A stretch of 64,000 bases of DNA from Synechococcus sp. PCC 6312 (GTDB lineage Bacteria; Cyanobacteriota; Cyanobacteriia; Thermosynechococcales; Thermosynechococcaceae): assembly GCF_000316685.1 (NCBI RefSeq), contig NC_019680.1:1427501-1491500 (forward strand). The letters run 5' to 3'. Position 1 is the first letter of the stretch, and every line of letters begins with the position of its first letter. The position numbers were made by a program, and so were the translations under genes. Below the pieces are notes generated by a model, which worked only from the letters and a program-made list of their open reading frames with translations, did not search any database and had not been told where the DNA came from. Below, in pieces: positions 1-64,000 of the stretch.

Positions 1-872
1 TCCGCCGAATCCACCAGTCTTGGGCCGGGACGGTTGAAATATTGATTGCCATCTACGGCATAGAGTTTAGGATGTTCTCTTGCTAGAAGATTTACCCAGG
101 CCGGTTGACTCAACAACTCCTGCACCGCTATTTGGGTTTGGAATAAATTAAATCCACAGGGCATAAAAATGATTACATCGGGTTGATGCTTGACCAATTC
201 CTGAAAATCGAGCCAAGGGGAATGTTCACCAACTTGTCCAAGCAGGTTTTGACCACCGGCTAATTCAACTAATTCCGGTACCCAATTTCCGGCGGCCATG
301 AGGGGATCTGTCCATTCAATACAGGCCACCTTGAGGGGATTTGTATTCGTTTGAGTTTGAAATAAATCAGGAGTTCGAGATTCTAGATTGACAATTGTGA
401 GGCGAGTTTCAATGTCATCAAGAACAGGCTTGGGATCAAGATGCAAGGCCTGGGCTACGGTTTGAATATCCTGATAGACATCGGCCAATGTTCGGGGTTG
501 GAGAGAAATAATTTCTGGGGCTGTTTCGGTTAATTGATTCACCGCGGCCTGGACATCCCCGAGGCTAACGGCACAGACCTCACACTGGGCCTGAGTAATA
601 ATATGGGTCGGGTTTAACTGTTTCAATTGCTCTAGATCAACTCGATAAATACTGAGAGCTTTTTCTAAGAGTTCTGTCACCCGTTCATGAATGGCCTGGC
701 TATTCCCTTGAGGATTAAAGTTGGGAGCGGTACAAATGGGCAACTGTTTAACGGTTTCTGGATAGTCGCACTCATGGGAACGCCCCACTAAGAAGAGTTC
801 GCCGCCCAACGCCGCCACAATTTCAGTCGCACTGGGAATTAGGGAAATAACACGGTGGTTTTCAGTTAGCAA
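1..872 (-). CDS. Cobalamin-type ABC transporter substrate-binding protein (3' end outside window)
   Basis: This is the N-terminal ~290 residues of a periplasmic-binding-protein-like protein of the BtuF/FepB fold. The start shows ISLIPSATEIVAALGG followed by VGRSHECDYP, a signature of the cobalamin-binding (BtuF-like) subgroup. Further on are WTDPLMAAGNWVPELVELAGG and a terminal FNRPGPRLVDSA. No ATG precedes the conserved part: an in-frame TAG lies just upstream, so TTG at 872 is the likely start, with AGGA about 10 nt before it. There is no signal peptide, which is common for this cyanobacterial subgroup. No permease or ATPase partner is visible, so a vitamin B12 role rests on family resemblance only. 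Confidence 0.8.
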   Translation of the reverse strand, partial: MLTENHRVISLIPSATEIVAALGGELFLVGRSHECDYPETVKQLPICTAPNFNPQGNSQAIHERVTELLEKALSIYRVDLEQLKQLNPTHIITQAQCEVCAVSLGDVQAAVNQLTETAPEIISLQPRTLADVYQDIQTVAQALHLDPKPVLDDIETRLTIVNLESRTPDLFQTQTNTNPLKVACIEWTDPLMAAGNWVPELVELAGGQNLLGQVGEHSPWLDFQELVKHQPDVIIFMPCGFNLFQTQIAVQELLSQPAWVNLLAREHPKLYAVDGNQYFNRPGPRLVDSA

Positions 873-1141
873 AGCCCAATCCTATCGTCATTAATCTTGA
901 ATCAAGAACTATAGCAACCCTTTTTGATTTCCAAACCCTAGAACCTGGACATAAGAGGATTTCTAACGTTTAAAAGTTCTATAACCAGGCCGGATTGCTT
1001 GATGGTCACTTCCTATATTTAGCAAGAGAGAGGAGCCAAAATCACACCATCTCCTCCACACTTAGGATAACAAAAAAGAATATGTCATCATCATAAACAG
1101 TGAAGAGTATCATCCCCTACACTGTCGAAGGAATGTGGACA

Positions 1142-2212
1142 ATGACAATAAATATTCAATTCCTGGGAAGTACCCTATTGGCGGTGCTTTCGGCTCTAGT
1201 TCTAGAAGCGACACTTTTGTCTTCTCCAGCCCAGGCCTGTACCCGGATTTTGTGGAATAACAATAAATTGGCTGTGGTGGTGGGGCGAACCATGGACTGG
1301 CCAGAATCTACGGAACCCATCCTGACGGTCTTTCCCCGCGGAATGAAACGGAATGGCGGACTTTTGGGGCCAACCCTAGTCGTACCAGAAAATCCGGCTC
1401 AATGGACATCTAAATATGGGAGCCTTGTCACCACTGTCTATGGAATGGGGACAGCAGATGGCCTGAATGAAAAGGGCCTGGGGATGCATATGCTCTATCT
1501 AACAGCGACAGAGTTTGGGCCTCGGAATCCGAGTAAAGCGGGGGTGCAGGCCGGCCTGTGGGGACAATATTTATTAGATAATGCCGCCACGGTTAAAGAC
1601 GCTATTGCCTTGATGAATCAGATTCAGCCGGTCATGGTTGCGATTGATGGCATGAAGTCAACTGTTCATTTAGCGATTGAGGATGCCAGCGGAGATTCAG
1701 CAATTCTGGAATATATTAACGGCAATCTAGTTATCCACCATGGCCCAGAGTATCGGATCATGACCAATGATCCCCCCTATGACCAACAGCTAGCATTTCT
1801 GAAGAATTGGGACTTTACGAATGCGACGCGGCAAACTCCCCTCCCCGGCAATGTGGATCCGAAAGATCGCTTTGTCCGGGCCACCTATTACCAAATGATG
1901 CTGCCAGAGCCGAAAACGCAACAGGAAGCCATTGCCGGTATTTTAGCCATTGCCCGAAATGTCTCCGTTCCCTTTGGGGCCCCGAATAATATCCCTGGCT
2001 CCCTGTACAACACGGAATATCGCACTGCGATTGACCTGACCCATCGGCGTTACTTTTTTGAGTTAAGCCTAAGCCCGAATGTGATTTGGGTTGATCTCGA
2101 TAAGCTCGATCTTAGAAATGGAGCCCCAGTGTTAACTCTTGACCCTGATAATCTGGAGCTATCGGGCAATGTGGCGGCAAAGTTTAAACAGGCGGATAAA
2201 ACTCCCTTCTAG
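1142..2212 (+). CDS. Secreted linear-amide C-N hydrolase (choloylglycine hydrolase / penicillin V acylase family)
   Basis: An Ntn-hydrolase of the bile-salt hydrolase / penicillin V acylase family. From the ATG at 1142 the protein has 356 residues. A hydrophobic signal peptide ends at PAQA and exposes Cys33 as the N-terminal nucleophile after cleavage. The downstream RTMDW (Arg49, Asp52) matches the catalytic Arg/Asp of the family. GAAGGA 9 nt before 1142 supports this start over the in-frame GTG at 1100. Family members hydrolyse bile-salt amides, penicillin V or acyl-homoserine lactones. Bile salts are irrelevant here, so a lactone or other amide substrate in the periplasm is an inference. 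It stands alone between opposite-strand genes. Confidence 0.85.
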   Translation: MTINIQFLGSTLLAVLSALVLEATLLSSPAQACTRILWNNNKLAVVVGRTMDWPESTEPILTVFPRGMKRNGGLLGPTLVVPENPAQWTSKYGSLVTTVYGMGTADGLNEKGLGMHMLYLTATEFGPRNPSKAGVQAGLWGQYLLDNAATVKDAIALMNQIQPVMVAIDGMKSTVHLAIEDASGDSAILEYINGNLVIHHGPEYRIMTNDPPYDQQLAFLKNWDFTNATRQTPLPGNVDPKDRFVRATYYQMMLPEPKTQQEAIAGILAIARNVSVPFGAPNNIPGSLYNTEYRTAIDLTHRRYFFELSLSPNVIWVDLDKLDLRNGAPVLTLDPDNLELSGNVAAKFKQADKTPF

Positions 2213-2218
2213 AGCCAT

Positions 2219-3052
2219 TTAATTGGGGGCCTGGGTGAAACCTGTAGAGCGTTGAAATAAAATCCCCAGGCCAATGCCGGTGAAATATAAAAACACCAGC
2301 GCACCACCAAACAAACCTTGGGTAATCGGATCAATGGAAGGAGTTAAGACTGCGCCCAGAATCACGGCTGCAACAATGACAAATCGCCAACCCGATACCA
2401 TTTGTGGCACGGAAACAATACCTAAGGCAATCAGTAATAGCTGTAAAACCGGAATTTGAAAGGCCAGGCCTGTGGCGAATAACAGCAATAAAACAAAATC
2501 AAAGTATTTATCAATAGACCAAATTTGCTCGACCACATCCGCCCCGTAGCTAATGAAAAAGCGCAATGCCGCCGGAATTAGTAAGCCATAGGCAAAGGCC
2601 AGGCCAGCCGCAAAGAGAGCCGCTGAACCAAACACAGCCGGGCCCAATAAACGCTGCTCACGGCGGGTTAAACCGGGCAAAACAAAGCGAATGACCTGAT
2701 ACATAATCACCGGGCTGGCGACTAAAATGCCGCAATAGGCCGCCACCTTACAGGAGACAAAAAAGTATTCTCCAGGCCCCAACTGTAAGAACTTGGCTCC
2801 TTGGGCAGGTACCTGCAGGAGTTGGACAATTTGCCGGACTTGGGTGAAGCAGCCAATGATCCCAACCGCCACGGCGATAAACCCGTAGAAAATTCGTTGT
2901 CGGAGTTCTTCAAGGTGGTCGAACAAGCCCATTTCCACTTCAAAGGGTCGCTCATCATTGGGATCAGTCGGTTCATCCTCTAAATCTAGATCAGAGGCGA
3001 GGGCTAGATTTTGCTCAACAACTGGTGTTTCGGTATCGAGGGTAGAACTCAT
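2219..3052 (-). CDS. tatC: Sec-independent protein translocase TatC
   Basis: The core membrane subunit of the twin-arginine translocase, which recognises Tat signal peptides in the plasma or thylakoid membrane. The hallmark segment MGLFDHLEELRQRI precedes the first membrane span, and about six hydrophobic segments follow, as in TatC (usually ~250 residues). The hydrophilic acidic N-terminal tail of ~40 residues is longer than in E. coli. An in-frame GTG at 3094 would overlap the upstream gene's stop. The ATG at 3052 has AGGGG just upstream and is preferred. It lies 31 nt behind a secreted-protein gene and is probably cotranscribed with it. Confidence 0.93.
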   Translation of the reverse strand: MSSTLDTETPVVEQNLALASDLDLEDEPTDPNDERPFEVEMGLFDHLEELRQRIFYGFIAVAVGIIGCFTQVRQIVQLLQVPAQGAKFLQLGPGEYFFVSCKVAAYCGILVASPVIMYQVIRFVLPGLTRREQRLLGPAVFGSAALFAAGLAFAYGLLIPAALRFFISYGADVVEQIWSIDKYFDFVLLLLFATGLAFQIPVLQLLLIALGIVSVPQMVSGWRFVIVAAVILGAVLTPSIDPITQGLFGGALVFLYFTGIGLGILFQRSTGFTQAPN

Positions 3053-3083
3053 TGGCCCCTGGGGAATCAGAACTGAAAATGAT

Positions 3084-3677
3084 TTAGAAGACACTCACGG
3101 GAATCGCAGGGTTAATCCAAACCTGGCATTGCAAGGGAACGGGGGTCGCGCCACTGACAAAATCCGGTACGGGTTGGCCTTGGAAGTCTTTCATCCCTGG
3201 AATTAAGGGGGTTGGCCAGGCCTGGAAATTACAGGTATAGGCCCCTAGGATGGTGCGTAAGCTGTCCATAACTAATAGGTTATAGCCAAAATCACTGGCT
3301 GCGGTACCCATTCGTTTAGATACGGAATAGCGATTTAAGTAGTCTAACTGCCCCCAGGCCTGGCCGGACACATAGACTTCAACCCGTCCCCCAACTCGAT
3401 TTGCGGCTGGATAGGCGGCCCAATTGCGCACTAGGTTTTGCCCAAATTGCCGGACAGCCCACCACAAACTGGGTACGGTCAAACCAAATTCAGACGGCGC
3501 GTTACTCTGAATCACCTGACCTTGGGTTTCTGTACCGAGGACAAAAATTACATTTTCCGGCAAGATTGTCACGGGTGCAGCCCAGGCCTGATCATGTCCC
3601 CCCATAAGACTCCCCCCAAGACCGAGAGCCAAAATCAGGAATTGCAGATGTTTTGAACAAGGCTGACCCTGACCCAT
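3084..3677 (-). CDS. Conserved secreted protein of unknown function
   Basis: A 197-residue protein with an N-terminal signal peptide (hydrophobic stretch, likely cleaved after AWA near residue 33). I do not recognise a domain. The mature part is rich in Trp, Asn and Val, has only two cysteines near the C-terminus, and is likely periplasmic or lumenal. AAGGAG lies 7 nt before the ATG, and that Shine-Dalgarno overlaps the stop region of the upstream EVE gene, so the EVE gene, this gene and tatC look like one transcript. Whether it is linked to the Tat pathway is unknown; its signal peptide shows no twin-arginine motif. Confidence 0.7.
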   Translation of the reverse strand: MGQGQPCSKHLQFLILALGLGGSLMGGHDQAWAAPVTILPENVIFVLGTETQGQVIQSNAPSEFGLTVPSLWWAVRQFGQNLVRNWAAYPAANRVGGRVEVYVSGQAWGQLDYLNRYSVSKRMGTAASDFGYNLLVMDSLRTILGAYTCNFQAWPTPLIPGMKDFQGQPVPDFVSGATPVPLQCQVWINPAIPVSVF

Positions 3678-3680
3678 TGA

Positions 3681-4148
3681 TTAGCTCCTTGCCCGCAATT
3701 GTTGAATAATTTCCCAGGCCTGGGGGGTAACGGGCTGCACCGAGAGCCGACTGCCTTTTTGCAATAACATCATGGACTCCAGGCCGGGAACAGTGCGTAA
3801 TTCGGGTAATGTAATCGGCGAGATAATATCTTGCCAGTACTGAATATCTACCATCAGCCAAATGGGTTTTTCAGGGGTACTTTTGGGGTCGTAGTACTGA
3901 CTCCTGGGGTCAAAGGCAAAATGATCGGCATAGGCTTCTCGGACAACCTTGGCAATGCCCATGATCGCTGGAGGGTTGGCATTACTGTGATAGAAAAAGA
4001 CCTGATCCCCTTGCTTCATGACATCACGCATTAAATTCCGGGCCTGGTAATTTCGCACCCCTTCCCAACAGGTAGTCTGGCCTGGAGCGGCTTTTAGGTC
4101 TGCCCAAGAAAAAGTATTTGGCTCAGATTTCATTAACCAGTACTGCAT
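3681..4148 (-). CDS. EVE domain-containing protein
   Basis: A single-domain EVE protein (YTH/PUA-like fold) thought to bind modified nucleic-acid bases. The start MQYWLMKSEP, then CWEGVRNYQARN and the later VFFYHSN segment, are typical of the bacterial homologues of thymocyte nuclear protein 1. The start at 4148 begins exactly at the conserved MxYWLMKSEP; an upstream in-frame codon at 4175 would add nine non-conserved residues. Length is 155 residues, as usual for the family. It is followed 3 nt later by the secreted-protein gene. The biological role of bacterial EVE proteins is unsettled; some sit in defence contexts, but this one is in a housekeeping run. Confidence 0.88.
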   Translation of the reverse strand: MQYWLMKSEPNTFSWADLKAAPGQTTCWEGVRNYQARNLMRDVMKQGDQVFFYHSNANPPAIMGIAKVVREAYADHFAFDPRSQYYDPKSTPEKPIWLMVDIQYWQDIISPITLPELRTVPGLESMMLLQKGSRLSVQPVTPQAWEIIQQLRARS

Positions 4149-4252
4149 AAATTTCAGGGAAAATGAATACACCAAGGAGCATTAAGCAAAGCTAGGACTA
4201 TTGTAAAGGGCAGCATGATAAACTGTGTTCAAAGAATTTACTGATCTGACCC

Positions 4253-5176
4253 ATGCCTGCATCTAAGGTGTCTTCGTCTCAACGCTCAGGGCTGTTCCGG
4301 CAATATTTCCAGCGGGGAACTCCTTATTTTTTCTTGATACCAGCCTTACTCCTGATGGGGTTGACGGTGTTTTGGCCAGCGATTCAGGCGTTTTACTTAA
4401 GCTTTACCCGCTTTGAATACGATCTCACCCAGGCCCCGGAATGGGTTGGTTTAGCAAATTTTCAACAATTGGCCCAGGATCGGGTCTTTTGGCAAACGTT
4501 GGGCAATTCCCTGGTGTATTTAGTTGGGGTTGTGCCGATTCTAGTCTTCATGCCCCTAGTCTTAGCGATTCTGGTCAATCGAAAACTGCCGGGAATGCAC
4601 TGGTTTCGGACAGCCTATTACACTCCAGTCATTATTTCCATGGTGGTGGCGGGAATTGCCTGGCGGTGGCTCTATGCCCAAGAGGGACTTTTCAATCAAC
4701 TCCTGAAGGAATTAGGGTGGGTACAAACGGCCGTCCCTTGGTTAACCAGTCCGCAACTGGCCCTATTTAGCGTCATGGCGGTAACAATTTGGAAAGGCCT
4801 GGGCTATTACATGGTCATTTATTTAGCTGGCTTACAGGGCATTTCCGAGGATCTCTATGAAGCGGCCGCCCTAGATGGTTCCGATGGCTGGCGTAAACAT
4901 TGGGATATTACCTTGCCCTTAATGCGGCCCTACTTGCTCTTGGTGGGGGTAATTTCAGCTATTTCGGCCACAAAAGTCTTTGAAGAGGTCTATGTGATGA
5001 CCCAAGGCGGCCCCTTAAATAGCTCGAAAACGATTGTTTACTATCTCTATGAAAAAGCATTCATGGATTTAGAAGTGAGTTATGCCTGTACGATTGGTTT
5101 AGTCTTGTTCCTGGTTATTTTTATCCTATCGTTAATCAACTTAAAACTCAGTCAAGGGCGGGGCCTGGTCAATTAG
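4253..5176 (+). CDS. Carbohydrate-type ABC transporter permease (MalF/UgpA-like)
   Basis: An integral membrane subunit of a sugar (CUT1-type) importer with about six membrane spans over 307 residues. The cytoplasmic coupling loop EAAALDGSDGWRKHWDITLP matches the EAA-x3-G motif that docks on the ATPase, and MTQGGPLNSSKTIVYYLYEKAF is typical of MalF/UgpA/LacF proteins. No second permease (MalG type), binding protein or ATPase lies beside it, so its partners must be elsewhere. The substrate cannot be read from sequence; glucosylglycerol, trehalose or glycerol-3-phosphate transporters in cyanobacteria look similar. Confidence 0.88.
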   Translation: MPASKVSSSQRSGLFRQYFQRGTPYFFLIPALLLMGLTVFWPAIQAFYLSFTRFEYDLTQAPEWVGLANFQQLAQDRVFWQTLGNSLVYLVGVVPILVFMPLVLAILVNRKLPGMHWFRTAYYTPVIISMVVAGIAWRWLYAQEGLFNQLLKELGWVQTAVPWLTSPQLALFSVMAVTIWKGLGYYMVIYLAGLQGISEDLYEAAALDGSDGWRKHWDITLPLMRPYLLLVGVISAISATKVFEEVYVMTQGGPLNSSKTIVYYLYEKAFMDLEVSYACTIGLVLFLVIFILSLINLKLSQGRGLVN

Positions 5177-5187
5177 AGATAGCTTAA

Positions 5188-6246
5188 CTAGGGTGTTGTT
5201 TTTTCCAGGCTGTCCGCTTCTAGTTCACGAATCTTCTCAATCGTGGCTTTGATGGTGGCAGCAATGGGAATGGAGAGAAAAACTCCTAATAATCCCGCAA
5301 CTCGTCCCCCAATTAAAAGAGCAATAAACTGCCAGAGGGGATTCAAGCCAATAATATTCCCCAACAGTCGGGGGGCAAGAATGTTGTCCTTGATTTGCTG
5401 AAAAAAGACGGCTATCACCAGCACATTCACCGCCAACCAAACATCCTGAAACAGCACCACCAAAACCACCAGGCCAATGCCAACGGTGGCTCCAATGACT
5501 GGAATTAACTGGGCCAGGCCAATGATTAAGGCAAACAAGAGGCTAAAGTTAACTCCCAAATAAATCATCACGGGCAAGAGGGCTAGAAACATGAATAGTC
5601 CCAAGACCAACTGGGCCGAAAAGAACTTTTGAATATTCAGCCGCAATGATTGATCAATAATCGGCCCCCAAGGCTGGGGAATAGAACTAACTAAAGCTCC
5701 CCACAGTTGTCCCCCATAGAACAGCATATAAACGGTTAAGACCAGTACCAAAAGCGCATCCACAAACCGGCCCAAGGTTGTAAACGCCAAATCCGGTAAA
5801 ACACTCAAAATCACCTTCAATTGATTTAGTAATTCTTCCGTTATCTGTTCAAAATTAAAAGGAAACCGAAACCGATGCCCAAAGGCAATCACGCCCTGCA
5901 AGCTATCATTGCCAGAATTAACAATTTCCGGTAAACGTTCAATGAGCTGCTGGGACTGGGTTGCAATGGCCGGAATTAAGGTGAATCCCACCACCGTAAA
6001 AATAATCAGGACAAAACCCAACACCATAATCATGGCCTGGAGCCGAGTTAGGGAAAAGCGTTGTAACCAGGCCGCCAGCCCGTTCAATAAATAGGCCAAA
6101 ATTGCGGCAATGATCAGTACAGACAGGAGATATTCAAAATAGAGAAATAGCTGATGCCAAACCCATAAATTCAGGGCAATGATCGGCCCCAGGCCCGCTA
6201 GGGTTAAATAGCGTTGTAAGGAGTGGCGTGGCCCTAACCAATTCAT
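5188..6246 (-). CDS. AI-2E family transporter (UPF0118/PerM-like)
   Basis: A 352-residue polytopic membrane protein of the AI-2E/PerM family. It has an N-terminal pair of membrane spans, a central amphipathic part with SQQLIERLPEIVNSGNDS, and C-terminal spans containing IKDNILAPRLLGNIIGLNP and the ending GVFLSIPIAATIKA, all family-typical. Members export autoinducer-2 or act as Na+/H+ antiporters; several unrelated copies usually occur per cyanobacterium, so the substrate is unknown. The start overlaps the stop of the upstream DUF3153 gene by one base (TGATG), indicating translational coupling. Confidence 0.9.
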   Translation of the reverse strand: MNWLGPRHSLQRYLTLAGLGPIIALNLWVWHQLFLYFEYLLSVLIIAAILAYLLNGLAAWLQRFSLTRLQAMIMVLGFVLIIFTVVGFTLIPAIATQSQQLIERLPEIVNSGNDSLQGVIAFGHRFRFPFNFEQITEELLNQLKVILSVLPDLAFTTLGRFVDALLVLVLTVYMLFYGGQLWGALVSSIPQPWGPIIDQSLRLNIQKFFSAQLVLGLFMFLALLPVMIYLGVNFSLLFALIIGLAQLIPVIGATVGIGLVVLVVLFQDVWLAVNVLVIAVFFQQIKDNILAPRLLGNIIGLNPLWQFIALLIGGRVAGLLGVFLSIPIAATIKATIEKIRELEADSLEKTTP

Positions 6247-7073
6247 CAGGATGCAGCAGGGTTACGATTAGTTAATTTTTGGGCAGCTAGAGCTAAGGGC
6301 CGATACCGCCAATACCAGGCCAGGGACAGCAACCCAACAATGCCTAGCGCGCCCCAACCCACCAAACTGGGATAAATAAAGACCGCTTGGAGATGATTGA
6401 TATAGCCCGGTTCTAATGTCCAAGTCAGGGTATGTCCGTGCTTGACCAGATGGGGATTGATGAGGGTGAGGCTGTTATCTTTGGCTGATGCTTGCCCAGG
6501 CCTGGCCCCCCAAGGCGTTTCTAAGCTAATGGTTAAGGCAACTAATTCCTGGGGACTGAGGACAACCGCATCAGAACGACTGCCAGAGGCAATCCCAAAA
6601 GCACGTAAATCTATGGTGTAGTCAAACTGTCCCCGGATAAACAATAAAAGATTTTGATCCGTCACCTCGGCCTGGGCGGGAAGGGTCGGTACGTTCGGGG
6701 CCTCAGTTTGAGTCAGGGGAGCTAAGAGGCCATTGAGTTTGCTGGCTAAATCTTCCGGGCGCTCAAAGGGGATGCGAAGATCAAGGGTTTGCCCATTTTG
6801 GCGTTTGCTCGTTCCCCCCAGTTTGCCGGCTTGCTGTTGGAGTTGCTCTAGAAATGGACGAGCAGAACGGGAGACTTGGAGATGTTGCTGAATTTCACCG
6901 CCGGCCTGGCCCTTGATTTGAATTGCTAAGTCGGCCTGGACACATCCTGATAAGCCCAAAACCAAGGTCACCAGGCCCATGATAAGCCAAACTCGGACTT
7001 GACTCAAAGGGTTTAACCCAGCCAATTTAGCCGATAATTGCCGTACCAAAAGGAGAGATGGGATTTTGTTCAC
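6246..7073 (-). CDS. DUF3153-type lipoprotein with C-terminal membrane anchor
   Basis: A 275-residue protein with a basic N-terminus, a hydrophobic segment and a lipobox-like GLSGC around residues 40-44, so probably a lipoprotein. A soluble domain of ~180 residues follows, then a C-terminal membrane span (GWGALGIVGLLSLAWYW) and a short basic tail. The pattern and the QIKGQAGGEIQQHLQV start of the mature domain match cyanobacterial DUF3153 proteins as I recall them. Function unknown. It is coupled to the AI-2E transporter gene by a TGATG overlap and is divergent from the ABC-2 permease gene. Confidence 0.75.
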   Translation of the reverse strand: MNKIPSLLLVRQLSAKLAGLNPLSQVRVWLIMGLVTLVLGLSGCVQADLAIQIKGQAGGEIQQHLQVSRSARPFLEQLQQQAGKLGGTSKRQNGQTLDLRIPFERPEDLASKLNGLLAPLTQTEAPNVPTLPAQAEVTDQNLLLFIRGQFDYTIDLRAFGIASGSRSDAVVLSPQELVALTISLETPWGARPGQASAKDNSLTLINPHLVKHGHTLTWTLEPGYINHLQAVFIYPSLVGWGALGIVGLLSLAWYWRYRPLALAAQKLTNRNPAAS

Positions 7074-7178
7074 AACTGCAACTCCAGGCCAGCCTAAGCA
7101 GGACTATAACACCATCGCGTCTGAAGCGGCAAAATGAAACCAGTCGGATCCGATTAGATAACCTGAGATAAAAATTTC

Positions 7179-7979
7179 ATGGCCCTCAAAATCAAACTAC
7201 GCGCCCACCAGGCCTGGGTGATGCTCACGGTCTATTACGCCTACATGAACGAATATCGAGCCGAGTTACTGCTCTGGATGCTGTCCGGTTCCTTACCTTT
7301 AATTCTCATGGGGGTTTGGGTGCAAGCGGCTGAACAGGGTAACTTTGGGATGACCCCCATTGCCTTGGCGCGGTACTTTTTGGCCGTATTTCTCACCCGA
7401 CAGTTTACGGTGGTCTGGGTCATTTATGACTTTGAAAAGGAAGTGGTTGAGGGGACATTATCACCGCGCCTCCTCCAGCCCATAGACCCGGTTTGGCATC
7501 ATGTCGCTGGTCATTTAGGAGAACGGGTGGCTCGCTTGCCCTTTAGTTTTGCCCTGATTCCCCTCTTTTTTCTTCTCTACCCCGAAGCAGCTTGGATTCC
7601 CGAAGGGGGGCGGCTTTTGCTGTTTGTCCCCTTAATTTTGCTGACCTTTGCCCTGCGCTTTCTGATTCAATACACCCTGGCTCTCTTGGCGTTTTGGACG
7701 GAACGAGCTACGGCCCTAGAGCAGTTTTGGTACTTGTTTTACCTATTTCTTTCAGGAATGATTGCTCCCTTATCTCTCTATCCCCCCGGCCTAGCTGCGG
7801 TGCTGATGTGGACTCCCTTTCCCTATCTGATCTATATCCCTGCCAGTGTATTGGTGGGTTTACCCGTCAATTGGCTCCAGGCCGTTGGGGTGAGTTTGCT
7901 ATGGTTAGGGATTGTCTGGATCCTCAATCGCTGGTTGTGGCGCAAGGGACTCAAACGATATTCAGGCATGGGGGCGTGA
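7179..7979 (+). CDS. ABC-2 type transporter permease
   Basis: A 266-residue membrane protein with about six spans, resembling the COG4587/COG3694 ABC-2 permeases that pair with an ATPase for drug, lipid or polysaccharide export. Recognisable stretches are the early NEYRAELLLWML, then IYDFEKEVVEGTLSPRLLQPIDP, and the late LSGMIAPLSLYPPGL and WTPFPYLIYIPA. No ATPase gene is adjacent, so the rest of the exporter is elsewhere. The last 18 bases overlap the convergent DUF2085 gene. The substrate is not inferable. Confidence 0.85.
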   Translation: MALKIKLRAHQAWVMLTVYYAYMNEYRAELLLWMLSGSLPLILMGVWVQAAEQGNFGMTPIALARYFLAVFLTRQFTVVWVIYDFEKEVVEGTLSPRLLQPIDPVWHHVAGHLGERVARLPFSFALIPLFFLLYPEAAWIPEGGRLLLFVPLILLTFALRFLIQYTLALLAFWTERATALEQFWYLFYLFLSGMIAPLSLYPPGLAAVLMWTPFPYLIYIPASVLVGLPVNWLQAVGVSLLWLGIVWILNRWLWRKGLKRYSGMGA

Positions 7980-8495
7980 ATACAACGCTGGGGCAACCCA
8001 CAATCCCAGGCCCAGGCCCGCAACCCAACCAAAGGGAAACACAACCCAATTCATGTAATCCCAAACCCCCACCTGCTGCAACCACCATTCCAGGGGATAG
8101 AACAACATCATCACTACGGCAATCAGACCGCCCCAAACCCCATACTGCCCCAACCAATAGGCTTCCTGGCCAGAACTACGACTCCATAGCCACCGACAAA
8201 ATACCAGAGCCAAAACCGTACCATAACAGCGCATACAAACCGCCATTAACCAGTGGGGCCAGAGCATCAAACTCATTTCCGGCTGGGGACAGACAAACAA
8301 ACCCATCGTGTAAATAATGTCAGCAATCTGGGTTAGGACGGGTAAGCCACTGGCGGCTAAAAACGGGGCAGCAATCGGGCCACTCACCAGGCCAGCGAGG
8401 ACAAGATCGGCAATTTGGCTTTTGAGTCGAGTTTTGCGGGCTGTTTTTTCCTGAGTCGGTTTGTTAAACGGTGGTTGGACTAACTTGGTGGTCAC
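7962..8495 (-). CDS. DUF2085 family membrane protein
   Basis: A 177-residue membrane protein with four or five spans. The motif block with CPQPEMS, a central PHWLMAVCMRCYGTVLAL and the later ALVFCRWLW matches DUF2085, whose conserved CxQ...CxRC cysteines may bind metal or form disulphides. GTG at 8495, with AGGGGGTG about 7 nt before it, is taken as the start. The longer open frame to 8690 has a basic, low-complexity, non-conserved prefix and no good ribosome-binding site. Function is unknown. Confidence 0.75.
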   Translation of the reverse strand: MTTKLVQPPFNKPTQEKTARKTRLKSQIADLVLAGLVSGPIAAPFLAASGLPVLTQIADIIYTMGLFVCPQPEMSLMLWPHWLMAVCMRCYGTVLALVFCRWLWSRSSGQEAYWLGQYGVWGGLIAVVMMLFYPLEWWLQQVGVWDYMNWVVFPFGWVAGLGLGLWVAPALYSRPHA

Positions 8496-8801
8496 ATTGC
8501 ACCCCCTGATGCGGCTAGTTCCCCAAAAAAATAAGACTGCCTTAAACTTACGCCTACCCTCTAGTTTTAACGAACTCCGGGGCCTGGACGCAAATCTGTG
8601 GGGCCTGGGAGATTGGGGCCGATCACGAGTCAGATAAAATGCGATGATAGGGCGTGGTTGGGACTGTTCTGGAGAAGTAAAAATCACCAAAAGAATGATC
8701 GAGTCGCTATTTTGGGAAGGGGCCTCTCTGGGTTAAGGTGGCGAAGGATATTTCCAAACAGTTTACTAGGCAGAACGCCAGAGATATTTAGGATAAAAAT
8801 C

Positions 8802-9689
8802 ATGGAAAAAGCGGGCATGAATCGGCGGAAACTGTTCACCCTGATTGTTCTGGTGATTGGCATTCTCCCGTTTTTGGTCATTTCCCTTGCACCCCTGATC
8901 GGTTCAATTTTTCGGACTGGCCCAACCGCGCCCATCACCACACCCTCCCCCACCGCCCAAGCTGCTGATACGGTCAAAAAGTATGAGGCTGAGGAAACGG
9001 GATACCAGGCCGTCTTGGAGCGGGAACCGGATAATATTGCTGCTTTGGAAGGGTTAATCAATGCGCGCCTCCAGCTGATTGGCCTGGGTAAACGCCCGGT
9101 GGAGACCATCATTACCCCCCTGGAACGATTGACAACCCTCAACCCGACCCAACCCCAATATGCTGTCCTCCTCGCCCAGGCCCAGGAACAAGCTGGCAAA
9201 CCGGAGGAGGCTGCACGCACCTATCAGACCGTATTAGACAAGAATCCAACCAATATCAACGCCTTACGGGGCCTGGCCCAACTGGAACTAAAACAAGAGC
9301 GGCCAGAAGCGGCCCTTGGCCTGGTGCAAGATGCCATTCAATCTCTGAAAGCTGCCCCCGAAACCCCCGAATCTCAGGAAAATTTACTGGCTGTCAACTT
9401 AATTTTGGGGGATATTTATATGTCTAGACAGGACTACGCCCAGGCCCTGACCCACTTTACCCAACTCGCTCAAGATCACCCGAATGACTTCCGCCCCATC
9501 CTCGGCCAGGCCATTGCGCTCAAAAGTGAAGGGAAAAGTGCGGATGCTGCCCCCCTCTTTAATCAGGCTGTCAGCTTGGCCCCCCCCCAAGTCAAGGATC
9601 AAATTAAACGACTTGCGGCCGCCAACACCCCGAATACCGCCACCAGCCCTGCCCCTAGCTCAACTGATAGTCCAACTCCGGCTCCTTAG
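8802..9689 (+). CDS. TPR-repeat protein with N-terminal membrane anchor
   Basis: A 295-residue protein. It has one N-terminal membrane span or uncleaved signal (residues ~10-33), a Pro/Thr-rich linker, then tandem tetratricopeptide repeats to ~270 and a Pro/Ser/Thr-rich tail. TPR consensus is clear in YQAVLEREPDNIAALEGL, YQTVLDKNPTNINALRGL and FTQLAQDHPNDFRPILG. AGGA sits 8 nt before the ATG at 8802; the open frame extending back to 8598 lacks such support. It is likely a periplasm- or lumen-facing scaffold, partner unknown. ruvA begins 6 nt after its stop, so the two are probably cotranscribed. Confidence 0.85.
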   Translation: MEKAGMNRRKLFTLIVLVIGILPFLVISLAPLIGSIFRTGPTAPITTPSPTAQAADTVKKYEAEETGYQAVLEREPDNIAALEGLINARLQLIGLGKRPVETIITPLERLTTLNPTQPQYAVLLAQAQEQAGKPEEAARTYQTVLDKNPTNINALRGLAQLELKQERPEAALGLVQDAIQSLKAAPETPESQENLLAVNLILGDIYMSRQDYAQALTHFTQLAQDHPNDFRPILGQAIALKSEGKSADAAPLFNQAVSLAPPQVKDQIKRLAAANTPNTATSPAPSSTDSPTPAP

Positions 9690-9695
9690 ACGCTA

Positions 9696-10322
9696 ATGAT
9701 TGGTTTTTTGCGCGGGACAATTCTTGGTACCCAAAAACTCGGAGTCAACCGAATTATTCTCTGCTTGGACGTTCAAGGCGTAGGCTATGACCTCTTAATC
9801 ACAACTCGTGTCCTCAACGCACTCCCGCCCGTAGCTGAACCCGTGGCCCTGTTTACCCATCTGCAAGTGCGCGATGATCAACTCCTGCTGTATGGGTTTG
9901 GTTCCGCGCCAGAACGGGATTTATTTCGGCAGTTGATTAGTGTCAGTGGGGTTGGTCCCCAGTTAGGACTCGCCCTCTTAGACAGCTTGGGATTATCAGA
10001 GTTGATCCAGGCCATTGTCAGCGGCAATACGCGCCTCCTGAGTCGGACTCCTGGGGTCGGGACAAAAACGGCGGAACGCTTGGCCTTGGAACTAAAAACG
10101 AAACTTGCGGCCTGGCGAGATCAAACCGGCCTGGTGACTACTCCCGCTGCCGGGCCAATGGCGGCCATTCAAGAAGATGTGGAAATGACCCTCTTGGCTT
10201 TGGGGTATACGGCCCAGGAAATCCGCCAGGCCTTGGACGCAGTTGGACAATCAACGGCCTTAGCCAAAAATGCCGATGCCGAAGCCTGGTTACGGGAAAC
10301 AATTACGTGGTTGAGTCAGTAA
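9696..10322 (+). CDS. ruvA: Holliday junction branch migration protein RuvA
   Basis: The DNA-binding subunit of the RuvAB branch-migration motor. The start MIGFLRG, the OB-fold domain I (to ~65), the two helix-hairpin-helix motifs (VSGVGPQLGLALL and TPGVGTKTAERLALELK) and the C-terminal domain III that contacts RuvB (DVEMTLLALGYTAQEI...) are all present. The length of 208 is normal. It follows the TPR gene with a 6-nt gap; ruvB and ruvC are not in this window, as is common in cyanobacteria where ruv genes are scattered. Confidence 0.96.
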   Translation: MIGFLRGTILGTQKLGVNRIILCLDVQGVGYDLLITTRVLNALPPVAEPVALFTHLQVRDDQLLLYGFGSAPERDLFRQLISVSGVGPQLGLALLDSLGLSELIQAIVSGNTRLLSRTPGVGTKTAERLALELKTKLAAWRDQTGLVTTPAAGPMAAIQEDVEMTLLALGYTAQEIRQALDAVGQSTALAKNADAEAWLRETITWLSQ

Positions 10323-10405
10323 GGTTCATAGATGAGTTAATGACGACAGCCTCCAATCAGCAAATAACGAGAGGATTTGATCCAGGCCTGGGAAAGCGAA
10401 GAGCG

Positions 10406-10411
10406 TATAAT
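10406..10411 (+). promoter_or_regulatory. Likely -10 box upstream of shc
   Basis: A consensus TATAAT lies 38 nt before the shc ATG in the ruvA-shc gap. No good -35 hexamer is found at 16-18 nt spacing (the nearest TTGATC is 24 nt away), so only the -10 element is supported. Confidence 0.45.
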
Positions 10412-10449
10412 AAATCGGAATTAGCCTTTTAAGATGATCCCCAGACTCT

Positions 10450-12408
10450 ATGCAGACCCAAGACCGGATTCCTGAGACGTTGACTGCTCCCCTCTCTCCC
10501 CTTGATGCCGCGATCCAGGCCAGCCAAAACTATCTCCTCTCCCAACAATACAAAGACGGCTACTGGTGTTCAGAACTGGAATCCAACTGCACGATGACAG
10601 CAGAAGCAGTCTTGCTCCACAAAATTTGGGGGACTGATAAAAACCGACCCTTAGCCAAAGCCAAAACCTTTTTACAATCCCAACAACGGGAACATGGCGG
10701 CTGGGAACTGTTCTATGGGGATGGCGGCGACCTCAGCACCTCGGTGGAAACCTATACGGCATTGCGACTGTTGGGCGTTGCGGCGAATGATCCGGATATG
10801 GTGCGAGCCAAGGATTTTATTCTCGCTAAAGGTGGCATCAGCAAAACCCGGATTTTTACCAAGCTGCATTTGGCTCTAATTGGCTGTTATGACTGGCGGG
10901 GAATTCCCTCGTTGCCGCCCTGGGTGATGTTGTTGCCGGAGTGGGGGCCATTTACGATCTATGAAATGTCCAGTTGGGCCCGCGGTAGCACCGTTCCGCT
11001 GTTGATCGTCATGGATCGTAAGCCAGTCTATGTCACGAATCCGGGCGTGAATGTGGATGAGCTTTATCTCGAAGGCCGGGCAAATGTGAATTGGAGCTTA
11101 CCCCGGAAAGGCGATTGGACTGATTTATTTCTGGAACTAGATAATGTTTTCAAGTTTTGTGAGGAGTGGAATTTAACCCCCTTGCGGGAAGAAGGACTCC
11201 AAGCGGCGGAAAAATGGGTTTTAGAACGTCAGGAAGCTAGTGGCGATTGGGGTGGCATTATTCCGGCGATGTTGAATTCCCTCTTGGCGTTGCGGGCCTT
11301 GGGGTATAACGCCCATGATCCGATTGTCCAACGGGGCCTGGAAAGTGTGGATCGCTTTGCCATTGAAACTGAGGATTGGTATCGGGTGCAGCCCTGTGTC
11401 TCGCCGGTGTGGGATACGGCCTTAGTCATGCGGGCGTTGGTGGATTCTGGCCTGGAGCCGGATCATCCTGCATTGGTCACTGGCGGCAACTGGCTGATTG
11501 AAAAGCAAATTCTCGATTATGGCGATTGGGCGGTTAAGAATAAAATCGGTAAACCTGGGGCCTGGGCCTTTGAGTTTGAAAATCGCTTTTACCCCGATGT
11601 GGATGATACAGCCGTGGTGGTCATGGCCCTGGAAGCCGTCAAACTCCCCGATGAAAAACTCAAACAAGAGGCAATGCAGCGGGCTGTGGATTGGATTGCA
11701 ACGATGCAGTGTAAGCCTGGGGGTTGGGCGGCCTTTGATATTGATAACGATCAAGATTGGCTCAACGACATTCCCTATGGCGACTTGCGGGCGATGATTG
11801 ACCCCAATACAGCGGATGTCACAGCCCGTGTCTTAGAAATGATTGGCCGCACCGACATGACCACCGGAGAAGCCAGCGTTGACAAGGCCTTAGCCTATTT
11901 GCGGACGGAACAGGAACCGGAAGGCTGTTGGTATGGGCGTTGGGGCGTGAACTATGTCTATGGCACCAGTGGCGTGTTGGCGGCATTGGCCTTAGTGGCT
12001 CCTCCCTATGATCGGTGGCGATTACGGCGGGCCGTCAAGTGGTTAGTCTCTGTCCAAAATTCAGATGGCGGTTGGGGCGAAACCTGTCGCAGCTATAACG
12101 ATCCAAGCTTAAAAGGGAAAGGCGAGAGTACCCCCTCCCAAACGGCCTGGGCATTGATTGGCCTGTTGGCGGCTGGAGAAGCAGTGGGTGAATATGCCAC
12201 AGATGCCATTAGACGTGGGGTAGAACACCTGATTGCCACCCAACGAGCCGATGGGACTTGGAATGAAGACTATTTCACTGGGACTGGCTTCCCTTGTCAC
12301 TTTTATTTGAAATATCACCTTTATCAACAGCATTTCCCCCTCACGGCCTTGGGACGCTATCGCCAGTATCAGCAAACTGTCCTGAATCCTTATCCGGTCA
12401 CGGCCTAA
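10450..12408 (+). CDS. shc: Squalene-hopene cyclase
   Basis: Cyclises squalene to hopene/hopanol, the first committed step to the hopanoids that order bacterial membranes. The 652-residue length is typical. Multiple QW motifs are visible (for example QQYKDGYWCSEL, KQEREHGG-like repeats, QCKPGGWAAFD, QNSDGGWGET and QRADGTWNEDYF). The catalytic acid motif D383-V-D-D386 begins the protonation site, and the C-terminal GTGFPCHFYLKYHLYQQHFP is the family signature. It is monocistronic between ruvA and chlD, with a TATAAT upstream. It is a monotopic protein of the membrane inner face. Confidence 0.97.
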   Translation: MQTQDRIPETLTAPLSPLDAAIQASQNYLLSQQYKDGYWCSELESNCTMTAEAVLLHKIWGTDKNRPLAKAKTFLQSQQREHGGWELFYGDGGDLSTSVETYTALRLLGVAANDPDMVRAKDFILAKGGISKTRIFTKLHLALIGCYDWRGIPSLPPWVMLLPEWGPFTIYEMSSWARGSTVPLLIVMDRKPVYVTNPGVNVDELYLEGRANVNWSLPRKGDWTDLFLELDNVFKFCEEWNLTPLREEGLQAAEKWVLERQEASGDWGGIIPAMLNSLLALRALGYNAHDPIVQRGLESVDRFAIETEDWYRVQPCVSPVWDTALVMRALVDSGLEPDHPALVTGGNWLIEKQILDYGDWAVKNKIGKPGAWAFEFENRFYPDVDDTAVVVMALEAVKLPDEKLKQEAMQRAVDWIATMQCKPGGWAAFDIDNDQDWLNDIPYGDLRAMIDPNTADVTARVLEMIGRTDMTTGEASVDKALAYLRTEQEPEGCWYGRWGVNYVYGTSGVLAALALVAPPYDRWRLRRAVKWLVSVQNSDGGWGETCRSYNDPSLKGKGESTPSQTAWALIGLLAAGEAVGEYATDAIRRGVEHLIATQRADGTWNEDYFTGTGFPCHFYLKYHLYQQHFPLTALGRYRQYQQTVLNPYPVTA

Positions 12409-12532
12409 ACCCTCCTTTATGGTCTTCCCCTGGGGCCAACTCTTTGGGACGGATGAGGGAACTTTTCTGACTGGCTAAAGATGAACCCTAACAGTGACAA
12501 TGGGGATAGTCCTTTGCCTGATCAATATCCCA

Positions 12533-14539
12533 ATGGTTGCTGCTTTACCCATTGCTCCGACTTTTCCCCTGACGGCCGTTGTTGGACAGGAGGCGATTAA
12601 ACTTGCACTGTTATTAGCGGCAGTTGATCCAGGCCTGGGGGGTGTCGTCATTGCCGGGCGGCGGGGCACAGCTAAATCCGTCATGGCCCGGGCGATTCAT
12701 GCCTTGTTACCTCCGATTGAAATCGTCAAAGGCTCCCTGAGTAATTGTGATCCAGCTAACCCTGGGGCCTGGGATAAACGGTTAATTGAGCAAATTCAAG
12801 CGGGTGAAATCGAGTCTCCTCCCCCAACCGAGGTCATTCCGGCTCCATTTATTCAAATTCCTTTGGGAATTACGGAAGATCGGCTGATTGGGGCCGTAGA
12901 TGTCAGTCAATCGGTGCAGAAAGGAGAAGCCATTTTTCAACCCGGCCTGTTAGCCTCTGCCCACCGCGGAGTTCTTTATGTGGACGAAATTAACCTCCTA
13001 GAGGAGCAGATTGCCAATCTCTTGCTGACGGTCTTAACGGAAGGACGCAACCAAATTGAACGAGAAGGGATTAGTTTTCAGCACCCCTGCCAGCCTTTGT
13101 TATTAGCAACCTACAACCCGGAAGAAGGCCCACTACGACCCCATTTACTGGATCGAATTGCCATTGCTCTGAGTGCTGATGCGGTGTTGGGGTTAGATGA
13201 GCGAGTCCAGGCCGTCGATCAAGCCACGGAATTTGCCAATTCGCCCCAGGCCTTCATGGCCCAATATGGCACCGAGTTGGAAGACCTGCAAACTCAGATT
13301 ATTTTGGCGCGGGAATGGCTCAAGGATGTCAAAATTCACCGCCAGCAAATTGCCTATCTCGTCACTGAAGCAATCCGGGGGGGAGTTGAGGGGCATCGGG
13401 CTGAGTTGTTTGCAGTCCGGGTGGCCAAAGCTCATGCGGCCCTGAATGGTCGTTCCGAAGTCACCGCCGAAGATTTGCGCCGGGCCGTGGAATTGGTGAT
13501 TGTGCCGCGGGCCACCCTCATTGATATTCCCCCAGAGCAACTCGCCCCGCCGCCGCCCCAACCAAACCAGGCCGAGGATCAGGAGGAACCCGACCAAGAA
13601 GATGAAGACGAACCGGAAGACAACGAAGAGCAACAGGCCGAACCCCCCAGTATCCCAGAAGAGTTTGTCTTTGAAGCAGAAGGGGTAATTTTGGATGAGT
13701 CGGTCTTGTATTTTGCCCAATCGGCCCAACGTCAAGGGAAGTCGGGAAGTCGGAGTTTAGTCTATTCCCAGGATCGGGGGCGGTATGTACGGCCGATGAT
13801 TCCTAAGGGACGGGGCGGGCGTATTGCGGTGGATGCAACCTTGAGGACGGCGGCTCCCTATCAAAAATCCCGACGGGCCAAGCAACCCCAACGGCGAGTC
13901 ATTGTCGAATCCGGGGATGTGCGAATTAAACGGTTGGCGCGCAAATCTGGGGCGTTGATTATCTTTGTTGTGGATGCATCGGGTTCCATGGCCTTAAATC
14001 GGATGAATGCAGCCAAGGGAGCGGTTTTACGCTTACTCACCCAGGCCTACCAAAATCGGGACATGATTTCCTTGATTCCCTTCCGCGGTGACCAGGCCGA
14101 TGTCTTGTTACCCCCAACGCGCTCGATCGAAGCGGCTCGCCGGAGATTAGATACCTTGCCCTGTGGGGGTGGCTCTCCTTTGGCTCATGGTTTAACCCAG
14201 GCCGTCCGAGTTGGACTCAATGCTCAGCAATCCGGGGACGTGGGACAGGTGATGATCGTGGCGATTACCGATGGCCGGGGCAATATTCCCTTAGCAAAAT
14301 CTTTGGGTGAACCCATTCCAGAAGGGGAAAAACCTGATATCAAAGCCGAGTTACTGGACATTGCCGGTAAAATCCGGGGCCTGGGGCTAAAGCTGTTGGT
14401 GGTGGATACGGAAAATAAATTTATCTCGACGGGGTTTGGTAAAGAACTAGCAGCCCAGGCCGGGGGAAAATATTATCATCTGCCCAAAGCGACCGACCAG
14501 GCCATTGCCGCTGTCACCCAAAACGCCCTTAACTTCTAA
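12533..14539 (+). CDS. chlD: Magnesium chelatase ATPase subunit D
   Basis: A subunit of the three-part enzyme inserting Mg2+ into protoporphyrin IX, the first step of chlorophyll synthesis. The N-terminal AAA+-like half begins [20 protein letters not shown] and has the degenerate P-loop GRRGTAKS. A central linker is very rich in Pro, Asp and Glu (codons ~350-385). The C-terminal von Willebrand A domain carries the MIDAS motif [15 protein letters not shown] at 12533 is chosen because conservation starts just after it; in-frame GTG 12494 and ATG 12500 would add 11-13 residues. Its partners chlI and chlH are not in the window. Confidence 0.95.
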
Positions 14540-14601
14540 CTGGCCTCTCACCATGATTAATAGCTCTAGCCCAATCCATACAGATACTTCCTTAAAGTGC
14601 A

Positions 14602-15537
14602 TTACTCCCTCCTCAGACCGTAGGCATAGCGATCATGGCCAGCTAAATCAGTGAAAATGTGTGTCTCACAAAAAGCCTGGCTAGACTCTAGTAATTTTTT
14701 AACCGCTGCCCCTTGCCCGGCCATGATTTCTAACACGAGAATCCCACCCGGTCGGATAAACGTCTTGGCCCCGGCCACAATTTCCTGAACTGCCCCCAGG
14801 CCATCCGCGCCACCACTCAAGGCTAAATGGGGTTCATGGTTTTGGACTTCCGGTTGCAGGTTGGCAATCTCGGCCTGGGGAATATAGGGGGGATTACTGA
14901 CAAGTCCCGTTATCTGACCTTCTAAGCCAACTAAGGGCTGCCACCACGATCCTTGTAAAAGTTTAATCGGGGCTTGAGGATTGTTTTGCTGAATATTAGC
15001 GGCTGCTACCCTTAACGCGGCTGGACTGACATCTACGCCATAAATCGTTGCCTTCGGAAAAACTGCCCCCAGGCCAATGGCAATCGCCCCTGAACCTGTG
15101 CCCAGATCCACCCAAATTCCCCCCTGATCTGGATCCGGATTGAATCGTGCGGCCAAATCAATCAAATACTCCGTTTCCGGGCGGGGAATCAGAACATCAG
15201 GGGTGACAGTCAGCTTGAAGTCTCGCCAAAAGACCCAACCCAAGAGATAGTGCAGCGGAACCCGATGTTGCCAGCGTTGTCGCCAGAGGTGGGTCAGTTC
15301 CTCCAGGCTATAAAAACTGTTGATTTGACTGTCATCATTCCCGACCCCGTTAGCATCACTCTGCCGTAAGTATCGGACTAAACTTAGACCATCCAAATGG
15401 GTCACTTCTCGGAGTAAATAGCGTAATTCTCCTAACCCTATGGACATCTCTGCCGCTGGAATCATGGTTTTGGCCCAGTTAGCCCAGGCCTGGAGTTCCG
15501 CACCGGAAAAAGAATGACAATGAACAGGAGAGGGCAT
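14602..15537 (-). CDS. prmC: Peptide chain release factor N5-glutamine methyltransferase
   Basis: Methylates the Gln of the GGQ motif in release factors RF1/RF2. The 311 residues contain the N-terminal helical domain, VLIPRPET (~116-122), the SAM-binding DLGTGSG (144-150) and the catalytic NPPY (215-218). It lies on the minus strand 8 nt downstream of coaBC and may be cotranscribed with it; it converges with chlD across a ~60-nt gap without an obvious terminator. Confidence 0.95.
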   Translation of the reverse strand: MPSPVHCHSFSGAELQAWANWAKTMIPAAEMSIGLGELRYLLREVTHLDGLSLVRYLRQSDANGVGNDDSQINSFYSLEELTHLWRQRWQHRVPLHYLLGWVFWRDFKLTVTPDVLIPRPETEYLIDLAARFNPDPDQGGIWVDLGTGSGAIAIGLGAVFPKATIYGVDVSPAALRVAAANIQQNNPQAPIKLLQGSWWQPLVGLEGQITGLVSNPPYIPQAEIANLQPEVQNHEPHLALSGGADGLGAVQEIVAGAKTFIRPGGILVLEIMAGQGAAVKKLLESSQAFCETHIFTDLAGHDRYAYGLRRE

Positions 15538-15545
15538 CGGGAAAC

Positions 15546-16754
15546 TTACTCAGCAAAGCGGAGAATCAGATCATAAAGTTCATGGGCTAGCCTGAGTTTT
15601 GTGGTTAAGGGGACTGTAATTTTTGCACCGGATTTATGGAAGATCAAGGCCTGGTTAGTGGGGCTGTTAAATCCAGACTCCGGGCGATCAATCGGATTGG
15701 CGACAATCAAATCTAAACCCTTATCTTGGAGCTTTGCCCAGGCCGGTGTGGCAATATCTTCCGTTTGGGCCGCAAAACCAATCACCTGTTGTTCCGGGCG
15801 TTTCTGGCTGGCCAAATGTTTGACTAAATCGGGAATAAATTCCAAGGGTAAGGGGTTGGGAATCTGGTCTTTAGGAAGTTTTATCGTTGAATTTGTCTTG
15901 GGCCGGACATCCCCCACCGCCGCCGCCATAATTAACCAGTCAAAATTCCCCCAGGCCTGGTTTAATCTCTCAGCCATCTCCAACCCACTCGTCACCGCCA
16001 TATGGTCAATTTCCGGGGGAATCCCTAAGGCTTGGGGGCCATGGACAAGTAAAACTTCTGCACCGCGGGCCTGCCCGGCCTGGGCCAACGCAAGTCCCAT
16101 TTTTCCCGAAGCCGGATTACCCAAAAAGCGAACGGCATCCAAATGCTCCCGTGTCCCCCCGCCCGTAATTAAAATCTTTTTACCCCTTAAGTCCCGTTTG
16201 CCCCCAGTTAGCAGCAGCGAGTCCAGTAACGCCAACAGTTCCTCTGGTTCAGCCATCCGTCCGGGCCCAACAGCATCACAGGCCAAGCGACCCGACCGCG
16301 GACCCAACCAATGGTAACGAGGATCATCGGTGAGAACCGCCCAATTCCGTTGCACCACTGCCTGTGACCACATGACTGTATTCATCGCTGGAGCCAAGAC
16401 AATCGGACAAGTTGATGCCAAGACCGTACTGGTGAGCAAATCATCCGCTAATCCCTGACTCAGTTTGGCGAGGGTATGGGCCGTTAAGGGGGCGATCAAA
16501 AATACCTCTGCCCATTCCCCCAATTCAATATGTAAGGGGCGGGCCTGGTCAGGATGCCAAAACTCTTGATCCGGATAAGCAGGATGGCGGGCAAGGGTAC
16601 TAAAGGTGAGGGGCGTAATAAATTTCTGGGCTGTTTCCGTTAAAATCACCCGCACTGAATGACCGGCCTGGATGAGTGAGGAGACAATTTCGCAGACTTT
16701 ATAGGCCGCAATCCCGCCACCAACTGCTACTAAGATTCGCTGGGACTGAGTCAC
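15546..16754 (-). CDS. coaBC: Bifunctional phosphopantothenoylcysteine decarboxylase / phosphopantothenate-cysteine ligase
   Basis: Catalyses two successive steps of coenzyme A synthesis. The N-terminal CoaC flavoprotein half starts RILVAVGGGIAAYKVCEI and contains LAPAMNTVMW and the active-site-Cys segment CDAVGPGRMAEP. The C-terminal CoaB half carries ITGGGTREHLDAVRFL, NPASGKMG, and the KLPKDQIPNPL lysines contacting substrate. The 402-residue length is typical of the fused bacterial enzyme. prmC follows after 8 nt. Confidence 0.96.
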   Translation of the reverse strand: MTQSQRILVAVGGGIAAYKVCEIVSSLIQAGHSVRVILTETAQKFITPLTFSTLARHPAYPDQEFWHPDQARPLHIELGEWAEVFLIAPLTAHTLAKLSQGLADDLLTSTVLASTCPIVLAPAMNTVMWSQAVVQRNWAVLTDDPRYHWLGPRSGRLACDAVGPGRMAEPEELLALLDSLLLTGGKRDLRGKKILITGGGTREHLDAVRFLGNPASGKMGLALAQAGQARGAEVLLVHGPQALGIPPEIDHMAVTSGLEMAERLNQAWGNFDWLIMAAAVGDVRPKTNSTIKLPKDQIPNPLPLEFIPDLVKHLASQKRPEQQVIGFAAQTEDIATPAWAKLQDKGLDLIVANPIDRPESGFNSPTNQALIFHKSGAKITVPLTTKLRLAHELYDLILRFAE

Positions 16755-16813
16755 TGTTGCTATGCCTGAACAACAACCATCACAGGGACAAAATAGCCAG
16801 AGGTCACTGCCAC

Positions 16814-17029
16814 TTAGGACTCATCAAAGGCCTCTAAATCAAGCAAATACAGGTAGGACTGGGTTAACTCAGGGCGTTGAAAGGCCAAAGCCCGCAACAA
16901 ATGCCAATCCTCTAGGGCCGCAAAGGGAGTTTCGTAATCATCTTCCTCCAAGCGTTGAGCCAGCTGGGAGACATCCGCCACCGTATAGGCACTTAAATCT
17001 GGGTCTGGGTGTGCGGTTTGAGCCATCAT
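16814..17029 (-). CDS. DUF2555 family small protein
   Basis: A 71-residue acidic soluble protein whose core DYETPFAALEDWHLLRALAF matches the cyanobacteria-specific DUF2555 family as I recall it. GGAGGG lies 6 nt before the first of two consecutive ATG codons, so the start is well supported. It sits 59 nt upstream of coaBC on the same strand. No enzymatic motif, membrane span or cysteine is present. Function unknown. Confidence 0.75.
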   Translation of the reverse strand: MMAQTAHPDPDLSAYTVADVSQLAQRLEEDDYETPFAALEDWHLLRALAFQRPELTQSYLYLLDLEAFDES

Positions 17030-17175
17030 GACATCCCTCCATCAAAACCAAACTGACCAAGTTACGCCTTAATGTCCAAAGTCCAACCCTTGAAGCAGCA
17101 ACCTCGTCTCTACCTATTGTAAGGGGTCGCCCAGGCCAGGCCACTATTCCTTAATCTTCTGCTACAGATATCATC

Positions 17176-17685
17176 CTAATTTGGGGCTTGTATGCAGGCA
17201 TAGCCTCCGGGCAATAGCACCAAACTCGTCCCCCTCGGACAATTTTCTTCAGTCACCGTTCCTGGGGCAGGCAAAGGCGGCGGCCGATTCACAACCTGAG
17301 GGGCTGGATTGGGGGCGGGTGTTGGCATCTCCGAGGGAGGGGCAGCCGTCCGGGGCAAAATAGAGCGCAAAACCGGTTCCGGGATTGTCGTATTGCGATA
17401 CTGGTTCAAGCACTGACTTAAGTTGTGCTGAAATGGGCTACAAGTTGTGTCCCCAGGCAGCGTGGGAATGAGTTGGGGAATCAAGGGCGGAATTAAGGCA
17501 TTAGGACTGGTGTAGTCAGGAATTGAAATTAAAGTCGGAATCAGTTGTCCATTGGAAAATACCTGTGCCTTCACCCCCAGGCCCGCCGCCCAAAATAAAC
17601 TACCCAGTCCCAAAACAAGCCAGGGGCGATACAACCAGGTTCCCCCAAAGGGCTTAATCCGCAAAAATGTAGTGGTGTAATTCAC
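17176..17685 (-). CDS. Proline-rich secreted protein of unknown function
   Basis: A 169-residue protein with a hydrophobic N-terminal segment (about [19 protein letters not shown], likely a signal peptide) and a mature part rich in Pro, Ile and Thr with four cysteines. I do not recognise a domain. The start is uncertain: no ATG is well placed, and GTG 17685 or TTG 17664 would both overlap the end of pdhA on the same strand. The reading frame could be read as translationally linked to pdhA, but no shared function is evident. Confidence 0.5.
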
Positions 17686-18694
17686 TGGTATCTGGCTCCG
17701 GGCTGGCCTCGGCAAATTCTACAGCATCATCTACAACCGCTTGAATCTTGTTGTCAATATCCTTAAGCTCGGCGGCCGTTGCTAACTTTTTCTCGATCAT
17801 ATAGGCCGCTAATTTCTTGATTGGATCCCGAGTAAACCAAAAATCTTTTTCTTCCTTAGAGCGCAACTCATCGGGATCCGCCAAGGAATGCCCCCGAAAC
17901 CGATAGGTCAAAGCTTCAATTAAGGTTGGTCCTTCTCCGGCCCGCGCCCGCGCCACGGCTTCTTTGGCCACAGCCCGCACCGCCAAAACATCCATCCCAT
18001 CCACTTCCACGCCGACAATCCCGAAGGCTTTCCCCTTTTGGAAAATCTCTGTTTCAGAACTGGCCCGGTGGTGCGCCATCCCAATTGCCCATTTATTATT
18101 TTCAACAACGTAAAGAATCGGCAGTTTCCAGAGGGAAGCCATATTCAAACATTCAAAAAACTGCCCGTTGTTGCTGGCCCCATCCCCAAAAAAACAGGCG
18201 GTGACTTGATCAGCTCCAGCTTCTCCCATCACTTCCCGGCGATACTTACTCTGAAAAGCGGCTCCGGTGGCCACTGGAATTCCTTCCGCCACAAAGGCAA
18301 AGCCCCCCAAAAGATTATGCTCCGAGGAAAACAGGTGCATGGATCCCCCTCGGCCTTGACTGCATCCTGTGGCTTTGCCAAATAACTCGGCCATGACTTG
18401 ACGGGCGGGAACTCCAGCACTGAGGGCATGAACGTGATCCCGATAGGTACTACAGACAAAATCATCCGGGCGCATCGCCTTCGTAATACCCGTGGAAACA
18501 GCTTCTTGCCCGTTATAGAGGTGGACAAAGCCAAACATCTTGCCGCGGTAATACATTTCGGCACATTTATCCTCGAAGGTACGCCCCAGAACCATATCTT
18601 CGTAGAGGATGAATCCTTCTTCCCGTGTAATTAGATCATCCGGCAATAGAATTTCAGGCAGGGCGCGTTCGGAAATCTGAGAAGAAGATGTCAT
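17654..18694 (-). CDS. pdhA: Pyruvate dehydrogenase E1 component subunit alpha
   Basis: The thiamine-diphosphate-binding alpha subunit of the pyruvate dehydrogenase complex, converting pyruvate to acetyl-CoA together with E1 beta, E2 and E3. Visible signatures are the N-terminal [17 protein letters not shown]-like helix, RGGSMHLF, the TDP motif [17 protein letters not shown]...VENN, and the phosphorylation-loop-like [14 protein letters not shown] 18694 is preferred over an in-frame TTG at 18712. pdhB, pdhC and lpd are not nearby, as is usual for cyanobacteria. Confidence 0.95.
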
Positions 18695-18984
18695 AGGACT
18701 TACAAGCTTCAAGGGATGTGTAATTGAGCAATACTAGGCAATTTTGCCCATCAAACAAGATTAAACACCAGTGTATCAAATCTCTGTGGCCTGGAATTCT
18801 CTGGGGATTCATCGGCCTACTCATTTGGGGACGGAGAGGGAATGACTCAATTATTATTGATATTATTGAACTCACAAGAAGATAGATTCTCATCTCTAGT
18901 TTTGCCCCTAGTTATCAGCATGGCATCAGATAAATAAACTAGTCTGACCCATGAAAATCTATGGATGACAGACCCGAAGGCTGG
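18695..18984. other. 290-bp gap upstream of pdhA
   Basis: An AT-rich region between the miaB stop and the pdhA start, both on the minus strand. It should contain the pdhA promoter. I see no clear consensus promoter, hairpin terminator, RNA gene or repeat in it. Confidence 0.4.
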
Positions 18985-20352
18985 TTAAGCCACTAAGACA
19001 GGCATCACTGGCGTGTTGATTAGGGTTCCGGTCAAACTAAAGGGCCGGGTTGTCGTAATTTCTACGGAAACGAGTTGTCCCCGGAGAGTTTGTATATCCC
19101 CTGGTAAAAAGGTGAGACGATTGCCCCGCGTCCGGCCCATGACTTGGCTGGAATCTCGAGGGTTAACAGCCTCTACTAAAATTTCTTCAACACGCCCTAA
19201 ATAACGGGCCGAACGCTCGGCAGCCTGGCGACCCACTAAATCATTCAGTTGTTGCAAACGTTCATCTTTGATCGCTTCTGGAACTTGGTTTGACCAAAGG
19301 GCTGCTGGGGTTCCCGGCCGGGGAGAGTAGGCCGCCGTATTCAGTAAATCAAAGCCAATCATCTCAACTAACTCGAGGGTGCGCTCAAACTGGGCCGGGG
19401 TTTCCCCTGGAAAACCAACGATCACATCCGCACTCAGGGCAGCATCAGGGACATAACGGCGAATGGTTTCAATAATCCGCAGATATTTTTCCCGAGTGTA
19501 GCCCCGAGCCATCGCTTTGAGGATGTCGTTATCGCCCGATTGAAAGGGAATATGGAAATGCTCGCAGACCTTCGGGAGTTCGGCACAGGCCTGGATCAGA
19601 CGTTCGGTAAAGTAGCGGGGGTGGCTGGTGGCAAAGCGAATCCGTTCAATGCCCGGCACATCATGAATGGTGTAAAGCAAATCTGTGAGGGTATTTTGGC
19701 GGCGGCCTTCGGGGGAAATTCCGGGTAAATCCCGACCATAGGCATCAATGTTTTGCCCCAAGAGCGTAATTTCTTTGTACCCTTGGGCGGCTAACTCTTC
19801 AATTTCGGCTTTGATGGCCTGGGGCGTGCGGGATTGCTCAATGCCACGGGTTCCAGGGACAACACAGTAGGTACAGCGTTCATTACAGCCATAGATGACA
19901 TTGACCCAGGCCGTGACGGTGCTTTCTCGCCGCGGTTTTGTAATGTCTTCCATGATTTCCACGGGTTCGGTGGCCACAACTTGGAGACCACTTTCAACTT
20001 GGGCGAGTAATTCATCCAAGCGATTGGCATATTGCGGCCCCATGATGAGATCTAGCTCCGGCATTCGGCGTAAGAGGGCTTCTCCTTCCTGTTGGGCAAC
20101 ACAGCCGGCCACGACAAGCTTTAAGTTAGGGTTTTCTTGTTTCCGCTTGGCCTGGCGACCGAGATAACTATAAACCTTATGTTCGGCGTTGTCGCGAATG
20201 GAACAGGTATTGTAGAGAATTAAATCCGCTTGATTGGGATCCTCCACCCAGCCATAGCCCAGACCCTCTAAAATGCCTGCCATTCGCTCCGAGTCGGCCT
20301 TGTTCATCTGACAGCCAAAGGTAATGATGTGATAGCTAGATGATTCAGACAT
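18985..20352 (-). CDS. miaB: tRNA-2-methylthio-N6-dimethylallyladenosine synthase
   Basis: A radical-SAM methylthiotransferase modifying A37 in tRNAs that read UNN codons. The N-terminal UPF0004 domain has the three auxiliary-cluster cysteines ([13 protein letters not shown] with Cys14, [12 protein letters not shown] and [12 protein letters not shown]). The radical-SAM CxxxCxxC is in [13 protein letters not shown], and the C-terminal TRAM domain ends the 455 residues. All key cysteines are intact. It is monocistronic, with gaps on both sides. Confidence 0.96.
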
Positions 20353-20540
20353 AGGGTAACGTTACTTAGAACTCAAGACAGGAAGTCTCAGGGTCATGCA
20401 CTATTGACAACCCTCAGCAATCTTCATCATATCCTGCTGGCCTGGAGGATTATTGGCCGCTATAAGACGATATTCTTTACCAACTTAAGGGCCTGGTTTA
20501 GAAAAGTGGAATAGACTCAAATTCTAAAGGGAGTTTAGCT

Positions 20541-20687
20541 ATGTCAGCCCGTGATTTATTCCATGACACTGTTAAAAATGGTCTCAAAAATGATGGCTGG
20601 AAAGTCACCTACGATCTCTATGCCCTATCCACTGACGAGTTTGATCTGGCTATTGATCTAGGATCTGTCATCAATTGTAAGAGTTGA
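20541..20687 (+). pseudogene. xisH: Truncated xisH (fdxN-element excision controlling factor), 48 residues left
   Basis: A short frame beginning MSARDLFHDTVKNGLKNDGW matches the start of XisH, which with XisI is widespread in filamentous and some unicellular cyanobacteria (I recall MSARDxFHxxVKxAL as its opening). AAAGGGAG precedes the ATG. The family is ~130-140 residues; here homology ends near GSVINCKS, where the sequence switches to transposase remnants, so the gene was probably cut by an insertion. No XisI reading frame follows. Identification rests on memory of the family and needs a search. Confidence 0.65.
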
Positions 20688-20746
20688 CACAAAGGGGCAA
20701 AAGTGGGTCGGTGATCAGACGTGACTTGAGCCAGCTTACTCCTATA

Positions 20747-20913
20747 CGATGCTATGCCTTGAGAGATGACCAGTGGGCAAAAATAGAACTTCATTGACTG
20801 GGGTGACAGAGTCATGTCGGTCGAACTGCAACAGATAACCGTTTAATTGATCGAAGTAGTACTCTACCGATATCGGGCTGAAATTCCCTGGAGCAAGGCT
20901 CGACAAGGATGAG
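20747..20913 (+). mobile_element. Decayed IS5-type transposase fragment
   Basis: Translated fragments resemble the N-terminus of an IS5-like (insertion sequence) transposase: YALRDDQWAKIE (20753-20788), then HVGRTATDN (20813-20839) in the same frame but after a stop, then EVVLYRYRAEIPW (20853-20891) in a shifted frame. Stops and frameshift show it is dead. The C-terminal catalytic part is missing. It directly follows the broken xisH, consistent with an insertion followed by decay. Terminal inverted repeats were not identified. Confidence 0.6.
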
Positions 20914-20980
20914 GATCGAACGTATATAAGGTATGGGTATTAGTCACACCTACACCAATGATGAAGTTCCAACATAGAAC

Positions 20981-21012
20981 AATAAAAAATAAGGCTATCT
21001 ACATAGACAGCC
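20981..21012 (-). terminator. Rho-independent terminator of rpsN
   Basis: Read on the minus strand, a hairpin with stems GGCTGTCT and AGATAGCC (one mismatch, 4-nt loop) is followed by TTATTTTTTATT. It lies ~85 nt after the rpsN stop, which fits an intrinsic terminator for that gene. Confidence 0.75.
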
Positions 21013-21096
21013 CTTTTCAAATTGATTCGAAGCCTAGCTAAGGCTCTCATCACGCATCTTCAGATGAAAATAAGTTATTATCTGGCTGGTATGTAA

Positions 21097-21399
21097 TTAC
21101 CAACTAGATTTAACCAGGCCAGGTAACAACCCTTGGTGAGCCATATCCCGTAAGGCGTTCCGGCACAAGCCAAAATCCCGGAAATATCCCCGTGGCCGAC
21201 CGGTTAGCCAGCAGCGATTTCGTAAGCGAGTTTGGGCACCGTTGCGGGGGAGTTGTTGGAGTTGGCGATGGAGCGTGAGTTGCTCGTCTGGGTTTTCAGC
21301 GTAAGCAATTTGCTCTTTCAGTTCAGCACGTTTAGCAGCGTATTTTTCAACCAAGCGTTGCCGTTTTTTTTCCCGCTCGATCATGCTCTTTTTGGCCAT
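21097..21399 (-). CDS. rpsN: 30S ribosomal protein S14
   Basis: A ribosomal protein of the small-subunit head. The 100-residue, zinc-free (long, C-minus) form starts [20 protein letters not shown] and has the conserved C-terminal [35 protein letters not shown] with terminal SSW. As in many cyanobacteria it is encoded alone, outside the S10/spc ribosomal operons, with its own promoter and terminator. Confidence 0.98.
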
Positions 21400-21434
21400 G
21401 GAGTTTTGGGTCTTATTAAGAATGCAGCTTTACC

Positions 21435-21462
21435 ATTATAGCGAGAACGAGGGATAGGGCAA
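21435..21462 (-). promoter_or_regulatory. Sigma70-type promoter of rpsN
   Basis: On the minus strand TATAAT (21440-21435) is preceded after a 16-nt spacer by TTGCCC (21462-21457, 4 of 6 matches to TTGACA). The -10 box lies 35 nt upstream of the rpsN start codon. Confidence 0.65.
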
Positions 21463-21728
21463 TGACTGTGTAGAAAATCGTTCTTGGGGACAGGGTCATC
21501 TAATCTAAATGGAGAGAAGTCATGGCAGCTTGGGGACTGGAGTGAGTGCCACAACGCTACTAAACTTACCCAATCGTTGGATCCGGTAACATAATTTTTG
21601 GATAAAGGCAGAGGGGAAAACGAATAATGATCGGGCGGTTTGTATTCATTCCCCTTGATTTCCCAAGGCTGTTTGTTATCATTAGAGCCGACTCAGAAAA
21701 TTTTTGTTCTCCAGTTAGGAACTCTCTC
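21463..21728. other. Divergent intergenic region between rpsN and the DUF5132 gene
   Basis: Apart from the rpsN promoter at its left edge, it should carry the promoter of the plus-strand DUF5132 gene, but no consensus pair is obvious. No RNA gene or repeat was seen. Confidence 0.35.
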
Positions 21729-22037
21729 ATGGAATTTGAAGCACTCCTGTTGGGTATTGAGCCTTTGGCCGTTTTGGCGGTGGGCATTGGGGCCGCAGCG
21801 GTCGCTCCAGTGGTTGGGGCCGTGGATTCGATGACAGGACATTCTCTAACCGAATCAGCCCGGAATGCAGCCAAGCAAGGTTTAGTTTGGGCCTTTGAAA
21901 CCTATGAAAAAGCCCAGGCCAGCATGGCTGAAGCGAGTGAATCCTTTCAAGATTTAGTGGCTGAAGCTCGTTCAGAAATTATCACGACGAAAGCCGAAGC
22001 CGACCAGAGTGAACCGCGGGAGGTCACCATCAGCTAG
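21729..22037 (+). CDS. DUF5132-like small membrane-associated protein
   Basis: A 102-residue protein with an N-terminal hydrophobic, Ala/Gly/Val-rich segment (LAVLAVGIGAAAVAPVVGAV) and an acidic, Ala-rich helical tail. The layout resembles cyanobacterial DUF5132 proteins as I recall them. AGGA lies ~9 nt before the ATG at 21729. Function unknown. Its last 29 bases overlap the possible GTG start of the next gene, suggesting cotranscription with the RNA methyltransferase. Confidence 0.6.
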   Translation: MEFEALLLGIEPLAVLAVGIGAAAVAPVVGAVDSMTGHSLTESARNAAKQGLVWAFETYEKAQASMAEASESFQDLVAEARSEIITTKAEADQSEPREVTIS

Positions 22038-22959
22038 GTTGAAGTTGCAGAAAACCAAACAATCCCCCTCTGCCTTGCTAGAAAAGTTTAGTCGGAAGTT
22101 ATATCCTGATCCGGTACATCGGGAGAACTTTCTAACAGCCCTACTTACCCCCAAGCCCTATCCGCCAGCAATTCTCTGGTGCCAGCCGCGCCCTAATCCC
22201 TTCCCCTTTGATGTTGTTGCCCCTGTGGTTTGGCAACCGGACTGGGTTGATCGACTTGCTCTGGGGACAAAACCCGGCCAACATCATCTCCATCACCAAG
22301 GGGCCTATTACGTCCTAGATTTTTCTTCTGTGTTTGCTGCTGTTCCTCTCCAATCCCTGACCTTTCTCCAGCCTCCCAAGTTAGTCATTGATGTTTGTGC
22401 CGCTCCGGGGGGAAAGTCTATTTTGGCCTGGCGCAGTTTGCAACCCGACTTACTGGTGGCGAATGAGGTGATTGGGAAACGTTTGGGAATGCTCACCTCG
22501 AATCTGAAGCGCTGCCATGTGGCCTGTGGGAAAGTGACCCATTTAAATGTGGCCGGCCTGGTGGCGGAATATGGGCAGTTGGCTGATGTCGTGATTGTGG
22601 ATGCACCTTGTTCGGGACAATCTCTATTGGCAAAGGGAACCGATGTTTTGGGTTGTTTCCACCCCCGCACCATTAATCACAATGCCCAACGCCAGAAGAA
22701 GATTATTGCCACTGCGAGTCAGCTTGTCCGACCCGGGGGGTATTTGCTCTACAGCACCTGCACGTTTTCAACAGAGGAAAATGAAGGAGTCTTAGATTGG
22801 TTTGTCCAGCGGTTTCCGGCATTTCAATCCTTGGCGGTTCCTGCTCTTACCGACTACCAATCTCCTTGGGGGGCATCGCCGCAATTTAGGGGGTATCGTC
22901 TGAGTCCTGAACAGGGCCTAGGGGCTGGAGCTTTTACAAGTTTGTTGCAGCTTGCCTAA
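22009..22959 (+). CDS. RsmB/NOP-family RNA (cytosine-5) methyltransferase
   Basis: A class I SAM-dependent m5C RNA methyltransferase. The SAM site is VIDVCAAPGGKS, the motif IV cysteine is in DAPCSGQSLLAKG, and the motif VI nucleophile Cys is in STCTFSTEENEGV; all are intact. At 316 residues it lacks the long N-terminal NusB-like domain of RsmB. The target RNA is unknown. The start is ambiguous: GTG 22009 overlaps the upstream gene, while TTG 22039 lies right after that gene's stop. Confidence 0.88.
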   Translation: MNRGRSPSARLKLQKTKQSPSALLEKFSRKLYPDPVHRENFLTALLTPKPYPPAILWCQPRPNPFPFDVVAPVVWQPDWVDRLALGTKPGQHHLHHQGAYYVLDFSSVFAAVPLQSLTFLQPPKLVIDVCAAPGGKSILAWRSLQPDLLVANEVIGKRLGMLTSNLKRCHVACGKVTHLNVAGLVAEYGQLADVVIVDAPCSGQSLLAKGTDVLGCFHPRTINHNAQRQKKIIATASQLVRPGGYLLYSTCTFSTEENEGVLDWFVQRFPAFQSLAVPALTDYQSPWGASPQFRGYRLSPEQGLGAGAFTSLLQLA

Positions 22960-23051
22960 GGGACTATTCGGAGGGCCTGGGGAAATATCATGAAATTAGA
23001 AAAGATTAGGCCAATTTGCGGAAGTGTCTAGTAAAATAGGGAAGCTGAATT

Positions 23052-23123
23052 GCTGGTGTAGCTCAGGGGTAGAGCAGCTGATTTGTAATCAGCCGGTCGC
23101 AGGTTCAAATCCCGTCACCAGCT
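23052..23123 (+). tRNA. tRNA-Thr (anticodon UGU)
   Basis: A 72-nt cloverleaf with acceptor stem GCTGGTG/CACCAGC, D-arm GCTCAGGGGTAGAGC, anticodon stem GCTGA/TCAGC with loop TTTGTAA (anticodon TGT), and T-loop GGTTCAAATCC. No CCA is encoded. A dead integrase gene starts 145 bp downstream, suggesting this tRNA was an integration site. Confidence 0.95.
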
Positions 23124-23268
23124 TGAGATATGAAACTCTTGCAAAATAACGCTTTCGGGGTTTTCAACTAAATACCTTCTAACCTGCCAATAATCACTTT
23201 TACCATATTTTCCTAACGTCATTTGAGCATTTTTTAACATCTTTTGTCCTTCAAAATAGGGGTATGAC

Positions 23269-23939
23269 ATGGGCAAAGTCAGTATTTTTCAGGACAAAGG
23301 AAATTCAACCATGCCCCGATGGATGGTTTCGTTCAGCCACACAGGAAAAAGACATTGCCTAAGTTTGGGATTGCCTGATAATTCCGTTAATCGCACTTAT
23401 GCGGAAATGCTTTATCGAGATATTGAACTGTAAATACTCACAGGCAACCTTAAAGCATGGTTGGATGACTTCGAGAAAAGGAGAAATCATCCCGACCCAT
23501 CGGAAAATGAGACAAAACTATAGTAAAAGGATTTAAGAACGTTATGGAAAGAGTATGTGGCGTTCAAGAGTCAGATTGGCTCAGTCAGTACCATGGCCTG
23601 TCAATATGCTTTCTATTCACGGTTGTGCATTGAGGAAAAGTGGGATGTTAAAACAGAAGATATAGATATTATTCTAATTTTATATATTTATATCAGAGCG
23701 CACCTATTAGCGGCTTACTCAAGGCGATTTAATGATTACCTTAATTTATCTGATGAGTTCAAAAAGCCATTGAAAACTTGTTAGACGAGCTTCACTCTCT
23801 AGTTCGGTGGCCAGAAATTGTAACCTTTGAAGAACTTAATGCTTCTAACCCTTGGGAGGATGAGAGAATAATGAAAAGCTTGTCATTTTGGAATTTTTTT
23901 ATTAAAAATCCTGGAATGGTATTTTTCACTGAAACTTAG
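23269..23939 (+). pseudogene. Decayed tyrosine-type integrase
   Basis: One frame starting MGKVSIFQDKGNSTMPRW, then TGKRHCLSLGLPDNSVNR, resembles the arm-binding start of cyanobacterial phage-type integrases (typically GKRYxLxLGLPDTxVNR). It is broken by in-frame stops at 23431 and 23521/23524. It continues in frame as LWKEYVAFKSQIGSVSTMA, similar to the core-binding domain start, to a stop at 23784. A further open stretch in another frame runs to 23939. The catalytic Arg-His-Arg-Tyr domain is not recognisable. Location beside tRNA-Thr supports a relic of an integrated element. Confidence 0.6.
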
Positions 23940-23969
23940 AGCTTTTGACAACACCGAAAGGAAGGGCTG

Positions 23970-25259
23970 TTACAGCAACGCGGCTAAAGCTTGGTTAATG
24001 GCGGCTAGGGCCTGATCAATTTCTTCAGATGAAACAATCAACGGCGGGACAAACCGGACAACTTTCGGGCCAGCGGGAACCAGTAACAATCCTTCAGCAA
24101 TGGCAGCTTTGACAATGTCAGGGGCCGTAATCGGTGAGTCTGCCTCAATTTCCAGGCCATTGATCAATCCCCAACCCCGCACTTCTTTCACCAGGCCAGC
24201 ATACTGATTGGGAATTTCTTTTAAGCCAGCACGCAACTGTTCCCCGCGGGCCTGGGCATTTTTCAGCAAGTGATCCCGTTCAATGGTTTGACACACGGTT
24301 AACGCCGCGGCACAGGCCAAGGGATTACCGCCAAACGTACTCGCATGATCACCGGGTTGAAACACATCACAGAAGGATTTACAGAGCATGGCCCCAATGG
24401 GAACTCCTCCCGCCAGGCCCTTGGCCGAGGTAAACACATCCGGTTCAACGCCAAGAGTTTGATGACCCCAAAGATTGCCGGTGCGGCCCATGCCAACTTG
24501 GACTTCATCAAAAATCAGGAGAATACCTTTTTCGTCGCAAATCTGGCGCACCCGTTGGAAATAAGGTAAATCTCCCGGACGAACTCCCCCTTCTCCTTGC
24601 AATGGCTCCAAAAGAATCGCGGCAACTTGGCGTTCATCCTTGTCTAATTCAGCAATCTTGGTTTCTAGGGCTTCAATGTCGTTGTAATCCACATAGGCAA
24701 AGCCAGGCACGAGGGGATCAAAGTTTTTCTGATATTTGGGTTGGCCGGTGGCGGTGATGGTAGCTAAAGTCCGACCGTGGAAGCTGGCCTGGGCCGTAAT
24801 GATTACGGGATTGGCAATGTTCAAAACCGTATGGGCATATTTCCGGGCCAGTTTAATCGCCCCTTCATTGGCTTCGGCCCCAGAATTACAGAAAAACACC
24901 CGGTCGGCACAGGAATGATTCACCAGCCAGGTGGCCAAGTCGCCCTGTTGGGGAATGTAATACAGATTAGAAACATGGTGCAGGGTTTGGATTTGCTCCG
25001 TGACGGTTTTGACGAGGGCGGGATGGGCATGGCCAAGGGTACAGGTGGCAATTCCGGCGACAAAATCTAAATACGCTTTACCCTGATCATCCCAAACGGT
25101 GCAGCCAGAGCCTTTGACTAAGGTGAGCGGAAACCGGGCATAGGTGTTCATCACATCCCGATCAAAGTCGCTGCGATTGTAGGGGGCATCAAGGACTGGG
25201 GTTTGGGGATGAGTTACTGACAAGTCAGAAAGAACAGTAATTGGACTCACGGGACGCAA
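23970..25259 (-). CDS. argD: Acetylornithine aminotransferase
   Basis: A PLP-dependent class III aminotransferase of arginine synthesis converting N-acetylglutamate semialdehyde to N-acetylornithine. It shows FVAGIATCTLGHAHP, the cofactor segment NSGAEANEGAIKLARKY, IFDEVQVGMGRTG and the PLP lysine in TSAKGLAGG. At 429 residues it has a ~25-residue N-terminal extension over the usual core. It is divergent from the LpxB-like gene. Confidence 0.94.
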   Translation of the reverse strand: MRPVSPITVLSDLSVTHPQTPVLDAPYNRSDFDRDVMNTYARFPLTLVKGSGCTVWDDQGKAYLDFVAGIATCTLGHAHPALVKTVTEQIQTLHHVSNLYYIPQQGDLATWLVNHSCADRVFFCNSGAEANEGAIKLARKYAHTVLNIANPVIITAQASFHGRTLATITATGQPKYQKNFDPLVPGFAYVDYNDIEALETKIAELDKDERQVAAILLEPLQGEGGVRPGDLPYFQRVRQICDEKGILLIFDEVQVGMGRTGNLWGHQTLGVEPDVFTSAKGLAGGVPIGAMLCKSFCDVFQPGDHASTFGGNPLACAAALTVCQTIERDHLLKNAQARGEQLRAGLKEIPNQYAGLVKEVRGWGLINGLEIEADSPITAPDIVKAAIAEGLLLVPAGPKVVRFVPPLIVSSEEIDQALAAINQALAALL

Positions 25260-25363
25260 CCTTTGGTTAATCAGCGGGTGATGGAAAAAGTGATTAAAGT
25301 TATTAAACCGGAATTTGTCCTAATCTAGCGCAGGGAACGAACTAAAGATCGGACAAGTTAGCA

Positions 25364-25374
25364 GTAACCGTTAC
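25364..25374. promoter_or_regulatory. Short imperfect palindrome between divergent genes
   Basis: GTAACCGTTAC, symmetric except for its central base, sits between the argD and LpxB-like start codons and is a candidate operator. Its half spacing does not fit the NtcA consensus GTA-N8-TAC. It may be chance. Confidence 0.2.
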
Positions 25375-25431
25375 CATTGTAGAGCGAACTTTTTTAGTCA
25401 GAACTTAGTTTTGAGGCTTCTCTAAGGTTTG

Positions 25432-26829
25432 ATGATGCCCATGTCAACACCCCTTGATATTTTGATTCTCTCGAATGGGCCGGGGGAGTTGGCCACGTGG
25501 GTTTATCCGGTGGTGCAGGCCCTCCGAGAGCGATTGGGGCAAGACACAACCCAGGTGCGAATTTCCCTGGTGCTTTCACCCTGTCCCCATGCCAGTGGCC
25601 AAGAAGCGGTTGCGGGGGCGAAGATTTCGGGGATAGATCGGGTTCAAGGGGGTGCTCATTTTTGGCCATTCTTAATTTGGGGCCGAACTCAAGAAAATTG
25701 GGATTGGCGACCGCGGGGCCTGGTGTTATTTTTGGGCGGCGATCAGTTTTTTACGGTTGTCTTAGCAAAGCGGCTCGGCTATCGCAGTTTGATTTATGCG
25801 GAATGGGAAGCCCGATGGTTAGCCCAGATTGATCAATTTGCCGCCCGGCGGTCTATCCCTGTCACCAAGGCCTATGAAGATAAAATTTCCGTAGTTGGTG
25901 ATTTGATGACCGAGAGCCAGGCCCTGTTAACTCCCACCACTCAGGCACAGATTGAGGAATTATTAAACCTCAGCCCAACCACGCCCTTAATTGGATTATT
26001 ACCAGGTTCTAAGCCGATTAAGTTGCATCTGGGTGTGCCTTTCATGGTGACAATTGCGGCCCATCTCCAGCAACTCCAACCCCAGGCCCGGTTTGTGATT
26101 CCTGTGGCCCCAACCCTAAACCTACAAACCTTGGCCAACTACGCCAACCCCACTACTAATCCAGATTTTCATCTGATTGATGGAATTGCCGCTCAACTAT
26201 TGGAACCGGAGCAAGGCTTACCCTACTTAGAAACCACCACCGGAACCAAAATCTATCTCTGGCAAAAGCTTCCTAACTATGATCTCCTCAGTCGCTGTCA
26301 ACTTTGCTTAACGACGGTGGGGGCCAACACGGCGGAATTGGGGGCCTTGGCGGTGCCGATGATGGTTTTATTACCCCAAGAACAACTCCAACTCAAGCAG
26401 GGGATCGTTGCCGATGGCCTGGGTGGATTGATGATTGGCCTGCCTGGACTTCAGCGATGGGGGTCGGTCTTGATGTTTTGGTTAATGGTCTTACAGGGAT
26501 TAACCAGGGCCCAGGCCTGGCGGTTACTCACCCAAAAACCATTGGATTGGACATTGATTAAGCAGGGATTAGGCTTGCGGGCCTGGCCGAATATTTGGGC
26601 GAACCAGGAAATTGTGCCAGAATTAGTGGGCCCCCTCGATCCCCTCGGCCTGGCTGAACAAATTGCCGGCCTCTTAAGCCAACCCCAGACCCTTATGGAA
26701 ATGCGTCAACACCTCCAACGGATTCGGGGTGAGGCCGGAGCCGCGGCTAAGATTGCGAATCTGGCGGCCCAACTGCTGGACTCTGCGCCAATCCTGTCTG
26801 CCCCATTGCCACCCCTGTCATCGTCCTAA
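25432..26829 (+). CDS. Lipid-A-disaccharide-synthase-related glycosyltransferase-like protein
   Basis: A cyanobacterial LpxB-like protein (COG4370 / TIGR03492 type, as I recall). It opens LDILILSNGPGELATWVYPVV, with LIYAEWEARW and the central GLLPGSKPIKLHLGVPFM, the nucleotide-sugar-binding-like segment. A hydrophobic segment (VLMFWLMVLQ) lies near residue 345. Several ATGs (25432, 25435, 25441) are possible starts after TAAGG. True lipid A disaccharide synthase is a separate protein in these bacteria, so the substrate here is unknown. The stop overlaps the next start as TAATG. Confidence 0.82.
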   Translation: MMPMSTPLDILILSNGPGELATWVYPVVQALRERLGQDTTQVRISLVLSPCPHASGQEAVAGAKISGIDRVQGGAHFWPFLIWGRTQENWDWRPRGLVLFLGGDQFFTVVLAKRLGYRSLIYAEWEARWLAQIDQFAARRSIPVTKAYEDKISVVGDLMTESQALLTPTTQAQIEELLNLSPTTPLIGLLPGSKPIKLHLGVPFMVTIAAHLQQLQPQARFVIPVAPTLNLQTLANYANPTTNPDFHLIDGIAAQLLEPEQGLPYLETTTGTKIYLWQKLPNYDLLSRCQLCLTTVGANTAELGALAVPMMVLLPQEQLQLKQGIVADGLGGLMIGLPGLQRWGSVLMFWLMVLQGLTRAQAWRLLTQKPLDWTLIKQGLGLRAWPNIWANQEIVPELVGPLDPLGLAEQIAGLLSQPQTLMEMRQHLQRIRGEAGAAAKIANLAAQLLDSAPILSAPLPPLSSS

Positions 26830-27413
26830 TGGAACCTGTTAGCCCACAGCCGGAGCTTGAACCCCTCAGTCGCACCCAGATTTTAGTTGCGATGGGTTTG
26901 ACGGCAATTCTTTGGCTGATTCTATCTAAAGCTCTTTTACAAACTCCTTTTGCAGGTGGTCTGCTCCCCCTCATTTGGCAACCCCAGGCCCTCATGGTTG
27001 GGACGTTAATTGCAACGGGAATTGTCTTGGCTAGCAGTTTGCTCTATCAATTTTGGCCCACCTATCGAGCGGCGGCAGATTTCTACTTGGAGTTGGTGAT
27101 TCGTCCCCTCGTCTGGGCTGATGTCTTTTGGTTAGGGCTACTTCCGGGCCTGAGTGAAGAACTACTCTTTCGCGGTGTGTTGCTGCCAACCCTGGGCCTG
27201 GATTGGTATGGGATTATTGGCTCGGCAATTTGCTTTGGCATCCTTCATATGGGGGGTAAACAGCAATGGCCCTACGCGATTTGGGCCACGATGGTTGGGG
27301 GGATTTTGGGGTATAGTGCCGTGGCCAGTGGGAATCTTCTCGTTCCGGTTCTGGCTCATACTCTCACCAACTGGGCTGCCGGAGTGATGTGGAAATTAAA
27401 ACATCAACCATAA
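26829..27413 (+). CDS. CPBP family intramembrane glutamic endopeptidase
   Basis: A 194-residue polytopic membrane protein with the CAAX-protease/Abi signature: EE-x3-R in GLSEELLFRGVLLP, a conserved His in ILHMGG and the HxxxN in LAHTLTNW. The family includes prenyl-protein proteases and bacteriocin-immunity proteins. It is translationally coupled (TAATG) to the LpxB-like gene, so a shared envelope role is possible. Confidence 0.9.
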   Translation: MEPVSPQPELEPLSRTQILVAMGLTAILWLILSKALLQTPFAGGLLPLIWQPQALMVGTLIATGIVLASSLLYQFWPTYRAAADFYLELVIRPLVWADVFWLGLLPGLSEELLFRGVLLPTLGLDWYGIIGSAICFGILHMGGKQQWPYAIWATMVGGILGYSAVASGNLLVPVLAHTLTNWAAGVMWKLKHQP

Positions 27414-27495
27414 AAACTAGCGAAAGAACATTAGAGCCATTATCCCTGGCCTGGTATGCTAAAACAGTTTGAATTGGGTAACATCAGGGGCTACC

Positions 27496-28845
27496 ATGAC
27501 AACCACAACCGCCATAACAAACGCTGTGGAACTGGAACGAATCCGTCGTCAATTTGATTTTGGCCCCTATCCCCGAATTCCCCTCGACAAATTTCCCAAA
27601 GATGACACCAATAGCCTGTTTATTCACAATGTTGTAACGGCCTATTACTTAGCCTATCAAACGGTTATTAAACCTGAAAATTTGGTTATCTTAGACGCAG
27701 GCTGTGGCAGTGGTTACAAATCCCTGTTGTTGGCGATTGCGAATCCAGGGGCCAAAATTGTCGGGATTGATCTCTCGGAAGCCTCTGTCAAAATGTCCCA
27801 GGAACGATTGGCTTATCATCAGTTTGAGAATGTTGAATTCCATAGGATGACGATTGAGGAAGTCCCAGGCCTGGGGTTGGCATTTGACTATATTAATTGT
27901 GATGAAGTCTTATACTTAGTTCCCGATCCAGTCAAGGCGCTCCAGGCCATGGGTTCTGTCCTTAAGCCTCAAGGGATTATCCGCGCCAATCTCCATAGCT
28001 ATCTCCAACGTGCAGCGTATTTCCGGGCCCAGGCTGTTTTTCGGATTATGGGCATCATGGACAACAACCCGGAAGAGATGGAAATGAAACTGGTGCAGGA
28101 AATTATGGCCGAGTTGAAAGATGGAGTAGATTTAAAAGCCCGGGCCTGGAATCCCAAATATCAACAAGAAGATGCTGCCGAAGCGCTGTTAGCCAATCAT
28201 TTACTGATCGGTGATCAGGCCTTTAATGTTCGGGATATGTTTAATTTCCTCGATCAGGCCGGCCTGGACTTTATTGCCATGGTGAACTGGCGGCAATGGT
28301 CACTGGAAAACCTCTTTAAAGATCCGGAAAACTTGCCCTCCTTTTTGGCCTTGAGCTTACCGGATGTGCCCCAACAAACCCAACTGGAACTCTACGAACT
28401 CATTCATCCTGTGCATCGCCTTTTGGATTTTTGGTGTCACAGGCCCCAGACCCCATCAGAGTTGTCCCCATCTCTCCCGGAAGATTGGCCGGATAACGTT
28501 ATCCTCAAGGCTCAGGTGTATTTGCATCCCCAACTGTGCACCGAAACCATCCAGGCCAAGTGGGCGCAATACATTCAAGACCGAGTCGTGGTGGATTTGG
28601 GGACATTCCTCAGCCTGACTTCGACAACTCCGGTTTATGTGGATAGCTTGGTGCTGAGTTGCCTATTGCCCCTCTTTGCCGGGCCCCAATCGGTGGAATT
28701 TTTAGTCAAACGTTGGTTACAAATTTGCCCCTGCAACTTGACCACCTGTGAACCCCTGACCCCCAGCCAGGCCTTAACCTATGTCCGCCAATTTTTACAT
28801 CGCCTAGAACCGGCCCAATTTGTTTTATGTCCCTTGCCGACCTGA
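27496..28845 (+). CDS. Class I SAM-dependent methyltransferase with C-terminal extension
   Basis: A 449-residue protein. The SAM-binding domain covers roughly residues 15-180, with DAGCGSGYKS as motif I and VGIDLSEASVKM as motif II. It is preceded by the distinctive FDFGPYPRIPLDKFPKDD also found in a cyanobacterial family of such proteins. The C-terminal ~200 residues resemble a domain associated with these methyltransferases but of unknown role. AGGGG 7 nt before the ATG at 27496 favours it over TTG 27469. The substrate is unknown. Confidence 0.85.
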   Translation: MTTTTAITNAVELERIRRQFDFGPYPRIPLDKFPKDDTNSLFIHNVVTAYYLAYQTVIKPENLVILDAGCGSGYKSLLLAIANPGAKIVGIDLSEASVKMSQERLAYHQFENVEFHRMTIEEVPGLGLAFDYINCDEVLYLVPDPVKALQAMGSVLKPQGIIRANLHSYLQRAAYFRAQAVFRIMGIMDNNPEEMEMKLVQEIMAELKDGVDLKARAWNPKYQQEDAAEALLANHLLIGDQAFNVRDMFNFLDQAGLDFIAMVNWRQWSLENLFKDPENLPSFLALSLPDVPQQTQLELYELIHPVHRLLDFWCHRPQTPSELSPSLPEDWPDNVILKAQVYLHPQLCTETIQAKWAQYIQDRVVVDLGTFLSLTSTTPVYVDSLVLSCLLPLFAGPQSVEFLVKRWLQICPCNLTTCEPLTPSQALTYVRQFLHRLEPAQFVLCPLPT

Positions 28846-28975
28846 TGTGCTCCCCAACGCAAGAGTTTTGAGCATCGCAAATCCAAAGGGTATCGTGGAA
28901 ACAGAGATCTGGCATAGAAACAACGATGGCGGAGAAGTTTAGCCTAAAATACAGCAGTGTTATTGGAGCAGCGGC

Positions 28976-30142
28976 ATGGAACTAGCCACCCGGATTTATC
29001 AAGTTACTCCCTCCATTACCCTGGCCATTGACTCCAAAGCCAAAGCCATGCGAGCCGCGGGGATTGATATTTGTAGCTTTAGTGCCGGTGAACCCGATTT
29101 TAATACACCTGAACATATCAAAAACGCCGCCCAACAGGCTTTGGAAGAGGGCAAAACTCGTTACGGCCCGGCCGCCGGGGAACCTAAACTCCGGGAACTG
29201 ATTGCCGAAAAACTCAACCGAGACAACAATCTGCCCTTCAAGCCGGAAAACATTATTGTCACCAATGGCGGCAAGCAATCCCTGTTTAACTTAATGATGG
29301 CCCTGATTAACCCTGGGGATGAGGTGATTATTCCGGCCCCCTACTGGTTAAGCTATCCGGAAATGGTTTACTTGGCTGGCGGTGTCCCGGTGATTATCCC
29401 AACTACGGCCGCAACCGGGTATCGGATTACCCCAGCGCAACTGAAGGCGGCCATCACCCCCCGCACGAAACTCTTTGTCCTCAACTCTCCCAGCAACCCC
29501 ACAGGGATGATTTACCCCCCGGACGAAATTCGGGCCTTGGCTGAGGTAATTATCGCTGCGGATATTTGGGTTGTGTCCGATGAAATTTACGAAAAAATTC
29601 GCTACGACGGCCTGGAGCATTTAAGTATTGGGGCAGTCAGTGAGGCGGCATTTCAACACACCATTGTTAGCAGTGGTTTTGCCAAGGCCTATGCGATGAC
29701 GGGCTGGCGGGTGGGTTATTTAGCTGGGCCACTAGAGTTAATTAAAGCCACCACTACGGTTCAGGGCCACAGCACCTCGAATGTTTGTACCTTTGCACAG
29801 TATGGGGCGATGGCGGCATTATCTGGGTCTCAAGATTGTGTGGCGGTGATGTTGGCGGCCTTTGCGAAACGGCGGGAAGTGATGATGGGTTTGTTGTCAG
29901 CGATCCCTGGCCTAGGCATTGTTAAACCCACTGGAGCCTTTTATGCCTATGTCAATATCAGTCAGACGGGCCTGGGGTCTCTGGAGTTTGCCGAACGGTT
30001 ATTGGATGAAAAACAAGTGGCGTTAATCCCCGGTAAAGCCTTTGGAACCGATGATCATATTCGCTTATCCTATGCCACCGATGTCACCACCATTGAACGG
30101 GGCCTGGAACGCCTGGCGGATTTTGTCAGAGAGTTAGTTTAG
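28976..30142 (+). CDS. aspC: Aspartate/prephenate-type aminotransferase (class I, PLP-dependent)
   Basis: Transaminates aspartate or related substrates. Signatures are [53 protein letters not shown] and the PLP lysine in [17 protein letters not shown], all of the class Ib aspartate aminotransferases. Length 388 is normal. It converges with the SDR gene, overlapping it by 9 bases. Prephenate transamination is an alternative or additional activity in this subgroup. Confidence 0.92.
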
Positions 30143-30916
30143 ATTGGCTTCTCGATGGACGCGAGTTGTGCTGGCCTGGGCCGTGGGCATCAAAACGATT
30201 TGATTGAGATTGACATGGGCCGGGCGGGTGGCGCAAAAAAGGATGACCTCGGCTACATCCATCCCGGTGAGTGGCTCCAGGCCCTGATAGACTTTTTCAG
30301 CTCGCTCGGTGTCCCCATGAAAACGGACTTGGCTAAATTCTGTTGCCACCAGGCCGGGATCAATACAACTGACGCGAATCGGTGTCCCCAATAAATCCTG
30401 TTTTAAACCTTCTGTAATCGCTTGCACGGCTGCTTTGGTTGCGCAATAGACATGACCGCCTGGATAGACTTGTAACCCCGCAATCGAACCAATATTGATA
30501 ATCTGCCCCTGGCCTCGCGCTAACATTCCTGGCAAAAGGGTATGAGTGACATAGAGTAAGCCCTTGATGTTGGTATCAATCATCTCCTCCCAATCAGACA
30601 GTAAGGCCTGATCAAATCGCTCCAGGCCCCGACTTAAGCCCGCATTATTAATCAAAATGTCAATCTTTTGCCAGGCTGTCGGGAGAGATTTTAATAAGGG
30701 GATAATTTCATTTGGGTTACTAACATCCCCCGCCAAGCAAAGACAGTCGGTTTGGTATTGAGTTTTTAAGGATTCAGCCAATTCCTCCAAGCGAGATAAA
30801 CGCCGAGACAAAAGAATTAACCGACAACCCGCTGCCCCAAAGACCATCCCACAGTCCTGGCCAATGCCGCTACTGGCTCCGGTGATTAAAACAGTTTGGC
30901 CTGTTAATAAAACCAT
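30134..30916 (-). CDS. SDR family NAD(P)-dependent oxidoreductase (YdfG-like)
   Basis: A short-chain dehydrogenase of 260 residues. The nucleotide-binding TGASSGIG is near residues 12-19, NNAG is in [15 protein letters not shown], and the catalytic Ser-Tyr-Lys set appears in IGSIAG and [26 protein letters not shown] is typical of the YdfG/serine-dehydrogenase-like clan. The true substrate is unknown. hicBA lie upstream on the same strand. Confidence 0.9.
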
Positions 30917-30946
30917 AATTAGCTGCTCAATTTGTTAATTAACTTT

Positions 30947-31189
30947 TTACTTTTGATAAAAATGTGGAAAGAGGTCTGTCTCAGGAATATAGCGACAGGC
31001 CTGGCGATAAATTGCTCGACAAGTACCCGTATCGAGTTGTCGATGGTTAGGAATGGTAAGGGTTTCTTGGCCTGTTTCGCGATCTCGCCGCAATTTAATA
31101 TGACTCCCTCTTTGACTGTGAACCTGAAAACCAAATTTCTCCAGGATTCTAACGACTTCAGCACCGGATAATCGTTTAAGTCTAGGCAT
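30947..31189 (-). CDS. hicA: HicA family toxin
   Basis: A small mRNA interferase-type toxin with a double-stranded-RNA-binding fold. From ATG 31189 it has 80 residues: MPRLKRLSGAEVVRILEKF, then the catalytic His in RGSHIKLRR, and TIPNHRQLDTGTCRAIYRQA. All family residues are present, so it is likely active. It overlaps the end of hicB by 8 bases (ATGCCTAG), giving translational coupling with antitoxin first. Confidence 0.92.
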   Translation of the reverse strand: MPRLKRLSGAEVVRILEKFGFQVHSQRGSHIKLRRDRETGQETLTIPNHRQLDTGTCRAIYRQACRYIPETDLFPHFYQK

Positions 31190-31415
31190 AGGTGGGCTGT
31201 AATTCAAAGGTCACAAGAACAGTCGGATTAGGAACCAAACCAAACTCGGCCGCATCTTCCCCCTCTAAATGCAGGGTAATGGCTTCTTGTAAATTTTTAA
31301 CGACCTCATCCAGTGTTTGGCCCTGAGTCACGACTAAAATCTCCAAGCATTCAGCCACATAGCCACTTTGCTCTCCTGGACGGATGAAGGACTTAATCGT
31401 GTGTTGTAGCGACAT
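31182..31415 (-). CDS. hicB: HicB family antitoxin
   Basis: A 77-residue partial RNase-H-fold antitoxin, the short cyanobacterial form: SGYVAECLEILVVTQGQTLDEVVKNLQEAI is the HicB core. No C-terminal ribbon-helix-helix DNA-binding domain is present, so autoregulation may need another factor. It is encoded immediately upstream of hicA. Confidence 0.92.
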   Translation of the reverse strand: MSLQHTIKSFIRPGEQSGYVAECLEILVVTQGQTLDEVVKNLQEAITLHLEGEDAAEFGLVPNPTVLVTFELQPTYA

Positions 31416-31660
31416 ACCTATTACTTCCTGTCAAGCTAGACATGAGGATAACTTTGGTAAGGCCTGGGGGGAGGTTTCAGCCAGATATTTAGAGCGATTA
31501 TCCGCCGCCAAATTGCCTCACCCCCCAGTTATATAGTCATTTCTGCCAAAACTGAGATACTCAAAACTACTATCCATAAAAGGTCTCAAGTATTTTTGTA
31601 TTTCATTCCTAAGCAAAATGACTCTAATTTTCAATCCCAATTGTGCCCGGGCCGGATTCA

Positions 31661-32179
31661 TTAACCTTTATAGGCTTTGATACCGTGATCAACCAAGGCC
31701 TGGACTTTCTCCGCATCCTGCCAATCGAGAATTTCAGTGACTTTCTTTTGGAGGTTTTTATAAGTCCGGAAAAACTCCGCCACTTCAGCCAATCGGTGCG
31801 GGGCAATATCTTTGAGTGATTTTACTTCGGCATAGCGGGGATCATCGGCCGGCACACAAAGAATTTTCTCATCCCGGTCGCCGCCATCAATCATCTCTAA
31901 GTAACCAATGGGCCGGGCGGCAATCACACAACCAGGAAAGGTTGGCTCGTCCATCATCACCAGGCCATCCAGGGGATCCCCATCATCTCCAAGCGTGTTG
32001 GGAATAAAGCCATAGTCAAAGGGATATTGCACTGAGGAATAGAGCACCCGATCCAAGATAAAGGCGTTCATATCCTTGTCAAATTCATATTTATTGCGAC
32101 TGCCCCCAACAATTTCAATCAGGACATTGACCAGGCCGGGTTTGGGTTGAGCCGGAATCCGCGATAAGTCTAAGCTCAT
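31661..32179 (-). CDS. ppa: Inorganic pyrophosphatase
   Basis: A soluble family I pyrophosphatase hydrolysing PPi to phosphate and pulling biosynthesis forward. Conserved stretches: [48 protein letters not shown] and [14 protein letters not shown], including the metal-binding aspartates. ATG 32179 (MSLDLSRIP) matches the family start; the in-frame ATG at 32194 would add five residues. Confidence 0.95.
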
Positions 32180-32254
32180 GGGTATTGGGTTCATAACGAT
32201 TTACCTAATCCAGCATAAACCGACCATGGCCAGGCCCCAAACTGTCCCTTAAAA

Positions 32255-33673
32255 TCAGGGTGAAAGTAATAAAAGCCCGATGAATGAACCACTATTCCAA
32301 ATCCCGTGGAGCAACATTGAGGCGAGTAAATTTCCCGAACGCCAATAGACGTAGCCCAAGATAGTCCCCAAAACCGCCAGGGGCAATAAATCTGCGGCAT
32401 TCAAATGGGCAATGGCAAACAGGCCGCCACTGGTCAACATTGCTGTCACTGGTCGCATTCTCGGCAGCAGTGAGGGTAGTAAAAACCCCCGAAACAGAGT
32501 TTCCTCAAAAACTGGGGCCATGACAGCAACCATCAACCACAAAATCGCAAAACTACGGTAATCATGACTGGCTAGAATAACTTCCAAAAGGGGATTTCCA
32601 CCGCCTTGATTGTTGAGGAGTTGTTGACTGAGTAGGGAGGTGAGGAGGACAAGGGGTAAAGCAACAAAATAGGCTCCGATGCTCCAGGCCCACCAACGGG
32701 TTTTTCCCGAAAATGAAAGCCACTGGAAAATGGGTTTGGGATATTGCTTCCAGGTGTAAATGAGGATGCCAAACCCAGCCACCACCATCAAGCTATAGGT
32801 TATGAGCGCATAAATGGCCTGGCCAAAGGGAGTTGCTACCAGGCCCCGCCCACCGATTAACTCTAAAGCTAGGGGCACAATCAGAAAGCTGATCCCGAAA
32901 AAGGCCACAAACCAGCCCACCATGACGGCTAATGTGGTTTCTGATGACCAGGGAATATCTAGATTGAGATGCCGTAAAACTTGCTCCCGTTGTCGGTATT
33001 GGTTAACACCCCAACCAACCAATAAAAAAATCCCCAAAACACTCCCAGCTAAGGGCAGCACCGCCACTAAAGCCAAACGAATGACGGCGGCCTGGGCCAA
33101 TTCTTGCACGGTTTGCTGGAGGGCACTCAGTTGGGCAGAGTTATTCTCAACTTGATAGAGTCTTTGTAAGGCCTGCGCTTGAAACCAGCCCGTGAGATGG
33201 GTTGTGATCAGTATCTCGGCCTGGGGCATGATGATCGGCGGTGTTTGCCAGAGTTGCTGAAGAGTCTGGGCCAGTTGTCGGTCTGAGTCTGGGCCAGTTG
33301 CCGCCGCCGCCCAAGTTTTAGGAGCCGCAGCTAAAGTCTCAGCCCCAACGGCCTCCAGAATCCCCAAATTCAGTTGGGCTTGGCTGATCTGCTGGGACTG
33401 TTGGGCTGTGATGGTGGGGAGTTCACCCAGGGATTGAATGGTTTTTTGATAGGCCCGGCGAGCATCGGCCTGGGGATCACGACCTAAGAGAGCTTTGGCC
33501 TGAGGATACTCTTGAAATCCTGACCATTCATTGGCCTGGAGAACAAGATTTGTTTGATAGAGGCTAATCTGTCCTTGAACTTGGGGTTCAGTCAGGCTAC
33601 TGAGTAATTCTGCGGAGACTAAAAAGACAACAATGGCCGTTAATGCCACCAACAAAATTCGTTTCAAAGACAT
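32255..33673 (-). CDS. CPBP family glutamic-type intramembrane protease with long N-terminal region
   Basis: A 472-residue protein with one N-terminal span, a ~170-residue Gln/Ala-rich, probably helical extracytoplasmic region, then about seven spans. The catalytic CPBP core is near the end: FEETLFRGFLLPSLLPRM, the His in AIAHLNAAD and HGIWNSG (HxxxN). Compared with the 194-residue CPBP at 26.8 kb it has a large N-terminal addition. The closest pattern I know is the cyanobacterial/plant SCO4-BCM-type CPBP proteases involved in thylakoid functions, but that is inference. Confidence 0.88.
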   Translation of the reverse strand: MSLKRILLVALTAIVVFLVSAELLSSLTEPQVQGQISLYQTNLVLQANEWSGFQEYPQAKALLGRDPQADARRAYQKTIQSLGELPTITAQQSQQISQAQLNLGILEAVGAETLAAAPKTWAAAATGPDSDRQLAQTLQQLWQTPPIIMPQAEILITTHLTGWFQAQALQRLYQVENNSAQLSALQQTVQELAQAAVIRLALVAVLPLAGSVLGIFLLVGWGVNQYRQREQVLRHLNLDIPWSSETTLAVMVGWFVAFFGISFLIVPLALELIGGRGLVATPFGQAIYALITYSLMVVAGFGILIYTWKQYPKPIFQWLSFSGKTRWWAWSIGAYFVALPLVLLTSLLSQQLLNNQGGGNPLLEVILASHDYRSFAILWLMVAVMAPVFEETLFRGFLLPSLLPRMRPVTAMLTSGGLFAIAHLNAADLLPLAVLGTILGYVYWRSGNLLASMLLHGIWNSGSFIGLLLLSP

Positions 33674-33706
33674 AAACCCTTCAACCGCGGATGTTGCTTT
33701 CCTAGC

Positions 33707-34582
33707 TTAACTGGCCGGTGTTGGGGGAACTGCCATGGAAACTTGAGATAGATGAATCGCTGTCAAATCAACTTTTTCAACGTAAGGGAAATAGCCTAAC
33801 CAACGACTGGCTAAATGGGCGAATTGTTCAGGATTGCCACTGACTGCAAACTTAGCGGTTCCCCTCCCTCGCCGATATTGACGCAAACCCAATAGTTCTA
33901 GCTCTTGAATCGCGGCTTGAGCTACGGCCTGGGCTGGATCAATTTGCCTGACTTGAGCTGGCAGGAGAGCGGTAATCACATCGGCAATATGGGGGTAATG
34001 GGTACAGCCATAGATGAGGGTATCCAGGCCAAACTCAATCAGCGGTTCTAAATAGGCCTGGGCCACTTGCCGGAGATAGGGATCCTGACAGCGATTTTGC
34101 TCGATGAGGGGGACAAACTCTGGGCAGGCCACTTGACAGACCTGAATCGTTGGCTTTTGCTCTTGGAGGGCCTGGGGATAACTTTGACTATTCACTGTCG
34201 CCGAAGTCGCCATGATCCCGATGCGTTTCCCCTTCTTCACAGCGACTTGAGCCGCGGGCAAAATTAAACCAATGATCGGAAAATCAAATTCACGGCGCAC
34301 TTGCTCAAGGGCCAAGGCTGAACTGGTATTACAGGCCATCACCCCTAACTTCACCCCTGACTGCTGCATCCAGGCCAGAATTTGCCGCACAAAGGTAGTA
34401 ATTTCCGCCGCCGACCGTTCCCCATAAGGCAAGTGAGCCGTATCGCCAAAGTATAAAAATGATTCATGGGGTAGCTGGGCTTGTAAGGCTTTCAAAACCG
34501 TCAGTCCACCCAGGCCACTGTCAAACACACCAATCCGACCGGCCGAAATTTCCCGATAGGACGACCTACGCCAATTATTCAC
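33707..34582 (-). CDS. murI: Glutamate racemase
   Basis: Makes D-glutamate for peptidoglycan. The two catalytic cysteines are in MACNTSS and YGCTHYP, and GVFDSGLGGLTVLKAL with FGDTAHLPYGERS gives the N-terminal signature. The only available start is GTG 34582: an in-frame TGA lies just upstream and no other start precedes the conserved part. A leader segment GTGTGAGGAGT sits 14-24 nt before the start. Confidence 0.95.
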   Translation of the reverse strand: MNNWRRSSYREISAGRIGVFDSGLGGLTVLKALQAQLPHESFLYFGDTAHLPYGERSAAEITTFVRQILAWMQQSGVKLGVMACNTSSALALEQVRREFDFPIIGLILPAAQVAVKKGKRIGIMATSATVNSQSYPQALQEQKPTIQVCQVACPEFVPLIEQNRCQDPYLRQVAQAYLEPLIEFGLDTLIYGCTHYPHIADVITALLPAQVRQIDPAQAVAQAAIQELELLGLRQYRRGRGTAKFAVSGNPEQFAHLASRWLGYFPYVEKVDLTAIHLSQVSMAVPPTPAS

Positions 34583-34595
34583 TCCGAAACCTCGT

Positions 34596-34606
34596 ACTCC
34601 TCACAC
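34596..34606 (-). promoter_or_regulatory. Perfect complement of the Yfr1 sRNA core in the murI leader
   Basis: On the murI mRNA, GUGUGAGGAGU is the exact reverse complement of ACUCCUCACAC, the ultraconserved unpaired core of the cyanobacterial sRNA Yfr1. It lies at -14 to -24 relative to the GTG start and includes a GAGGAG, so it could also serve as a ribosome-binding site. Regulation by Yfr1 is inferred, not shown. Confidence 0.4.
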
Positions 34607-34753
34607 AAGAAACGCCACTAAATCCAATTCCGACAATAGATAAAAGGCTATGGCTAGAGCGGATTCAATATTGGCATAGGGACAGTTTAGCAACCTCATC
34701 GTCTTTAATTAAGAGTCCAAGTAGCAAATAATACATCTCTTTTTTCATGTCCA

Positions 34754-36235
34754 TTAACGTAAATGGTTTAAGCTTTCGACTTCCCGCGTAAACAAGTCCG
34801 TAATCAGGCTCATCACCGTGCGTTTACGAATTTTGATATTGGCACTCACCGCCATCCCCGACTGCAAGGGAATCTGTTTATCGTTAATTTTCAAATATTG
34901 CTGATCCAACTTGATCCGGGCCGGAAAGCTATAAAAATTTCGCTCTGGGGTCGGGGGGAGGGCATCGGCCGCAATCCCAATCAACTCCCCCTTGATATCA
35001 CCAAACTCACTGAAGGGAAAGGAATCGATCCGCACATCTGCCCGCATACCTGAATTGACAAAGCCAATGTCCCGATTTGTAATATAAACCTCAGCCACCA
35101 GGGCATCTTTGGGAACAACCTTGAGCATCGGCTTATCCGGTGTCACTACAAATCCGGGGGAATGGGCCTGGAGATCAAAGACGGTTCCAGTTACAGGCGC
35201 GCGTACCGTTTGATAATTTAAGCCTGTTTGGAGTTGTTTGACCTTGGCCAGAATTTCCGCCAGCTTTTTATTATTTTCTACAATCGTCCGACTAAACTGG
35301 GTATCAATTTCGGCGATCCGTTTGTCGTTTTCAGAAATGGCTCCATACAGGTCTCGCGTCACCGTCACCGTCGTATTTTTCAGTTTCTCTTTGGCTTCGG
35401 CAATGGCTACTTGCAACCGATTCACATCCTGCTGAAACCGATCCACTTCCGCCAGGCCCCGTTGCACCTCCTGAACTTGGCGTAAATATTGAACACGGGC
35501 AATAGCACCTTCCTTCGCGACGGGTTCTAGGTCGGCCAAAATGTCCTGATTCACCTTGAGAATTTGTTGCTGGCTTTTCAGTTGTCCCTGGGCCTGGGTC
35601 AGTTGTTTTTGGAGTTGATCAATTTGTAAACGGACTGTCGCAATTCGGGAACGAGCCTCTTCTTGGTTAGAGTCCCAACGTAATCGCTGTTCGTCCGTTA
35701 AGGTGACTCCCTGAGTATTCCCGACTAATTGAGACCGAAAAAGTTGATTTTCTGCCAGCAGGGCCTGACGATTTTGGGCGAGAAGACGCATCGTGGCGGG
35801 AATGGTGGCTGGGGCCTGGGTGTTACTTCCGGTAAGTTGTTGTTGATAAAACTGATTTTCCTGTTGCAGGGCCTGGCGCAAACTTAACTGGGCCGCCAAC
35901 TCCGATTCTGATGTGGCGGGATCTAACTGAAACAGAGGTTCTCCGGCTGTGACTTGCTGGCCATTGCGGACATAAATATTGCTCAAAATACCACTACTGG
36001 GAGAGGAAATATCCTTAACAACCCCCTCGGGTTCAAGTTGCCCCATCGCTGGAACTGCCTCCTCAATTTGGAAGAAACTCGCCCAAAGCAATAAACTCCC
36101 ACTCACCCCAACAATGCCCCAAACAATAGCCCGTGACCAAGTGGGGGCCTGCTGCAAAATTACCGGCCGGTCAAAGGTGGGAGATAAGGGCGGATTAGAC
36201 TTAGGTGATGGAGGTAAGGAGGGCAAATCAGTCAT
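34754..36235 (-). CDS. HlyD-family periplasmic adaptor (membrane fusion protein)
   Basis: A 493-residue adaptor of a type I export system. One inner-membrane span is near residues 34-52, a lipoyl/barrel-sandwich half-motif follows (GQQVTAGEPLFQLD), a long coiled-coil hairpin covers ~115-330, then the second half TVRAPVTGTVFDLQAHSPG and a beta-barrel with IGFVNSGMRADVRIDSFPFSEFG, typical of HlyD. It follows the ABC exporter gene after 4 nt. It would bridge the ABC exporter and a TolC-like outer-membrane channel encoded elsewhere. Confidence 0.92.
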   Translation of the reverse strand: MTDLPSLPPSPKSNPPLSPTFDRPVILQQAPTWSRAIVWGIVGVSGSLLLWASFFQIEEAVPAMGQLEPEGVVKDISSPSSGILSNIYVRNGQQVTAGEPLFQLDPATSESELAAQLSLRQALQQENQFYQQQLTGSNTQAPATIPATMRLLAQNRQALLAENQLFRSQLVGNTQGVTLTDEQRLRWDSNQEEARSRIATVRLQIDQLQKQLTQAQGQLKSQQQILKVNQDILADLEPVAKEGAIARVQYLRQVQEVQRGLAEVDRFQQDVNRLQVAIAEAKEKLKNTTVTVTRDLYGAISENDKRIAEIDTQFSRTIVENNKKLAEILAKVKQLQTGLNYQTVRAPVTGTVFDLQAHSPGFVVTPDKPMLKVVPKDALVAEVYITNRDIGFVNSGMRADVRIDSFPFSEFGDIKGELIGIAADALPPTPERNFYSFPARIKLDQQYLKINDKQIPLQSGMAVSANIKIRKRTVMSLITDLFTREVESLNHLR

Positions 36236-36239
36236 AGGT

Positions 36240-39200
36240 TTATACCGCAGCGGCTTCCTGTTGTTGGTAAAGACAATAGTATTGACCCCGTAAATCCATT
36301 AATTCGGCATGGGTTCCTTGCTCGACCACCGTGCCTTGATCCATCATCACAATTCGATCCGCCCCGACTAAACTCCGCAGCCGATGGGTCACGAAAAAGA
36401 CTGTCCGATCCCCAAAGGTTTGACGCAGATTTGTAAAGACCGTATGTTCCGCCAAGTAGTCTAAGGCACTGGTGGCTTCATCTAAAATTAATAGCCTCGG
36501 GTCTTGGAGAATGACCCTGGCAATGGCAATCCGTTGACGTTGTCCTCCCGAAAGGGCTGCTCCCCGTTCACCGACCCGACTGTTATAGCCCACAGGCAAA
36601 TCCATAATAAAGTCGTGGGCATAGGCGAGCTTGGCCGCGGTGACAATTTCTTCAGGAGTAGCATCGGGGCGAGCCAGGGCAATATTGTCTTGTACCGTGC
36701 CATCAAAGAGCAAACTATCCTGTAGCACCATCCCCACCTGTTGACGGAGGGAATAGAGGTCCACCTTACTGACATCGTATTGATCAATGGTGATTTGCCC
36801 GCTATCAACCTCGTAGAGACGCATTAATAGTTTCATCAGGGTGCTTTTGCCGGAGCCGCTTTGACCAACGATCCCGACAAAGGTTCCCGGCTCAACGTTC
36901 AGATGAATATGCTTGAGTTGAAGATTGCCTTTGCCCGCAAAGCTGAAACAAACATCCTGAAAGCAAATGGCCCCTTGGATGGCTGGCAGAGGAATGTTGC
37001 CCCGGTCTTCTTCCTTGACTTCTTGGGGAGAATCTAAAATATCGCTGAGCCGTTCTAAGGAGAGGGCCGTTTCCTGGAAGTTTTGCCACAGTTGAATCAG
37101 GCGCAAAAGGGGACTTGTGGCATAGCCGGCCAAAATCCGAAAGGCAATTAATTCTCCTAAGGTTAATTTTTGCTCAAGGACGAGATAGGCTCCGACCCAG
37201 AGCAGGAGTAAGTTAGACAACTGACTGAGAAACCGACTCATGGAACCCGCTGTCGTCGAGGTAATCACCGCATTAAAACCAGCCGAAACAAACCGGGAAT
37301 AACGGTCTTGCCACTGCCAACGGGATTTGAGTTCAATGTTTTGGGATTTAACGGTTTGGATGCCCGTGATCACTTCCGTAAAGTAGGCCTGGGTTTCGGC
37401 GTTGCGCTCGGCTTTGACGCGGACTTGATTGCGAATTACGGGGGAGAAAATAAAGGTCAACAGGCCAAAAATTGGCACAGTGGCTAAGGCAATCAGAGTC
37501 AGTAACCAGCTATAGAGGATCATGACCACGATATAGATCACCGAAAAGACGGCATCTAAGACCACGGTCAGGGCGGTTCCGGTTAAAAATTGGCGAATGT
37601 TTTCCAATTCATTGACGCGGGTAGCCAGTTCCCCCACAGGCCGGCGGTCAAAATATTTCAACGGTAGGCGCAACAGATGATCAATAACCTGAGTTCCCAA
37701 AGTTAAGTCAATGCGGTTGGTGGTATCCACAAACAAATAGGTGCGGAAACTGCTGAGGAGGGCTTCAAAGACGGCCACAACCACCAAGAGAATTCCCAAG
37801 ACATGGAGAGAATCGGGACTGTTTTTGACCAGAACTTTATCAATAATGACTTGGGTGACGAGGGGATTAGCCAGGCCAAAGAGTTGGACGAAGAACGAGG
37901 CAATAAAAACTTCAATTAAAACTCGCCGATGCTTTTGAATTGCTGGGAGAAACCAACGCCAATCAAACTTTTTCTGGGGTGTATCGCCGGTTTTTTCCAG
38001 TTGAATTAAGGAAATCGTCTCGCCATCCCAAGGAGCTAAGAAGACCGGTAACGTTTGCCGGAGTAAGCCCTGCTCAGGAGCCGCCACCACCACCCCTTGG
38101 GCCGAAATTTCATAAACCAAGAGGAGTTGACTGTCCCAACAGGCCAGAAAGGGAGTCGGAACCCGTTGGATGACCGTTTTGGGAACCTCTAACAGTTGCG
38201 CCCGCAGACCCATGAGTTCACTAATGACTCCAGCCGTGGTCAGGGAGATTTTATTGTCCTGTTGTCCGAGTTGATTTTCAAGCACCCGGCGGATAATATC
38301 TTTACGAAAAGGCAGATTAAAGTGCTCAGCCAACATGGCAAAACAGGCCTGGGATGCGTCTAGAGAGCCTTTTCCAGCAATAAACGGATAATTAGTGGGT
38401 GTTTGCCGGTCTGTCAATTCCGGTTCGGGTGGTTCGAGGGGGGCTTCCGGAATCATCTCCCAGGCCAGGGTTGTTGCAGTGGTGGGGATCGTGGTCTGGG
38501 CCGCAGGGATGGATAGTGAGGCGGCAGGGGCTTGAGGTTGGATTTGGGGCAGGGCGGCAATGGGTAAGCCAATCAGACGAACGGGGTTGTTGTTATTTTG
38601 GGGCGCGCTGGTGAGTGTCGGGGAAATGCTCTGCCCAATCTCCAGGCCGGGCCAAGTGCCACTACTGAGTAACCAGCGATAATCCGGTTCTAGTTCCAGT
38701 CGGAGAGGGGGTTGTGATGTGGTGGCTGGAATAATTTTGAGTTGGGCCTGGGGATAAATGTCCGTCAGCAAGTGGCGCATTTTTTGCGGTTCCAAGGCCT
38801 GGGGGCCCAAGGCATGACCCAATAGTTCATAAACCTCGGCTAAACTTGCCCGCTCCCGATAGTACTGATCTAAATGGGGTTCCTGGGCTAACCAGGCCAA
38901 AAATTCTGATCCCGTTAAAACCAAAGCAATCGTATCCGTGGAAGCAATCGCCCCTTCACAGCCATGTTGTCGCACCAGGCCACTCCAGCCAACTGCCTCT
39001 CCCGGTTGGAGCATTTTCAGTGTTGGCGGTACATCTTGGTTTTGGTCTCGCCCCAGCAGCCGGACTTGTCCCTGAAAAATCAGGTAGAACTGGCTCGGAC
39101 GCTTATTGGGAGCCAACATTCCCCGGCCCATCGGAAACCGCTGCGGCTGAAACTGCTGGGACAAGGCCAACTGAGTTGCGGCTGAGAGTTCCCCAAAGGG

Positions 39201-39254
39201 CGGGGTATGGGCTAAAAATTCTTGGACAGCACTTTTGAGATCAAAGGTATTCAT
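36240..39254 (-). CDS. Type I secretion ABC exporter with cyclic-nucleotide-binding-like and degenerate C39 domains
   Basis: A 1004-residue fused exporter. Order: cyclic-nucleotide-binding-like domain (~20-150), Pro-rich linker, C39-like domain (~290-420), six-span ABC membrane domain, and ATPase with Walker A GQSGSGKST and signature LSGGQRQR. In the C39-like part the catalytic Cys is replaced by Ala300 (LDASQAC where proteases have DCGxAC) and the catalytic His by Gln376 (WDSQLLLV), so it is likely a non-cleaving substrate-docking domain, as in HlyB. ATG 39254 overlaps the parvulin stop as ATGA. It probably exports an uncleaved protein. Confidence 0.92.
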   Translation of the reverse strand: MNTFDLKSAVQEFLAHTPPFGELSAATQLALSQQFQPQRFPMGRGMLAPNKRPSQFYLIFQGQVRLLGRDQNQDVPPTLKMLQPGEAVGWSGLVRQHGCEGAIASTDTIALVLTGSEFLAWLAQEPHLDQYYRERASLAEVYELLGHALGPQALEPQKMRHLLTDIYPQAQLKIIPATTSQPPLRLELEPDYRWLLSSGTWPGLEIGQSISPTLTSAPQNNNNPVRLIGLPIAALPQIQPQAPAASLSIPAAQTTIPTTATTLAWEMIPEAPLEPPEPELTDRQTPTNYPFIAGKGSLDASQACFAMLAEHFNLPFRKDIIRRVLENQLGQQDNKISLTTAGVISELMGLRAQLLEVPKTVIQRVPTPFLACWDSQLLLVYEISAQGVVVAAPEQGLLRQTLPVFLAPWDGETISLIQLEKTGDTPQKKFDWRWFLPAIQKHRRVLIEVFIASFFVQLFGLANPLVTQVIIDKVLVKNSPDSLHVLGILLVVVAVFEALLSSFRTYLFVDTTNRIDLTLGTQVIDHLLRLPLKYFDRRPVGELATRVNELENIRQFLTGTALTVVLDAVFSVIYIVVMILYSWLLTLIALATVPIFGLLTFIFSPVIRNQVRVKAERNAETQAYFTEVITGIQTVKSQNIELKSRWQWQDRYSRFVSAGFNAVITSTTAGSMSRFLSQLSNLLLLWVGAYLVLEQKLTLGELIAFRILAGYATSPLLRLIQLWQNFQETALSLERLSDILDSPQEVKEEDRGNIPLPAIQGAICFQDVCFSFAGKGNLQLKHIHLNVEPGTFVGIVGQSGSGKSTLMKLLMRLYEVDSGQITIDQYDVSKVDLYSLRQQVGMVLQDSLLFDGTVQDNIALARPDATPEEIVTAAKLAYAHDFIMDLPVGYNSRVGERGAALSGGQRQRIAIARVILQDPRLLILDEATSALDYLAEHTVFTNLRQTFGDRTVFFVTHRLRSLVGADRIVMMDQGTVVEQGTHAELMDLRGQYYCLYQQQEAAAV

Positions 39255-39991
39255 GGGGTGACTGGGGCCGAGATATTTACCGTTAGGGCCTGGGTCTGGG
39301 CTTGGAGCCAGCGTTGCCAGCATTGTTGCAGTAGCCGTTGCCGCATTCCCTCGTCCAGTTGGGCCGGAATAACTTTCTCAGGACGGACAATCACAACCCA
39401 GTCTCCTAGACGTGTGGGTGGCAAGATTTTACCTAAGGGCGAGGAGGCTAACATTTGGACTAATTGGGGATGTAAGGTTCTGGCTTCTACCGGCCCGACT
39501 AAACCACCAGACTCCTGTTCTGCTCCCTGGGAATACTGACGGGCCACATCCGCAAAGTTGGTTTCCCCTTCCTTAATCCGAAAATAGAGTTCCTGAGCTA
39601 GTTCTGGATTATTAGTTCTTAAGAGTGAGTAAACAAACCGGTCATACTGTTGCTTGGTCTGCATAAATTCTTGATCAATTCCCCGCCCCCAAGTTGCTTG
39701 CTTATATTTTTCAATTTTGCCCAGTTGGTAGGCCCGCTGCTGAAACTGCTCTGGGGAGATTCGATAGCGTTGACAATACTGTTCTTCTAGTTCTGGGGTC
39801 GTAATTTGTTGATTTTGGCGAAAGTGATTGAGGGAATGCTGGGCTTCTTCGGGTGTGAGGGTAATGTCCTGGAGGGCCTGGTCAATGGTGAATTCTTCCA
39901 GAAATTGGGGGAGCAATTGATACCGAGTTAGATAATGGATCAGTTCATCACCAGAAATCGAGGTTACACCGATCTGGATAGTTTGACTCAT
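39251..39991 (-). CDS. Parvulin-type peptidylprolyl isomerase
   Basis: A 246-residue SurA/PpiC-like protein without signal peptide, hence probably cytoplasmic. The N-terminal helical domain resembles SurA (YLTRYQLLPQFLEEFTIDQAL), and the rotamase domain (~125-215) has NFADVARQYSQG and SGGLVGPV. First gene of the parvulin-ABC exporter-HlyD operon, coupled by an ATGA overlap to the exporter. It may keep the export substrate unfolded or chaperone it; this pairing recurs in cyanobacterial type I systems as I recall. ATG 39991 is preferred to 40003. Confidence 0.85.
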   Translation of the reverse strand: MSQTIQIGVTSISGDELIHYLTRYQLLPQFLEEFTIDQALQDITLTPEEAQHSLNHFRQNQQITTPELEEQYCQRYRISPEQFQQRAYQLGKIEKYKQATWGRGIDQEFMQTKQQYDRFVYSLLRTNNPELAQELYFRIKEGETNFADVARQYSQGAEQESGGLVGPVEARTLHPQLVQMLASSPLGKILPPTRLGDWVVIVRPEKVIPAQLDEGMRQRLLQQCWQRWLQAQTQALTVNISAPVTP

Positions 39992-40538
39992 TTGGAACAG
40001 CACAGTTAATCAGGGGGCCTAAATGTAAAACCATCCTAAGATGTATCTTTAATTACCACAAGATAATTAATCATCTCTTAACCTGCTAGCGGCTCTGGGT
40101 CAGGGAGAGGATATTCCACCGCGATCACCAGAGTTCACCAGGCCTGGATCTTGAAATCTTGAATTTGTGCATCACAGTAATATTCTCATTCCCTGGATAA
40201 TACTAAAGAGAGGCTAGTTTGCAGATAGCGAGTTAGTTATTTATACCTAATTAAGATATCTGCCATCAGTAAAGACATTGACGATCCCTGGCTTCAGGCT
40301 GCACTTATTAACTGAATTTTGCCAACAAAACGATGTAAAGCAATGTGAATTTTAATTCCGCCGTATCTTTGATTAAATTGGGTAATCCCAGAGTAGGTAA
40401 TGAATTTAGCCATTGCTGATCGTAATGCATGGGTTTGAGAAATCTTAATTCATGCTTAAATATCGTTCAAAATCTGGCTAAGTCAGCAATGTTATTTCTA
40501 GTATTGATCGTATCTGTACCCGCTGCGAGGATTCGGCA
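39992..40538. other. 547-bp AT-rich intergenic region
   Basis: Lies between the divergent export operon and the coiled-coil protein gene. It should contain promoters for both. I see no long open frame, RNA gene, CRISPR-like repeat or convincing hairpin. One GGCCTGG heptamer copy is at ~40142. Confidence 0.4.
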
Positions 40539-40928
40539 TTGGATTTATTAAGTCAACAAATAGCGGCCCTGAGCAGCAAAATTGATTCGTTGTATGTCAT
40601 TGTTGAGCAACTGAATCAAAAGCTATCCCTGGCTATCAATGAAGGTAAAATCAAGCCCAGTATCGTCGTTGCAGAAATCATGCCAGACTGTGATGAAACG
40701 GCTGATTGGGTTGGGGGAACTGCCCAGGCCTTTGCCTCTCCTGTCCATACCAGTCTTGAGCATAAAGATATTTTGAGTGACGACGAACCCCACAACTTCC
40801 GCAGCTACAGTGGTGAACGTTACATGACCAACGAGGTACAAATTCAACGCCTGACGGCCCAACTCACCGCGGCTTACAACCAAATTGCGGCCTTAGAAGA
40901 ACGTCTCCTGGCCCACCACAGCCGTTAG
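40539..40928 (+). CDS. Small coiled-coil protein of unknown function
   Basis: A 129-residue soluble protein with predicted coiled coils at both ends (LLSQQIAALSSKIDSLYVIVEQLNQKL and QIQRLTAQLTAAYNQIAALEERL) and an acidic middle. No family recognised. The start is TTG 40539, supported by GAGGA 7 nt upstream; no ATG exists before the conserved helix. Its possible role as a structural or adaptor protein is speculation. Confidence 0.6.
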   Translation: MDLLSQQIAALSSKIDSLYVIVEQLNQKLSLAINEGKIKPSIVVAEIMPDCDETADWVGGTAQAFASPVHTSLEHKDILSDDEPHNFRSYSGERYMTNEVQIQRLTAQLTAAYNQIAALEERLLAHHSR

Positions 40929-41102
40929 GATTGCTTTACTCCAGAGAATGGCAGCGCTGAAGCGGCTTTGATAGGAATTTCTTAAGCCTAAGCTGCAATT
41001 TTTTCAATCACCGGATCTACAAAAAACCGAAGCGAGGCCTGGTATATTGTTGGCAGCAGTGCGTGTGTTTACACCATCATCACAACAATTTGGGTAGGGG
41101 TT

Positions 41103-41558
41103 ATGGGCTTATTGTTAGCAGGTAATCAGTTTGTCCGAGATCTAGACCAGGCTGGTGCGTTGGCCATGTATGTTCCCCCAGAAGGTGGGTTTGAAGGACG
41201 TTACCAACGCCGATTGCGGACTGCTGGCTACCCAACTCTGCATTTGTCAGCCCCAGGCCTGGGAGATTTATCTGCCTATCTTACCCAAGTTCATGGCATC
41301 CGTCCGGCCCATACAGGGAAAGAAAATATTCGGGTCTATTTCCGTCCTCCCCTGGTCACCTATCACCTAGAAAACTTACCTCCCCAGGCCAAGGGACTTG
41401 CGCTCTGGTTAATTGATGGCAAAAAGCTATCTCGCCAAGAACTTGCTTACCTGTCATTGCTAACTCAGCAAGAACCCCGGTTGAAAATCGTTGTTGAAGT
41501 TGGTGGGGCCCGGGAAGTGAAATGGCAACCCTTGAGTACCATTGCCCAAGCGGCTTAA
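41103..41558 (+). CDS. ndhN: NAD(P)H-quinone oxidoreductase subunit N
   Basis: A peripheral, oxygenic-photosynthesis-specific subunit of the cyanobacterial NDH-1 complex. The 151 residues show the family blocks YVPPEGGFEGRYQRRLRTAGY, GLGDLSAYLTQVHGIRP and the end AREVKWQPLS. It is single, not in an ndh operon, as usual for ndhN. Confidence 0.95.
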   Translation: MGLLLAGNQFVRDLDQAGALAMYVPPEGGFEGRYQRRLRTAGYPTLHLSAPGLGDLSAYLTQVHGIRPAHTGKENIRVYFRPPLVTYHLENLPPQAKGLALWLIDGKKLSRQELAYLSLLTQQEPRLKIVVEVGGAREVKWQPLSTIAQAA

Positions 41559-41698
41559 ACATTTTTGCAACTGATGATTGAGGCTGGTACTTCGGGCCTG
41601 GGCAGATTCGGATTCTGTTCAGTTCCAGTCATCACATTATCTAGATGAGATCCAGATGCGAACCAGCCCAGCAGTAGAACCCATAGCTCAGGAAATTT

Positions 41699-42211
41699 CT
41701 AGGGGCTTTTGATAGCGCACTGGGCTACCTGGCGATCATTCAAGGTTTTGCTACTAATACTAATCCGAGTTTTGGCATTTACAAGTCCGCCTGTTCCGCC
41801 AAAGCTGCCATCTCGTTTCCCTAAAAATACTTCCCATTCGAGGGTCAGGTCATCGGCCTGGGGATAAACACAGAGGATCTCCATGCCGGTGCTATCAGGA
41901 ACATTTTGCCCAAAGGCTTCTAAGCTTTTCACAAACTGATAATAAACGCACCCCCCCGCGGCCGTTGGCCCCCAAAGTTCATAAACACTATTGGTCGCAG
42001 CAATCCCGATAGAGAGATCCGTTAAGAATTTGCTAGGGGTACAGGATCGAGTAGCTTCCAGCCAGCAGTCCATCGTTTCACAAGTTGTTTGGTTAGTGGG
42101 GCGGCTGAGGGTCTGAAAAAACCTGGCCGGGGCCTGGGCTAAAACTCTAGGTACGGCTGAATTTACCAGAAGCACCATTGCCAGAATATTGAGTAGACGC
42201 TGTGTCACCAT
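41699..42211 (-). CDS. Secreted Cys-containing protein of unknown function
   Basis: A 170-residue protein with a signal peptide (hydrophobic LLNILAMVLLVNSAV, likely cut after VLA near residue 25) and a mature domain with six cysteines, suggesting disulphides. I recognise no domain. ATG 42211 is chosen as the start of the signal peptide; the upstream ATG at 42226 is possible. It lies 42 nt behind purF on the same strand and may be cotranscribed. Confidence 0.6.
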   Translation of the reverse strand: MVTQRLLNILAMVLLVNSAVPRVLAQAPARFFQTLSRPTNQTTCETMDCWLEATRSCTPSKFLTDLSIGIAATNSVYELWGPTAAGGCVYYQFVKSLEAFGQNVPDSTGMEILCVYPQADDLTLEWEVFLGKRDGSFGGTGGLVNAKTRISISSKTLNDRQVAQCAIKSP

Positions 42212-42253
42212 TGTTGCCAGGCCCAAGACAAGCGGAACGTACTCTTGATTAAC

Positions 42254-43783
42254 TTAATTAGCGAGCGACTTTTCTAGTACCAGTTTGGAGCGTTTCACCG
42301 GATCCGGAATCGTAATTGGATAGTCCCCCGTAAAACAGGCCGAACAAAATTGACTCCCCTGCTGAGCTTGAGTGGCCGCAATCATCCCCGCCCAAGTTAG
42401 GTAACTTAAGGAATCTACCCCGATTTGAGCCGCAATTTCCGCAATGGTTTTAGTTGCCGCAATCAGTTGATCCTGGTTATCGGTATCAATGCCATAGAAA
42501 CAGGGGTGAGTGACGGGAGGCGAAGAAATCCGCATATGAACTTCCTTGGCTCCGGCTTCCCGTAGGGCGCGGACAATTTTGCGGCTCGTCGTTCCTCGGA
42601 CAATCGAATCATCCACAATCACAATGCGTTTGCCTTCCAAAACATCCTTTAAGGGGTTAAGCTTCATCCGAATCCCCGCTTCCCGCATGGCCTGGGTGGG
42701 TTGAATGAAGGTGCGGCCGACATAACGATTTTTGATCAGCCCTTCTGCATAGGGAACTCCCGTGGCCTGGGAATATCCAATGGCGGCCGGAACCCCTGAA
42801 TCGGGAACAGCAATGACTAAATCTGCGGGTATGGCTGACTCTCGCCCCAATTGTTGCCCTAGGCGTTGGCGATAACTGTAGAGGGTATGACCTTCCATAA
42901 GGCTATCCGGGCGAGCAAAATAAATCATCTCGAAAATGCAAAGTTTATGCTCTGGTGGACTCCAGATGTGGGACTTCAGGCCCTGGTCATCAATCCAAAC
43001 CAGTTCCCCCGGTTGGACATCTCGGACAAATTCAGCTCCGATGATATCCAGGGCACAGGTTTCTGAGGCCAGCACATAATAGGACTGACCTGAATTTTCC
43101 CCTGCTAAAATGCCAATCACCAAGGGCCGCACGCCATGACTATCCCGCACGCCCATCAGGCCGTTGGGTGTCCCGATGACTAAACTAAACGCCCCCTGAA
43201 ACTGGCGCATGGCATTGACACTGGCATCAATCCAATCCAGGCCAGCATTGACTTGATTGGCAATGGCCCAGGCCATAACTTCCGAATCGGTCGTACTAAT
43301 CAAGCTGGCCTGGCTAGGCATTTGGGCCGCGACGGTTTGACGCAGGGCCTGGGTATTTACCAGATTGCCGTTATGGGCGAGTGCCAGGGGGCCGAGGGCG
43401 GTGGGAACCAGGACAGGTTGGGCGTTAACAATCCGACTAGACCCGGTTGTGGAATAGCGGGTATGGCCAACGGCTAAGGTACCGCCCATGTGTTGGAGAG
43501 TCGATTCATCAAAGACTTGGGAGACCAGGCCCATATCTTTATGGAGGTGAACATCGGCGCCGGTAAAAGTAGCAATTCCCGCAGATTCTTGGCCGCGGTG
43601 TTGGAGGGCATACAGGCCAAAATAGGTGAGTTTAGCCACTTCCAGGCCTGGGCCATAAATCCCAAAAACCCCACAAGCCTCTTCCGGTTTGTCAGGGGAC
43701 TCAAGCAGGTGGTGGCCACAAGTATCACAGTCAACAACAGGGTTCATCTGACTGGAGTCAGAGACAAGGGTGGATTCAGACAT
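42254..43783 (-). CDS. purF: Amidophosphoribosyltransferase
   Basis: First committed step of purine synthesis (PRPP + Gln to phosphoribosylamine). A 36-residue propeptide precedes the N-terminal nucleophile Cys37 (EEACGVFGIYG), as in the Bacillus-type enzyme that is processed. The PRPP loop is RIVIVDDSIVRGTTS, and C-terminal cysteines near CSACFTGDYP may bind an Fe-S cluster. purL lies upstream, separated by two small ORFs. Confidence 0.96.
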   Translation of the reverse strand: MSESTLVSDSSQMNPVVDCDTCGHHLLESPDKPEEACGVFGIYGPGLEVAKLTYFGLYALQHRGQESAGIATFTGADVHLHKDMGLVSQVFDESTLQHMGGTLAVGHTRYSTTGSSRIVNAQPVLVPTALGPLALAHNGNLVNTQALRQTVAAQMPSQASLISTTDSEVMAWAIANQVNAGLDWIDASVNAMRQFQGAFSLVIGTPNGLMGVRDSHGVRPLVIGILAGENSGQSYYVLASETCALDIIGAEFVRDVQPGELVWIDDQGLKSHIWSPPEHKLCIFEMIYFARPDSLMEGHTLYSYRQRLGQQLGRESAIPADLVIAVPDSGVPAAIGYSQATGVPYAEGLIKNRYVGRTFIQPTQAMREAGIRMKLNPLKDVLEGKRIVIVDDSIVRGTTSRKIVRALREAGAKEVHMRISSPPVTHPCFYGIDTDNQDQLIAATKTIAEIAAQIGVDSLSYLTWAGMIAATQAQQGSQFCSACFTGDYPITIPDPVKRSKLVLEKSLAN

Positions 43784-43989
43784 TGGGAGAGTTACCTAAC
43801 CGCTATGCACGGGCTGAAGGGACAAGAAAGACCAAGGCTCACAAATATCGCAAACAAAAAGGCAAAAAAGGGGAAAAATGGGCTTAAGAAAAGATTAACG
43901 AAACTACAGCTAAATAAATTAAGTAAATTTTGACGAATCCGGTCTCACTCCGAGTTTAGATGCCTTTCCGTCAAGTATTGCCCTGAATC
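43784..43989. other. T-rich leader region upstream of purF
   Basis: On the purF strand this ~200 bp is strongly pyrimidine-rich with long T runs. It contains no gene. It could harbour the purF promoter; no purine riboswitch structure was recognised. Confidence 0.3.
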
Positions 43990-44211
43990 TTAGACATCTT
44001 GGGGCGGCCTAGGTGAGCGTATAACAGGCATAGACCTCAATGCGGCACTCAGTTGCTTTTGCTCTTCCTTGGAAAGCCAATCATTCATGTGAACAATCCC
44101 CAAATGTCCTGCTGTTCTGGCCCGCTTCTCACCCAGTTGAAATATAATTTGAATCTGTTCACTATAGGGCTGCGGTGGTTGCTCTGTGGTGGGTGTGGTA
44201 GTGTCAGACAC
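43990..44211 (-). CDS. Small protein of unknown function coupled to the upstream ORF
   Basis: A 73-residue soluble protein with a Thr/Pro/Gln-rich N-terminus, a helical middle (HMNDWLSKEEQKQLSAAL) and a basic end. No family recognised. The GTG start at 44211 overlaps the stop of the 102-residue ORF by 8 bases (GTGTCTGA), with AAGG just upstream, implying the two are translated together. They lie between purL and purF on the same strand. Confidence 0.5.
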   Translation of the reverse strand: MSDTTTPTTEQPPQPYSEQIQIIFQLGEKRARTAGHLGIVHMNDWLSKEEQKQLSAALRSMPVIRSPRPPQDV

Positions 44212-44512
44212 GATCCTTTTCCCCTCGAATTAACTGTCCATCAGACTCGATCCCTACTACGATTGTAAGCGGCCCAACAAGGCAGACCCACAACACCCCA
44301 GTCTCTTCATCTCGATAGGTATACTCCACAAGATCAATAAACTGATAAGCATTAAGAATCGCATATTGCATTCCAGTCAAATTCACAAGTGACGCATCTC
44401 CTACTGTTTCATTTCCCCCATGCCACTCCAGGCCAAGAATCACAACCTTAATTTTCTTTCCCAGTGGGTTTAGTTCTACGCACTTAGGTAAGTTCCTAGC
44501 CCATTGGCCCAC
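44204..44512 (-). CDS. Small protein of unknown function between purL and purF
   Basis: A 102-residue protein; no family recognised. It contains [23 protein letters not shown] and a beta-rich Val/Ile end ([17 protein letters not shown]). The ATG at 44512 would overlap the purL 3' end by 37 bases; later starts are weak. Its stop overlaps the next small ORF's start, so the pair is likely an operon unit, perhaps driven from the purL promoter. Confidence 0.5.
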
Positions 44513-46845
44513 TGATCCCGTAACTCCTCAATCCTAACCTTGATTAAGGCCTGGTTATCGGCTGTTGAAATTTGCAGTTCTGCTGCGGTTCCAGTCACGA
44601 TTCCAATCTCCTGAATTGGAGGATTGCCTTGAGTTTTCAGATATTTTTCCCAGGCCCCCTTTTGACTTGGATCAACCGCTACCAAAATCCGCGATCCTCC
44701 CTCCCCAAAGAGCAATTCATCCCAACGGGAGATCGTGTCAGACAAGGCCCAAGGTAAAGTAATCGTTGCCCCGAAATTGCCACTGATACAGGATTCCGCC
44801 AGAGCTACGGCTAAGCCTCCTTCACTCAGATCATGGGCTGACCGGATCCAGGCCTGGGTAATGCCCTCACGACAAATTTTTTGAACCAGTTGCTCAAGCT
44901 CTAAATCCAGGATCGGTGGTTGACCTGTGACTTGGTTATAGATCGTGGCCAGATATTCCGAGCCACCCAGGGAAATACTCTCAGTTGTGATGTTGGGGGT
45001 TAGAGGTTGTCCGAGGAGATAAATTAAATCCCCCGTTTGCTGCCACCCTTGCCCAACAGTTTTGCGAATATCCTCCACACGACCAACCATGCCCACGACG
45101 GGTGTTGGATAGATGGCCTGGGGTTTCCCGTCAGCATCTAAGGTTTCGTTATAAAGAGAAACATTGCCGCCGGTGACTGGGGTATTGAGACTACGACAGG
45201 CCTGGGACAATCCTCGACAGGCTTCTGATAGTTGCCAATAGCCCAAGGGTTGTTCTGGACTACCAAAATTGAGGTTATCCGTCACCGCCAAGGGTTCGGC
45301 CCCAACACAACTCAGATTCCGGGCGGCTTCGGCAACAGCGGCAATGGCTCCTTGATAGGGATTGAGATAGACATAGCGGGGATTACAGTCCACGGTTGCC
45401 GCAACACCGACATAGGGATTAGCGAGTTTGTCCCCAGTCACTGGCCGCAATCGAATCACCGCTGCATCTGCTGCCCCAGGCCCCTTGACCGTATTGTTTT
45501 GGACGTGGTGATCGTATTGGCGATAAACCCAGGCCTTGGATGCCACCGTGGGAGAAGCGAGGAGTTGTAATAAGACTTCCGACCAAGACAAAAATCCTGA
45601 CTCTACCTCAATCCCTGTTTCTGATGCGTTGGGGAGCAATGACATTGACCAGGCCTGGGCAGCTTTGACATAATCCGGCGGCTCAATTAGGGATTCCCGG
45701 TGATAAATCGGCGTATTTTCAGCCAGGGCCTGGGCCGGAATTTCCGCGGCAATTTTGCCCTGATGACGGATGCGGACAATCGGTTCAGCAATCACAGTTC
45801 CGGCAACAACCGCATGGAGTTCCCAGCGTTGGAAAATATCAATGATTTCCTGTTCCCGCCCGGCCTGGGCCACAAATAACATCCGCTCCTGGGATTCCGA
45901 CAGCAAATATTCGTAGGGGATCATCCCGGATTCACGGGCCGGAATTAAATCCAAATCCAGATCAATGCCCACGCCCCCCTTAGCCGCCATTTCTGCCGTG
46001 GAACAGGTTAAGCCCGCCGCTCCCATATCCTGGGCTGCCACAATCGCTCCGGTTTGAAAGGCTTCTAAACAGGCCTCGATTAAGGACTTTTCTAAGAATG
46101 GGTCTCCCACTTGCACCGCTGGCCGATCCGCTTGCGACTCTTCACTCAATTCCGCACTGGCAAAACTGGCCCCGCCCATGCCATCCCGGCCGGTAGTTGA
46201 ACCCACATAGATGACTGGATTACCAATCCCCGCCGCCCCGGATTTAACAATTTCTGCGGTTTCCATCAGACCCAATGCCATGACATTAACCAGGGGATTA
46301 CCGGAATAGGCCGCATCAAAGTAAACTTCACCCCCGACTGTCGGCACACCCACACAATTCCCGTAGTGAGAAATCCCCGCCACAACCCCATGCACTAATC
46401 GTTGAGTTTTTGGATCGGCTAAATCCCCAAAGCGAAGGGAGTTTAAGAGAGCAATCGGCCTGGCTCCCATGGTGAAAATGTCCCGTAAAATCCCGCCAAC
46501 TCCGGTTGCCGCACCTTGAAAGGGTTCTACGGCGGAAGGGTGATTGTGGGATTCGATCTTAAACGCCAACCGCAACCCTTCGCCTAAATCTACTACGCCG
46601 GCATTTTCCCCAGGCCCGACCAAGACCCGTTCCCCAGTGGTTGGAAATTGCTTGAGTAAGGGCCGGGAATTTTTATAGCAGCAATGCTCTGACCACATCA
46701 CGCCAAACATGCCCAACTCGGCCGGATTGGGTTTACGTCCTAAGCGTTTGACGATTTCAACATACTCGGCCTGGGTCAGCCGTTCGGCTACCAGTTGTTT
46801 CGGATCAATTTCAAATTCTGGAGCTAGATCAGAGGCAGCAGACAT
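44476..46845 (-). CDS. purL: Phosphoribosylformylglycinamidine synthase subunit II
   Basis: The ATP-dependent synthetase subunit of FGAM synthase in purine synthesis, acting with PurQ and PurS. The 789-residue short (small-PurL) type has [47 protein letters not shown]-like metal/ATP motifs and [13 protein letters not shown] 46845 (MSAASD) is preferred to 46878. purF follows downstream after two small ORFs. Confidence 0.96.
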
Positions 46846-46985
46846 AAAAATTTCTTCGTGCGGGGCTAACACTGGCATTATCTCAGAGATTTCTGACTGG
46901 TGGCTTTAGTTGCTGGCGATACTGCTTTTTATTAAATAATTCTCTGGTAGCCCGCCGCCCTACAATAGAGAATGCCTTAGGGCCT

Positions 46986-47072
46986 GGAGAGGTGGCAGAG
47001 TGGTCGAATGCGGCAGACTCGAAATCTGTTGAAGGGTCACACCTTCCGGGGGTTCGAATCCCCCCCTCTCCG
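46986..47072 (+). tRNA. tRNA-Ser (anticodon CGA)
   Basis: An 87-nt class II tRNA with acceptor stem GGAGAGG/CCTCTCC, anticodon loop CTCGAAA (anticodon CGA), a long variable arm (GTTGAAGGGTCACACCTTCC region), and T-loop GGTTCGAATCC. CCA is not encoded. Confidence 0.95.
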
Positions 47073-47356
47073 TAGAGTGCGGACTATTTTGGTTATTGAC
47101 CAATTTTGTCCGAAAAGATTGTGATTAAAATCACACCCAGGCCTGGTTCAGTCACAGATAATTAAGGGCTGACGCCTTCTTAATGGCTCCATAATCTTTC
47201 TTTGGATTTTATTCAATGTTACGAATTTGTATCAAACTAGCAACTTGTGCAAATTTTTTGTATGGGAGTGTTCAGAATGGAAGTATTTCCGGTGTGTTTT
47301 TTGGCTGATTGACAGAATTGAGTCCAGTTTATTGATTTCCCAAGGTTGATGTTCTA
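47073..47356 (+). promoter_or_regulatory. hpsA upstream region
   Basis: A 284-bp region between tRNA-Ser and hpsA. Besides the CRP box it is AT-rich. AAGGT lies ~10 nt before the hpsA ATG. No obvious sigma70 pair or terminator was identified. It contains one CCAGGCCTGG palindrome at 47137-47146. Confidence 0.5.
47120..47135. promoter_or_regulatory. Perfect CRP-type operator upstream of hpsA
   Basis: TGTGATTAAAATCACA is an exact TGTGA-N6-TCACA palindrome, the consensus of E. coli CRP and of the cyanobacterial SYCRP1 factor. It lies 221 nt upstream of the hpsA ATG and 48 nt after tRNA-Ser. cAMP/SYCRP1 is known to control pilus and motility genes in Synechocystis, so control of this pseudopilin operon is plausible. 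Confidence 0.6.
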
Positions 47357-50300
47357 ATGAGTAAGCGTAATGACCGATTTGGCCTGAGCAAGCGTACCTA
47401 TCGTAAGTTAATGGGGACGTTACGCCATCTGTTTCGGCAGCTCGGCCAGTGGATGCGGCGGCGGCTCAAGGGCGGTCAACGCCAAAATCAACGGGGATTG
47501 CGTTTAGGGCGAGCGAGAGGATTTGTGTTACCGACGGCGGTTCTCGTAATTTTAGTTGTGACAATTACTGTTGGAGCGCTCTTAATTCGGAGCTTAAATC
47601 GGACAACCCAGGTTTCTGGACAACGTCAGGACTTAGAGGTGGTAAACCAGGCCACGCCAGCCATTGAACGAGCTAAATCAAAACTGGAATATTTATTTAG
47701 GGTTGATCCTCGCCTACCCCAAGGGATTCCGGGCCAAGATTTGCTCCGAGAGATTATGCGGGACAACCCAGAATATACCCTTACAGGTGAGACCCGGATT
47801 GATATAAATGGGGATGGCACTCTCGATAATGCTTGGTATTTTATTCCTACTGATGACCCTAGCTCAGTCATTGCCTATTCAATTACAGTTGGTCGGCCTT
47901 CAGATACTCAACTCAATCAAACCGATGCCCAAAAAGCAGCAGCCTTAGTGACTCGGAGTCGTCCCCTACGCACCTCGGCGGAAGGGGCCGGAGAATGCTC
48001 AGTTTCGACGGAAGTTGGGGCTGGTTTGGGGACAGGGGCAGGCTGGGATAAAATTACCTCCCAAGTTCGCAAGAACTTTCAGATTGATGCCTTTGTCTTT
48101 ACTGAGCGCGGAGGTGGGCGGGCCTTGGCAACCGTGGAAACCATGCAGGAACGCCGCTATGAACAAGGGAATAAATGGGGAGCTTGGTTCAGAAATGATT
48201 TAGAAATCTTTCCCGGCCCGGCCTTTAACTGGAATGGGGCGATGCACTCAGAAGGTAGTGTTTACATGGGGGGAGGTAGTAGCTTTTCCGCATATCTTGT
48301 CAGCGCGCCAAAATCTTGTATTTATTCTCGGGATTCTTCAGAAATTACAGTTCCCGGTAGCCTAGATGATTCGACCAAATTTTTGGGCCAGTTTATCAAT
48401 GGTACCTTACGGGACAACAACTATAACGGCACAACGGTTGTTCACTCTATTGGTGCTGGTGATGGTCTAATTACCTCTGGAGATGCCAATCCGCCGGCCC
48501 AAAATGTGACTTATACAGCCGCTCGTGACTCAGTTAACCCTGGGGGGCGGACGGCGGCTTCTATTGCCTTAAACCCCGTCAAAATTATTACGGAAGATGT
48601 GAGTGTTTCCCGCTCTAGTGGAGATTTACTGAACCAGGCCATCAAGGACTCTGCTTGGCCGACCCAATACTACACTCAGTACAAGCGTCTTTACAATGAT
48701 GACAGTGACAAGCCCTATGTGGATGATACTTACCGGGCTGATAATCGCTATGGGCCTAAGCCGGTTTATGGAAAGGATCTCAATACCCCTGATCCAGATT
48801 TAAGAATTCCCTCTGGCTCTGTGGTGGGTGAGTTAATCCCCGGTACGAATTGGAAGCTTCTAACGGATACTCCCTACAATGATCCGGACGATGCGGCCGA
48901 TGACAACAAACCCAAGGAAGAAATTGGCTTGGATGGTTACTGGGAACGCCGGGCCAGAGCTGAGGGGTTGCGATTAATCGTTGGACAACGGTTGGAAGTT
49001 GGTAAGCCCTTAGATATTCCCAATGCCTGGACAACTGGGCGGGCCAATGAATTTATGCAACATCGGGCTTTGCGGGATAATTTGGCGGCAGTGCAAGGAA
49101 CGGTGCTTTATCACTACAAGGGGGTGGGGGCTGTAACAGGCGCGGCTACGGCAGATTCAACTCTCTCTGATCCGATTGGGGGGTCTTATACTAACAACAC
49201 CACAGGCGGTTATGCGCCGATGGCCTGTATTGCTAGTACGCATCACGGCGGTACACCCCAAACCCACTTGCGGAGTATTCGCTTTAATGAATATCGGGGT
49301 GTTACGGGAATTACAGACACGGTTTTCCCTGACTTTTTAACCGGCCGTGGTACAGATGGCTGGGAATTTAACCCGCCGAGCATCAACACGAATATGTTGC
49401 AGGCCCTCACCAACCTGACCAGTTTTTCGGCAGATCGTTCCATCAGTGGTTCTCGGTATATGGGGGCATTCCCACCTGTCCAAGAGGCAGCGGGGGGCAC
49501 AGTGCATCCCAACTTTGCCAATATTACCCACGGCGACTTTTCTAATCTCTATCGGGCCTTACAGTTGGGGGATATTTCTACCCTCAGCATGGCGGATCAA
49601 TCTTACATCCAGTCAGCAGCCTGTGGTGTGGGAATGTTAGCCTACAATCTTGATATTTTACAAGGGCCGGATAACACCAACACAACTGCTGATGACTTTT
49701 ACACAACGACCTTGGGTAACGGAACTGGTAGTCAGCTTCTAAACCTTGATTCCAATGCCACTGCATCGAGTACAGATCGGGGTGTGCCTCTGCTTTTTGA
49801 TGGATTGATTGCATCCAATAACCCGGAAGCTAGGGCCAGTATTGATGCCAGCGGTCGCCCAGTGCTGACGTTGAGACGACAAGGGATTAGTACTAATCTA
49901 GCTACCAGTTCTGGCTATTCTCCAGCAGAGAGGTATGTGAGCGGGTTAGTTTCCGACTGGGCAGCCCGGCCAGGGACAACTGGGGTAATTGCTAATGAAC
50001 AAAACAACACTCGTTTAGCCCGACTTGTGGCTATTCGTGAGCAAGCCGCCTACGACCTCAATCCTACTAGTTACCAGTGTGGTATTCCCGCTGATCGCCC
50101 GAATTTACGGACTCTATTCTGTTTAGGAGAAGTTGGGGCAGCCGGATCAGGGAATGCTGTGGGGTATAACGCAACCAATAAAGCCACTTGGTTGCCCGGA
50201 AAATTTGGAGCAGTGATCACCAGTGCAACTACACCTGTTGCCAGTGCCTTTCGATCCACGATTACGATTGCGGCCAATGATTCAAACTTGAACTATAACT

Positions 50301-52600
50301 ATGACTTAGCCTGGCTTGATCGGCTGGCACCTGGGGATTCTGTTTTTCTCAGTGGAAGAGGGGTTTATCCCTTTGTCAGTTGGAACTCGGCGACTCGTCA
50401 GTTAGTTGTAGATGCTGCTACCACTAGCCCCATCCTGGAAATTGGGCAGTTCGGTGCGTCAAACACAACAGGGGGCTACAGTGGAGCTTTTGCTTGGAGT
50501 AGCTTACCAACTGGGGTTACGGTTACGCCAGGGTTCACCTTTAACTACAATGGAGCAGCCACTTCTTACACAGCTACTTCTGGTGCAGTTAATATTCCTG
50601 TAGCTCGGATCAATCGAGATCTGTTGCCTAGTAGCCTGCAAAGTGCTGATACTCTCAATCAATATCGAGTTGGTTTTCGGATTAGTGGCACAAACTATAT
50701 TGGCGTAGTTACTGCATCTCCAACGGGTAGTGGAAACTTGACAATCAGCGATATCCGCAATACATCGGGTACTCTTTCTAATCCAACCTTTCCCAACAGT
50801 GGAACAATCCCAATTGCCTTGATTGAGGCTCCTTCCCCCGCCGGAAGTACCAGTACCAACCGCTTACCTCTTTACACCTTCAATACTGCTCGCAAATATA
50901 CGGCACTCCAACCCTTGTTTAATCCCCCTGGTGGCACAGCGGTAAACCCCAACGACATTGCCGCCTCCCCTCGCGCCATCGGTTCTTGGGTAACGCCAAC
51001 CAGTACAGCTACCGCTCTGACGACCTACAACCAAATTGTTGGCCCGGCAGCAGCGGATCAGGTCTATAACGTAGCTTTCCTGGATAACACCATGTTCAAT
51101 GGCCGGGAAGAGATGGCTGTGCGAACGATGGATATCAACTTGGGTATGCTGCGGGGAGCAACCATTGGCGGTGATACCTGGCTGCCGATGAGTGGAATGG
51201 TTTACGCCTTCCGAGAAGATGCCCTCCGAGAAGATGGGATTGCTCGGCCAGCGGGAACTTGGATGAATGCAGCGGCGAACCCAGGCACAGATCCAACCCT
51301 AGCAACCTTTGGGATTTCCATTAAACCTGTGGATTTCTTTGCTGATCCGATGCGCCGTCCCCATGGGTTCCGTTTACGGAATGGGATTCGAGTAGATCGC
51401 TCCGGGATTGCTGCCTCCAAAAACATTCGGGGCCTGACCTTTATAAGTGATAACCCAGCTTACATTCAAGGGGATTTTAATTGGCATAGCACGAATGGGA
51501 CGAATGCAGAAGGCAACCGGATCGAAGAGTTTACCCAAAAGCTGCCCACAGGTAGTTTGTATAACGTAACCGAGTTTTATACGAATCGAACCACTCGAAA
51601 CACTAACTTTGCCCGGCCGACAACGGACACCTGGCGACCAACGGAAGTTTTAGCGGATGCCGTCTCCATTATTTCTCAAGACTTCTGTCCAGGAACAGCC
51701 AATGATTACTTTGCTGAGGCCTACAATCTGACAGTGGTCAACTTGGCAGCAAACTCCCCGGAAAACTTAGTGACTACCTATCCCAAAAGTGGCACCGGAA
51801 CAGGGGAGGTAGTGAATAATACTGGGACAGGCAACCGAGTTTATTTGCAGTGCAATAATAATACTAATAACTTAGTCACTTCATTTCTGAACTCTAATCG
51901 TCCTAGGGGTGATGGGACAGAAGGAACTGCAACTGGTGGCTTACCTGTTAATAATGTTTGGCTGCGGGAAGATCCCTTTGATCCTAGTACTCCGGTTTAC
52001 ATCAATTCCAACGGGCTACCTTTGCAGGTAGATTACACCACGGGCCTGTGGAATACCTTTACGAATGCCACTGGCTCTTGGTGGAATGCCTTTACTGGCA
52101 GTAATGGCCGTAACGCTGGGGGTGTGCAAGATACGCGGGTTAATGCGGTGATTATTAGTGCGACAGTGGCCTCCCGGCCTGGGCAGTCCTATGGTGGAAT
52201 GCACAACTTCCCCCGCTTTCTCCAAGGCTGGGGAAACCTTTGGATTTCTGGCTCCTTCTTGCAACTCAACTTCTCCACCCAGGCCACAGGCCCCTTTGAC
52301 CAGGATCAATGGGAGTCAAGTTCTGGCGTACCTGCTTTAACGGCCTACAACGTGGCGGGGGATGAGGGTAATGAACGCATTAACTATTACGGTGCACCGA
52401 CACGGCGTTGGGGATATGACCCAGGCTTACAGTTAGCTCCAGCCGGACCTGTGGCGGAACGGTTCTTGCGTAAACTCAACTCCCGAAGTGTTTTCTTTAA
52501 TGAATTACCAGCCAACGATCCCTATATTCTTAACCTCCGATGTGCCTCCCGTTCTGGTGGTGGCCGAATTGACCCAACGGTGACTGGATGTCCAACCTAG
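47357..52600 (+). CDS. hpsA: Hormogonium polysaccharide biosynthesis protein HpsA
   Basis: A 1747-residue HpsA homologue. A basic N-terminus leads to a pilin-like membrane helix beginning GFVLPTAVLVILVVTI (Gly55-Phe56). It lacks the Glu at +5 of classical pilins (Thr60 instead). A very long Asn/Thr/Gly-rich, beta-type extracellular part follows. In Nostoc punctiforme hpsA is the lead gene of an operon needed for secreted polysaccharide and gliding. Here it heads a pseudopilin operon behind a CRP box. The gene is poor in the genomic heptamer; none occurs from ~48.64 to 52.17 kb. Confidence 0.88.
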   Translation: MSKRNDRFGLSKRTYRKLMGTLRHLFRQLGQWMRRRLKGGQRQNQRGLRLGRARGFVLPTAVLVILVVTITVGALLIRSLNRTTQVSGQRQDLEVVNQATPAIERAKSKLEYLFRVDPRLPQGIPGQDLLREIMRDNPEYTLTGETRIDINGDGTLDNAWYFIPTDDPSSVIAYSITVGRPSDTQLNQTDAQKAAALVTRSRPLRTSAEGAGECSVSTEVGAGLGTGAGWDKITSQVRKNFQIDAFVFTERGGGRALATVETMQERRYEQGNKWGAWFRNDLEIFPGPAFNWNGAMHSEGSVYMGGGSSFSAYLVSAPKSCIYSRDSSEITVPGSLDDSTKFLGQFINGTLRDNNYNGTTVVHSIGAGDGLITSGDANPPAQNVTYTAARDSVNPGGRTAASIALNPVKIITEDVSVSRSSGDLLNQAIKDSAWPTQYYTQYKRLYNDDSDKPYVDDTYRADNRYGPKPVYGKDLNTPDPDLRIPSGSVVGELIPGTNWKLLTDTPYNDPDDAADDNKPKEEIGLDGYWERRARAEGLRLIVGQRLEVGKPLDIPNAWTTGRANEFMQHRALRDNLAAVQGTVLYHYKGVGAVTGAATADSTLSDPIGGSYTNNTTGGYAPMACIASTHHGGTPQTHLRSIRFNEYRGVTGITDTVFPDFLTGRGTDGWEFNPPSINTNMLQALTNLTSFSADRSISGSRYMGAFPPVQEAAGGTVHPNFANITHGDFSNLYRALQLGDISTLSMADQSYIQSAACGVGMLAYNLDILQGPDNTNTTADDFYTTTLGNGTGSQLLNLDSNATASSTDRGVPLLFDGLIASNNPEARASIDASGRPVLTLRRQGISTNLATSSGYSPAERYVSGLVSDWAARPGTTGVIANEQNNTRLARLVAIREQAAYDLNPTSYQCGIPADRPNLRTLFCLGEVGAAGSGNAVGYNATNKATWLPGKFGAVITSATTPVASAFRSTITIAANDSNLNYNYDLAWLDRLAPGDSVFLSGRGVYPFVSWNSATRQLVVDAATTSPILEIGQFGASNTTGGYSGAFAWSSLPTGVTVTPGFTFNYNGAATSYTATSGAVNIPVARINRDLLPSSLQSADTLNQYRVGFRISGTNYIGVVTASPTGSGNLTISDIRNTSGTLSNPTFPNSGTIPIALIEAPSPAGSTSTNRLPLYTFNTARKYTALQPLFNPPGGTAVNPNDIAASPRAIGSWVTPTSTATALTTYNQIVGPAAADQVYNVAFLDNTMFNGREEMAVRTMDINLGMLRGATIGGDTWLPMSGMVYAFREDALREDGIARPAGTWMNAAANPGTDPTLATFGISIKPVDFFADPMRRPHGFRLRNGIRVDRSGIAASKNIRGLTFISDNPAYIQGDFNWHSTNGTNAEGNRIEEFTQKLPTGSLYNVTEFYTNRTTRNTNFARPTTDTWRPTEVLADAVSIISQDFCPGTANDYFAEAYNLTVVNLAANSPENLVTTYPKSGTGTGEVVNNTGTGNRVYLQCNNNTNNLVTSFLNSNRPRGDGTEGTATGGLPVNNVWLREDPFDPSTPVYINSNGLPLQVDYTTGLWNTFTNATGSWWNAFTGSNGRNAGGVQDTRVNAVIISATVASRPGQSYGGMHNFPRFLQGWGNLWISGSFLQLNFSTQATGPFDQDQWESSSGVPALTAYNVAGDEGNERINYYGAPTRRWGYDPGLQLAPAGPVAERFLRKLNSRSVFFNELPANDPYILNLRCASRSGGGRIDPTVTGCPT

Positions 52601-52617
52601 CTCGCAGGACAGTCGTT

Positions 52618-53313
52618 ATGAGCATTTTTCCAACGAATCGGGGTTCACGGTTTTGGCTGCGTCATCACGGCCTCACCATGGCCGAAGCCCTGGTAGCTGT
52701 TATCATCACCAATGCTTTGATTGCGTTTTTACCCCCTGTCGTGCTGATGCTCCAGGCCACCCGAGTTCAAAATGAACGCATTGAGCAAGCTACAACTGTT
52801 GCCCAAGGGGAAATAGATGACGTTGGGGTAAAGGTTGCGACCCTCTCCAGCGACACTACACTTTTTACCACGGATGCAGCGTTTCGGGCCGTCTTACCCC
52901 CTACTGTAACGGGTAGTCTGGATGCCCAAGCCCCACCCACTTCAATTCAAAATTGTTCAGGGATGCCCTCTAGTCCTTCGGTCGGCTGTATTCGTACCCT
53001 TGGTCGTCATGAATATGTTGTCCAACAGTTTCGTACTTCCGGTGTTGCCCGCAGAGACTTTAGTAATTTTGATATGCAAGTTAGGGTTTATAGTCGGCGG
53101 CTATGGCAGGGAATGGGCGGGCCTGTGACAACTGATCCGGCAACACCTTTAACGGCTGCACTGACTGCATCACCGGAGGCCAGTCGCCGTGCTTTGGTTG
53201 TCCTGACGACTAACATTATCAAAGGCAGTTTTTGTCAAGCCACAGACACCTCTACCAGTGATCTGCGTTGCTTAATCCAAGAACCAAGCCCCTCTCCCAG
53301 TCCTTCGCCTTAG
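52618..53313 (+). CDS. hpsB: Pseudopilin HpsB
   Basis: A 231-residue type IV pseudopilin-like protein. The prepilin-peptidase site is HHG(18)-LTMAEAL, with Glu at +5, followed by a hydrophobic helix. The rest is a soluble domain with four cysteines and a Pro/Ser-rich tail (SPSPSPSP). ATG 52618 has AGGA 8 nt upstream; the earlier ATG at 52588 overlaps hpsA by 13 bases. Second gene of the hps-type operon. Confidence 0.85.
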   Translation: MSIFPTNRGSRFWLRHHGLTMAEALVAVIITNALIAFLPPVVLMLQATRVQNERIEQATTVAQGEIDDVGVKVATLSSDTTLFTTDAAFRAVLPPTVTGSLDAQAPPTSIQNCSGMPSSPSVGCIRTLGRHEYVVQQFRTSGVARRDFSNFDMQVRVYSRRLWQGMGGPVTTDPATPLTAALTASPEASRRALVVLTTNIIKGSFCQATDTSTSDLRCLIQEPSPSPSPSP

Positions 53314-53321
53314 GATAGTTT

Positions 53322-54365
53322 ATGAAGCCTAAATCCAAACTATCTCGCTTCCCTTACGGAGTAAAACAGAAACGGCTCCTAGGTTTTACTCTGGTTGAAT
53401 TATTGGTTGCCTTGGTGATTGGGGTACTTATTACTGTCACCCTCGGCTCAATTTTGGTTAATATCCTCAGTGATGATGTGCGTCAAACTTCCCAAACTGA
53501 GGTGGAGCAAGATATTCAGTCAACCCTGAACTATGTAACTTCGGATTTAGGTCAGGCCGTTTACGTCTATGACGGTAGCTGCTTACAAGGACAAGGGACT
53601 ACTAGTGATGCCAACTTCTGTCCAGGCCTGGTGAATCATATTCCCAACTTTGGGACTAATATTTATCCTGTTTTGGCGATGTGGGTGCTGGATTTAGTAC
53701 CCTACTTTGGGATTACGGGGCAGATTCCTACCACTTGCCCATCAGGAGCATTGCAAGTAGATTGCCAAAACCTCCAGAGTGCCCGGAGAGCCTATACGTT
53801 AGTTGTTTATTACATGGATACTAGTACCAGTGCTGACTTTACAGGCCCGGCCCGGTTGCGGCGGTACGTGCTTCGTAAATATGCAACCCTAACTTCATCT
53901 AGCCTTTCCTTAACTACGGGCTATGTGGATCCCTTTCCGGCTACGGCTGGTTCAGCATTTTTTCGGCGCTGGCCCTACGATGGCAACAACACCAACCAAC
54001 AAGCAACAGCCCCTTCGGCTAGCTTGGCGTTGGCCCCAGTGGTCGCAGATTATGTTGACGGCAACTTGGCCTCCTTAGGGGCAACCCCGGTTGCGTGCCG
54101 AACCAACTATGTGCGGACTCCCTTAGCTTCGGTTACTGGCCAAGTGAACAGTTTTTATGCCTGTGTTTTGAACCGCTCTGATACGGCAGCAAGTGGTTCA
54201 ACCTCAACAGATGCCGGGGTTGGCAAAAATACCTCTACCTTTGTTTACTTACGGGGAAATACCCAAGGCAAACCAGGGTTCACCTCCCCCAATTCCGGGG
54301 TTCGCCCGGTTGTTACAGCTATTATCCTCAGTAAAGGTGTTTCTGATAACAATCCATACGATTAG
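53322..54365 (+). CDS. hpsC: Pseudopilin HpsC
   Basis: A 347-residue type IV pseudopilin-like protein: cleavage site LLG(21)-FTLVELL with canonical Glu at +5 and a hydrophobic helix, then a large soluble domain with several cysteines and aromatic residues (SDLGQAVYVYDGSCLQG). Such large pseudopilins resemble GspJ/HpsC and may sit at the fibre tip. It starts 8 nt after hpsB. Confidence 0.85.
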   Translation: MKPKSKLSRFPYGVKQKRLLGFTLVELLVALVIGVLITVTLGSILVNILSDDVRQTSQTEVEQDIQSTLNYVTSDLGQAVYVYDGSCLQGQGTTSDANFCPGLVNHIPNFGTNIYPVLAMWVLDLVPYFGITGQIPTTCPSGALQVDCQNLQSARRAYTLVVYYMDTSTSADFTGPARLRRYVLRKYATLTSSSLSLTTGYVDPFPATAGSAFFRRWPYDGNNTNQQATAPSASLALAPVVADYVDGNLASLGATPVACRTNYVRTPLASVTGQVNSFYACVLNRSDTAASGSTSTDAGVGKNTSTFVYLRGNTQGKPGFTSPNSGVRPVVTAIILSKGVSDNNPYD

Positions 54366-54399
54366 GTGATTATTGCTCTACCTTCTAGGCTAAAAATTT

Positions 54400-54939
54400 A
54401 TGACTTCTCTGTTATCTAAACGTCATCATGCGGGTTTCTCCTCTGCCGAAATTTTCGTCATTGTGGCAATCATTGCAATTATGGCAGCAATTGGGATTCC
54501 CAGTTGGTTGGGTTTTCTGAGTAACCAGCGAATGCGAGTAGCCCAATCCGGTGCTGTTTCTGCAATTCGTCTAGCCCAGGCAGGGGCGCGCCGAGAAAAA
54601 TTACCTTGGACGGTGGCATTTCGGACGAATAACAATCGGGTTCAATGGACAGCCAATCGCTCTACAACCCCGGTCACAGATTGGAATTGGACAGACTTAA
54701 CAGGAGATAGTGCCAATCAGATTCAAATTAGTACCACGGCCACTAACTTCACCCTAGCAACTGGCACATATCAATATACCTTTGAGTACAATGGTCAGGT
54801 CAGTGCTGGAAATACGGTTCCGGGCCGGATTACGTTTCAACCCCGTGAAGGTAATTTAACCGCTAGTCAGCGTTGTGTGAGGGTTGTAACCTTGTTGGGC
54901 GCCATTCGCTTAGACAAAGGTACGGCTTGCAGTAGTTAG
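54400..54939 (+). CDS. Type IV pilin-like protein (GspH/HpsD type)
   Basis: A 179-residue pseudopilin: leader MTSLLSKRHHAG(12)-FSSAEIFV with Glu at +5, a helix IVAIIAIMAAIGIPSWLGF that is typical of GspH/FimT proteins, and a beta-rich C-terminal domain with two Cys near the end. Fourth gene of the operon, 34 nt after hpsC. The hps operon of Nostoc also carries a fourth pseudopilin (hpsD), but orthology was not established. Confidence 0.82.
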   Translation: MTSLLSKRHHAGFSSAEIFVIVAIIAIMAAIGIPSWLGFLSNQRMRVAQSGAVSAIRLAQAGARREKLPWTVAFRTNNNRVQWTANRSTTPVTDWNWTDLTGDSANQIQISTTATNFTLATGTYQYTFEYNGQVSAGNTVPGRITFQPREGNLTASQRCVRVVTLLGAIRLDKGTACSS

Positions 54940-55047
54940 AGAAATCACGGCCTGGGAATTTATAGATTCCTCCCTCGCTGCAATGTCCCTTTACTTGGAT
55001 AACGCTATAGTATTCTAATTAACAATACAGATTCCCAAAGCCCAATA

Positions 55048-55569
55048 ATGAATGATCAAGAGCTTTTTACTGCCTTTATTCAAGCCCTGCTTCAAGGAGA
55101 ATCTACTCTTGCTTCAAATCCTAGTTATCGGGTTGAGTCGGCCTTTGGGACACTGCAATTAGTAGATAATAAGTCTGGTGTGATTGCCACGGTAAAGCTT
55201 GGGGAAAACCCAATTAAACTATCGGTCAAACGCCATATTAATTGTTGGGACGAGCTTCGGCAAACCTTGGGGCAATTCTCATTTTTTCCTGATATTAAAG
55301 CCCTTAAAACTCCCTTGGTTCCCTTCATCCAAATTACGATTCCAGAAGGAGATCAGTTGTATGAATCTCCAGCGAGTGAAGTTTGGCGAAGTTGGCGGCG
55401 AGGGGCAGTCAGAGCGGTCAAAATTTTAGTAGAGGGGCAATGGCACGCTGTCCAAGATATTACCTGTAGCAGTGGCGTGGTCTTTTTTATTCTCGATGCC
55501 GGGCCTGGGGAAGTGCAAACAACTGGGAATACTCAACTGGCCTGGTTAGGGCAAGCCACTGGATCATAG
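55048..55569 (+). CDS. Protein of unknown function downstream of the hps operon
   Basis: A 173-residue soluble protein with no signal peptide or membrane span; no family recognised. It is mixed alpha/beta in appearance, with two Trp-rich stretches (SEVWRSWRRGAVRAV and EGQWHAVQD). It sits 108 nt after the fourth pseudopilin on the same strand, with an in-between TATAGT-like element, so its link to the hps operon is uncertain. Confidence 0.55.
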   Translation: MNDQELFTAFIQALLQGESTLASNPSYRVESAFGTLQLVDNKSGVIATVKLGENPIKLSVKRHINCWDELRQTLGQFSFFPDIKALKTPLVPFIQITIPEGDQLYESPASEVWRSWRRGAVRAVKILVEGQWHAVQDITCSSGVVFFILDAGPGEVQTTGNTQLAWLGQATGS

Positions 55570-55767
55570 AGGCCGAGGTGAAGACTGATAGCTATTCTAT
55601 GGGATTTTTCTATTCCAGGCTTGTTTGATTGGGGAATTGATACCCGGCCTGGCAGATGATTGTGTTTTGAGTTCAGCCCGCCCGTTGTCAAAGAATCGGA
55701 ATATCTCACTGATAGAGTATCTAGTCCGGCTAGTGATGATCCAGAATTGCCGCTGGTATTTCTTTCA

Positions 55768-57117
55768 CTAACTCGCTGGGACTAGATCCTTAATGAGTTC
55801 ACCATACCAGGCCCCCAAATCCGCCAAGGCCCGATTTCGATAGGCTCCATAGCGTTCCTGTTTAGCACGAATTCGTTTTTCCAAGGGTGGCATAATCCCA
55901 AAATTTGGCGGCATCGGTTGGAAATGTTTAACATCGGCGGTACTAATGTAGTGAATCAAGGCCCCGCTCATCGTAGTTTCCGGTAATGTCACAGGTTCAA
56001 GATTTTGGGCTAATCGTACCGCATTGGTTCCCGCCAACCAGCCTCCTGCTACCGCTGCCGTATACCCTTCTGTGCCCACTAATTGCCCGGCCGCCAACCA
56101 ATTGGGTTGATCTTGAAATTGAAGCGTAGCTGTCAGGAGTTTTGGGGCGTTCAAAAAGGTATTGCGGTGCATCACGCCTAAGCGGACAAACTCGGCATTT
56201 TCCAGGCCAGGAATCATCCGAAACACCCGTTGTTGCTCGCCCCAACGTAAATTGGTTTGAAACCCGACCAAGTTCCAGAGTTGCCCGGCCTTATCCTCTT
56301 GCCGCAGTTGAGCCACCGCATAGGGCCTGGGCTGATCGGGATAACGCGGATCACTGAGTCCGACGGGTTTTAGCGGGCCAAACGTCAATGTCTCAATCCC
56401 ACGGCGGGCCTGTTCTTCAATGGGTAAGCAGGCTTCAAAAAATTTCGCCGTCTCCCGGTCAAAATCCTTTAAGGGGGCTTGTTCTGCAGAGTTTAGGGCT
56501 TCCCAAAAGGCTTGATACTCGGCCTGGGTCAAGGGACAGTTCAGGTAAGCGGCTTCCCCCCGGTCATAGCGAGAGGCGAGAAACGCAATATCCTGGTTAA
56601 TACTATCCCCGACCACAATCGGACTGGCCGCATCAAAAAAACTTAAATACTCCAGGCCCGTGAACCGTTGCAAATCTGCTGCCAAGGCCGGACTAGTCAG
56701 CGGGCCGGTACAGAGCACGACAATACCAGATCGGGGAATTTCTGGAAGTTCTTGCCGCCGCAGCTCAACTAAGGGATGTTGCTCTAGGGCCTGGGTTAAA
56801 TCTTGGCTAAATTGGCCCCGATCAACCGCTAAGGCGCCCCCGGCCGGGACTTGATGTTGATCGGCTTTTTGAATTACCAAGGAACCCAATTGCCGTAATT
56901 CATGGTGCAATAACCCCGCCGCCCGATCACTGGCCATTGCGCCAAAGGAGTTACTACAGACCAGTTCTGCCAGATGTTCGCTGTGATGGGCCGGGGTTTG
57001 CTGAGTCGGGCGCATTTCCCAAAGAATCACCGGCCAACCCGCACGGGCAATTTGCCAGGCCGCCTCGGTTCCAGCCAAGCCTCCGCCAATAACATGAATG
57101 GGTTGTTGTTCTGACAT
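55768..57117 (-). CDS. trmFO: Folate-dependent tRNA uridine-54 C5-methyltransferase
   Basis: A FAD- and CH2-H4folate-dependent enzyme that makes ribothymidine at position 54 of t[21 protein letters not shown] binds [17 protein letters not shown] holds a conserved cysteine, and [17 protein letters not shown]-like and GALIHYI blocks follow. Length 449 is standard. ATG 57117 (MSEQQP) is preferred over 57123. Confidence 0.95.
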
Positions 57118-57158
57118 ACTCAATCCGCTGCAACTACCTTATTTTATTCCTGAATACA

Positions 57159-57722
57159 TTAACGCTGATCCATTTTGAGCCATCCAAAAACTTCCTCGGC
57201 GGTTAGCTCTAAATGAACGTCCTCTAGGAGTTGAAGCTGAGAAACACCCCGACAAACAGCGGGTTCTTTGTTTGGGGCAAAAATTAGGACAGAATAATCA
57301 TCTGGATCAAGCATCCACCCCAAACGACAGCCATGTTTGATGCAATGTAAAAGGTTATCGATGACGCGACTTGCCTTCTGTGCAGGTGAAAGGATTTCGA
57401 TTGACCAATCCGGGGCGACGATAAAATTATCTTCTGGCTCTCCGACCTCATTCACTTGAATTCGATTCCATGGGATGACGGCAATATCAGGCACAACAGA
57501 TCGCCCAGCAAACGTACAGCGCAGTTCAGGTAATGCTGTATGAGTTTGACTATGACGGTTAATCTCACTCAGCAATCGCATTTGGAGAATCGAGTGTCGA
57601 GTTTTGGGCATTGGCTTTTGCATCGCAACCCCATCGATGTATTCCCAGGCCGGAGATTCCTCTATATAGGGAAGGCGGAGAAACTCTTCAAGCGTCAGAA
57701 CTGGAGTGAGAGAGGCAGTCAT
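57159..57722 (-). CDS. Uma2 family endonuclease-like protein (DUF820)
   Basis: A 187-residue PD-(D/E)XK-fold protein, a hugely expanded family in cyanobacteria. It has EESPAWEYIDG, VVPDIAVI (metal-binding Asp) and WSIEILSPAQ (Glu, then Gln where the Lys of the motif often sits). Function is unknown despite the nuclease fold. It lies 35 nt upstream of trmFO on the same strand. Confidence 0.85.
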   Translation of the reverse strand: MTASLTPVLTLEEFLRLPYIEESPAWEYIDGVAMQKPMPKTRHSILQMRLLSEINRHSQTHTALPELRCTFAGRSVVPDIAVIPWNRIQVNEVGEPEDNFIVAPDWSIEILSPAQKASRVIDNLLHCIKHGCRLGWMLDPDDYSVLIFAPNKEPAVCRGVSQLQLLEDVHLELTAEEVFGWLKMDQR

Positions 57723-57855
57723 AATCTTAAGAAAGGGGCTGGGCTTTTGCTGTCAGTATAGGTGCTCGCCTTGCTTGTCTCACTGTTGCGCTGAAAGTAC
57801 TGTCCCATCGACAATTTTTCGATTGCACCTCCACCGAGGACTTGCAGCATAGCGG

Positions 57856-58083
57856 CTAGGTTAAACGGCGGCTAGTACTCTCGACATCCCTACCAATATC
57901 TCTCGTCTGTCCACTCCAACGTGTTTTTAGGCCGCGCTTTCGCGATAAGCTCACAACTTCTCTACCGCTTGCAGCTTCCTTCTTGCGTAAGTCTTCAAAT
58001 ATTGCGTCTAGGTCGTAGTTGAAAGACTTTGCATATGCTTCGCGGATTTGGTGGATTTCTTCAACAATCTCATCTTGCCACAT
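57856..58083 (-). CDS. Putative antitoxin partner of the PIN toxin, with an odd C-terminal tail
   Basis: A 75-residue protein beginning MWQDEIVEEIHQIREAYAKSF, a short helical type seen beside PIN-domain toxins in cyanobacteria as I recall. GGAG lies ~8 nt before the ATG, which starts 3 nt after the toxin stop. The usual protein seems to end near SLSRKR (~50); the remaining ~25 residues look random (TRWSGQTRDIGRDVEST), so the 3' end may have lost its normal stop. Antitoxin role is inferred from position. Confidence 0.55.
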   Translation of the reverse strand: MWQDEIVEEIHQIREAYAKSFNYDLDAIFEDLRKKEAASGREVVSLSRKRGLKTRWSGQTRDIGRDVESTSRRLT

Positions 58084-58086
58084 GAG

Positions 58087-58560
58087 CTAATCTCCCATCA
58101 GTTCGTTTGGTGTGCAGAGAATAGGCAGCACATAGCCGAAATCAAGACTAATCTCCGCCAGCTTTCCCTGGATTTGAGCATTCGCAATATGTTTACAATT
58201 CCACGTTAGCAGATAGTCCATGCCGTGAATGGTTGCGGCGGCAATGTGAATTGCGTCAACTCTCGCTTTTGGAGGGAGGTTGCTTCGAGTTAGGAATTGT
58301 GCCGCTAAACCTTGTACAGCTTGGTTCAGTGCTACTAAGGGAAAATCGCGGAGAATTTCCAATCGTTGAGCGGCAATCTCTTCGTCTCCCTGCGCCACTT
58401 CGTCTAGAACAGCCTCTGAAGTGTAGAGAGTGAAGGCACTTCGACGAGATTCCCACCAGTCTTTTGTAATCTCCGTGTTCGCAGCGAGAATTAGATTTTT
58501 AGTTGATCTAGCTGTGAGATAGCCAACAATGCTGGTTTCGATATAGACGGTTTCACTCAT
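58087..58560 (-). CDS. PIN-domain (VapC-like) toxin
   Basis: A 157-residue PIN-domain ribonuclease-like protein. Acidic metal-site candidates: YIETS near the N-terminus (Glu8 where VapC usually has Asp), Glu in TSEAVLDEVAQG, and Asp in VDAIHIAAATIHGMDYLLTWNCKHIAN. It would cleave RNA. Toxin precedes the putative antitoxin gene, reversed from the common order. ATG 58560 (MSETVYIE) is preferred over 58566. The locus lacks the genomic heptamer for ~1.9 kb. Confidence 0.8.
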   Translation of the reverse strand: MSETVYIETSIVGYLTARSTKNLILAANTEITKDWWESRRSAFTLYTSEAVLDEVAQGDEEIAAQRLEILRDFPLVALNQAVQGLAAQFLTRSNLPPKARVDAIHIAAATIHGMDYLLTWNCKHIANAQIQGKLAEISLDFGYVLPILCTPNELMGD

Positions 58561-58708
58561 GTGCAATAGATTTAGGGCTTATACCAGCACGTCAGTTAAA
58601 TTCCTCACATGCTGTAATTTCCGTCCCCTTCATTTTTGTAACTCATCTGTAACTCAGCGGTCTAACTATTGAATCGGCAGGGAACACGAGAATCAGTTGT
58701 AGGAGAGC

Positions 58709-59413
58709 TTAAAAGTTTTGTTGATGCCGCACCAGGTTGAGAAATTCTTCCCGCGTTTTTTGATCTTCCCGGAATACGCCTAACATGGAACTTGTTACCG
58801 TCCAAGAGCCAGGTTTCTGAACTCCTCGCATCACCATACACATATGGGAGGCTTCCATGACCACGGCCACACCTTGCGGGTCGAGGACTTCATTCACGGC
58901 TTCGGCAATTTGGCGAGTTAGGCGTTCTTGCACCTGGAGGCGGCGGGCATACATCTCGACAATCCGAGCCAATTTGCTCAGGCCAATGACCCGTTGATTG
59001 GGAATATAGGCCACATGAACTTTGCCGATAAAGGGGAGCATATGGTGTTCACAGAGGCTAAAGGCGCTGATATCACGCACCAACACCATCTCATCATGGC
59101 CTTCATCAAAGACTGCCCCATTGACCAATGCTTCTAGGGACTGGGAATAACCACTGGTGAGAAACTGCATCGCCTCAGCCACCCGTTTCGGGGTTTTCAA
59201 TAGCCCTTCTCGATCCGGATCTTCCCCAACACTCAGGAGCATGGTTTTGACAGCAGCCATCATTTCATCTTTGGCTACATCAGCGGGTGGGGCTTGAATC
59301 AGGGGTTCTTTGCCTTGATGGGTATTGCGATCCGGCAAGATCGGGGCAGTGGTGAGGCGTTTTCCGTTGGCAGGAGGATCGGGCAAATTAAGCGTGTTGG
59401 TAGAAATCGTCAT
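58709..59413 (-). CDS. folE: GTP cyclohydrolase I
   Basis: Converts GTP to dihydroneopterin triphosphate, opening folate and tetrahydrobiopterin-like pterin synthesis. The Zn ligands are in [11 protein letters not shown] and MCMVMRGV (Cys). [20 protein letters not shown] and [20 protein letters not shown] are canonical. The 234-residue length includes a ~45-residue N-terminal extension. It ends the minus-strand run aar-accA-SDR-folE. Confidence 0.96.
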
Positions 59414-59489
59414 GGCGATAAGGGTAATGAGAGTAATAAGTTAAAGAACAAAAACAAGCGCAGTCAAGGATGAGATCGTGTCAAAGTGT

Positions 59490-60215
59490 TTATAAGGCTC
59501 CACCCAAGGGCATTAAGACGAGTTCTTCCACAAGGGCCTGGGGCGGGAGTTGAATGGCATAGAGAATAGACTGGGCTACGCTTTCCGGCGACAACATGGC
59601 CGTGCGGTCAAAGTTCCCTTCAATGGTTCCTTGATCCCAGATGGGAGTATCCACAGCACCCGGACAAAGGGCAATGACGCGAATTCCATGTTGACGTTCT
59701 TCAGCGGCTAAAGCTTTTGTGAGTCCCATTAAGGCAAACTTACTCGCACAGTAGGCTCCCCAGTTCGGAAATACCTGTTGCCCAGCAATAGAAACCACAT
59801 TCATTATCGTACCGCAACCCTGGGATCGGAGGGAGGGGATCAGGGCCTGGGTGATTTGCCAGACGCTGGTGACATTCAGGTTCATAATTGCTTGCCAGGC
59901 CTCTAAGGACATTTCTGCAAGGGGGGCGGTTTGAGCAATGCCAGCACTATTAATCAGAATTTGTACCGGCCCTACTTGATCTAGAACCTTTGTTATTTCA
60001 GCTTTGACGTTGGGGATATCCGCTAAATCGAGGCTAAAGGTGGGGGCTTTGACACCGAGGGCGATGGCCTTTGCCGCTACCTGGGCCAACTTTTCTTGAT
60101 TACGCCCTACGAGAACTAAGTTAATCCCGGCCTGGGCAAGAGCTAAGGCAGTGGCAGCACCAATTCCGCTACTGGCTCCAGTAATGAGGGCGCGTTGGGG
60201 TGAGGAGGAGGACAT
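59490..60215 (-). CDS. SDR family oxidoreductase (FabG-like)
   Basis: A 241-residue short-chain dehydrogenase: [16 protein letters not shown] at the N-terminus, NSAGIAQ, catalytic Ser/Tyr/Lys in VSIAGQQ and YCASKFALMG, and PGAVDTPIWDQG. It lies between accA and folE, the same order as in Synechococcus elongatus as I recall (aar-accA-SDR-folE). It may act on 3-oxoacyl or pterin substrates; unproven. Confidence 0.9.
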   Translation of the reverse strand: MSSSSPQRALITGASSGIGAATALALAQAGINLVLVGRNQEKLAQVAAKAIALGVKAPTFSLDLADIPNVKAEITKVLDQVGPVQILINSAGIAQTAPLAEMSLEAWQAIMNLNVTSVWQITQALIPSLRSQGCGTIMNVVSIAGQQVFPNWGAYCASKFALMGLTKALAAEERQHGIRVIALCPGAVDTPIWDQGTIEGNFDRTAMLSPESVAQSILYAIQLPPQALVEELVLMPLGGAL

Positions 60216-60248
60216 AAACTGGGGGGTGTAGTGAATGAATGGGGTAGT

Positions 60249-61223
60249 TTAGCTGGCCTGGGTAAAGACTCCCATGCGGCGGAATTTTTGATACCGCAAT
60301 TCGCGACGTTCGGCTCCACTCATGGCCTGGAGTTCGCTTAAGTGACGTAGAATGGCTGTCTTGAGACTATCAGCGGCCTGGACGGGATCACTGTGGGTAG
60401 CACCAACGGGTTCAGCCAGAATTTCATCAATAATCCCCAACCGTTGCAAATCTGTCGCCGTAATTTTCAAACTTTCTGCGGCCTGGGGTGCTTTTTGGGC
60501 ATCTCGCCAGAGAATAGCTGCACAGGCCTCAGGGGGAGCAACACTATAGACGGAGTGCTCAAACATTAAGACCCGATCCCCCACCCCGATCCCCAAGGCT
60601 CCACCGGAACCCCCTTCCCCGATGACCGTACAAATAATTGGTACATTCAGGCGAAACATTTCCCGCAAATTACAGGCAATCGCCTCCCCCTGGCCAAATT
60701 TCTCCGCATCGACTCCAGCCCAGGCCGCCGGGGTATCAATAAAGGTCAAGATGGGCATCCCAAAGCGATCTGCATGATCCATTAACCGCATGGCTTTTCG
60801 ATAACCACCGGGGGAGGCCATGCCAAAATTCCGCAAGACATTATCTTTGGTGTCCCGGCCTTTTTGATGGCCTAACAACACGACGGGCTGTCCATCCACA
60901 CGACCAACTCCCCCGACAATGGCTGGATCATCTGTACCTCGCCGATCGCCGTGAAGTTCCATCCATTCATCGCTGATGGCCTGGATATAGTCGAGGGTGC
61001 TGGGGCGGCGGGGATGGCGAGCGACTTGGAGTTTCTGGCCTGGGGTGAGTTGGCTGAAAATTTCTCGCCGGACTTGGGCGGCCCGTTGCTCTAATTGCCG
61101 GACTTGCTCGGCCACATCTACCCCTAACTCAGAGGATTTGTCGCGGACTTGTTGAATTTGGGCTTCGAGTTCGACCAGGGGTTTTTCAAACTCCAATAAG
61201 AGGCGGCGTTCAGGGGGAGCCAT
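60249..61223 (-). CDS. accA: Acetyl-CoA carboxylase carboxyltransferase subunit alpha
   Basis: With AccD it transfers CO2 from biotin to acetyl-CoA, making malonyl-CoA for fatty acids. [66 protein letters not shown] and [15 protein letters not shown] are standard. Length 324 is normal. It follows aar by ~120 nt on the same strand, coupling precursor supply and product use. Confidence 0.97.
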
Positions 61224-61342
61224 GTCTTGAGTTTCCTTAGAATTTATACATTAGCCATAACAATCGGTCTGATAGAGTCAGTTCTCAACACTATTTGGGG
61301 TAAAGCAGTCAAAACTTCCCAACCACAAACCAGGCTCTGCGC

Positions 61343-62368
61343 CTAAATCCCTAACAACAGCGGTACGAATCCATGTTTTTGAGAAACGTCACCAATTTTC
61401 TGCATCGCCTCGACAGTAATTTGATTCCGTCCCCAAGAAAAATTAGTGTGCCAACCTTCAAAATCTAAGAGCATCGCTTCAGCAAAACAGGCAAACATCT
61501 GCCGGGAGGGAACATCCATATTCACAATGGACATAATGCGCCAATCAATATCTAAGCTGTGCTCAACAATGCCGCCATTAAGGACATAGACCCCAGGTCG
61601 TTGAAGCTTTGTACCTAGGTTTTTTGGGTAGCCACCATCAATCATCAAACAGGTTTCCTTGAGGGTCTCGGCTTGAATGTCTACACCCTTGGGCATACTG
61701 GCGACCCAGACTACAATGTCGGCTAGGGGTAAGGCTTCTTCTAGGGGTAAGACTTTGCCGCGACCCAGTTCATCTTGGAGGGACTGAAGGCGTTCGGAGT
61801 TCCGGGCCACTAACAGCAGATCAGCGACATCTAACCGACTATCTAACCAGCGACAGACCGCACTGCCGATATCCCCTGTTGCCCCACAAACCGCCACCGT
61901 GGCCTGGGATAGGTCAATACCAAGTTGGGCCGAGGCTTGTTCAACCTGTCGGCAGATGACATAGGCGGTGTGGGTATTGCCCGTGGTGAATTTGCTGAAG
62001 TCTAGTTCAACATTGCGAACTTGGGGCATTTTTTCGAGATTAAAATTTTCAAAAATAATTGAGGAAAATCCGCCTAAAGCGGTGATGTCAATTCCATGTT
62101 TTTGGGCGTGGGCCATAGCATTAATAATTTTACGGGTTGCAGCTTTAATCCGTTGTTGGGCCAGCATTTCCGGCAAGAAGCAGGATTCGACATATTTTCC
62201 CTGAATGGTTTTACCGGTGATGCTCGTAACCATAATCTCATCAACAATCTGGGGCGGGGCCATACACCAAAACTCCAGGCCTTGATCTGCGTATTCGGGA
62301 TAACCTAAGTCTCGGGCAACAGATTGAGCATGATCGAGGCTGGTGAGATGACCAATAAGTCCAAACAT
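61343..62368 (-). CDS. aar: Long-chain acyl-[acyl-carrier-protein] reductase (aldehyde-forming)
   Basis: Reduces acyl-ACP to fatty aldehyde, the first step of the cyanobacterial alkane pathway. The 341-residue length, start [11 protein letters not shown], Rossmann motif [10 protein letters not shown] (161-170) and Cys294 in FACFAEAM agree with the characterised S. elongatus enzyme, whose catalytic Cys I recall as 294. Its usual partner ado (aldehyde deformylating oxygenase) is absent upstream; larE on the opposite strand is there instead. Confidence 0.95.
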
Positions 62369-62600
62369 GGGCAGTTGATGAGGGGAATATAAAGGAAGAT
62401 AAAGAAAACTATCAGGACAAAATATATGGCTGATACGTTAGAGTCTAACTCAGTCCTTGCAGTTTTGAACCAGGCCGGGTCAAGTTGGGGATCAATCTCT
62501 CGGTGAGAGTAGCTGGAGGGAGCGGGATAAAATGCAGAAGAGAGGCTGCTGGGGCCAGACTCAATTTTTCAACTCTATAATTTTGCTGGTTGTGCAATTC

Positions 62601-63437
62601 ATGACAGTTTCTCCATCTCTTGAGATTAAACTCACTCAACTGAAAACCCTGTTTACGGAAATGGGCCGGGCCCTGGTGGCCTATTCCGGGGGAGTCGATA
62701 GTTCTTTGGTCGCCAAGGTGGCCTGGGATGTTTTGGGAGATAAGGCCCTTGCTGTCACGGCGGTTTCTCCTTCTCTATTACCCGAAGAATTGGTCGAGGC
62801 TGAGGATCATGCGGCCGAAATTGGCATTCTCCACAAGCTTGTCGAAACCCAAGAACTCTCTCGGCCCGGCTATGCGGCTAATCCCGTCAATCGCTGCTAT
62901 TTCTGCAAAAGTGAACTGCACGACACCTTAAAACCCTTGGCTCAAGCCCTTGGCTATGACTATGTGGTAGATGGGGTAAACGCCGATGATCTCCAAGATT
63001 ATCGTCCGGGGATTCAGGCGGCCCAGGAACGAGGGGTGAGGTCGCCCTTGGCAGAAGTGGGAATTTCCAAGTTAGAGGTGCGGCAGTTAGCCAAAGAACT
63101 CGGCCTGGCCTGGTGGGATAAGCCGGCCCAACCCTGCTTAAGCTCTCGTTTTCCCTATGGCGAAGAAATTACTCTGGAAAAACTGCAACGAGTGGGGCGG
63201 GCTGAACAATATCTCCGCAAATTAGGCTGGCGAGAATTACGAGTGCGTTCCCAGGCCACAACCGCCCGCATTGAACTCCCGCCTGAGCAAATTAAGCAAT
63301 TTATTGCTGAAACAGATTTAGAGGCGCTCGTCCAGGCCTGGCAGGAATGGGGCTTTACCTATGTGACATTGGATTTAGAAGGCTTTCGCAGTGGCAAGTT
63401 AAATCAAGAATTACCCGCGGTGGCTCGGACTTCTTAG
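62601..63437 (+). CDS. larE: ATP-dependent sacrificial sulfur transferase LarE
   Basis: A PP-loop enzyme that adenylates and donates its own Cys sulphur to build the nickel-pincer cofactor of lactate racemase. The P-loop is AYSGGVDSS; the sulphur-donating Cys region is NRCYFCKSELHD. Length 278 from ATG 62601; the in-frame ATG 62532 would add 23 poorly conserved residues. larB and larC are not in the window. Divergent from aar. Confidence 0.9.
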   Translation: MTVSPSLEIKLTQLKTLFTEMGRALVAYSGGVDSSLVAKVAWDVLGDKALAVTAVSPSLLPEELVEAEDHAAEIGILHKLVETQELSRPGYAANPVNRCYFCKSELHDTLKPLAQALGYDYVVDGVNADDLQDYRPGIQAAQERGVRSPLAEVGISKLEVRQLAKELGLAWWDKPAQPCLSSRFPYGEEITLEKLQRVGRAEQYLRKLGWRELRVRSQATTARIELPPEQIKQFIAETDLEALVQAWQEWGFTYVTLDLEGFRSGKLNQELPAVARTS

Positions 63438-63447
63438 GGGGCATATA

Positions 63448-64000
63448 TTACCGTGTTGGCTGAATAGACCGTAACTCTTGGGTCGTTAAGGGTCGCCATT
63501 GGCCTGGAGTGAGTCCTGCTAAGGAGAGGTGCTCAATTTGGCATCGGACTAAGCGCAATGTTGGCAGGCCCACCGCAGCCGTCATCCGTCTCACTTGGCG
63601 ATTGCGACCTTCCCTAAGGGTCAACTCTAACCAGGCTGTCGGAATTTTGGCTCGAGAGCGAATTGGCGGCTCACGGGGCGGTAAATCCGGGGGAATGGCC
63701 AGGTGTTGGACGAGGGTTGGACGGGTTAAATAGTTTTGAATTTTCAATCCCCCTTGGCGCAGTTGTTGCAGTTGAGTTGGGGTGGGTTGCCCTTCAACTT
63801 GCACCCAATAGGTGCGGCGGTGCCCGTAGCGGGGATCACTGAGAAAATGCTGCAATCGCCCATTATCGGTCAGGAGGAGTAGGCCCTCGCTATCGTGATC
63901 TAAACGCCCAACTGGATAGACATCAGGGATGGGAATAAACTCCTTCAGGGTGGGGTGGGAAGATCCTGGTTCTGGGCTAAATTGGCTGAGCACCCCATAG
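63448..64000 (-). CDS. Pseudouridine synthase of the RsuA/RluE type (5' end outside window)
   Basis: The catalytic part of an RsuA/RluB/E/F-family rRNA pseudouridine synthase. The catalytic Asp is in [17 protein letters not shown], and the C-terminal [10 protein letters not shown] is the family motif II. The visible frame continues through the window edge ([10 protein letters not shown]), so the real start lies beyond position 64000 and the GTG near 63993 is internal. Resembles RluE (U2457) but the target is unproven. It converges with larE. Confidence 0.9.

Follow-up and report, generated by a model that had tools for sequence, protein, structure and literature searches.

Does cAMP, through a regulator of the CRP family, control a pseudopilin operon in Synechococcus sp. 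PCC 6312? The question is raised by a short palindrome in a 64-kb stretch of its genome (64,000 nucleotides; hereafter the window), where an earlier note, made from the letters alone, had pointed to an exact TGTGA-N6-TCACA consensus in front of the hpsABC genes. The match is indeed present: the putative operator TGTGATTAAAATCACA occupies positions 47120-47135 on the plus strand and is the only occurrence of the motif without mismatch in the window. We consider it likely that this box is a CRP site of the SyCRP1 type, belonging to a class II promoter at which cAMP-CRP would activate hpsA-hpsB-hpsC. Our statements on the whole genome, which measures 3.72 Mb in two contigs, come from pattern and family searches and from chosen stretches.

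The hpsA locus

The box lies in the gap of 283 bp between the end of tRNA-Ser(cga), found by ARAGORN on the plus strand at 46985-47073, and the ATG of hpsA at 47357. Between the tRNA gene and the box there is also an inverted repeat of 33 bp, CGGACTATTTTGGTTATTGACCAATTTTGTCCG (47080-47112), which was not reported by repeat finding; it forms a hairpin in the predicted RNA, is present in a single copy in the genome (a query with 47070-47140 matched itself alone), and could be the tRNA terminator or another operator.

The hpsA gene (47357-52600, plus strand), encoding a large pseudopilin-like protein of 1747 aa, passes the cut-off of NF038301 with 533 bits against 400, while hpsB and hpsC are recognisable but stay below the NCBIfam cut-offs. 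The hpsB-like pseudopilin gene (52588-53313, plus strand, 241 aa), whose start overlaps the end of hpsA, scores 56 bits with NF038303 (cut-off 150), and the hpsC-like one (53322-54365, plus strand, 347 aa), which also has an N_methyl match under the Pfam cut-off, scores 121.5 bits with NF038304 (cut-off 200); both proteins are therefore related to the curated families and lie outside them. A fourth ORF of the run in the ORF list (54400-54939, plus strand, 179 aa) has no Pfam family above cut-off and, judged by eye, a pilin-like hydrophobic N-terminus; it is probably part of the same operon as hpsA. We infer that the whole run would be read as one transcript.

Promoter geometry

The box would be placed where a class II activator acts, a point on which the earlier claim depended. 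The hexamer GATAAT (47157-47162, plus strand), which matches TATAAT in five of six positions, lies 21 bp 3' of the box. Taking GATAAT as −12 to −7, the predicted +1 is 47169 and the centre of the box is at −41.5, the class II position in E. coli, whose consensus sites at class II promoters provide a close likeness, although their target genes are unrelated and the start site here is a predicted one. Between 46980 and 47420 a plain sigma-70 scan for −35 and −10 elements gave no promoter on the plus strand, because such a scan demands a −35. Cyanobacterial CRP promoters are described with a −10-like box that follows the CRP site at about 22 bp (PMC2633013).

These features suggest a simple scheme, in which a rise in cAMP would lead CRP-cAMP to bind 47120-47135, the bound protein would adjoin RNA polymerase on the −10 at 47157-47162, and transcription would be activated from about 47169. 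Nearer to the ATG there is a proximal element, AAATTTTTT, with a −10-like stretch following it (47246-47281, plus strand), which may be a second promoter of hpsA and could even be the main one. CRP might bind the box and repress, or act at a distance on this proximal promoter, which would lie some 80-110 bp from the ATG. The element, with AAATTTTT and the −10-like stretch after it, aligns in four family members, and a similar stretch is seen in the printed upstream sequences of relatives that do not have the box. We regard repression or action at a distance as unlikely, though as the best of the alternatives, since a −10 stands at the class II distance from the box in the window and in three relatives, and the 14 sites described below are enriched for this distance.

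Upstream regions of hpsA in relatives

The family of the window was searched in 29 genomes, 13 of which match hpsA and 11 strongly, the genome of the window included. The core GTGA-N6-TCAC precedes hpsA in three of the ten strong relatives, as GGTGATATTGATCACA in L111, CGTGATCTGGGTCACT in L112 and CGTGATCTAAGTCACC in L114, at 235-297 bp before the gene. In all three a −10 matching four of six positions, weaker than the five of six in the window, is found at a spacer of exactly 21, with an equal score also at spacer 26 in L114. MAFFT left the boxes unaligned and spacings were measured site by site. The upstream neighbour of hpsA, tRNA-Ser in the window, is a protein gene in L111 and a different one common to L112 and L114; in the latter two a mechanically called minus-strand ORF with a TTG start runs over the box, which may thus touch the start of the neighbouring gene there. 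The other seven strong relatives have no box core ahead of hpsA, and their upstream DNA, judged from the printed sequence, resembles another gene.

A wider survey pooled named, phylum and family sets, giving 175 upstream regions, or 168 after those with identical last 60 bases were dropped; where two sets gave different start calls for one genome, that genome may count twice among the 168. Of the named loci, 74 of 80 were usable, the remaining six having no usable start or 150 bp upstream. The phylum set comprised 90 regions from 88 genomes; G000, which is the genome of the window, and four family genomes were counted in the other sets, and no use was made of G408, which had no N-terminal match, or of the second hpsA copy in each of G033 and G076. 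Some automatic starts are doubtful, for example those of L205, L221, L242, L247 and L252.

The core was found in 14 of the 168 regions (the window and 13 others) against 0.88 expected from base composition; each of the 11 other anagrams of the half-site occurs in 0-2 regions, and averaged over the 96 half-sites that contain two G or C the figure is 1.07 regions in the pooled set. The half-site CTGA-N6-TCAG is present in 10 of the 168 regions, perhaps by shared ancestry of a few genomes, and shared ancestry can therefore inflate counts of this kind; here kinship was corrected for only by removing identical ends and by a hand-chosen set with one site per group. Perfect sites precede hpsA in Aphanothece hegewaldii, Chroococcus sp. 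FPU101 and an uncultured cyanobacterium. Among the 74 named loci, three have perfect sites and seven have sites within one mismatch, against means of 0.14 and 1.07 for the other 29 half-site anagrams; when two mismatches are allowed, TGTGA no longer stands out (20 loci, anagram mean 13.9, maximum 25). The core is absent from 154 of the 168 regions, which counts against the CRP reading, and its distribution in the phylum set is uneven: 0 of 39 regions in f7, the most sampled family, 1 of 11 in f11, 1 of 4 in f15, 2 of 2 in f18, 1 of 1 in f22, and 0 of 33 in the rest.

The spacing to the −10 was also compared over the 14 sites together. Among spacers of 10-59 bp, their −10 match was best at 21-22, with a score of 3.93 (next 3.21, mean 2.57, sd 0.39). 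This score was reached by none of 20,000 shuffles with the 14 sites, by none of 20,000 with nine sites, one per group, and by 9 of 20,000 with eight sites, the window excluded; the tested spacer pair had been fixed after an earlier scan and the nine sites were hand-picked.

The candidate regulator and the cyclases

A regulator of the kind that the earlier note had presupposed is encoded in the genome. PF00027 has ten matches, five of them in proteins of CRP/FNR size, and one of these, L098 (C1:3255102-3255833, 244 aa), is a CRP homologue that has a cyclic-nucleotide-binding domain (PF00027) and a Crp helix-turn-helix (HTH_Crp_2, PF13545), both scoring over their cut-offs, as well as the R-E-x-x-x-R recognition motif. 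It is 28% identical to E. coli CRP and keeps the DNA-contact residues R180, E181 and R185 (E. coli numbering). Of the residues that contact cAMP in E. coli CRP it keeps G71, E72, R82 and S83, and it has L and N in place of T127 and S128, so its response to cAMP is not certain. Its best NCBIfam match, NF008732, reaches 80.8 bits with a cut-off of 266, and we therefore treat it as a CRP relative and not as the enterobacterial equivalog. The genome also encodes three proteins with the PF00211 cyclase domain, and the two checked are CHASE2- and FHA-cyclases.

Of the 29 family genomes, 25, among them its own, have an orthologue of L098 with at least 72% identity; in each of the 11 that match hpsA strongly, again counting that of the window, the identity is at least 82%. 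The seven close relatives without the box still keep CRP, as do all ten, the match in G028 crossing one stop codon. Across 386 genomes, CRP accompanies 87 of the 94 with HpsA and 22 of the 292 others, a co-occurrence to which we give little weight because it is uncorrected for phylogeny.

The box might be used by another CRP/FNR protein, since the genome encodes NtcA (L100) and two PtrA-related proteins, the latter pair below the PtrA cut-off, and the sites of this superfamily look alike. However, R-E-T-V-x-R is found in L098 only among the five proteins of CRP/FNR size, three having R-V and one having lost the motif, and NtcA and the PtrA-related pair carry V at position 181, where CRP has E. 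Moreover, NtcA sites are GTA-N8-TAC and the box reads GTG-N8-CAC, which makes use by NtcA or a PtrA-related protein improbable. The protein that has lost the motif, L097 (G000:C1:667094-667687), is a CRP paralogue with a cyclic-nucleotide domain; we tried it as a counterpart of SyCRP2 and rejected it, because its identity to the Crp/Fnr protein next to a Synechocystis-like pilA9 run is only 26% and because it has no recognition-helix motif.

Site counts and chance

The chance of such a match in one promoter gap, put at about 3e-4 in the earlier note, is in line with our shuffles: 100 dinucleotide shuffles gave on average 0.05 perfect sites per 64 kb, and about 2e-4 are expected in a gap of the size of that upstream of hpsA. 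Genome-wide, about three perfect sites are expected by chance and two were seen. An exact match is therefore not significant alone, and the case for a CRP site rests on context, namely the −10 geometry, the recurrence before hpsA and the presence of CRP and cyclase genes. A chance match is what the genome count alone would allow, but the position of the box, its spacing to the −10 and its recurrence before hpsA make this very improbable.

Neither of the two perfect sites is within a called ORF, and genes are thus not littered with the motif, in agreement with its reading as an operator. The second one, L128 (G000:C1:1893227-1893242), is located some 130 bp upstream of a DUF928 gene on the minus strand. 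Weaker forms of the site are mildly enriched genome-wide: allowing up to one mismatch, the motif occurs at 80 places and a reversed-pattern control at 45, and the 17 hits of TGTGA-N6-TCAC, in which two palindromes are counted twice, correspond to 15 distinct places, compared with 8 control hits. Seven of these 15 are outside mechanically called ORFs of at least 70 aa, two of the seven being only 23 bp apart; with ORFs of at least 100 aa covering 88% of the window, the binomial p is about 0.001, a rough value because the ORF limits differ (70 and 100 aa). Two CRP-like sites 23 bp apart (L132, G000:C1:2309679-2309717) stand directly before an ORF of 458 aa, which has no Pfam match.

Finally, the least probable reading takes the palindrome for a hairpin or terminator in RNA read on from tRNA-Ser, and although the predicted RNA folds there into a hairpin of 6 bp closed by a loop of 4 nt, we reject a terminator since no T-run follows, the sole terminator-like hit is elsewhere (47069-47083; shuffle mean 0.6) and the core also precedes hpsA where the upstream neighbour is a protein gene.

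Comparison with known systems

CRP control of pilin operons is already known from Synechocystis, pilA9-slr2018 being documented as a SyCRP1 target (PMC2633013, PMC7690835). The pilA9-pilA10-pilA11-slr2018 run of Synechocystis PCC 6803 resembles the hps operon as a pseudopilin run with one large protein and is under CRP control, which the hps operon would share, but its large gene is the last and that of the hps operon is the first. Two Slr2018-like proteins match NF038301 and no other NCBIfam family: that of L300 (719-3076, minus strand), with an E-value of 9e-15, is smaller than HpsA at 786 aa, and its 53 bits are far under the HpsA cut-off of 400; that of L303 (6422-8707, plus strand) has an E-value of 1e-10. 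To judge from these matches, the Slr2018-like large protein is a distant relative of HpsA.

Four genomes of genus g16 are Synechocystis-like, as judged from their genes, and three of them have a run like pilA9-pilA10-pilA11-slr2018. The published slr2018 primers have 2-3 mismatches in 20 positions in two of the g16 runs and the pilA9 primers 3-7; those for pilA10 and pilA11 have 5-7, no better than at an unrelated locus. Ahead of the pilA9 run only a site with two mismatches is found in L300 and L301, and L302 has AGTGAGCAAGATCACA about 400 bp upstream; in the genome of L303, CGTGATCTAGATCACA is located between two divergent pilin runs. The g16 genomes hold 15 perfect CRP sites, some within ORFs and others upstream of what we take to be slr1667-, slr0442- and murF-like genes. 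For the minor pilin gene slr0442 (PilX2), perfect sites are upstream in three of the four genomes; the two slr0442-like proteins scanned have no NCBIfam match, HpsA included, unlike hpsA here. In Synechocystis, Slr0442 is listed as PilX2 among the proteins under LexA or SyCRP1/2 control (PMC12313861) and is reported to be repressed when SyCRP1 or Hfq is missing (PMC4182526).

The hpsA-D genes of Nostoc punctiforme include the same hpsA-hpsB-hpsC genes in the same order, but their expression is described as dependent on sigJ and, to a lesser degree, on sigF (PMC6495340).

Implications

A CRP operator of class II form ahead of hpsA is, on the evidence of sequence and context, real and probably functional; binding, dependence on cAMP, activation over repression and the start site are what we infer in this preferred reading. 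The control of hps genes by cAMP would then probably reach beyond the species in which cAMP control is known. What is new here is the extension of a known CRP-type regulation to hpsA, a control that we did not find in the titles and abstract openings of the open-licence literature, and the proposed kinship of Slr2018-like proteins with HpsA. More tentatively, and in our view less likely than not, cAMP-CRP control of operons of the HpsA/PilX type might be old and recurrent in cyanobacteria, pilA9-slr2018 of Synechocystis being a remote counterpart of hps, and the lineages forming hormogonia might have swapped CRP for a sigma-factor cascade.

Blue light is described as raising cAMP in Synechocystis (PMC7690835), and the hps pseudopilin operon as one that may help to export polysaccharide (PMC6495340). 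Slr2018 has been described as being without clear homologues (PMC5924778), and the distant match to HpsA would give the Slr2018-like protein a family. The sites upstream of hpsA would link cAMP to a pseudopilin operon, and this link is testable.
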